From NCBI GenBank assembly GCA_005801385.1, contig SYEM01000315.1, positions 1 to 32,272 on the forward strand: a stretch of 32,272 nt of DNA, in the 5' to 3' direction. This stretch comes from Verrucomicrobiales bacterium (GTDB taxonomy: Bacteria > Verrucomicrobiota > Verrucomicrobiia > Limisphaerales > UBA9464). The notes beneath the pieces are model-generated. The model worked only from the letters and a program-made list of their open reading frames with translations, made no database searches and had not been told where the DNA came from. Shown one piece after another: positions 1 to 32,272 of the stretch. Within the stretch, counting starts at the first letter, position 1. Each line of letters starts with the position of its first letter. A program made the translations under genes and the position numbers.

Positions 1-282
1 GTGATCGATGAAGATGAGGAGGGGAGCGGTCGAGTGGCGGACCCCGAGGTTGCGGACCCTCGACTGGCGGAAGCCGGAGTCCTCCTGACGGACGTGGCAC
101 CAGGCGATCCGGCTGGGACGCAACAGGGACTCGACGGCGTTGGCGGTCTCGGGACGGGAGCCGTCGTCGGCGATCACCAGCTCGACGGCGTCCTCCGACT
201 GTTGCATGGCAGACCGAAGCACGAGGCCCAGTGCCTCGGGCCAGTTGTAGGTGCTCACGATGATGGCGGCTTTCGGAGTCAC
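1..282 (-). CDS. Family 2 glycosyltransferase, N-terminal part (runs off the window)
   Basis: The first 94 codons of a glycosyltransferase read leftward out of the window. The visible part starts with a short beta strand followed by VSTYNWPEAL (residues ~9-18) and then VIADDGS (~37-43). These are the nucleotide-sugar binding strand and the DDGS motif of GT-A fold family 2 enzymes. LLIFID near the window edge probably leads to the metal-binding DxD. The GTG start is chosen because GGAGGG lies 8 nt upstream; another in-frame GTG is 9 nt further upstream. It lies downstream of the GT4 gene at 386-1513 on the same strand, about 100 bp away, so the two are probably co-transcribed for surface polysaccharide synthesis. 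The acceptor and sugar cannot be told from this fragment. Confidence 0.85.
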   Translation of the reverse strand, partial: MTPKAAIIVSTYNWPEALGLVLRSAMQQSEDAVELVIADDGSRPETANAVESLLRPSRIAWCHVRQEDSGFRQSRVRNLGVRHSTAPLLIFIDH

Positions 283-385
283 GGAATCCACCCTCCGAGT
301 GGGCAGCAGGTGGGGCCTGCCGCCAAACGAAATCCTGTTGCCCGGCCCGGTCGTGTCCGGCCGTCGTGCGCTGTTGCGATCCGGT

Positions 386-1513
386 TCATCCTTCCGCCAC
401 CTCGAGCAGGGCCTTCGCGTAGGACGTCGGACGTGGATCGTACCGTACGGTCCCTGCGGGGTCGCCGACCCGATGTAGGCCCTTCCGGGCCAGTTCCACG
501 GATGCCGCGATCGCCCTCTGTATCGAATCCCGGTCCCGGATGGAAAAGGTCGTGACCACCGAGGGGTCCACCGCCTCGAGACACCCGATCCCTTCCTCGA
601 ACACGAGTCCAGTGCCGCACAGGACGGATTCCGGTCCGACCATGCCAAAGGGCTCATACGTGGAGCCGAGGATTGTGAAGTCTGCCGCCCGGTAGGCGGT
701 CTCCATGTCCTCGATGTACCCGAGGAACTGGATCGGTGCCGGCCTCCCGTCCGGCATGCGGAGTCCCTGGCGACGATGTCCGGGCGGGTTTCCGGCGATG
801 GCCAGGATCGGTGGGTTCGACATCCTGACGAGTGCGTCACAGATCGGATCCAGACCCTTCCGGCTGTGTCCTGTGGAAGGGAACAGGATCACGACGCCCT
901 GCTCGGGCAGCCCGAGCGTCCTGCGGTGGCGTTGTCTCTCCGATTCGTCCGAAGCCGGCGTGAACGACGTGCCGATGGGTGGATACAGGACGGTGATCCG
1001 ATCCTCTGCCACGCCGTAGAGCTCGGTCAGCTCCCGCGCGCACAGTCGGGAGAACGAGACGACCCGCCTGGGGAAGTGGTAGCTGGCGTGCTCCAAGTGG
1101 ATTTGTAGGCGGTCAAACAGTCCGGGCCGTCGGCCTGTGCGTCGGAGGTAGCCTCGATGCGTTCCGGCACAGACCATGAGGTCCCTGGCCGGCACGGTGG
1201 CGAGAGCGATCTGGACTCCATCCAGCCGGGGTAGCAGGCGTCCGATGCGCCGATGGAGGGTCCACGTCCGGAGTCGCCTCGGAAAGGCCCAGACGGGGTG
1301 GGCCTGGACGGCGATGCCGAGCTTCTCGGCGACCCTCGCATCGACCTTCCGTGCCTGCACCCGGACGTCACGGCCCAGGTCTCGGACCCCTGTGCTGACA
1401 TCCATGACGAACCGTTCCATGCCGCCGCCCCACTTGAAATTGTTGACGAACAGGTGGACGGGAGGCGGATTCGCCCCGACGGGGCCTGGGTGGTGCTGGG
1501 AGAGGTTCTCCAT
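386..1513 (-). CDS. Family 4 (GT-B) glycosyltransferase
   Basis: A GT-B fold glycosyltransferase of about 375 residues. The N-terminal half opens with HLFVNNFKWGGGMERFV, the glycine-rich acceptor-side loop with a GGxE-like element typical of GT4 enzymes. The C-terminal half has the donor-site signature EPFGMVGPE (residues ~287-295), an E-x7-E pair that in this family contacts the nucleotide sugar. FPSTGHSRKGLD is the usual loop where the C-domain begins. It is likely to add a sugar to a lipid-linked or lipid A-core glycan at the cytosolic membrane face. The ATG at 1513 is preferred because the fold starts soon after it. An ATG at 1549 is possible, while longer extensions are low-complexity and unlikely. 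It is divergent from the GT4 at 1749. Confidence 0.85.
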   Translation of the reverse strand: MENLSQHHPGPVGANPPPVHLFVNNFKWGGGMERFVMDVSTGVRDLGRDVRVQARKVDARVAEKLGIAVQAHPVWAFPRRLRTWTLHRRIGRLLPRLDGVQIALATVPARDLMVCAGTHRGYLRRTGRRPGLFDRLQIHLEHASYHFPRRVVSFSRLCARELTELYGVAEDRITVLYPPIGTSFTPASDESERQRHRRTLGLPEQGVVILFPSTGHSRKGLDPICDALVRMSNPPILAIAGNPPGHRRQGLRMPDGRPAPIQFLGYIEDMETAYRAADFTILGSTYEPFGMVGPESVLCGTGLVFEEGIGCLEAVDPSVVTTFSIRDRDSIQRAIAASVELARKGLHRVGDPAGTVRYDPRPTSYAKALLEVAEG

Positions 1514-1748
1514 TCGGGATCCCGCGCCTCGGGTCCTGGATATGGGCATTGGGACGACCTGCCGGGACCGGCCTGCGGGTGGGCGACAAGAGGAACAACT
1601 GCATTGCAGGAGTGCAACAGCAACGCGATCCGTTGATTCGACAGGAGATTCCCATGCCTCGTTTTCGACGCGCCGCATTGCATGTCGTTCGCCGATCGGG
1701 TCGTCTTTTCCGCGCCGCCGGGTCGATGTTCCTCGGCCACTGCCTCCC
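1514..1748. promoter_or_regulatory. Divergent intergenic region between two GT4 genes
   Basis: About 235 bp lie between two divergently transcribed glycosyltransferases, so promoters for both must be here or nearby. A small perfect inverted repeat, TTGCA-GGAG-TGCAA (1604-1617), is visible. No convincing -35/-10 pair was found, and no coding frame here resembles a known protein. Confidence 0.35.
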
Positions 1749-2957
1749 ATGAGCCTCCGAGTCCTACAGCTCAACACCCTGTTCCACGGGGGTGGAACCG
1801 ATGACCAGTGTGTGAAACTTGCGATCGGTCTCCATCAGGCGGGTGTCGATGTGACTCTCGCGGGCCCGAGGGACCGGGAGCAGGCCGAAGTGGCGATCCG
1901 TTCGGGTGTGCCGCTTGAGGACACCGGCGACGAAGGGTTCATCAAGCTGCGGTACATCGCCCGCGTGGCCCGGATCCTCCGCCGGCGTCGCATCGAGATC
2001 GTCCACGCCCATCACGGGCGGGACTACTGGCCGGCCATCCTCGCCGCACGCCTGTCCCGGTGTCATCCCCGTCTCGTTCTGTCGAGGCACCTCGCCAAGA
2101 GTCCGGGTTCGTTGCCCGGCCGGTTCCTTGTGCTGAACCTCTGCGATGCGATGGTCGCCTGTTCGGAGTTCACCGCCCGGGTGCTACGCGAGGGTCATGC
2201 AGATCCGGGCTCACCGGAGGAGGAGCGACACTGGCGTCCGCCGATGTGGGGTCCCAGATCCAGGATCCGGGTGATCTACGGTGGGTTCGAACTCGACCGG
2301 TTCCAGCCGCTGCCCGAATCCGAATCCGGGGTCGTGATGTTGCGACGGCATTGGGGAGTGTCCCCGGATGACTTCGTCTTCGGCATGGTGGGGGGCTACG
2401 CACTCCCTCGCGGCAAGGGACACCGGGAATTTCTCGCGGCCGCGGCCCGGATCCGCGATCAGGTTCCCCGGGCGCGCTTCGTCATTGTCGGCCGCGGCGA
2501 CATGGGCCCCCTGCTCGAGGAGGACATCCGGCGCCTCGGTCTCCGGGGAATCGCCACGCTTCCCGGGTATTCCCTCGAGATGCCGCTCGTCATGAATGCC
2601 CTCGACTGCCTGGTGCACCCCCAGATCGGCACCGAGGCCATGGGCAGCGTCGTGATGGAAGCGCATGCCTGCGGCAGACCGGTCGTGGCATCCTCCCTCG
2701 ATGGCATCCCGGAGGCCTTCGGTTTTGGCGGGGCAGGCCAACTGGTTCCGCCCGAGGATGTCGACGCGCTGGCGGATGCCATGCGGCGTGTGGCGCTTGG
2801 CCCGCGGATTCCTGAGACGGAACGCCGGCGACTCCATGAGCGGGTCGCTGGACGGGTATCCCTCGCCCGCTATGCCCAGGACATGATCGGCCTGTATCGC
2901 GAGATCCTCGGGCCGGGGCAGCCCACGCGTCCCGGTCGCTCCCCGTCCGTGGGCTGA
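1749..2957 (+). CDS. Family 4 glycosyltransferase
   Basis: A 402-residue GT-B enzyme. It begins with LRVLQLNTLFHGGGTDDQCVKLA, whose glycine-rich loop is that of GT4 family members. IVHAHHGRDYWPA (residues ~79-91) follows, similar to the VHxH segment before the acceptor site. The donor half contains FVFGMVGGYALPRGKGH, RFVIVGRGDMGPLLE, and the E-x7-E signature EAMGSVVME (296-304) followed by ACGRPVVAS. The ATG at 1749 places the fold directly at the N terminus, so the long open frame upstream is ignored. It leads a plus-strand run with the FkbM methyltransferase and deacetylase downstream, consistent with assembly of a modified surface polysaccharide. Substrate unknown. Confidence 0.88.
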   Translation: MSLRVLQLNTLFHGGGTDDQCVKLAIGLHQAGVDVTLAGPRDREQAEVAIRSGVPLEDTGDEGFIKLRYIARVARILRRRRIEIVHAHHGRDYWPAILAARLSRCHPRLVLSRHLAKSPGSLPGRFLVLNLCDAMVACSEFTARVLREGHADPGSPEEERHWRPPMWGPRSRIRVIYGGFELDRFQPLPESESGVVMLRRHWGVSPDDFVFGMVGGYALPRGKGHREFLAAAARIRDQVPRARFVIVGRGDMGPLLEEDIRRLGLRGIATLPGYSLEMPLVMNALDCLVHPQIGTEAMGSVVMEAHACGRPVVASSLDGIPEAFGFGGAGQLVPPEDVDALADAMRRVALGPRIPETERRRLHERVAGRVSLARYAQDMIGLYREILGPGQPTRPGRSPSVG

Positions 2958-3090
2958 GTTTCCCCCGGGAGAGGTTGTGACAACGGCCCTGGCGCGGTCC
3001 GGGACCATGGAGTCCGGGGCAACCTCCCTGCCACTTGCCCACCAATGCGGTTGTCCTGTCGGAGATCTCCCGCCACTCTGCATCACAGTC

Positions 3091-4041
3091 ATGTCGGAAT
3101 CCATCTTGACGGAGTCGCCCTGGGTGAGGCGGGTCCGGCGCGCGTACCGCGCCTACCGGTATGCACCCGCGAGTCCGGCACATGGTCTCGTCCGACGCCT
3201 TGCCGGTGCGCTTGTCGGACGCCGGCATCGGATCCGTCTACGCAGTGGGATCTGGATGGAGGTTGATCTGGCCAGTGAGATCCAGCAGACCCTGTTCTGG
3301 ACCGATGGGGACTATGAACCCCAGCTCCACTGGGTGGTCCGGGAGCTCGTTCCCACCGGAGCCCAGGTGGTCGATTGCGGAGCGAACACCGGGATCATCG
3401 GTCTGGTGGCCCGGCGTTTCAGGTCGAGTCCGGTCTCGTTCATCGAACCCCATCCCCGACTTGCGGAGACGGTGCGTCGAAATGTCGCCCTGAACGGCTG
3501 GGAATCCAGCTGCAGAGTGGTCGAGGCCGCGGCATCGGACACGGTGGGTGAAGCGGTGTTGTACGAGAACGCGGAAGAGGATGGAGCCCATTCATTGGAT
3601 GCCGGATGGGTGGGTGGGCAGTTGGGGGGGCGTCAGTTCCGGATCCGCAAGGCCCCGTTGCCCGACCTTCTCGGCGACCTGCCGAATGGCCCCATCGGCC
3701 TGCTCAAGATCGATGCCGAGGGGCATGACCGCGAGGTCCTGGAGGGCCTGGGGTCGTGGCTCGACCCGGCCCGGATCGGCGCCCTGTACGTGGAGTTGGG
3801 TGGCGACGACCGGTGCCGGGGAGCGGACCTCCTTCGCCGCGCCGGGTTCACCGGGTTCGGCCAGCGCCCGCTCCGGCCCCGTCAGCAGCGTGCCCTCCTC
3901 CGTCGGCTGTACGCCGGTGAACCTGCCGTGCTGTTCGAGCCGATCCCACCGTCCTCGATGCCCGAGGGCGAGACCCTGTGGGTTCCGGCCGGGGGTGCGG
4001 TCGCCCGCCACCTCGGGCAACTCCGCCATCTCGCGGGCTGA
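3091..4041 (+). CDS. FkbM family SAM-dependent methyltransferase
   Basis: A class I methyltransferase of the FkbM type, which usually O-methylates sugar hydroxyls in glycans or natural products. VVDCGANTG (residues ~93-101) is the SAM-binding motif I, and SFIEPHP (~116-122) holds the acidic residue of motif II. The C-terminal LLKIDAEGHDREVLEG (~204-219) is the block that defines the family. The N-terminal segment with DGDYEP (~72-77) is also typical. The ATG at 3091 is chosen because the family starts there. However, a GTG at 2977 in the same frame has a good GGGAGAGG ribosome site, adds 38 unusual residues and cannot be excluded. The stop is 3 bp before the next gene, so the two are clearly coupled. 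Confidence 0.85.
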   Translation: MSESILTESPWVRRVRRAYRAYRYAPASPAHGLVRRLAGALVGRRHRIRLRSGIWMEVDLASEIQQTLFWTDGDYEPQLHWVVRELVPTGAQVVDCGANTGIIGLVARRFRSSPVSFIEPHPRLAETVRRNVALNGWESSCRVVEAAASDTVGEAVLYENAEEDGAHSLDAGWVGGQLGGRQFRIRKAPLPDLLGDLPNGPIGLLKIDAEGHDREVLEGLGSWLDPARIGALYVELGGDDRCRGADLLRRAGFTGFGQRPLRPRQQRALLRRLYAGEPAVLFEPIPPSSMPEGETLWVPAGGAVARHLGQLRHLAG

Positions 4042-4044
4042 CCG

Positions 4045-4845
4045 GTGACTTCCACCGTGCCCATCCCGGCCGACGGCCATGCCCCGCTGGCCCCAGGGAC
4101 TCCTGGCGTGTTCACCCGCCTGGAATCGTTTGGCGTCCGGGGGCTCGACGGGGGATCCCTGTCCCTGATGTACCACAAGCTGGGGCCCCGCCCCCGGGGA
4201 GTCCGGTTGAAGGGACTGTATGTCCCAGCCCGCCTCTTCCGTCAGCAGCTCGGGGATCTCCAACGGGCCGGATATCGTTCTGTGTCGATGCACGGGCTCG
4301 CCTCCGACGGCGAGGCGCGGAGGGTTGCCCTGACCTTCGACGACGGATTCGTGAATGTGCTGACCCACGGCCTGGAGCCGCTCCGGGAGTCGGGTTTCCA
4401 CGCCATCCAGTTCCTGGTGTCGGACCTTCTTGGAAAGACCAACCTCTGGGAACAGCAGCAGGGCGAGGCCTCCGAACCCCTGATGGACGCCTCGCAGATC
4501 CGGGACTGGATGGCGGCCGGCCATGGGATCGGGGCCCACACCCGGACCCATCCCTGGCTGACCCGCATCCCGTTGGCGGAAGCCCGTGAAGAGATCCTTG
4601 GGAGCAAGGCACGCCTCGAGGATCTGTTCGGGGTTCCGATCCTCCACTTCTGCTATCCCTACGGGGATTGGAATCCCGCCGTTCGGGACCTGGTGGAGGA
4701 GGCCGGTTTCGTCACCGCATGCACGACCGAGCCGGGACTCAATCGCCCCGGAGGAGACCCGTTCCGGTTGAGGCGTCTGACGGCCCGGTATGCGTCGAGG
4801 AACTGGGCCAACTTCGGCCGACTGCTGCGTCGATGGCTGGGGTGA
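4045..4845 (+). CDS. Polysaccharide deacetylase family protein (NodB domain, CE4)
   Basis: A 266-residue protein with the NodB homology domain. Motif 1 is LTFDDG (residues 96-101), with the catalytic base and metal Asp. Motif 2 is HTRTH (165-169), supplying two metal-binding histidines. Motif 3 is YPYGD (204-208). MYHKLG (42-47) is the usual N-terminal element. Such enzymes remove N- or O-acetyl groups from polysaccharides. There is no clear signal peptide, so it may act in the cytosol on a lipid-linked intermediate, as in O-antigen clusters. The GTG start at 4045 follows the upstream stop codon directly. The neighbouring glycosyltransferase and methyltransferase genes support a role in decorating the same glycan. 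Confidence 0.85.
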   Translation: MTSTVPIPADGHAPLAPGTPGVFTRLESFGVRGLDGGSLSLMYHKLGPRPRGVRLKGLYVPARLFRQQLGDLQRAGYRSVSMHGLASDGEARRVALTFDDGFVNVLTHGLEPLRESGFHAIQFLVSDLLGKTNLWEQQQGEASEPLMDASQIRDWMAAGHGIGAHTRTHPWLTRIPLAEAREEILGSKARLEDLFGVPILHFCYPYGDWNPAVRDLVEEAGFVTACTTEPGLNRPGGDPFRLRRLTARYASRNWANFGRLLRRWLG

Positions 4846-4900
4846 CCGACGCCCTGTCCGGATGGGGTCCCACCCGGAGCCGTGGAGGGAACGCGGCGGG
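4846..4900. repeat. Short gap between convergent genes with a motif shared with 10273-10309
   Basis: The gap holds CGGATGGGG (4859-4867) and, 9 bp on, GAGCCGTGGAGGG (4877-4889). The same two words recur in the same order at 10273-10281 and 10297-10309, again just after a plus-strand stop codon. It may be a short dispersed intergenic repeat; two copies are too few to be sure. Confidence 0.3.
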
Positions 4901-7858
4901 CTACTTCGGGGTGGATCCCGGGGTGCCGCCCGATTGCAGGAACGCCAGAAGGTCCAGGATCTCGTCCTGACTGAAGTGATTCAGCAACCCACCCGGCATC
5001 GGGGAGACCGTCGAGGCGGACCGGTCCCGGATGTCCACCTTCAGCACCCGGGTCGGACGGCCCGACAACGGATTCACCACCACCTCCAACGCGTCAGGCG
5101 TCTCCCCAGCGATCGCGCCTGTGATCACATCCCCGCTCTTCAGGGTGATCACCTGGGTCTGATACTGGGGCGGGACGCTCGCGTCGGGCTCCAGGATCGA
5201 CCTCAGCAGGTCCGCAGCCCCATAGCGGGATCCCACGCTCGTCAGATCGGGACCGGTCGATCCCCCCACGCCGTCGAACCGGTGGCAGGCGTCGCATCGG
5301 GCCTCTTGGTAGACCGTCTGGCCCTGGAGCAGGTCCCGTCCCTGGCTCAACTGGCCGAGGACGGGCTGAAGATCCGCAACGGTCCACTCCTTCACCTTCT
5401 CCCGGAACCGGGCCTTGGTCTGGGGCAGCTTCTGCTGCGCCATCATCCCGGCCAGCGCGGCCTTCTGGTCGTCGGGCACCTTCTCGAAGGCGTCCTGACG
5501 CAGGTAGCGGAGGTAGTTGTCGAAGCTGTAGCCGCTCGACGGCTTGAGTCCGACGTCAGCAAACCACTGGACCATCTGGCGCGGGAAGGCGGTGCTGCGC
5601 TGGGCCATCGGATCCTCCTTCGGTCGGCCGAACCACTGGAAGTAGCGCTGGCGGAGCTCGGGGGTCCATCCCGCGGTCACGATCCGCAGGGGTGCCTGGA
5701 AGGCCATCTGGTCCTCCTGCGTGGTTGCGGCGTCGCGGAGAGCGAGGGCCTTGGCCACGACGTCAGGGGCATTGAGCGCTGCGAGCAGGGCGAGGAGTTC
5801 CAGGTCCTTGGCCTTGGACCCGGTCGGGAACTGGCCCGACAGCTTCTCGAGGGCCTGGGCACGGATGGCATCAGAAATGCCATGACGCGCGAAGCTCACC
5901 TCGATGACACGGAGCTTGATCAGGTAGTCCGTCTCGTTGAGGGACGACAGCGTCCACCGGCCGAGACCTTGGAGCAGGGGGCCCTGATCCTCGCGACTGC
6001 CGACCCGGGCCAAGGCGAGCCCGGCGGTCAGGCCGGTCGTGGACTGGGTTTCCGAGAGGACCTTCTCCCGCCACTGGGCCGCCGGAATCGCCTCGAGCGC
6101 CACTCGGGCCGCATGTCGGACGGTGGCGTCCTCATGTCCGAGGGCCGGCCAGATCGACTCCACCGTCCCCGGGGCGGCCGACGGATGGAACCCCTCCAGC
6201 CGACGCCGCTCCATTCGGGCCGTCTTCTCCGGGGTCATCACCGCGATCGACAAGCTCTTCGGTTCGGTGGACTCCGAGCCCGTATAGCGGACCCGATAGA
6301 GTCCCGACGGAATGCCACGTCCTCCGGTGATGAAATACAGGGCGCCGTCGGACCCGATCACAGCATCGGTCACATTGAGCGGTCGTCCACGGACGAGTGT
6401 CTCGAACGTGCCGGTGTAGCTGGAACCCTTTGGTTGCAGGTGGAACACCAGGATCCGGCCCATCGTCCAGTCGAGCCCGATCATCGCCCGCTGATAGCGA
6501 TCGGGGAACTTCGCCCCCTTGGCCGAGATTAGCCCCGAGGGCGAACCCAGTCCCGCATCCACGACGGCCGGAAGCGAGTCGGCGTAGTAGGACGGCCACT
6601 TCAAGGACCAGTCCCGGTAGCCGTGGTCCACCCCGCTCACGAGGTGGAGCAGTCGATTCGGACGGTACCACGGCACGCCCCAGTCCCCCTCGCTGTCGCT
6701 GTCGAAGGCGAACAGCTCGCCATCGACATTGAAGGCGATGTCGTAGGCGTTGCGCTGCCCAGCCGCGAAGAGGGCGACGGTCTGTCCGTCGGGTGAGATC
6801 CGGAGGACGTGTCCGCCGGGTGGGGTGAGACCGGGTTTGGGTCGGGATCCGTCGGACACCGGGGGCAGGACCGAATCGATGGCGAAATGCTGGACCGGGG
6901 AGCGGGCGGGCAGCTGGGGGTCCACCTGGACCATGTTGCCGGCGACCACATACAGGTTGCCGTCGGGTCCTTGGACAATCGCGTGGGCCCCATGCTCGCC
7001 GGGCGCCCCGTTCTTGTCCTGCGGCGACCAGCGATGGAGGACCTCGACCCGGTCGTACTGGTCATCCCCGTCGGTGTCTGTCGTGCGATACAGCTGATAC
7101 CCCTCGGGTCCATGGGCGTTCGCGTAGAGGACATTCGACACGGCGAGCAGTCCCATGGCGCCGCGGAGCGGGGTGGTCAGCGTCTCCATCCGGGCGATGC
7201 CGCCGGCGGGGTCGAGGCTCAGGCGGAGCAGGGGCTCGGCGCCCTGCGGACTGATCAGGAGCCGGCCCCTGGGGTCGACGGTCATGGAGATCCAGGAGCC
7301 TTCGCCGAGGTCGGCGCTGTGGACGAGGTCGACCCCGAAGTTTGTGAGGGTCTTGAGGCTGGTGGCGGCCGGGGGCTGGGGGGCGAGCGGGACCTGTCCC
7401 CACGGCGCCACCCCGACCGGGCCGAGGGAGGTGGCGGGCTTCCAGCCATCGGTGCCATTGGCCGAGGTCTCCCAGGTCCCGTCGGTCACGACCCCCTGGC
7501 TCAGTCCATTGGTCTGGATCATTTCGAGTCGGACGAGGAGTCCCGCGGCGCCGGCGGCATTGCGGGCCTTGACCTGAATCAGGTGGGGGCCGGGGGGGAA
7601 GTTGCCGGGAAGGTTCCCCCGGGTGGGCTGGTCCCAGAGGTTGTTCTTGAGCTGGTGCCGGTCGTCGAGGTTGAGCTCGGCCTGGTTGTCGGCCGCCAGG
7701 ATCACACTGACCTTGTTGACGCCGGGCGGGGCCTGGAAGGACTTGCGGAAGTACCGGATCTCCTGGTCGGCCGGCGGTCCGCTCCAGATCCATTCGGGCT
7801 TCGGGATCGCGGCGAGGATCTGGGTGAGGGTGGCCAGGGCAAGCAGGGTCCGGAGCAT
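4901..7858 (-). CDS. Secreted PVC-type haem-binding (CxxCH) beta-propeller protein
   Basis: A 985-residue exported protein with a signal peptide (residues 1-17). Residues ~20-150 look like a beta-sandwich sugar-binding domain (PEWIWSG, YFRKSFQ). Residues ~170-525 form a propeller of the membrane-bound dehydrogenase type, with VTDAVIGSDGALYFITGG near its end and acidic loops DTDGDDQYD (261-269) and DSDSEGD (386-392) that could bind calcium. Residues ~560-830 are HEAT-like helices. The C terminus carries the cytochrome domain with CDACH (855-859) and a likely distal Met in SPMPGG (M954). This architecture is characteristic of Planctomycetes and Verrucomicrobia and is usually linked to periplasmic oxidation of sugars or alcohols. 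Substrate and electron acceptor are unknown. Convergent with the deacetylase gene. Confidence 0.9.
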   Translation of the reverse strand: MLRTLLALATLTQILAAIPKPEWIWSGPPADQEIRYFRKSFQAPPGVNKVSVILAADNQAELNLDDRHQLKNNLWDQPTRGNLPGNFPPGPHLIQVKARNAAGAAGLLVRLEMIQTNGLSQGVVTDGTWETSANGTDGWKPATSLGPVGVAPWGQVPLAPQPPAATSLKTLTNFGVDLVHSADLGEGSWISMTVDPRGRLLISPQGAEPLLRLSLDPAGGIARMETLTTPLRGAMGLLAVSNVLYANAHGPEGYQLYRTTDTDGDDQYDRVEVLHRWSPQDKNGAPGEHGAHAIVQGPDGNLYVVAGNMVQVDPQLPARSPVQHFAIDSVLPPVSDGSRPKPGLTPPGGHVLRISPDGQTVALFAAGQRNAYDIAFNVDGELFAFDSDSEGDWGVPWYRPNRLLHLVSGVDHGYRDWSLKWPSYYADSLPAVVDAGLGSPSGLISAKGAKFPDRYQRAMIGLDWTMGRILVFHLQPKGSSYTGTFETLVRGRPLNVTDAVIGSDGALYFITGGRGIPSGLYRVRYTGSESTEPKSLSIAVMTPEKTARMERRRLEGFHPSAAPGTVESIWPALGHEDATVRHAARVALEAIPAAQWREKVLSETQSTTGLTAGLALARVGSREDQGPLLQGLGRWTLSSLNETDYLIKLRVIEVSFARHGISDAIRAQALEKLSGQFPTGSKAKDLELLALLAALNAPDVVAKALALRDAATTQEDQMAFQAPLRIVTAGWTPELRQRYFQWFGRPKEDPMAQRSTAFPRQMVQWFADVGLKPSSGYSFDNYLRYLRQDAFEKVPDDQKAALAGMMAQQKLPQTKARFREKVKEWTVADLQPVLGQLSQGRDLLQGQTVYQEARCDACHRFDGVGGSTGPDLTSVGSRYGAADLLRSILEPDASVPPQYQTQVITLKSGDVITGAIAGETPDALEVVVNPLSGRPTRVLKVDIRDRSASTVSPMPGGLLNHFSQDEILDLLAFLQSGGTPGSTPK

Positions 7859-7966
7859 GGGGGAACTCTATCCAGAGGTCGTCGGATGGAAAGAGGCCTG
7901 TAGGGGCTCAAGTTTCGCTCCCGGAACGTTGCCGGCCGGCGGTTTTCGTGCACTGCTTTGGACACA
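7859..7966. promoter_or_regulatory. Divergent intergenic region
   Basis: About 108 bp separate the haem protein (minus) from the repeat protein (plus), so divergent promoters are expected here. GCCGGCCGGC is present, but no convincing promoter hexamers or operator were recognised. Confidence 0.3.
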
Positions 7967-10261
7967 GTGAACAGTCGCATCACATCGGTGTGTCTGGCTG
8001 CGGTCGCCGGTGGGGCCGTGGGGTATCTTGCGGGTTCGGGCCGCAGGTCCGAGGCACCCCCTGCGGGAGTCGCCGTGACGGCTCCCGCCGCCCCGGTCGC
8101 CCGTGTCGGGAGCTCCGCCGCCGAGCGTCCGACGGCGCCCGAGGTGCTGGTTCGACCCGACCAGGTGGCGGCTCTGCTGACTGGAATCCAGAAGGAGCCG
8201 GATCCTGAGCTCCGACGCGACCAGCTCCGGGTGTTGGCCGCCCGGATCGCCCCCTCCGATGCCGCGGCCTGTCTGGACATCGCGCAGTCGATCCTGACCC
8301 CGGAATACCTGTACGTCTTCCGCTACCGGCTTCTGGAACTGTGGGCGTCCCGGGTGCCCCAGGCCGCCCTCGCGTGGACGCAGGCGCTTCCCAATCGGGA
8401 GGATCGCGAGTCGATGCTCGATGCGGTCCTGCATGGATGGGTCCTGTCGGATCCGTCAGGGATGGTGCGCTGGTTCTCGACCCTGCCCAAGGGACCGGAC
8501 CGCAAGGCGGCACTGACCCCGTTGGCGCTGGCGCTGGGCCGGTTTGCCCCCGAGGTGGGGCAGGCGTTTCTCAAGGGTTTCCCTGAATCCAACGACCGCC
8601 GCGAGTTCCTCATCGAATTCCTGGGGGCGTGGGCCGACATCGATCCCAGAGCGGCGGCCCGCTCGGTGACACTTGAGACGTTCGTGGGCCAGGAGTCGCG
8701 CCTCGAGTTCCTCCTGACGAAGCTGGCGGGGGTCGACGTCGAGGCCGCCATCGCCTTCATCGGCGAGCGTCCCACCAGCCGCCTCCGGCTCCAACAGCTC
8801 TGGAGGCCGATCCTTCAGGCGGTGGGCCAGAAGGATCCGGCAAAGGCCGCCCAGATCGCGTCCCGGATTCCGGATGGGCCCCACCGGAACGAGCTTCTGC
8901 CGGAGGTGGGCCGGGATTGGGCGGCGAAGGATCCCCGGGCGGCCCTGGCCTGGTTGGAGCAGATGCCCGACACCCCGACCCGGGCGCGTCTGGCCGTGGC
9001 GGTGGCCCAAGGGATGGCGTCGGAGTCCCCGGAGGCGGCTGCGGCCCTCCTCGCCCGCACGAAGCTGGGTCCGGGACAGGCGTCGGCGTTCCGCGATGCC
9101 GCCATGGCCTGGGCCGAGAAGGATCCCCGTGCCGCCTTTGAGTGGGCCTCGAAGCTCGACCATCCGCAGGGGCGGGTGAATGCCTTGACCGGCCTGATGC
9201 AGGCCTGGGCCCAGGAGGATCCCCGGGCGGCGTCGGCCGCCGCGCTGGGGCTGTCGCCCGGACAGGCCCGGGACCAGGCCCTGCAGTCGGCCGTCACCCA
9301 GTGGGTGGAGGTGGATCCCAACGCCGCGCGGGAATTCGTCCAGCAGCTCCCGCCGGGTCGGACCCAGCAGAATGTGGTGGGCCAGCTCGCCTGGCACATC
9401 GGCAACAAGGATCCCCAGGCGGGCGTGGCCCTCGTGGACGCCCTCCCCACGGGTCCCGCTCGCACCATGGCGGCGGCGTCCCTCGTAGCCGGGTGGTCGG
9501 CCTCGGACGTCGCGGGTGCCGCCCAGTGGGTCCAGTCCCTCGAGGAAGGCCCGATGAAGCAGCAGCTCCTCGCCTCGGTGGTCGAGAACTGGGGCGAACA
9601 GGACTTCGCCGGTGCCGCCCGAGTCCTGGATGCCAACCCGGGGGCCGGGTCGCCCTCGGCCGCGACAGGGCTCGCAAGTCGATGGGCCCAGAGTGATCCC
9701 GATGCGGCCGCGGCCTGGGCGCGGACCCTGCCCACCGGTGACCTGCAGGATACGGCGTTGGCGGCGGTCTCGATCTCCCTGGCGCAGTCCCATCCCGCGA
9801 AGGCCGCCGAACTGGCGCTCAGCCTACCCCCAGACCGCCAACGCGAGGCCGTCGTCGGCATCGTCAGTCACTGGTCGGGTGAAGACCCTTCGGACGCCGC
9901 CGGATGGGTCGGGCGATTCCCACCCGGGGAGCTGCGTGACCAGGCCGAATCGGTCCTGGTCCAGCAATGGTCCAACCAGGATCCCTACGCCACGGCGGCC
10001 TGGCTCAAGGACCAGCCGCAGGGCGGCATGCGCGATGCCTCGACCGCGGCCCTTGCCCGCAACCTCCGCGAATACGACCCCAACGCCGCCTCCGCCTGGA
10101 TCGAGTCCATGCAGGACCCGACCCAACGCCAGCAGGCGCAGGAGGAGCAGTTCCGCTGGTGGTCCCAGCAGGATCCGGCCTCGGCGCAGTCGTGGCTCGA
10201 CAGGAGCTCGGTGCCCGCCGAGGTGCGTCAGCGTTGGGTGGAGCAGCTGCAGAAGCCGTAG
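7967..10261 (+). CDS. Membrane-anchored or secreted protein with about 20 W-x3-DP helical repeats
   Basis: No known family was recognised. The N terminus has one hydrophobic segment (residues ~4-23) followed by an Ala/Pro-rich linker to ~60, suggesting a signal anchor and an extracytoplasmic body. From residue ~122 to the end the protein is built of about 20 units of 31-32 residues with the pattern W-x3-D-P-x-A-A-x2-W-x3-L-P-x-G-x2-R. Examples are WAAKDPRAALAWLEQMP and WSNQDPYATAAWLKDQP. Each unit looks like a helical hairpin, so the whole is probably a solenoid for protein binding, comparable in shape to HEAT or TPR proteins. The GTG at 7967 is preferred; a TTG at 7958 adds three residues. 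The function cannot be inferred. Confidence 0.85.
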   Translation: MNSRITSVCLAAVAGGAVGYLAGSGRRSEAPPAGVAVTAPAAPVARVGSSAAERPTAPEVLVRPDQVAALLTGIQKEPDPELRRDQLRVLAARIAPSDAAACLDIAQSILTPEYLYVFRYRLLELWASRVPQAALAWTQALPNREDRESMLDAVLHGWVLSDPSGMVRWFSTLPKGPDRKAALTPLALALGRFAPEVGQAFLKGFPESNDRREFLIEFLGAWADIDPRAAARSVTLETFVGQESRLEFLLTKLAGVDVEAAIAFIGERPTSRLRLQQLWRPILQAVGQKDPAKAAQIASRIPDGPHRNELLPEVGRDWAAKDPRAALAWLEQMPDTPTRARLAVAVAQGMASESPEAAAALLARTKLGPGQASAFRDAAMAWAEKDPRAAFEWASKLDHPQGRVNALTGLMQAWAQEDPRAASAAALGLSPGQARDQALQSAVTQWVEVDPNAAREFVQQLPPGRTQQNVVGQLAWHIGNKDPQAGVALVDALPTGPARTMAAASLVAGWSASDVAGAAQWVQSLEEGPMKQQLLASVVENWGEQDFAGAARVLDANPGAGSPSAATGLASRWAQSDPDAAAAWARTLPTGDLQDTALAAVSISLAQSHPAKAAELALSLPPDRQREAVVGIVSHWSGEDPSDAAGWVGRFPPGELRDQAESVLVQQWSNQDPYATAAWLKDQPQGGMRDASTAALARNLREYDPNAASAWIESMQDPTQRQQAQEEQFRWWSQQDPASAQSWLDRSSVPAEVRQRWVEQLQKP
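8330..10258 (+). repeat. Tandem ~31-32-codon repeat array inside the helical repeat gene
   Basis: About 20 degenerate units. At the DNA level the most alike units share a block similar to AAGGATCCCCGGGCGGCC (near 8931, 9118, 9217 and elsewhere), encoding (K/E)DPRAA. The central units are better conserved than the first five and the last two, which suggests growth of the array by internal duplication. Confidence 0.8.
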
Positions 10262-10600
10262 AAGACCTCCTTCGGATGGGGAGGGGCCTTCATGCTGAGC
10301 CGTGGAGGGTGCGGACGAGAACCCACCGTCGTTTCGCGGGGTAGCAACCTGGTCCCTCAGATCCCCATCTCAATCCGCCGCGCGTTGCGCACCCGTGAAG
10401 CCGGTCGGAATCCTCGCCAGGGTCAGATGGGCCCGACCCCATCCCCAGCTCCACCCAACCCTCGCGGGGAAGATCGGGACCCAGCGCGTTGGCCCCCAAG
10501 CGACTGTCTTCCACGATCCCAGTCCGATCCGTGGTCCCGCGGGCCCCTCTCCAGGAATCCGCAGCGGGTCCAGGCTTGATTCACCACGGCCCCTCCGGGC
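10262..10600. other. 339-bp gap between convergent genes
   Basis: No gene was found between the repeat protein and trpS, which converge here. The left part contains CGGATGGGG (10273-10281) and GAGCCGTGGAGGG (10297-10309), the same words as at 4859-4889. No strong terminator hairpin with a T-run was seen. Confidence 0.5.
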
Positions 10601-11578
10601 TCACAGTCCGCAGGCCTTGCGGGCGCGGGACAGGACCCCGTCGGCCACGGCCTGGGCCCGTTGGGCTCCGTCGCGGAGGATCGACTCGACATGGTCGAGG
10701 TTCGACGCCAACTCGGCCCTGCGGGCACGGGCGGGGGCAAGGAAGTCCCAGTAGTGCTCGAACAGGGCCTTCTTCACGTCGCCATAGCCGAGGCCACCCG
10801 CCTTCAGGCGGTTCTCCCAGTCGAGCGCTACGGCGGGTGGTGCCACCAGCTTGAGCAGCTGGATTGCGATGTTCTGGTCGGCATCGGGCTTGGGCTCGGC
10901 CGGGAGACGGCTGTCGGTCTTGATCCCCATCACCTTCTTCCGGAGCGCCTTCTCCTCGCCGAACAGCTCCAGGGTGTTCCCGTAGCTTTTGCTCATCTTC
11001 TGCCCGTCGACCCCCGGCACCACGGCGACTTCGTCGCGGATGCGCGGCTCGGGGATCACAAAGACCTCCCCGTACAGTTGGTTGAACTTCGCGGCGATGT
11101 CCCGGGTCATCTCGAGGTGCTGCTTCTGGTCGCGGCCGACCGGGACGATGTTGGAGTCGAACAGGAGAATGTCCGCGGCCATGAGGACGGGATAGGCGAA
11201 GAGCCCGTGGTTGACCTTGTCGAGGTCCCCCGAGGCGAGCTTTTCCTTCTTGTCCTTGTAGCTGTGGGCACGTTCCAGGAGGCCCATCGGGGTGACGGTG
11301 CTCAGGAGCCAGGCCAGCTCCGTGACCCGCGGCACGTCGCTCTGCCGCCAAAAGATGCAGCGTTTCGGATCCAGTCCGCAGGCCATGAAGTCGAGGGCCA
11401 CGTCGAGCGTGTACTGCCGTCGCAGGGCCGCGTCGGTCAGGCTGGTCATCGAGTGGTAGTCGGCGATGAAGTAGAAGGCCTCGCCCTGCTGCTGCAGTTC
11501 GATGGCCGGTTTCATGGCGCCGAAGTAGTTGCCCAGGTGGAGGGCCCCGCTGGGCTGGATGCCGGTCAGGATGCGCAT
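10601..11578 (-). CDS. trpS: Tryptophan--tRNA ligase
   Basis: A class I aminoacyl-tRNA synthetase of 325 residues that charges tRNA-Trp with tryptophan using ATP. The N terminus ILTGIQPSGALHLGNYFGA carries the HIGH-like signature (residues 9-17) in the form found in TrpRS. The KMSKS loop is at 194-198, preceded by VPGVDGQ. MDR-like and helical elements such as VGRDQKQHLEMTRDIA (147-162) match the tryptophan-binding helix of the family. The ATG at 11578 gives the standard N terminus; the open frame continues upstream but has no homologous sequence. Divergent from accD with about 120 bp between the starts. Confidence 0.96.
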   Translation of the reverse strand: MRILTGIQPSGALHLGNYFGAMKPAIELQQQGEAFYFIADYHSMTSLTDAALRRQYTLDVALDFMACGLDPKRCIFWRQSDVPRVTELAWLLSTVTPMGLLERAHSYKDKKEKLASGDLDKVNHGLFAYPVLMAADILLFDSNIVPVGRDQKQHLEMTRDIAAKFNQLYGEVFVIPEPRIRDEVAVVPGVDGQKMSKSYGNTLELFGEEKALRKKVMGIKTDSRLPAEPKPDADQNIAIQLLKLVAPPAVALDWENRLKAGGLGYGDVKKALFEHYWDFLAPARARRAELASNLDHVESILRDGAQRAQAVADGVLSRARKACGL

Positions 11579-11697
11579 GGTCGAGTGGAGCCTGAGGTGC
11601 GGGAGTCGACGAGGGAAGTGGGGACTTGCGCTGGCCAACAGCGGGTCTCCGTGGTATCCCCTCCACGTTCAAAGGGCCGCCTTGCGCGGCAAACCTC
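11579..11697. promoter_or_regulatory. Divergent trpS-accD intergenic region
   Basis: The 119-bp region must serve both starts. No T-box-like leader (expected to be much longer), trp-type attenuator or clear promoter hexamers could be seen. Confidence 0.3.
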
Positions 11698-12630
11698 ATG
11701 GCGACGCGTTCCCTGAAGAAGAAAAGCGTGGTGCTGGATCCGGTGGAGCCGAAGGTGACACCCCCGCCACCCTCCACCGACACCACCTTCCTACGGCGTC
11801 CCAAGATCGCCTCCCGGTCCCGGAAGCGGGATATGCCGGAGGGACTCTGGTTCAAATGCCCGGAGTGCGGGGCGCTCGTCTATGACAAGGAGTTCGACGA
11901 CAACCTGAAGGTCTGTCCCAAGTGCGAACACCACTGCCCGATCGGCGCCCGCGAACGCATCCACTCCCTGGTGGAGACCTGCTCCTTCGAGGAGATGGAT
12001 GCGGACCTGGAATCGGTCGACATCCTCAAATTCACCGGCGTCGCCAGCTATCAGTCCAAGCTGGCCGCCAACCGGAAGAAATCCCCGCTGCTCAAGGATG
12101 CCGTCGTCACGGGCATCGGTCTGATCGGAACCCACCGCGTCGCCCTCGGGGTCATGGATTTCAGCTACCTGGGCGGTTCCATGGGCTCCGTCGTGGGTGA
12201 GAAGCTGACCCGTCTCATTGAGGCGGGTACGGACCGGGGCATTCCGGTGATCATCATCTCCGCCAGCGGCGGGGCCCGGATGTACGAGGGCATGTTCAGC
12301 CTGATGCAGATGGCCAAGACCTGTGGAGCCCTGGCCTACCATGCCCGGCTCAAGCTCCCCTACATCTCGATCCTGACCCATCCGACCTATGCGGGTGTCA
12401 TTGCCAGCTTTGCCACGGTTGGGGATCTCATCATCGCCGAACCCCGGGCCGAGATCGGGTTCGCCGGGGCGCGCGTCATCAAGGACACCACCCAGGCCGA
12501 GCTGCCGCCGGGATTCCAGACCGCGGAGTTCCTCCAGGCCCATGGGCTGATCGACGCCATCGTCGCACGTCGTGACATGAAGGCGAAGCTGATCACCTAT
12601 CTCGACTTCATGGGCCGCAAGGCGGTCTGA
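11698..12630 (+). CDS. accD: Acetyl-CoA carboxylase carboxyltransferase subunit beta
   Basis: AccD, with AccA, transfers carboxyl from carboxybiotin to acetyl-CoA to give malonyl-CoA, the first step of fatty-acid synthesis, in the cytosol. The zinc ribbon is intact: CPEC at 54-57 and CPKC at 73-76. The crotonase-fold body contains YLGGSMGSVVGEK, IIISASGGARMYEG, LTHPTYAGVIASFA and EIGFAGARVIKDT, all diagnostic for the subunit. The length (310 residues) fits the family. The first ~45 residues form a Lys/Pro-rich tail before the zinc ribbon. The ATG at 11698 is chosen; the upstream part of the frame is not homologous. It is not next to accA or folC here. It converges on the metallo-hydrolase gene with 17 bp between stop codons. 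Confidence 0.96.
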   Translation: MATRSLKKKSVVLDPVEPKVTPPPPSTDTTFLRRPKIASRSRKRDMPEGLWFKCPECGALVYDKEFDDNLKVCPKCEHHCPIGARERIHSLVETCSFEEMDADLESVDILKFTGVASYQSKLAANRKKSPLLKDAVVTGIGLIGTHRVALGVMDFSYLGGSMGSVVGEKLTRLIEAGTDRGIPVIIISASGGARMYEGMFSLMQMAKTCGALAYHARLKLPYISILTHPTYAGVIASFATVGDLIIAEPRAEIGFAGARVIKDTTQAELPPGFQTAEFLQAHGLIDAIVARRDMKAKLITYLDFMGRKAV

Positions 12631-12647
12631 GGCGGATCAGACCGGGA

Positions 12648-13490
12648 TCAGACCGTCTTGGCCGCACCCGGGTTTGGTTCCGGGATGGGGTCCGCCGCCT
12701 GTGGATCGAGGATCACGGTCTGCGAGGGCTGGTCCTGGCTGGTGTTGAACACGCGGATCCGTGTGGCACCGATCGCATCCAGGCGTTTGTGGACGGTCTT
12801 GAGGGCGAGCTCGGGCCGGTTGCACTCCCGGCTGAGGTGTCCGAGATGGATCTCCTCGAGCGGTCCCTCGGCCAGGTGTCCGGCGACCTCCGCCGCGGCG
12901 TCGTTCGACAGGTGGCCATGCCGGCTGAGGATCCGCTGCTTCAGGCTCCAGGGACGCTTCATGTCCTCCTGCAGGAGCCGCAGATCGTGGTTGGCCTCGA
13001 GCAGGAGCAGCCTGGCTTGCCGGACCCGTTCGAGGATGAGCTTCGTGGCGTGTCCGAGGTCGGTGAGGAAGCCGATCGATCCCGCATGCGTCTCGAGGAC
13101 GAACCCGACCGGGTCCATGGCATCGTGTGGGACGCTGAAGGTCTGCACCTCAACGGACCCGACGCTGAATCGGCTGCCGGTCTCGAAGGTGACGAAGGGC
13201 AGGGGGGTGTCCTCGAACTCTTTCTGGATCGCCTCGCGGGTCAGTCGATTGGCGTAGATGGGGACCCCGAGCCGTCCGCACAGGGTGCCGAGGCCCTTGA
13301 TATGGTCGGAATGCTCATGGGTGATGAGGATTCCAGACAGCCGCTCCGGGGTCCTGCCGATGCCGGCGAGCCGCTCGCGGATCTGTCGTGCGCTGAATCC
13401 GGCATCGATCAGCAGCTGGGTGTCGCCGGCCTCGAGAAGCGCGCAATTCCCGCTGCTGCCACTGCCAAGGATGGTGAACCGGACGGACAC
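12648..13490 (-). CDS. MBL-fold metallo-hydrolase, WalJ/YycJ-like
   Basis: A 280-residue metallo-beta-lactamase-fold protein. It begins FTILGSGSSGNCALLE, the glycine/serine-rich start typical of the WalJ/YycJ group. The zinc-binding THEHSDH motif is at 57-63, followed by FSVPHDA (second His), LTDLGH (metal Asp) and ANHD. Family members are single-domain exonuclease-like or phosphodiesterase-like hydrolases, and in Bacillus the homologue is tied to the WalRK cell-wall system. The precise substrate here is not known. The GTG at 13490 gives the usual N terminus; a TTG at 13526 lies within a hairpin and is unlikely. It follows the GntP-type gene on the same strand, with a structured gap between them. 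Confidence 0.88.
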   Translation of the reverse strand: MSVRFTILGSGSSGNCALLEAGDTQLLIDAGFSARQIRERLAGIGRTPERLSGILITHEHSDHIKGLGTLCGRLGVPIYANRLTREAIQKEFEDTPLPFVTFETGSRFSVGSVEVQTFSVPHDAMDPVGFVLETHAGSIGFLTDLGHATKLILERVRQARLLLLEANHDLRLLQEDMKRPWSLKQRILSRHGHLSNDAAAEVAGHLAEGPLEEIHLGHLSRECNRPELALKTVHKRLDAIGATRIRVFNTSQDQPSQTVILDPQAADPIPEPNPGAAKTV

Positions 13491-13522
13491 GTCCGGGAGG
13501 ATTGGGAGGGGCGTCTGAACTC

Positions 13523-13580
13523 TCAACCCTCAAAGGGAGGCAACTCAGGCCACGCGGGCGAGTTGAGTGTTGAGGGTCGA
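13523..13580 (-). terminator. Nested hairpin between the GntP-type gene and the metallo-hydrolase gene
   Basis: An outer inverted repeat ACCCTCAA (13526-13533) / TTGAGGGT (13570-13577) encloses an inner one, CAACTC (13541-13546) / GAGTTG (13560-13565). It begins just after the permease stop codon on the minus strand. There is no long U-run, so it could be a weak terminator, an mRNA-stabilising hairpin or a leader of the hydrolase gene. Confidence 0.4.
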
Positions 13581-13586
13581 AGAGCC

Positions 13587-14987
13587 TCAGAGCATCGAGT
13601 ACACCGCGAGGGAGAAGAGCATGCCGGCGATGCCGATGATCGTCTCGCAGACGGTCCAGGTCCGAAGCGTCTGGTTGACGGTGAGCCCGAGGGAGTCCTT
13701 CACGATCCAGAAACCCGAGTCGTTGAGGTGCGACAGAAAGAGCGAACCGCAGCCGATGGCAACCACGATCAGGGCCTTGTGGGTCTGACCGAGCTCCGGA
13801 TGCAGCGCGATCACCGGGACGAGCAGTCCCGAGGCGGTTGTGATGGCCACGGTGGCGGAACCGGTGGCGACACGGATGAAGGCCGAGACCAGCCAGCCGT
13901 AGAGAAGGGGGGAGAGATGGGCTGCCTCACCCAGTCGGCCGATGGATTCCGCCACACCGCTGTCCCGGAGCACCCGGGCGAATCCGCCGCCTCCCCCGAT
14001 CACCAGCAGCGTCATGCCCACCGAGGCGACGCAGCCCTCGGTGGACTTCAGCACTTGGGTGGCCGTGTAGCCGCATCGGGTCCCCAGGGACCAGCTGGCG
14101 AACAGCACCGCAACGGTCAGGGCCATCGTCGGGTTGCCCAGAAACGCCCAGAGCTCGCGGGCGGGATTGCCCTTCGGCAGCATGAGCTCAGTCACGGTCG
14201 TGATCAGCATCAGCACGACCGGCAGGAGGATGGAGAAGAGGGTGAGTCCGAACCCGGGCGGAGTGAACCCGGCCGCGGACCGCTCGGCGACCCGGGGCAC
14301 CGGCGGCGCCTCGGCCGCGACCCGACCAATGACGAACCGAGCTAGTATCGGCCCGGCGACGCCTGCGGTTGGCAACCCGATCACCATGCCCCAGAAGAGC
14401 ACGAGCCCCATGTCGACCTTGAGCATCTCGACGGCCACGACAGGTCCCGGATGCGGGGGCATCACCCCATGCATCACCGAGAGGCAGGACAGCAGCGGGA
14501 GGGTCAGCAGCAGGAACGGCTGCTTGGTCTCGTGGGTGAGGGTGAGGAGGATGGGAAGGAGCAGGATGAGGCCGACGGCGAACCAGGTGGTGAGCCCGAC
14601 GGCGAGGGCAAGCGCCATGATGCACCATTGGATGTGTCGGGGGCCGAAGAACGCGGCGAAGCGCTTGGCGAGGACCTCGGCTCCGCCGGACTCTGCGAGA
14701 AGCTTTCCGAGCATCGTGCCCAGTCCGATGATTGCCGCAATGCCGCCCAGCGTGGCCCCGAGGCCGTCCGAGAACGTCTTGGCCACTCCGAGCAGCGTGT
14801 AGGGCACCTCCTTGCCGGCGGCATCCTTGACGATGCGCCCCGTGGCGACGGCGCCGGCGCCGACGAGCAGCGAGGCGAGCAGGAGCGAGATGAAGGGGTT
14901 CACCTTGAACCGGGTGATCATCAGCACCAGGGCGCCGATTGCCGCGAGGGCCAGCAGCACCATCTTCCAGTCGGTGGGCGTGAGCAT
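13587..14987 (-). CDS. GntP family gluconate/organic-acid:H+ symporter
   Basis: A 466-residue polytopic permease with about 12-14 hydrophobic segments from residue ~9 to the C terminus. Several sequence blocks match GntP/GntT permeases: the loop around GLGTMLGKLLAESGGAEVLA, HGVMPPHPGPV (a hallmark block), GGGGGFARVLRDSGV, ATGSATVAITTASGLL and HLNDSGFW near the C terminus. Such proteins bring in gluconate or related sugar acids with protons across the inner membrane. No kinase or dehydratase for gluconate is adjacent; its nearest upstream neighbour is a GHL10 hydrolase. No Shine-Dalgarno sequence is visible at the ATG, which instead abuts a perfect hairpin (14988-15019). Exact substrate uncertain. 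Confidence 0.92.
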   Translation of the reverse strand: MLTPTDWKMVLLALAAIGALVLMITRFKVNPFISLLLASLLVGAGAVATGRIVKDAAGKEVPYTLLGVAKTFSDGLGATLGGIAAIIGLGTMLGKLLAESGGAEVLAKRFAAFFGPRHIQWCIMALALAVGLTTWFAVGLILLLPILLTLTHETKQPFLLLTLPLLSCLSVMHGVMPPHPGPVVAVEMLKVDMGLVLFWGMVIGLPTAGVAGPILARFVIGRVAAEAPPVPRVAERSAAGFTPPGFGLTLFSILLPVVLMLITTVTELMLPKGNPARELWAFLGNPTMALTVAVLFASWSLGTRCGYTATQVLKSTEGCVASVGMTLLVIGGGGGFARVLRDSGVAESIGRLGEAAHLSPLLYGWLVSAFIRVATGSATVAITTASGLLVPVIALHPELGQTHKALIVVAIGCGSLFLSHLNDSGFWIVKDSLGLTVNQTLRTWTVCETIIGIAGMLFSLAVYSML

Positions 14988-15019
14988 GGGAGTCCCCGGA
15001 GTCTGACATGGGGACTCCC
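14988..15019 (-). promoter_or_regulatory. Perfect 10-bp inverted repeat directly before the GntP-type start codon
   Basis: The arms GGGAGTCCCC (14988-14997) and GGGGACTCCC (15010-15019) are exactly complementary and separated by 12 bases. The inner end lies immediately next to the ATG at 14987. As RNA it would form a strong stem ending at the start codon; as DNA it could be an operator for a dimeric repressor. It replaces the place where a ribosome site would be. Confidence 0.55.
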
Positions 15020-15097
15020 GGGGATCCGAGGAGGAAATCGGAGCCGGCGGTGCTCGTGGAGGATTCGGATGTGGGGAAGCCGCGACGCCAGACCGGC

Positions 15098-16603
15098 TCA
15101 GGGTTTCACCCAGACCGCAGGCTCACCCGCCATGCCCGTGCGGCCGATCGGTACGAGTCTCACCTCGTCGGGAATCTCCTGGCGAAGCCGCCGATCGAAG
15201 GACCGCTCGCGGGTTCTGGGCGGCAGCCACTCATCCCGCCATTCGAAGCCGTACCGGCTGCGGAGCACCTGCACTCGCACGACCGCGTTGGTGTCGGAGT
15301 CCCACTTGAGACTGAGCAGCGCATTCCGGAGCGAAAGGCTGCCCTCGAGCTTCGGGGTGCCGGGCGCTTCTTTCCCAAGCCACGGCGTGGCCGGCACCAA
15401 CGCCGGGCGGTTGAACAGGTCACGGCCGAGGGCTGCGGCGACCCCACCCTGGTTGTCCTGTAGGCTGCTCGCGTTCCAGAACAGGACCCCGTCGGCATGG
15501 TCCCGCCGGCTGATCCGGACCTGGTTGAGGATGTCGGCCGGCGGGATCTTGCCGCCGGTCTCGGCGCTGTTGAGTCCCGGTACCAGCAGCCGTTTCCGGG
15601 TGTTCTGGGATGTCCACCAGCGCAGCAGGGGATCGAACGCCTGTTCCCGCTGCGACAGCGCCCAGTAGAGCTGTGGCGCCATGTAGTCGCACCAACCCGA
15701 GTTCAGCCAGAGTCTCGGATCGGCGTAGAGCATCCCATACTGGTCCAGTCCCCGGATCCCCGGTGGAGTATTGGGACGCCAGATGCCGAACGGACTGATG
15801 CCGACCTTCACCCAGGGTTTGGCCCGGTGGACGGCCGAGTAGAGGGATTCGACGAACCGGTTGACGCACTCCCTGCGCCAGTCGCCCTGGTCGAGTTTCC
15901 CGCCGCTGCGCCGGTAGCGCTCGTAGCTCCGTCCGTCCGCGAAGGGCAGCAGGACGCCATCCGCCATCTTGATCGGATAGGGATAGAAGTAGTCATCGAA
16001 GTGAAGTCCATCGATGTCGTATCGGCTGACGATGTCGAGGGCGACCTTCAGGACGTGATCCCGGGCCTCTGGAATTCCGGGGTCGAGCCAGCGATAGGGC
16101 CCGTAGGCGATGATCCAGTCGGGGTGTCGTTGGATCAGGTGGCCGCTGGCGATCGGCGAGACCGTCTTGTTGTAGCGGGCCCGGAAGGGATTGAACCAGG
16201 CGTGCAGCTCCAGTCCGCGGGCATGGGCCTCGTCGCAGGCAAACCGTAGCGGATCATAGGGCGGATTGGGCGCCTGACCCATGCGGCCCGTCAGGTACTC
16301 GCTCCAAGGTTCGAGGGACGACGCATAGAGGGCGTCAGCCCCGGTCCGGACCTGAAGGATGACCGAGTTCAGGCGGAGCCGGAGGGCGAGATCGAGGAGT
16401 GCCCGGAGTTCGGCTTGTTGTTGCGCGGTCTGAAGCCCGGGACGCGAGGGCCAGTCGATGTTGCCAACCGAGGCCACCCACATGCCACGCATCTCACGGT
16501 CGATCGGAGGGGGTTCCGTGCCGACAGGCCGCGGCTGGAGGGCCCATGCGGGCAGGGTCAGCACCATCAACCCGATCCACCACGCCAGCCCACGTCCACG
16601 CAT
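15098..16603 (-). CDS. Secreted GHL10 (DUF187) glycoside hydrolase-like protein
   Basis: A 501-residue exported protein with a signal peptide (residues ~1-22, WWIGLMVLTLPAWA). The body is the glycosyl hydrolase-like 10 TIM barrel. It contains REMRGMWVASVGNIDWPSR near the N terminus, then NSVILQVRTGADALY, GLELHAWFNPFRARY, and YDIDGLHFDDYFYPYP carrying conserved acidic residues, followed by VGISPFGIW and DYMAPQLYW. These are the conserved blocks of the YngK-like family, thought to act on cell-wall or other polysaccharides; activity is poorly documented. The ATG at 16603 is chosen because the signal peptide starts there. A C-terminal ~120-residue region looks like a beta-rich domain. It lies downstream of the Dabb gene on the same strand. 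Confidence 0.9.
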   Translation of the reverse strand: MRGRGLAWWIGLMVLTLPAWALQPRPVGTEPPPIDREMRGMWVASVGNIDWPSRPGLQTAQQQAELRALLDLALRLRLNSVILQVRTGADALYASSLEPWSEYLTGRMGQAPNPPYDPLRFACDEAHARGLELHAWFNPFRARYNKTVSPIASGHLIQRHPDWIIAYGPYRWLDPGIPEARDHVLKVALDIVSRYDIDGLHFDDYFYPYPIKMADGVLLPFADGRSYERYRRSGGKLDQGDWRRECVNRFVESLYSAVHRAKPWVKVGISPFGIWRPNTPPGIRGLDQYGMLYADPRLWLNSGWCDYMAPQLYWALSQREQAFDPLLRWWTSQNTRKRLLVPGLNSAETGGKIPPADILNQVRISRRDHADGVLFWNASSLQDNQGGVAAALGRDLFNRPALVPATPWLGKEAPGTPKLEGSLSLRNALLSLKWDSDTNAVVRVQVLRSRYGFEWRDEWLPPRTRERSFDRRLRQEIPDEVRLVPIGRTGMAGEPAVWVKP

Positions 16604-16670
16604 GAGGACGAGGCTGACCGGCGGGGAACAGCCAGGCAAGCGAGGCGATGCGAGGACGAAGGCGGGTGGT

Positions 16671-16970
16671 TCAGGCGAAGTCGTACACCACGACCTTCGT
16701 CCAGAGATGGCGGCAGTTCTCGACGAACTTCACGTGCTCGGGATGAACCTGATAGTCGTCCTGCGCCTTCTTGTCGGGGAAGATGAGGTTCAGGGCGATC
16801 TGATAGGACTGGTCCACGACCGGCCGGTGGCTTCCGACCATCCTGCCCATGTGGAACTGGAGTACGCCCGGGATGTCCTTGAGGTACTGGTTGCCCCCGG
16901 CGAGGAGCAGGTCGGGCGCCTGGGGGTTGGACGGATCGGTCCAGAAGATGACGACGTGTGAAAAGGCCAT
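16671..16970 (-). CDS. Dabb family (stress-responsive alpha/beta barrel) protein
   Basis: A 99-residue single-domain protein. The start MAFSHVVIFW, the middle YLKDIPGVLQFHMG, the SYQIALNLIFPDKKAQDDYQ block with HPEH after it, and the end VVVYDF match Dabb proteins. These are small dimeric ferredoxin-like barrels found as single genes or as domains in stress proteins and some cyclases. No catalytic role can be given. In-frame ATG (16994) and GTG (17003) starts exist upstream; 16970 is preferred because the domain begins there. It is upstream of the GHL10 gene by about 70 bp and divergent from nrdR. Confidence 0.85.
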   Translation of the reverse strand: MAFSHVVIFWTDPSNPQAPDLLLAGGNQYLKDIPGVLQFHMGRMVGSHRPVVDQSYQIALNLIFPDKKAQDDYQVHPEHVKFVENCRHLWTKVVVYDFA

Positions 16971-17195
16971 GTGTTGGGCCACAGATCCAATCATGGATTC
17001 CACCGATCGGGAAGAGGGCTCCCGTGATCTTACACAAGAAACCAGGAGTCCCCGGTTCAGCTGCGGGTTTCAGGGTGGATCGGCTCTGGTTCAGCAAACC
17101 TGCAATCAATTTTCCCGCCAAACCCATTGACGCCCCAACCGATTGTGGGCTACGTGGTTACACGGCCCTCGATGTAGGGGGTTCTGGATTCCGAT
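16971..17195. promoter_or_regulatory. Divergent region between the Dabb gene and nrdR
   Basis: A 225-bp region with an AT-richer patch around 17100-17120. TTGACG (17127-17132) with a 17-bp spacer to CTACGT (17150-17155) is a weak candidate promoter for nrdR. No clear NrdR box pair was recognised. Confidence 0.25.
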
Positions 17196-17723
17196 ATGCG
17201 ATGTCCGAAATGTGGCGGGCAGGATGACAAGGTCATCGACTCCCGTGCGTCCCGGGAAGGGGCGGTGATTCGGCGTCGTCGGGAATGTCTCCTGTGCCAG
17301 CATCGGTACACGACCTACGAGGAGATCGAGCGGGAGGAGTTCTTCGTGGTGAAGCGGGATGGCCGACGGGAGCCGTTCTCCAAGGACAAGCTTCTGACGA
17401 GCATCCAGAGGGCCTGTCAGAAGCGATCGGTGTCGGAACAGGCGATCGCGGATCTTGCAGAGCGGGTGACGAACGATCTGACCGAGCGGTTTGATCGTGA
17501 GGTGACCGCGCAGGCGATTGGTGAGCGGGCGATGCGGGAACTGCGCGCGCTGGATCCGGTGGCGTATGTCCGGTTCGCCAGCATCTACCGGGAATTCCAG
17601 GAGGTCGGGGAGTTCGTGGAGGAGGTCAACCGGCTCGCAACCCTGCCGGTGCCCGACCAGCGTCAGATGGCCCTCCTGGCCGAGCCCGAGGATGGGGAGG
17701 GGACGGCAGGAGGGAAGGGATGA
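17196..17723 (+). CDS. nrdR: Transcriptional repressor NrdR
   Basis: NrdR is the zinc-finger/ATP-cone repressor that shuts down ribonucleotide reductase genes when dATP is high. The four zinc ligands are present as CPKC (3-6) and CLLC (31-34), with the DSR-x-S-R-EG-x3-RRRREC segment between them. The ATP-cone spans ~49-139 and begins VVKRDGRREPFSKDKL. DPVAYVRFASIYREF (~121-135) is the highly conserved end of the cone. At 175 residues it is about 20 longer than usual, the extra part being an acidic/Gly tail. The ATG at 17196 is fixed by the zinc finger. Its stop codon overlaps the start of the next gene (ATGA), which implies translational coupling. Confidence 0.96.
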   Translation: MRCPKCGGQDDKVIDSRASREGAVIRRRRECLLCQHRYTTYEEIEREEFFVVKRDGRREPFSKDKLLTSIQRACQKRSVSEQAIADLAERVTNDLTERFDREVTAQAIGERAMRELRALDPVAYVRFASIYREFQEVGEFVEEVNRLATLPVPDQRQMALLAEPEDGEGTAGGKG

Positions 17724-18280
17724 TCGCCCTTCGACGGGATTGCCTCCTGATCGCGTCCAAGGACGGACCCTTCATCCCCTGCTCGATGGAGCACCTGACG
17801 ATCGAGTTCGTCGGGCCGGCGTCCCAGATGCTGGATCCGGAGGTTCTACGGCATGCCTCTGCCGCGGTGATCCACTATTTCAAGGTCGAGCTCGGTTGCG
17901 AGGTGGTCAGTACCAGCCAGTTCACGGAAGCCCTGACCCAGGTGCTGGCGGGACTCGGGGTGTTTCTCGAACCCAACCCGGATTCCGGAGACGAGTCCTC
18001 GACGGTCCGGGTCCTGGACCTGTGGACCCTCGCCTCCGGGGCCAGCCAGCTCGGTGAGCTGGAGTTCTGTTGGCGGCTTCGATCGCTCCTCCGGGAGTTC
18101 CTTAGCGAAAAGCCTGAGCGCATCGAATTCCGAGGCCTCCGTGGCTGTGTCAAGGTCCTCGCCGACCGTCAGCACTGGTGTGAGACCTGCGATCGGGTGG
18201 AGACCTGGATCGTCGATCTGGTGCGGGGCTGGTATGCCCGGGAGCCGGCCGCTGCAGGAATCCCGCTGGTGATGAGCTGA
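17720..18280 (+). CDS. Unknown protein translationally coupled to nrdR
   Basis: A 186-residue cytosolic protein of no family I recognise. It has no signal peptide or membrane segment. Residues ~40-83 look helical (VLRHASAAVIHYFKVELG, FTEALTQVLAGLGVFLE), and residues ~98-130 are another helical pair (VLDLWTLASGASQLGELEF). A lone CETC pair (154-157) is seen near the C terminus, followed by a helix rich in W (ETWIVDLVRGWYA). The ATG overlaps the nrdR stop by 4 bp, a strong sign of coupled expression. Codon use matches its neighbours. A link with nucleotide-reductase control is only suggested by position. Confidence 0.75.
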   Translation: MIALRRDCLLIASKDGPFIPCSMEHLTIEFVGPASQMLDPEVLRHASAAVIHYFKVELGCEVVSTSQFTEALTQVLAGLGVFLEPNPDSGDESSTVRVLDLWTLASGASQLGELEFCWRLRSLLREFLSEKPERIEFRGLRGCVKVLADRQHWCETCDRVETWIVDLVRGWYAREPAAAGIPLVMS

Positions 18281-18321
18281 CCGGTTGACGGATCGTCGTC
18301 GCACGTCGAAGGAGGAAATCC

Positions 18322-18660
18322 ATGACACTGTTTGAACGCATCATCGCCCGGGAGATCCCGGCGGACATCGTGTACGAGGACGATACCGTGATCGCGATCC
18401 GCGACATCCATCCGCAGGCGCCCGTCCATGTCCTTCTGGTGCCCAAGCGTCCGATTCCTCGGATCGGCGCCGCCAAGCCAGAGGATCAGCAGATCCTCGG
18501 GCACCTGCTGCTCAAGGCGGGTGAGGTGGCGCGTCGGCTCGGGCTGGAAGCGTCCGGATTCCGGCTCGTGATGAACCACGGAGCCGACGGCGGGGAGACG
18601 GTGCCGCACCTGCACTGCCATCTGCTCGGAGGCCGCCCGCTGGGCTGGCCTCCGGGCTGA
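18322..18660 (+). CDS. HIT (histidine triad) family hydrolase, HINT type
   Basis: A 112-residue nucleotide-binding protein of the HIT superfamily. The histidine triad is HLHCHLLGG (residues 96-104), and the usual HINT N terminus IxxREIPADIVYEDD is present, with HVLLVPKRPI (36-45) before it. Such proteins hydrolyse nucleoside phosphoramidates or adenylated lysine. A very good ribosome site, GAAGGAGGAAA, lies just upstream of the ATG. It follows the nrdR operon by ~40 bp and may be its third gene. Next to it a small inverted repeat CGGCG/CGCCG (18671-18686) overlaps the end of the convergent gene. Confidence 0.95.
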   Translation: MTLFERIIAREIPADIVYEDDTVIAIRDIHPQAPVHVLLVPKRPIPRIGAAKPEDQQILGHLLLKAGEVARRLGLEASGFRLVMNHGADGGETVPHLHCHLLGGRPLGWPPG

Positions 18661-18676
18661 ACGCGTCGGTCGGCGT

Positions 18677-19354
18677 TTAGCCGCCGAACGGGTGGGTAGC
18701 GCGCCAGAGCAACCAGGTCTGTTCCTCGGCGTAGGCGGTCGGTCGGGGGTAGCTGATCGCCTCGGTGATGTCGCCGCTCAACCCGTCCTGTCCCAGCACC
18801 GCGGCGGCCCGGTTGAGAAGGGCCTTGGGACTGTGCGCCACGACGCATTTCACGAGGTTTCGGTATTTCTCCCCCAGATTGTCGGGCTCCGACGGATTCG
18901 TGAACTCCGGCATCTGATCGAACATCAGGCGGTCAAGGGTCGCGAGGAGTCGCTGCTCGGTGCCGTGGATGAAGATCTCCAGCTTGAACTCCCGCTGGTC
19001 GAATCCGGCGCAGACGACCGACACATCGGCCCAGGGGGCGTCACAGGCCCTTCCGAGCGCATCGAACACGACGAGCCGATCGTCGGTGCCCTGTAGGACC
19101 GTGAACAGGGTCGGTTCCGGGACCCTGGGGAGTTCCGATTCCGGAGCGACCTCGACCTCGACGCCCTCCTGTCCGAGGCTGCCCTGGAGAAAGAGGGCAT
19201 CATCGAGGTCCAGGTTCCGGGCCAGGAGCCCGAAGGCATCGTCCGCGACAAACCTGGCATCGGCCGGGGTGAGTCCGCGTCCGGAGGCGAAGGCGCGGTG
19301 GAGGGCCTCGACGGGTGGGCGTTCGAGGGTCTTCTGGATGAGGGCGTAGGGCAT
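18677..19354 (-). CDS. Unknown cytosolic protein
   Basis: A 225-residue protein with no recognised domain. The first ~45 residues appear helical (YALIQKTLERPPVEALHRAF, LTPADARFVADDAFGLLA). The middle contains beta-like segments (PTLFTVLQGTDDRLVVFDALG, VSVVCAGFDQREFKLEIFIHG) and the end contains EKYRNLVKCVVAHSPKALL and WLLWRATHPFGG. The ATG at 19354 is chosen because the frame upstream runs into the interspersed repeat at 19428-19617 and is low quality. There is no signal peptide or membrane span. It converges with the HIT gene, which ends 17 bp away. Confidence 0.65.
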   Translation of the reverse strand: MPYALIQKTLERPPVEALHRAFASGRGLTPADARFVADDAFGLLARNLDLDDALFLQGSLGQEGVEVEVAPESELPRVPEPTLFTVLQGTDDRLVVFDALGRACDAPWADVSVVCAGFDQREFKLEIFIHGTEQRLLATLDRLMFDQMPEFTNPSEPDNLGEKYRNLVKCVVAHSPKALLNRAAAVLGQDGLSGDITEAISYPRPTAYAEEQTWLLWRATHPFGG

Positions 19355-19427
19355 GGACGGGACTGCGATGACGAGACGGCGGCGATCTTCTGCTGGAACG
19401 TCCCTGAAGGCAAACCGTGGGTGGGCC

Positions 19428-19617
19428 TGCGGAGACGGGGAGGAAAGACGGGAAGGATGGGCCCTTGGAACTTCTGTGCTCCGTGGGATTGGTGTGGTTG
19501 GTGGGTGGGTGCCGCAGTGCCCTGCGGCACTGGGTGCGACAGCACCCACCCGTGGAGCCGGCAGTGCACCCGGATCCTCAGGCGGGTACCACACGTGGAA
19601 ACGGAGAAATGAACGTC
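19428..19617 (+). repeat. Interspersed ~190-bp repeat, copy A
   Basis: This stretch matches 20922-21110 in the same orientation. A shared core of 27 bp is identical (19544-19570 and 21036-21062), and GCCGCAGTGCC (19511-19521) also matches exactly. It contains a strong inverted repeat: GGGTGGGTGC (19503-19512) pairs perfectly with GCACCCACCC (19542-19551), with GCCGCAG/CTGCGGC inside. It lies between the unknown gene and the 3' end of the ATPase gene. Confidence 0.75.
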
Positions 19618-19644
19618 ATTCAGGGCCACTGGGACTCGGAAAAG

Positions 19645-20799
19645 TCACGACGGAGAGCGGTGAAGACCTCCGCCTTGTTTGGCCAACCACTCGGCAGCCG
19701 ACTCGACGGCGACGGGGCCACGTTGTTCGCGCTGACGCAGGTGACGCACCAGCAATGTGGCGGCCGCGTTGGGAAAGCGCACAGCGGTTGCAGCGAGGTA
19801 GGAGGGAACCGAGGGATCCGACCACTTGCATTCCACAAGGTGGACCAAGGTGCCCGCCTCGCAGACCGCGAAGTCGATCTCCCGCCCGTCCTTGTCGCGG
19901 ATGTACTGCAGCGCGGCGTCCACGCCCTCGGCATCGCGTCGGCCCTGCACTGCCGCATTGAGCATCGTCGCGCAGGCATTCTCGAACCGGGCTCCGTCGT
20001 CGCCTTTGACCAGGCCGGTGTCGTGGAAATAGATCTTCGGTTCCTTGAGGAGCGCGCGGGCGACATTGCGGTGGTAGGGACGGACCGTGAACACCACGTG
20101 GAGGGTCTCGAGGATCTCGAGGTACCGCGCAAGGGTGGTGGGCGACACCTGCAGGTCGCGTGCGATGGAGGCCAGGGAAACGGTCGAGCCCACCCGCTCC
20201 CGCAGCATCTCGACAAAAAGGCGCATCGCACGGACCTCTCCGATCCGCGAGAGCTCGAGGATGTCGTCGCGGATCAGGCCCTCGAGATAAAGCTGACGCC
20301 ACCGCTGGGCATCGGCGTCGGCCTCCGCCAGCAAGGGTTCCGGGAAACCTCCGCGCTGCAGCAGCCTCGTCAGTGCGTCCTCCGGCGTGGTCCCAGTCGT
20401 GGCCACGAGTTCGCTCACGGTGACCGGCAGCAGGTGCCAGGAAAAGTATCGACCGGCCAGCGACTCGCCGGCCTGCCGGAATGCATCGAGACGCGCGCTG
20501 CCGGTCACGAGGATGGATTGACCGGACATCCGGCCGTCGAAGACCCCTTTGAGCCACTGACGCCAGCCTTTCATCTTGTGCAACTCGTCGAACACCAGCA
20601 GCGGCGCCGTCGGAACCCAACTCTGTGCCAGAAGCACCCGACGGTCCTGCACCACATCCCAGTTGAACATCTGGGCTCCGGGCACGCGGGCAGCGATCGA
20701 CGCGGCCAAGGTCGTCTTCCCGGCCTGACGAGGACCCGAAACAAACACCATCTTCCGTGCGAGATCGCGCTCAACCAACGACTCAACCCAACGTTTCAT
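19645..20799 (-). CDS. AAA ATPase with DUF4143 domain
   Basis: A 384-residue protein of the widespread AAA_14/DUF4143 group. The N-terminal P-loop ATPase has Walker A GPRQAGKTT (22-30), Walker B LLVFDE (67-72) and a sensor-like LVTGSARLD (97-105). A winged-helix-like stretch follows (~204-235, VSLASIARDLQVSPTTLARYLEIL in part). The C-terminal domain has IDF (D309) and LVECK (E323, K325), the acidic/Lys pattern of restriction-like nuclease folds seen in this family. Function is not known for most members, which are often in accessory DNA or near toxin-antitoxin genes. It is bracketed by the two copies of the ~190-bp repeat and has a 26-bp palindrome before its start. Confidence 0.88.
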   Translation of the reverse strand: MKRWVESLVERDLARKMVFVSGPRQAGKTTLAASIAARVPGAQMFNWDVVQDRRVLLAQSWVPTAPLLVFDELHKMKGWRQWLKGVFDGRMSGQSILVTGSARLDAFRQAGESLAGRYFSWHLLPVTVSELVATTGTTPEDALTRLLQRGGFPEPLLAEADADAQRWRQLYLEGLIRDDILELSRIGEVRAMRLFVEMLRERVGSTVSLASIARDLQVSPTTLARYLEILETLHVVFTVRPYHRNVARALLKEPKIYFHDTGLVKGDDGARFENACATMLNAAVQGRRDAEGVDAALQYIRDKDGREIDFAVCEAGTLVHLVECKWSDPSVPSYLAATAVRFPNAAATLLVRHLRQREQRGPVAVESAAEWLAKQGGGLHRSPS

Positions 20800-20819
20800 A
20801 CGCCTATTTCACTAAGATC

Positions 20820-20845
20820 TGGAAAAGAGTCGCGACTTTTTTCCA
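20820..20845. promoter_or_regulatory. 26-bp near-perfect palindrome upstream of the ATPase gene
   Basis: The half-site TGGAAAAGAGTCG is mirrored by CGACTTTTTTCCA, with 12 of 13 pairs matching and the last a G/T pair. Its inner edge is 20 bp from the start codon at 20799, exactly where a promoter would be. It is a good candidate operator for a dimeric repressor or for self-regulation. As RNA it would be a hairpin in the leader. Confidence 0.6.
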
Positions 20846-20896
20846 ATTCTCAGCAATAAAGTCGGTTTTGGTCCACGGAATGGGCTGAAAGACCCT

Positions 20897-20918
20897 CCAA
20901 GGACCTGTCCCTCAATCC
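20897..20918 (+). repeat. Short recurring motif, copy 1
   Basis: CCAAGGACCTGTCCCTCAAT occurs here. Close relatives are at 21214-21234 (CCAAGGACCTGTCCATTGAT) and 21743-21763 (TGAGGATCTGTCCCTCGATC). All are intergenic and in the same orientation, around the small secreted orphan gene. Confidence 0.5.
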
Positions 20919-20921
20919 GGT

Positions 20922-21110
20922 TGCGGAGACGGGGAGGGTGGACCCTTGGTGCTGCTGTGTCTCGTGGGTTTGCTGGGGCACCTGGTGGGTTGGTTGGTGG
21001 GGGCCGCAGTGCCTTGCCGCACTGGGCGCGACGGTACCCACCCGTGGAGCCGGCAGTGCACCTGGATGATCCGTCCGGTACGACAGGCGGACAGGAAGAA
21101 ATGGAATCGT
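20922..21110 (+). repeat. Interspersed ~190-bp repeat, copy B
   Basis: Direct copy of 19428-19617. The 27-bp core is at 21036-21062, and GCCGCAGTGCC at 21003-21013. Outside the core the copies diverge with small indels but remain alignable to the GAAATG near the right end. The hairpin of copy A is weaker here. No transposase frame or terminal duplication was recognised. Confidence 0.75.
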
Positions 21111-21213
21111 GACAGACCGGCGACCCGACTCCCTTTTTCTGCCCATGATTGCGGCTGGTTTGAGGAGGCTCCGGTGAGGCAACCTCATGACATCGCGACT
21201 CCCCGAAACCGAG

Positions 21214-21234
21214 CCAAGGACCTGTCCATTGATT
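21214..21234 (+). repeat. Short recurring motif, copy 2
   Basis: Second copy of the AGGACCTGTCC-containing motif, ending 32 bp before the start codon of the small secreted protein. It could be part of its leader or promoter. Confidence 0.45.
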
Positions 21235-21266
21235 TGCCCCGGGATTCGAGACTTCGAGAGATTATT

Positions 21267-21731
21267 ATGCGCGTCACACACCATGTGGGCCTCGTGTCCC
21301 TGATCTTTGCCGGCACGCTGTTGACCGGTGCGCTGGGTCAAACCACTCCTACGAAAAGTAGAACCGACACACAGGTGCTCAGGGCGCATTTGCTCACGCA
21401 AGATTCGGATCGCAGGCTGCTCATCACGAGTCAGGCGGAGCTGGACCGTCGCATCCGGCAATCAGCGTGCTGGGTGGATAGTACGGGTGGAATGGGTGAG
21501 GAGCGTGGGATCGAGATTCATGTGGAATGCGACACCCCACTGAAGAAGGTTTTGGATCTTGTCCCGTTGCGACGCGAGATCAACTCGGGTCGCATTCGGG
21601 TCTTTCAGAAAGACCGAATCCTTCAGTACCGAAGCGACGTTGACGAATGCGGTCGCCATCCAGATCTCTCACGGTTCTATGAGACCCTCATTGGCCGAGG
21701 TGACATCGTCACGCTTGGTGCGTTGAGATGA
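21267..21731 (+). CDS. Small secreted orphan protein
   Basis: A 154-residue protein with a clear signal peptide (residues ~1-25, ending LLTGALGQ) and a mature part of about 130 residues that is polar, with no repeats and four cysteines that could pair. No family was recognised. The base composition looks less GC-rich than the neighbouring housekeeping genes, and the gene sits between interspersed repeats, which suggests accessory DNA. The ATG at 21267 has GAGAG 8 nt upstream and lies at the natural start of the signal peptide, while the longer frame upstream crosses repeat copy B. It may be strain-specific. Confidence 0.6.
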   Translation: MRVTHHVGLVSLIFAGTLLTGALGQTTPTKSRTDTQVLRAHLLTQDSDRRLLITSQAELDRRIRQSACWVDSTGGMGEERGIEIHVECDTPLKKVLDLVPLRREINSGRIRVFQKDRILQYRSDVDECGRHPDLSRFYETLIGRGDIVTLGALR

Positions 21732-21742
21732 TGTTGCCCCAC

Positions 21743-21763
21743 TGAGGATCTGTCCCTCGATCA
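21743..21763 (+). repeat. Short recurring motif, copy 3
   Basis: Third, more diverged copy of the AGGACCTGTCC motif, between the small secreted gene and the 3' end of panB, 12 bp after the stop codon. Confidence 0.4.
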
Positions 21764-21813
21764 CTCCATCGAAAAGAAGGGGAGAGACTCACGCGGGGTC
21801 CCTCCGGATTTCT

Positions 21814-22620
21814 TCAGCGGTTGCCGGTTCCCGGCAGCACCAGTCCTGCCTTCCATGAGCTCACCGCCTGTTGGATGTCCCGGCCCACCTGGAGCCGTGG
21901 CTGGACAAACTTCGGGGTGAACCAGGGAAAGGTGCCGATCAGATCGGGGGTCACCAGCACCTGGCCATCGCAGTCGGTCCCGCTGCCGATCCCGATGGTC
22001 ACCATTCGACCGGTGGTCCGGGTGATCTCGGCGCTGACCGGGGGCGTCACCAGCTCCAGGACGCAGGCGAATGCGCCGGCTTCCTCCAGACACCGTGCGT
22101 CTTCGAGGAGCCGCTGGCGGCCAGCCTCGTCGCGACCTTTGATCCGGTATTTGCCCCCCTCCTCGTGGATGTGTTGGGGCAGCATGCCGAGGTGGCCGCA
22201 GAAGGGGATGCCAGCAGCGCGGATGGCCTTTACCACGGATAGGATCTCCTGTCCGCCCTCGGCCTTCACAAAATCGGCTCCCGCCTCCACCAGCCGCTGG
22301 GCGTTCGCCACCCCCTCCTCCGGGGTCCCGTAGGACAGGTGGGGCAGATCGGCCCCGACGAGTGCCTTCGGGCGGGCCCTCGCAACGGCCGCCACATGGT
22401 GCACCATGTGGTCCATCGTGACCTGGGTGGTGTCCGGGAATCCCAGGACCACCATGCCGAGGGAGTCGCCGACCAGCAGGATCGGGATGCCGGCCTCGTC
22501 GAGGAGTCGGGCCGTGGGATGGTCGTAGGCGGTGAGGACGGCGATGGGTTCCCGACCCTTGAGGGACTGGACATCGCCGCAGCTCAGCTTGTCGGAACGC
22601 ACGCGGGGAGGGTTGTGCAC
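21814..22620 (-). CDS. panB: 3-methyl-2-oxobutanoate hydroxymethyltransferase
   Basis: PanB makes ketopantoate from 2-oxoisovalerate and methylene-tetrahydrofolate in the pantothenate (coenzyme A) pathway. The 268-residue protein matches the family length. LTAYDHPTARLLDEAG (29-44) is the conserved first strand. VGDSLGMV (50-57) holds the metal-binding Asp, GADLPHLSYGT (89-99) has a second, VKAEGG (118-123) has the next acidic residue, and GHLGMLPQ (142-149) follows. The GTG at 22620 is chosen because it lies just after the end of the kinase gene; a TTG at 22668 would overlap that gene. It is the third gene of the corA-kinase-panB run, so it is probably co-transcribed. panC is not seen. Confidence 0.95.
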   Translation of the reverse strand: MHNPPRVRSDKLSCGDVQSLKGREPIAVLTAYDHPTARLLDEAGIPILLVGDSLGMVVLGFPDTTQVTMDHMVHHVAAVARARPKALVGADLPHLSYGTPEEGVANAQRLVEAGADFVKAEGGQEILSVVKAIRAAGIPFCGHLGMLPQHIHEEGGKYRIKGRDEAGRQRLLEDARCLEEAGAFACVLELVTPPVSAEITRTTGRMVTIGIGSGTDCDGQVLVTPDLIGTFPWFTPKFVQPRLQVGRDIQQAVSSWKAGLVLPGTGNR

Positions 22621-22633
22621 GATCCCGGGACCT

Positions 22634-23860
22634 TCAACCCGAAGTCGTGGACGCCGGGGCCGGGCCAACGTCGAGGAGGAGCGGGGATCGGTCGAGTCGG
22701 GGTAGCCAGAGCGTGAACCGGGTGCCCTGGCCGACCCGGCTCTCGAAGTCGATGCGCCCGCCGTGGTCGCGGATGATGCGCTGGACCACCATCAGGCCAA
22801 GGCCCGTGCCTCGGTCCTTCGTGGTGTTGAAGGGTTGGAAGAGCCGGTTGAGCTGGTCCGCAGGGATGCCGGACCCGGTGTCCGAGATCTCGATCCAGAC
22901 GAAGTCGGGCGATGCCCCCGTGGCGATAGTGAGGGTGCCGGTCTTCGTCATGGCCTGCATGGCATTCTTCACCAGGTTGACGAGGGCCTGCTTCATCTGG
23001 GCGGGGTCGAGTCGGACCTCCGGTTCCTCGGTGGCGAGCTTTTGGACGACGAGGAGGCCGCGGTTGGAGAGCTCGGGCTGGAGGAGTTCGAGGGTCTCCT
23101 GGACCACCCCGTTCACGGTGCCGTTGCGGAGCTTCGGCGGGGTGGGGCGCATGGCCGTCAGGAACTCGGTGATGATGTAGTCCAGCCGGCTGATCTCCCC
23201 CTGGGCGACCGAGAGGTAGCGCGACAGCTTCTCGGCAATGGCCTGGGGATCGGCTCCGGTGTCGGTGCCGGCGGTCCGGAGCCGACGCACCTCGCGTTCC
23301 ATCAGCTGGAGATGGATGTGGATCGCATTGAGGGGGTTGCCGATCTCGTGGGCGACGCTGGCGGCCAGCAGGGTCAGGGCATGGCCCCGTTCCGCCTCGA
23401 CGGCCTCCTGGGTTTGGTGGCGGGATTCGGTGGCGTCGTGCAGGACGAGGGCGAGGCCCGCCTGGGAATCCTGATCGATCGGCGCCGCAAACACCCTGAG
23501 GAATCGGGGCTTGGGGAAGCCGACCTCGATCTCCCGTCGCAGCGTGTTGCCCGGGTCGAGCGGGTGGTGGAGGTCCCGTTCGAGTTCCGGCAGGAGGCGT
23601 TTCAGGGGCTGTCCGAGGGCATTCTCGGTCGGATATCCGATCAGGCGTCCAGCGGCCTGGTTGAGGAACACGACCTGCCCCTCGCGGTCGGTGACCATGA
23701 CACCATCCTCGATCGTCTGGAACAGGGTCTCGAGAAGTGCGCGCTCGGTCTGGAGGCGTTTCACCAGCGACTCGAGCCCGTCGCGGTCGAGCCGGTTCAG
23801 CCGGGTCAGGACCTTGTCGAGAAACCCCGGCTTTGGCCGGGTCTGCCGCGTCACAGCCAT
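22634..23860 (-). CDS. Cytosolic PAS domain sensor histidine kinase
   Basis: A 408-residue soluble kinase without membrane segments. An N-terminal coiled region (~20-45) leads into a PAS domain (~45-145, beginning LFQTIEDGVMVTD and containing FLNQAAGRLIGY). The dimerisation/phosphoacceptor helix has SVAHEIGNPLN with H171. The catalytic domain has the N box NLVKNAMQAM (295-304), G1 DTGSGIP (327-333), F box FQPFNTTKDRG (341-351) and G2 GTGLGL (351-356). All key residues are present. No response regulator is next to it, so it is an orphan kinase here. The ATG at 23860 overlaps the end of corA by 10 bp, which implies coupling. The signal sensed by the PAS domain is unknown. Confidence 0.94.
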   Translation of the reverse strand: MAVTRQTRPKPGFLDKVLTRLNRLDRDGLESLVKRLQTERALLETLFQTIEDGVMVTDREGQVVFLNQAAGRLIGYPTENALGQPLKRLLPELERDLHHPLDPGNTLRREIEVGFPKPRFLRVFAAPIDQDSQAGLALVLHDATESRHQTQEAVEAERGHALTLLAASVAHEIGNPLNAIHIHLQLMEREVRRLRTAGTDTGADPQAIAEKLSRYLSVAQGEISRLDYIITEFLTAMRPTPPKLRNGTVNGVVQETLELLQPELSNRGLLVVQKLATEEPEVRLDPAQMKQALVNLVKNAMQAMTKTGTLTIATGASPDFVWIEISDTGSGIPADQLNRLFQPFNTTKDRGTGLGLMVVQRIIRDHGGRIDFESRVGQGTRFTLWLPRLDRSPLLLDVGPAPASTTSG

Positions 23861-24852
23861 TTCTTGCGCCAGAAATACAGCACGGTGAAGAGCGTCGACA
23901 CCACCGTCAGGATGATGGCGTAGAGGTAGCCGTAGGGCTTGTGCAGCTCCGGCATGCTGTCGATGAAGTTCATGCCGTACCATGACGCGATCAGGGTCGC
24001 TGGCGTGGTGATGATCGTGATCATCGTCAGCACCTTGACCACCTCGGAGGTCCGGTTGGACGACATGTTCAGGTAGATCTGGAGGAGGTTGGAGACGGAA
24101 TCGGCGTAGCCCTGGGCGAACTCCGCAATCTGGAACAGGCTGTCGTAGATGTCGCGGTAGTAGGGGACCAGGTGGGCCCGGACGAGCTTGAACTCCCCGC
24201 GGGCGAAGCGGCTGAGGACCTCGCGCTGGGGACCGATGATCCGGCGGAGGTGGATGATCTCCTTCTTGATCCTCAGGATGTCCTCGAAGGTCTCGGGGGC
24301 CGGTTTCCGGAGCACCTTCTCCTCGAGTTCGGCGATCTGGAGCCCCAGCTGCTCCAGGGCGGGCTTGTAGTTGTCCACCAGCGAGTCGAGCAGCGCGTGG
24401 GCGACGCGGTCGGGTGCCCGGGCCACGTGGACAGTCCCGCGGAGGCATCGTTCCTCGACCTCCTGGATGCAGTTGAGGGGGACGTTGTGGTAGGTGACGA
24501 GGAAGTTGCGTCCGAGGAAGAAGTTGAGTTCCCGGGTGTCGAACAGGCCGTCCTGGCGGTTGAAGTCCACGGCATGGATCACCATGAACAGGAACGGGGC
24601 GAATCGGTCATCCTCCTTCGGTTCGTAGCTCTCGACCTTCGGTGAATGGCTCTCGTTGAGGCAGTCCTCGACCGTCAGGGGGTGGAAATGGAACACGCCC
24701 TCGAGAATCTGTTTGGCCTCCTCGGGGCTGGCTGCCTCGAGATCCACCCACAGGAAAAGGTTGGTGTCCGCCAGGAGGGTCGGCATCAGGAAGACCTCCA
24801 TGTCCCGGGAATGCAGCTTGCCGCTGTTGGTGAAGGCGAAGGAACGAATCAT
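23851..24852 (-). CDS. corA: CorA-type divalent cation transporter
   Basis: A 333-residue CorA/2-TM-GxN family channel that imports Mg2+ or related divalent cations, or in some members exports Zn2+. The large cytosolic funnel domain is alpha/beta (residues 1-250) with the long helix around EKVLRKPAPETFEDILRIKKEI. The two membrane helices are ~272-291 and ~308-327 and the hallmark GMN motif is WYGMNF (291-296). The C terminus ends in basic RKKWL. The ATG at 24852 is preferred; the very long open frame upstream is antisense noise over the ABC permease. It is the first gene of the minus-strand corA-kinase-panB run. Confidence 0.92.
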   Translation of the reverse strand: MIRSFAFTNSGKLHSRDMEVFLMPTLLADTNLFLWVDLEAASPEEAKQILEGVFHFHPLTVEDCLNESHSPKVESYEPKEDDRFAPFLFMVIHAVDFNRQDGLFDTRELNFFLGRNFLVTYHNVPLNCIQEVEERCLRGTVHVARAPDRVAHALLDSLVDNYKPALEQLGLQIAELEEKVLRKPAPETFEDILRIKKEIIHLRRIIGPQREVLSRFARGEFKLVRAHLVPYYRDIYDSLFQIAEFAQGYADSVSNLLQIYLNMSSNRTSEVVKVLTMITIITTPATLIASWYGMNFIDSMPELHKPYGYLYAIILTVVSTLFTVLYFWRKKWL

Positions 24853-24944
24853 GCCGTGCGTCGAGCTTATGCCCGGGCGTTCTCGAGGGAAGCGGGAATC
24901 CAGTCCGGTGGCAGCCGTTCGGAAAGCTGCCGGGGAACTTCGCG

Positions 24945-24972
24945 TTGACCCATCGGGTTTGAACCGTACGAT
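24945..24972 (+). promoter_or_regulatory. Candidate sigma-70 type promoter for the transport/SPFH operon
   Basis: TTGACC (24945-24950) is followed after 16 bp by TACGAT (24967-24972), about 21 bp before the ATG at 24994. The match is fair (5/6 and 4/6). It would drive the whole plus-strand operon. Confidence 0.35.
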
Positions 24973-24993
24973 GATCGCCACACAGTCGTCCGG

Positions 24994-25953
24994 ATGCGCC
25001 AAGTCGTCTTCATTGCTGCCAACACGTTTCGCGAGCTGCTCCGGCAGCCGTTCTTCCTGCTGCTGACGACGGTCTCGGCGCTCTTCACCGTGTTCCTGGC
25101 CTGCGTACCCTACTTCGGATTCGGCGACGATCCGAAGATGGTGAAGGACATGACCCTCGCGGTGCTCCTTCTCTCGGGTCTGCTGCTGTCGGTCCTGTGT
25201 GCCTCGTCCACCGTGGCCCAGGAAATCCGGCATGGAACCGCGTTGACGGTCCTGTCGAAGCCGGTGGGACGTCTGACCTTCCTCCTTGGCAAGTACCTTG
25301 GGCTGGCTTGGGCGGTGATGATCTTCGGCTACACGGTGATGGTGGCCGTCCTGTTGGCGAGCCGGATGGCGTTCGACGCCTACGGCTCGGCCGATCTCCA
25401 GTCCTTCGGGATCTACTGCGGGTCCATTGCGGTGGCCTACCTGCTGGGAGGATTCGGCAACTTCTTCCTGCGTCGGCAGTTCGTGGCCGATGCCGTGGTC
25501 CTGACGGCGATCACGACCACCCTGGCCCTTGGGTTCGTCGAGAAGTTCACCACCTTGGAGCGGGCGTTTGGCGGCAATGCGCAGGTCGACTGGCGCCTGG
25601 TCCCGGCCGGCATCCTCGTGGTGTTCGCCCTCTGGCTGATCGCCTCCCTGGCCCTGGCGAGTTCGACCCGTCTCGACACCATCCCAACCCTCGCGGTCTG
25701 CACCGCGTTCTTCCTGCTCGGCCTCGTGTCGGACTACTTCTTTGGCGGTCCGGCCTCCCAGGGAGTCCTGTGGGCCAAGGCCGCGTATGCCATCGTGCCG
25801 AACTGGCAGCAGTTCTGGGCGGCCGACGCCCTGGGCGGGGACAAAGTGGTCCCGTGGTCCTATGTCCTGCAGGCCGCCGGCTATCTTCTGACCTATCTGA
25901 TGGCCACCCTGTCGGTCGCCTTCCTCCTGTTTGAGGACCGAGAGTTGGGCTAG
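24994..25953 (+). CDS. ABC-2 type transporter permease
   Basis: A 319-residue integral membrane protein with about six to seven hydrophobic segments (~20-38, 57-73, 100-120, 142-160, 170-185, 205-225, 232-250, 295-312). The N-terminal helix RQVVFIAANTFRELLRQPFF is the elbow typical of ABC-2/NosY-like permeases. The segment with VAQEIRHGTALTVLSKPVGRLTFLLGKYLG matches the coupling region that contacts the ATPase. No ATPase is next to it on this side; the one at 32082 at the far end of the operon may be its partner. It starts the plus-strand operon, 41 bp before the first SPFH gene. Export is likely; the substrate is unknown. Confidence 0.88.
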   Translation: MRQVVFIAANTFRELLRQPFFLLLTTVSALFTVFLACVPYFGFGDDPKMVKDMTLAVLLLSGLLLSVLCASSTVAQEIRHGTALTVLSKPVGRLTFLLGKYLGLAWAVMIFGYTVMVAVLLASRMAFDAYGSADLQSFGIYCGSIAVAYLLGGFGNFFLRRQFVADAVVLTAITTTLALGFVEKFTTLERAFGGNAQVDWRLVPAGILVVFALWLIASLALASSTRLDTIPTLAVCTAFFLLGLVSDYFFGGPASQGVLWAKAAYAIVPNWQQFWAADALGGDKVVPWSYVLQAAGYLLTYLMATLSVAFLLFEDRELG

Positions 25954-25994
25954 ACCCAAACAGCTGAATCTGGCACAACAGAATTTCTGCCCGC

Positions 25995-27902
25995 ATGGAA
26001 CGTCCCCTGAACAAGACCGGCCTGATCAACAGCCTGCTGTTGCTGGTGGCCGGCGTGACGCTCGCCGTCTTCGCCCGCCAATCGGGATTCGCGACCGGGA
26101 TGGTCGCGGTTGAATTCCTCGTCATCGCCGCCCTGACGGCGTTAATGGCGTGGTTCCAGATGACCCTGGAGTCACGCGAGGAAGCGGAACGGCTCGAGCT
26201 GGAGGGCCTGGCCAAGGGGCGGCTCGACTCCAGCCTGTTCGCCGAGAACGTGGCCAACATCTCCCCGGCCCGTCGGTCGCGACAGCAGTTCGAGAAGTGG
26301 GTCCTGCCCGCCTTCACCTTCCTCCTCATGGTCCTGGAGGGCATCGGGGTCTGGTACTTCTGGGACCAGATCAAGCCGGGGACCGAAATCGTCTCTAACC
26401 CTTCGTCCGCGGCGATCACCCTGGCCATCAACGCGGCCGTCGCCTTCGTCCTGCTCCTTGTCGGCAAGTACAGTGCCCGGCTGGCGCAGCTGGAGGACAG
26501 TCGCCTCCTGCGTCCCAGCGGCTCGGCCGTGATGCTGGGGGCGGTGGTCTCGGCGGTCGCTGCCCTGTCCGCCGGACTGGTCTGGGCTGGGTTCCAGCAG
26601 TGGGATCGCTACCTGGCCTACCTCCTCGTGGGGCTCCTGGCCCTGGTGGCGGTCGAGACCTTCTTTGCGTTGGTCCTCGAGATCTACCGTCCCCGCACCA
26701 AGGGTCCGGCTCCGCGCCTGATCTATGAGAGCCGTATCATTGGCCTGCTGGGGCAGAGCGGGGGACTCTTCAGCACGGCAGCCCAGGCGCTCGACTACCA
26801 GTTCGGGTTCAAGGTCAGCGAGACTTGGTTCTATCGGTATCTGGAGCAGTACGTCTCGAGCTTCCTGCTGATCTGGGTCGGCATCCTGTGGGTGTCCTCC
26901 TGCCTCGTGGTGATCGATCCCCAGGAGGAGGGCGTGTTGGAACGGTTCGGTCGGACGATCCAGCCGCCGCTGCAGCCAGGCGCGCATTTCAAGCTGCCGT
27001 GGCCGATCGACGCCGTGTATCGCTACGACACCCGCGGCATCCGGGGATTCCTCATCGGAGCGATCCCTGATCCGGAGCTGGAGAAGAACCGGGTGCTGGT
27101 CTGGACCCGTCCCCACTACAAGGAGGAGTTCAACATGCTGGTGGCCAGCTCGGAGCAGCTCACCAGCCGCACGTTGTCGACCGGGGACGCCCTGCCCGGA
27201 CAGCAGGCCGTGCCGGTCAACCTCCTGACGGTCAGCATCCCGGTCCAGTACCGGATCCGGAACGTCGATCAGTGGGCCTACCAGGCGAGCGATCCCGAGG
27301 AGCTGCTCCAGCGTCTCGCGACCGGCGCTGTGGTAAGGTATCTGGTCAGTGTCGATCTGAACAACATCATGAGCTTCGGCCGTATTGAGGCCGCGCGGTC
27401 GTTGCAGGATCGGATCCAGAGGGAGGCCGACGCCCTGAAGCTGGGGGTCGAGGTGGTCTTCGTGGGGCTCCAGGACATCCATCCTCCGATGGGCACCAAG
27501 GAGAACCAGGTGGCCGCCGCCTACGAGCAGGTCATCGGGGCCATCGCGGAGAAGGAGGCCAAAATCCTTGAGGCCGAAGGCTACCGCGCGGAGACGCTTC
27601 CCCTGGCGCAGGCCCGTGCGGTCGTCACCAACAATGTCGCCCGGGCGTCCGCGGTGGTCCGGGTCGAGGACGCCGCCGGCCGGGCCGCCCAGTTCGTGGG
27701 ACAGCTCAAGGCGGATGCGGCCGCTCCGAGGGTCTACCGCCAGCGGACCTACCTCGACACCCTGGCCAAGGCCTCGGCCGGGACCCGCAAGATCGTCATC
27801 GGCCCGACCAACACCAGCGACATCCTGATGTTCAATCTCGAGGACAAGCTGCGTCCCGACCTCGAGGGCATCGCCATCGACACGCCGCCGGCCAAGAAGT
27901 GA
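25995..27902 (+). CDS. SPFH/band-7 protein with an N-terminal seven-helix membrane domain (HflK-like)
   Basis: A 635-residue membrane protein. The N-terminal half has seven predicted membrane helices (~9-28, 33-55, 104-123, 139-157, 177-198, 206-229, 286-306). The last of these is followed directly by a SPFH/PHB domain (~305-500) that begins VVIDPQEEGVLERFG and has PPLQPGAHFKLPWPID, as in HflK. A helical coiled region (~505-575) with EKEAKILEAEGYRAETLPLAQA follows. Ordinary HflK has one helix and about 400 residues, so the extra membrane domain is unusual. SPFH proteins form oligomeric cages that organise membrane domains and, in HflKC, hold the FtsH protease. It lies ~60 bp before the HflC-like gene. 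Confidence 0.88.
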   Translation: MERPLNKTGLINSLLLLVAGVTLAVFARQSGFATGMVAVEFLVIAALTALMAWFQMTLESREEAERLELEGLAKGRLDSSLFAENVANISPARRSRQQFEKWVLPAFTFLLMVLEGIGVWYFWDQIKPGTEIVSNPSSAAITLAINAAVAFVLLLVGKYSARLAQLEDSRLLRPSGSAVMLGAVVSAVAALSAGLVWAGFQQWDRYLAYLLVGLLALVAVETFFALVLEIYRPRTKGPAPRLIYESRIIGLLGQSGGLFSTAAQALDYQFGFKVSETWFYRYLEQYVSSFLLIWVGILWVSSCLVVIDPQEEGVLERFGRTIQPPLQPGAHFKLPWPIDAVYRYDTRGIRGFLIGAIPDPELEKNRVLVWTRPHYKEEFNMLVASSEQLTSRTLSTGDALPGQQAVPVNLLTVSIPVQYRIRNVDQWAYQASDPEELLQRLATGAVVRYLVSVDLNNIMSFGRIEAARSLQDRIQREADALKLGVEVVFVGLQDIHPPMGTKENQVAAAYEQVIGAIAEKEAKILEAEGYRAETLPLAQARAVVTNNVARASAVVRVEDAAGRAAQFVGQLKADAAAPRVYRQRTYLDTLAKASAGTRKIVIGPTNTSDILMFNLEDKLRPDLEGIAIDTPPAKK

Positions 27903-27963
27903 TCCCAGTCCTGCACCATCCGACCGAACCCAACCCCTTTCTGAATTCCCGAGCCCATCGCCC

Positions 27964-28866
27964 GTGAAAAACTCCCGTCTCTCCTTCGTCGTCGGAGGCC
28001 TGCTGCTCCTGCTGTTCATGGCCCTCCTGTTCTGCTTCCAGGTGCGCACCACCGAGGTGGCTGTCGTGACCACGTTCGGCCGGTATTCCCGGGACATCGC
28101 CGAGCCCGGTCTCTATTTCCGGCTCCCGGTGCCGATCCAGAGCGTCTACCGCTTCGACAACCGCCTGCAGAACTTCGAGCGGAAGTTCGAGGAGTCGACC
28201 ACGCGCGACGCCCGGAACCTTCTGGTCACGGTCTACGTGGGCTGGCGCATCGAGAGCGCCCGCAAGTTCCTCGAGCTCTTCGGGGGTGACACCGCCAAGG
28301 CCGAGAACACCCTCGAGGGACTTGTCCGCAACGCCAAGAACGGTGTCATCGGCCGCTATGTTTTCAGCGACCTCATCTCCCCCGATCCCAAGGCGGTGAA
28401 GTTCGACCAGTTCGAGGCCGACGTCCTGAAGGAGATCGCTGGTCCCGCCTCCGAGAAATACGGCATCAAGATCGAGCTGGTCGGCGTCAAGCAGCTCGGT
28501 CTTCCCGAGGCGATCACCGGCAAGGTGTTCGAGCGCATGCGTGCCGAGCGCGACCGCCTCGTGAAACAGTACCAGGGAGAGGGCAACGCCCGAGCCCAGG
28601 AGATCCGCAGCGAGGCCGATCGCAAGCGCGACGAGGTCCTCGCCAAGGCCCGCGCCGACGCCCTCCGGATCATGGGTGAGGCCGATGCCCAGGCCTCCAA
28701 GGAGCTGGCCATCCTCGAGAAGAACCCCGGCCTGGCCGTGTTCCTCTATCAGGTCAACGCCCTCAAGGAGTCGCTCCGGGAGCGGACCACCCTGTTCCTC
28801 GACCAGAAGACCGCGCCCTTCAACCTCCTGTCGGGCGACCGGTCGAAGCCCACGGCCAACCCCTGA
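27964..28866 (+). CDS. HflC-like SPFH/band-7 protein
   Basis: A 300-residue SPFH protein with one N-terminal membrane helix (~8-27, SFVVGGLLLLLFMALLFCF). The PHB domain begins VRTTEVAVVTTFGRYSRDI and has EPGLYFRLPVPIQSVYRFDNRLQ, the HflC form. The C-terminal coiled-coil has EIRSEADRKRDEVLAKARADALRI in part and ends near FNLLSGD. It is probably a partner of the HflK-like proteins on either side, forming a mixed oligomer at the inner membrane. Start GTG at 27964, with no clear ribosome site. The gene ends 5 bp before the next one, so the two are certainly co-transcribed. Confidence 0.9.
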   Translation: MKNSRLSFVVGGLLLLLFMALLFCFQVRTTEVAVVTTFGRYSRDIAEPGLYFRLPVPIQSVYRFDNRLQNFERKFEESTTRDARNLLVTVYVGWRIESARKFLELFGGDTAKAENTLEGLVRNAKNGVIGRYVFSDLISPDPKAVKFDQFEADVLKEIAGPASEKYGIKIELVGVKQLGLPEAITGKVFERMRAERDRLVKQYQGEGNARAQEIRSEADRKRDEVLAKARADALRIMGEADAQASKELAILEKNPGLAVFLYQVNALKESLRERTTLFLDQKTAPFNLLSGDRSKPTANP

Positions 28867-28871
28867 GCGCC

Positions 28872-29981
28872 ATGGCGGATCCCCTCTCCCCCAAGAAGCC
28901 GATCCGGCTGACGCCGACCGCCGCCACCAGCGCGGATGATGCGTCCAGCCAGGCGCTCAACGAGGCGCTGGGCAGCAGCTTCCTGCTCGTCCGGATCCTG
29001 GTGTTCGTGCTGATCGGCGCCTTCGTCTTCTCCTGCGTCTTCACGGTCGAGCCCAACGAGGTCGCTGTCGTCCTGAGATTCGGCAAGCCCCGTGGCACCG
29101 GGGCCGAGGCGCTGCTGCGGCCCGGCCTCCAGTGGGCCCTGCCGTATCCGATCGACGAGATCGTCCGGATCCGTACCGGCGAGACCAAGGTCGTCCGCGC
29201 CACCAACGCCTGGTACGCCGTTGCCCCGGGCGAGGAGGCCATCGGCTCCGAACCCATGGCCCAGGCGACGCTCTCGCCGGGTGTGGATGGCTACACGCTC
29301 ACCAGCGACGGCAATATCCTGCATGTCCGGGCGGCGATGAAGTATCGGGTGGCCGATCCCGTCGCGTACGCCTTCCGGTTCCAGGATGTCACCAACCTGC
29401 TCGCCAACGCCCTGAACAACGCCATCTATCAGAGCAGCGCCCGCTTCACTGCCGATGACGCCCTCTATCTTGAGCCCACGGCCTTCCGGGAGGCCATCTC
29501 CACCCGGATGCGTGGCCTGATCGAGCGCTTCACCGTGGGAATAGCGGTCGACGAGATCGTGGTCGAGACCCGGACGCCGCAGTACGTGAAACAGGCGTTC
29601 GACTCGGTGATCTCGGCCCAGCAGGACCGTTCCAAGAAGGTGAACGAGGCCGAGGGCTACTACAACGAACGCGTCCGCACCGCCGAGGGCGAGGCCGCCG
29701 CGCTCCGGGCCGGCGGCATCGTTTCGAGCAATGCACTGGTCCAGGCGGTCTCCGCGGAGGCCAAGTACTTCCAGGATCAGCTGCCCTATTTCGAGCGCGC
29801 CCCGGATCTGCTCCAGACCCGGCTTCGGATCGAGGCCCTGGCCCAGATCCTCACCAACGCTCCCGACAAGTTCTTCATCCCGGATCGTGCCGACGGTGCC
29901 TCGCGGGAGATCCGGATCCAGATCAACCGGGAGCCCCAGGCCCCGGTCCGCCGCGATCCGAACGCGCCGACCAACCCATAA
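28872..29981 (+). CDS. HflK-like SPFH/band-7 protein
   Basis: A 369-residue SPFH protein. A ~35-residue Pro/Ala-rich cytosolic tail precedes one membrane helix (~37-58). The PHB domain begins FTVEPNEVAVVLRFGKP, with LLRPGLQWALPYPIDEIVRI, the HflK form. The C-terminal coiled part has VNEAEGYYNERVRTAEGEAAAL. It ends in a Pro/Arg-rich tail. This is the third SPFH gene in a row and the second HflK-like one, so the locus may have undergone duplication and specialisation. It starts 5 bp after the HflC-like gene. The next gene, the metal ATPase, begins ~40 bp later. Confidence 0.9.
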   Translation: MADPLSPKKPIRLTPTAATSADDASSQALNEALGSSFLLVRILVFVLIGAFVFSCVFTVEPNEVAVVLRFGKPRGTGAEALLRPGLQWALPYPIDEIVRIRTGETKVVRATNAWYAVAPGEEAIGSEPMAQATLSPGVDGYTLTSDGNILHVRAAMKYRVADPVAYAFRFQDVTNLLANALNNAIYQSSARFTADDALYLEPTAFREAISTRMRGLIERFTVGIAVDEIVVETRTPQYVKQAFDSVISAQQDRSKKVNEAEGYYNERVRTAEGEAAALRAGGIVSSNALVQAVSAEAKYFQDQLPYFERAPDLLQTRLRIEALAQILTNAPDKFFIPDRADGASREIRIQINREPQAPVRRDPNAPTNP

Positions 29982-30019
29982 TCGTCTCCGCTCGCCTCCC
30001 ACTCCCTTCCGAATTTGCC

Positions 30020-32035
30020 ATGCAAGTCACCTCCCTCATGTCCCGCGAGAGCGCACCCGGCTGCGCCGAGTGCGGTCACGACCACGGCGGTCTCGAGCAC
30101 ACCCACACGAACGTCAAGCTCACCGAGACCATCATCGGCCTGATCTTCGTGCTGAACTCCTTCGTCATGGAGTGGGTGTTCCAGCGCGGAGCGACCGTCG
30201 CTGGTCTCAGCGCCATGGTGGGGGCTATCATCCTCGGGTTCCCCATCCTCAGGGTGGCCTATCTGGACCTGCGCCGCGGGATCCTCAGCATCAACGAGCT
30301 CGTGGCCCTGGGCGTCCTGGCCTCCGCCGCCACCGGCGACTTCCGCACCGCCGGCATTGTCGCCTTCTTCATGCTAACCGGTGAGATCATCGAGACCCGC
30401 ACCGCCGCCGGTGCCCGGGCCTCGATCGAGTCGCTGGTGAAGATCACCCCGACCAAGGCCCGTCGCCTCGTGAACGGACGCGAGGAGGAGGTGCCCTCCA
30501 GCGAGCTCAAGGTCGGTGACGTCATCCGGATCCGGCCGGGCGACAACATCGCGGCCGACGGCGTGATCGTCTCGGGACAGGGCTCCCTCAACCAGGCCAA
30601 CATCACCGGAGAGTCGCTGCCGGTCGACAAGGGGGCAGGGGACCCGGTCTTCGCCGGCACGATCAACCTCACCGGGGCTCTCGAGGTGAAGGTGACCAAG
30701 GCGGGGCAGGACACGACGCTGGGCCGGGTTCGGGAGCTGATCCTTGCGGCGGAGAAGACCAAGCTGCCGTTCATGCGGATCATCGACCAGTACATGCACT
30801 TCTACACGCCGCTGGTGTTGGTCATCGCGGCGCTGGTCTGGGCCTTCACCAAGGATCTCGACCGCGTCATCGCGGTGCTCGTCGTGGCCTGTCCGTGTGC
30901 GTTCATCCTCGCGACCCCGAGCGCGATGGTCGCCGCCCTCAGCGCCGCGGCCCGCCTCGGCATCCTGGTGAAGAACATCGCCGATCTCGAGGCTGCCGCG
31001 CGGATCACGGCCTTCGTGTTCGACAAGACCGGTACCCTCACGTCCGGCAAGCTGGTCGTCAGCCGGCTCAACCCGCTCGGCGGGATCGCCCCGGCCGAGC
31101 TGCTCCGCCTCGCTGCGAGCGTCGAGCAGTTTTCCAGCCATCCGACCGCCAAGGCGCTCGTCCAGCTCGCCCAGGAGGCCGGGGTTCCCCTGGCCAACGC
31201 CACCGACTTCAAGGAGACCGCCGGCCGCGGTGTCAGTGCGTCCATCGACGGAACCCGACTGCTCATTGGTCGAGCCGCCTTCCTCAAGGACCAGGGGGTC
31301 ACCGGGGACATCATGGGAACGGTCGACCTCGACGAGGCGGCCGGGTTCAGCCTGCTCTTCATCGCCCGGGGTACCGAATGCATCGGATGGGTGGGTCTCC
31401 AGGACCAGGTCCGTCCCGAGGCGGGCCAGGCGCTCAAGGAACTCCAGGAAGCCGGGATCAACCGACTCTCGATGGTCAGCGGCGACCGCAAACCTGTTGC
31501 CGAGCGCGTCGCGGCCGAGATCGGCATGCCCGAGGTCGTGGCCGAGTGCCTGCCGCAGGACAAGGTCGAGTTTGTCCGGGCCGCCAAGTCCCGTGGACAC
31601 CGCGTCGCGGTGGTCGGCGACGGTGTCAACGATGCCCCGGCCCTCGCGGCGGGTGACATCAGCATCGCCATGGGCGCGGCGGGCAGCGAGGTGGCGATCC
31701 ACTCCGCGACCATCGCCCTGATGAACAATGATCTCCGGCGCCTGCCCTTCCTGATCCGCCTCTCCCGGATGGCGCGGTCGGTGATCAACCAGAACTTCCT
31801 GCTCGGCGTGGTCTTCATCGTCGGGGGCCTCGCCGCCGCCGCGAAGGGCTACCTAAACCCCATCGTCGCCGCGATCCTCCACAACGCCGGCTCGCTGATC
31901 GTTATCTTCAACAGCGCCCGACTCGTCCGCCAAGGCGAGGAGCTGGAGCCGATGGCCACCGCCGCCGAGGAATCGCCTGTCGACACCGTCCCGGCACCGT
32001 CGGCCAAGGCCGAGCTGATCCCGCAGCAGGCCTGA
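30020..32035 (+). CDS. P1B-type heavy-metal transporting ATPase
   Basis: A 671-residue P-type ATPase with all catalytic motifs: ITGES (195-199) in the actuator, CPC (291-293) in the metal-site helix, the phosphorylation loop DKTGT (335-339), SHP (373-375) in the nucleotide domain and GDGVNDAP (533-540) at the hinge. The N terminus has no HMA domain but a Cys/His-rich segment, [16 protein letters not shown] (15-30). In the last membrane helix the sequence is HNAGS (621-625), where ZntA-like pumps have Asp and CopA-like pumps have Met/Ser. The metal is therefore not predictable; Zn2+, Mn2+ or another divalent ion is possible. It likely exports metal to the periplasm. Co-transcribed with the SPFH genes. 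Confidence 0.93.
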
Positions 32036-32081
32036 CCGGCCCGCGCCCCTTCGTCTCATCCCGATCTCCCCACGCGACTCC

Positions 32082-32272
32082 ATGGACCCCAACGCTCCCC
32101 ACGCCGCGTCGACCGCCTCGTCCGAGGTCGTGATCCGCGCGGTCGGCCTCACCAAGGTGTTCAAGGACTTCTGGGGACGTCCCAAGGCCCGTGCGGTCAA
32201 CAACGTCGACTTCGAGGTACGCCGCGGCGAGGTGTTCGGACTCCTCGGCCCCAACGGCTCCGGCAAGAGCAC
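32082..32272 (+). CDS. ABC transporter ATP-binding protein, N-terminal part (runs off the window)
   Basis: The first 63 codons of an ABC ATPase. After a short tail the strand [17 protein letters not shown] is followed by [29 protein letters not shown], which ends in the Walker A motif at the window edge. The segment with [12 protein letters not shown] is of the NatA/CcmA group, which pairs with ABC-2 permeases. It starts 46 bp after the metal ATPase, so it is the last visible gene of the operon and may partner the permease at 24994 or one further downstream. Confidence 0.9.

Follow-up and report, generated by a model that had tools for sequence, protein, structure and literature searches.

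The gene at 7967..10261 (plus strand) of the window, the 32,272-nucleotide stretch of a Verrucomicrobiales genome analysed here, encodes a 764-residue protein that consists largely of tandem units with a W-x3-DP motif. The locus raises the question of whether this repeat belongs to a known family, and what a membrane-anchored protein built from it might do.

Architecture of the repeat protein

The open frame runs from a GTG start at 7967 to a stop codon at 10259-10261 and gives 764 residues; a TTG at 7958 is a possible alternative start. At the N-terminus, residues 5-23 (7979..8035, plus strand, like all segments of the gene) form a hydrophobic segment, the putative anchor, which is recognised by hydropathy, in the alignment and as a helix of low confidence in the AlphaFold2 (AF2) model. 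Its residue Gly19 is invariant in the aligned family members (24/24). The segment is followed by a Pro/Ala-rich linker (residues 24-63, 8036..8155) that looks disordered and has low AF2 confidence up to residue 56, and then, in the model, by two leading helices ahead of the regular units (residues 64-95, 8156..8251). An anchor and a linker had both been proposed in the initial annotation, and both are present. The rest of the protein (residues 97-764, 8255..10258) comprises 21 tandem units of 29-33 residues each. The C-terminal units 10-21 (9122..10258) are better conserved, with a mean relative entropy of 1.83-2.07 versus 1.46-1.80 for units 1-9.

The repeat period is strictly 32 residues. 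Self-identity of the protein is 0.217 at a lag of 32 residues and 0.189 at a lag of 64, whereas 300 shuffles reach no more than 0.124 at any lag from 20 to 69. The W-x3-DP motif occurs 10 times, compared with a mean of 0.11 and a maximum of 3 in 2000 shuffled proteins. The unit consensus is D-P-x-A-A-x2-W-x3-L-P-x-G-x2-R-x2-A-L-x2-L-x3-W-A-x2, in which the Asp-Pro, Ala-Ala, Trp, Leu-Pro, Arg, and second Trp each keep a fixed place in roughly half to most of the units. A unit profile, circular in that it is derived from the same units, recovers 20 of the 21 segmented units. The open frame, the periodicity and the motif counts confirm the large repeat array described previously, and the earlier figure of 20 units of 31-32 residues is correct to within one unit. 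The claim that the motif residues hold fixed positions stands for the consensus but not for the exact W-x3-DP, which is restricted to those 10 occurrences.

Compared with the sister species, the gene has a dN/dS of 0.132, indicating purifying selection. The dN/dS values of five neighbouring genes are 0.018-0.092. Therefore, the repeat gene evolves faster than its neighbours, yet it is under selection.

Predicted fold and structural comparison

Based on the 24-member alignment, AF2 predicts a regular, all-helical superhelix (mean pLDDT 84.7, pTM 0.58), in which residues 1-56 are unreliable and no strand of three or more residues is present. In each predicted unit, a helix of about 9 residues leads through a loop into one of about 17 residues, and the Asp-Pro corner mostly has a single non-helical residue. 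A fragment modelled alone (residues 386-608) reaches a pLDDT of 89.6 and a pTM of 0.79. Both predictions agree with the large solenoid suggested from the letters of the DNA.

When the full-length model is compared with solved structures, PPR10 is found with a Z of 12.6 at an rmsd of 29.3, together with other PPR proteins and HEAT proteins. The fragment matches the HEAT repeats of SF3B1 (Z 10.6, rmsd 5.1, 214 residues), and it also matches Integrator, PPR, alphaRep, and designed armadillo proteins, with all 50 rows lying within about 2.6 Z units of one another. HEAT, ARM, and PPR chains score at Z 8-10.6 for the fragment, and there is no clear winner. Foldseek finds nothing for the fragment at E<=0.001; the best match has an E of 8.4e-3, and the lytic transglycosylase Slt is among the weak rows (E 0.062). 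As modelled, the protein is an alpha-solenoid, and these comparisons found no close solved relative.

Relation to known repeat families

The 764-residue protein has no significant match in Pfam-A, NCBIfam or the PDB sequences, the last of which give nothing below E 0.019. In the Pfam scan at E<=10, no TPR, HEAT, Sel1 or PPR profile matches it. In searches of its own genome at E<=10, TPR_8 retrieves 70 matches and HEAT_2 retrieves 78, none of which is the repeat gene (contig C292). Among 24 family members, HEAT_2 appears in one (E 0.074), and Sel1 and PPR are absent among the 25 of 38 Pfam families listed for these members. Searches of open-licence literature turned up no account of the W-x3-DP repeat. 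The initial annotation had called the repeat unnamed and had pointed to a significant match with a known repeat family as contrary evidence. Such a match was looked for in Pfam-A, NCBIfam, the PDB sequences, and the TPR_8 and HEAT_2 searches and was not found, and the claim stands. The alpha-solenoid is a known kind of protein; the repeat family itself is unnamed in the libraries searched.

The repeat could nevertheless be a known one that has drifted in sequence, in which case the protein would be a divergent TPR-like or HEAT-like solenoid serving as a housekeeping scaffold. TPR proteins are likewise built of tandem helix pairs of 30-odd residues that form a superhelix, usually for protein binding, and the succession of large and small residues in the W-x3-DP unit presumably recalls that of TPR. 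However, the TPR unit has 34 residues and two near-equal helices, whereas the 764-residue protein has a 32-residue period, unequal helices with a single-residue Asp-Pro corner, and two Trp per unit. HEAT and armadillo repeats are the nearest locally in structure, through the match to SF3B1, but they are tied with other families, their units are longer (about 37-47 residues), and HEAT_2 does not match the protein. The helix-pair superhelix and its HEAT, ARM, and PPR look-alikes speak for such drift; against it are the profile scan at E<=10, the two genome searches that do not contain the gene, the unequal helices, and a best Foldseek value for the fragment of only 8.4e-3. We therefore regard drift from TPR or HEAT as possible but doubtful.

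A relation to the eukaryotic nucleoporin ELYS was considered and rejected. The Pfam ELYS model scores in 20 of the 24 members at E<=1, in some of them above the whole-protein cut-off. These scores are sums of weak fragments: taken singly, six of eight members match, one of them with a stretch that passes alone, and the 764-residue protein has no match in the Pfam scan. We regard the ELYS link as a repeat artefact. Summed fragments that exceed the whole-protein cut-off are a trap for automatic annotation of family members.

Distribution, orthology and unit order

Relatives of the protein are present in 41 of 58 near genomes, its own included, and in at least 77 of 288 genomes drawn across Verrucomicrobiota, a lower bound because the phylum search scored at most three candidates per genome. 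Across 84,980 named species scanned, each of the 24 confirmed loci bears the title of Verrucomicrobiota or of one of its genera or families; the scan used two short peptide patterns only and does not imply absence elsewhere. A plasmid search gives no match to the repeat protein. Within Verrucomicrobiota, an abundant phylum about which little is understood, the family is widespread.

The own genome carries one further family copy (C82). In a tree of 36 members, the repeat gene belongs to a supported set of 14 rows, drawn from 14 genomes of its bacterial family, and the other own copy falls in a separate set of 10 rows. Since the set of 14 contains one row per genome, the repeat gene is an old single-copy orthologue across the bacterial family. 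In one genome, the orthologue (L018 / L046, G008:C88) is broken by three internal stops; intact copies exist elsewhere. Three members (L039:5186-7567, L043:2964-5381, and L069:5432-8017) share a similar basic tail with Arg-Arg-Arg-Tyr near the C-terminus, which is absent from most members.

The 24 aligned members are co-linear, with a hydrophobic N-terminus, a linker, units of about 32 residues and conserved C-terminal units, and the 764-residue protein fits this plan. In all 23 comparisons, units at the same position are closer to each other than units at different positions (0.26-0.91 versus 0.17-0.20), a figure that the alignment itself somewhat favours. Outside the core positions, the same-position values are 0.13-0.24 versus 0.10-0.13 elsewhere in the nine rows that are distant among the ten tested, and the difference is small in L053, L052, and L041. 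The same-position likeness indicates that the unit order is old and kept, and that each place in the array is maintained. A recent tandem expansion of the units was considered and rejected, given the better match of each unit to its own position in other proteins. With its strict 32-residue period and units of fixed order, the repeat would be of value to structural studies as a new solenoid.

Paralogue expansion and sigma-factor fusions

Some genomes contain many family match segments (segments rather than genes): 94 in G308, 66 in G235, 53 in G300, 33 in G311, and 24 in G229. In 60 stretches read from these five genomes, 57 contain family genes, 98 in total, 50 of which are in G308. The wider family is unexpectedly large, reaching 50 genes in the stretches of a single genome, and is partly tied to sigma factors. 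Family genes in the expanded genomes are shorter (median about 430 residues). In G308, nine consecutive family genes of about 330-430 residues each lie on the same strand (L127, G308:C1:232000-246000) and form a tandem gene array.

Six paralogues from three genomes combine an ECF sigma factor, a hydrophobic segment and the repeats in one uninterrupted frame: L143, L146, L148, and L178 in G308, L162 in G235, and L193 in G311. In a seventh sigma fusion, L203 of G311, the repeats are weak. Pfam Sigma70_r2 and Sigma70_r4 are found in the four fusions scanned with them (L143, L146, L148, and L162), and TIGR02937 (sigma70-ECF) scores above its cut-off in the five fusions scanned with it (the same four and L193). 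The repeat profile matches the remainder of the fusions; E-values for these repeats, as for the paralogue reading and the neighbour clustering, come from small sets and are relative only. In an independent search of eleven genomes with one fusion as the query, the repeat gene is recovered through the repeat part at an E of 5.7e-11. In L146 and L178, the segment between the sigma factor and the repeats is weakly hydrophobic and lies below the hydropathy threshold. In each of the six fusions, the next gene overlaps the fusion gene, by 4 nt in five and by 1 nt in L146, and encodes another repeat protein. One such partner, L148_2, has a lipobox. A permissive pattern flags 11 of the 98 paralogues, and about five have a credible lipobox signal peptide.

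ECF sigma factors with C-terminal extensions are known. In PMC8999054, ECF42 carries a TPR extension, and in the ECF52 protein SCO4117 transmembrane and periplasmic parts follow the sigma factor. The six paralogues of the 764-residue protein have an extension of this kind and would share with ECF52 the order sigma, membrane, outside. In the fused paralogues, the extension is made of a different repeat, and the overlapping partner gene also encodes W-x3-DP repeats. The 764-residue protein differs further in having no sigma part: Pfam and NCBIfam scans find neither sigma-70 region 2 nor region 4 in it.

Nine further loci (L179, L181, L183, L190-L192, and L200-L202) encode an ECF sigma factor, a hydrophobic segment and a long C-terminal extension that the repeat profile does not match; two of these, L183 and L192, belong to the own genome (G000). 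There is apparently a wider class of membrane-tethered sigma factors in the genomes examined, and the W-x3-DP repeats are seemingly just one type of outer module among several.

Membrane topology and function

A hydrophobic N-terminus is present in 60 of 64 family proteins longer than 330 residues, and in 90 of the 98 family genes of the five expanded genomes, a set that shares members with the 64. In the 60 proteins, 90 Lys/Arg and 18 Asp/Glu precede the anchor, and 140 and 67, respectively, lie in the 15 residues after it. These charges do not decide the orientation of the 764-residue protein. The fusions bear on it indirectly. Since a sigma factor must be cytoplasmic, a single membrane crossing after it would place the repeats of the fusions outside; the weakly hydrophobic segments of L146 and L178 count against this. 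By analogy with the fusions and with the lipoprotein-like paralogues, we infer that the repeats of the 764-residue protein also lie outside the cytoplasmic membrane.

The reading that we prefer, and to which we give about an even chance, is that of an alpha-solenoid with a single-pass anchor in the inner membrane. Its N-terminal segment would cross the inner membrane once, and the flexible linker would hold about 21 helix pairs on the outer, periplasmic side, where they would act as a scaffold or receptor arm that binds at least one partner protein. Protein binding is suggested by the predicted solenoid fold. Conservation lies mainly at the core repeat positions (relative entropy 2.29 versus 1.36), and therefore no binding surface or conserved patch stands out. 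In some paralogues, an ECF sigma factor carries this same module of anchor, linker and repeats, and a further anchored repeat protein is encoded alongside it; there the repeats would probably be the half of a transmembrane gene switch that lies outside and senses a signal or binds a partner. The role of the 764-residue protein may differ from that of the fused paralogues, because it lacks both a sigma domain and a conserved neighbour.

The N-terminus could instead be a cleaved signal peptide, releasing a soluble periplasmic or outer-membrane solenoid that binds envelope components with an Slt-like superhelix. It is short, basic, and hydrophobic, as such a peptide would be, some paralogues are lipoprotein-like, and Slt is among the weak Foldseek rows. 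However, the hydrophobic stretch is about 15-21 residues long and often glycine-rich with Arg/Lys behind it, and an AxA-like motif is present in only 19 of the 60 proteins. Moreover, the homologous segment is internal in the fusions and must cross the membrane there if the model is right. We consider cleavage unlikely. Less probable still are repeats that face the cytoplasm and act as a membrane coat or tether, like the membrane-coat-like proteins of the PVC superphylum. According to PMC2799638, those proteins are solenoid-bearing, typical of the superphylum and mostly uncharacterised, and one of them is located at internal membranes; the summed ELYS matches in most family members point the same way. 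The same text gives them an N-terminal beta-propeller followed by the solenoid, whereas the 764-residue protein has an N-terminal membrane anchor and its AF2 model has no beta-propeller. Of the eight members taken singly, only one has an ELYS stretch that passes alone, the 764-residue protein has no ELYS match, and the sigma fusions favour an outside location.

The anchored periplasmic solenoid may be part of something larger. Tentatively, Verrucomicrobiota may possess a phylum-specific receptor toolkit of dozens of outer-facing arms made of the 32-residue repeat, paired arm to arm, with some wired into membrane-tethered ECF sigma factors and the 764-residue protein as an old single-copy member. 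If true, this would be a repeat-based transmembrane gene-control system. The sigma-factor fusions are the first handle on the function of the repeat family and are open to experiment. A role in anti-phage defence was also considered; a single PADLOC model gives a 22-residue match at E 0.0032, which we do not take as meaningful.

Gene neighbourhood and the divergent haem protein

The divergent neighbour of the repeat gene (4901..7858, minus strand) encodes a 985-residue PVC-type haem-binding protein with a CxxCH haem domain (TIGR02603, E 2.1e-27) and a weaker TIGR02604 match. At its N-terminus (residues 18-169), this protein matches part of the alpha-rhamnosidase model NF041573 at an E of 1.4e-10, far below the cut-off of the model. 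The initial annotation had suggested that the two genes share a promoter region. They do diverge across a gap of 108 bp (7859..7966), and the divergent pair is also present in the sister species G001, with protein identities of 92% and 96%, but the rest of the suggestion fares poorly: the gap has no sigma-70-like promoter match, the nearest haem-protein homologue and the repeat gene are on different contigs in G003, which is of the same genus, and of 40 loci searched by tblastn, only two have a homologue close to the repeat gene. The genomes examined, furthermore, carry many proteins with this haem domain. A functional link between the two proteins is unlikely, and a specific partnership in electron transfer or assembly, which retention of the pair in the sister species might suggest, is highly improbable.

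A conserved neighbourhood was sought by gene clustering in 41 regions and rejected, with no neighbour family in more than four. Likewise, Pfam finds no family in more than four among the 78 neighbours scanned (67 immediate and 11 second, out of 142 within two genes). A simple gene caller missed the haem gene in L033 and family members in L049, L050, and L063; the haem-gene neighbourhood check was redone by tblastn and genome search. Elsewhere in the window, two called genes of 186 and 225 residues (17720-18280 and 18677-19354) have no Pfam match at E<=0.001, and 25995-29981 contains three consecutive Band_7/SPFH genes (635, 300, and 369 residues) followed by a P-type ATPase gene.
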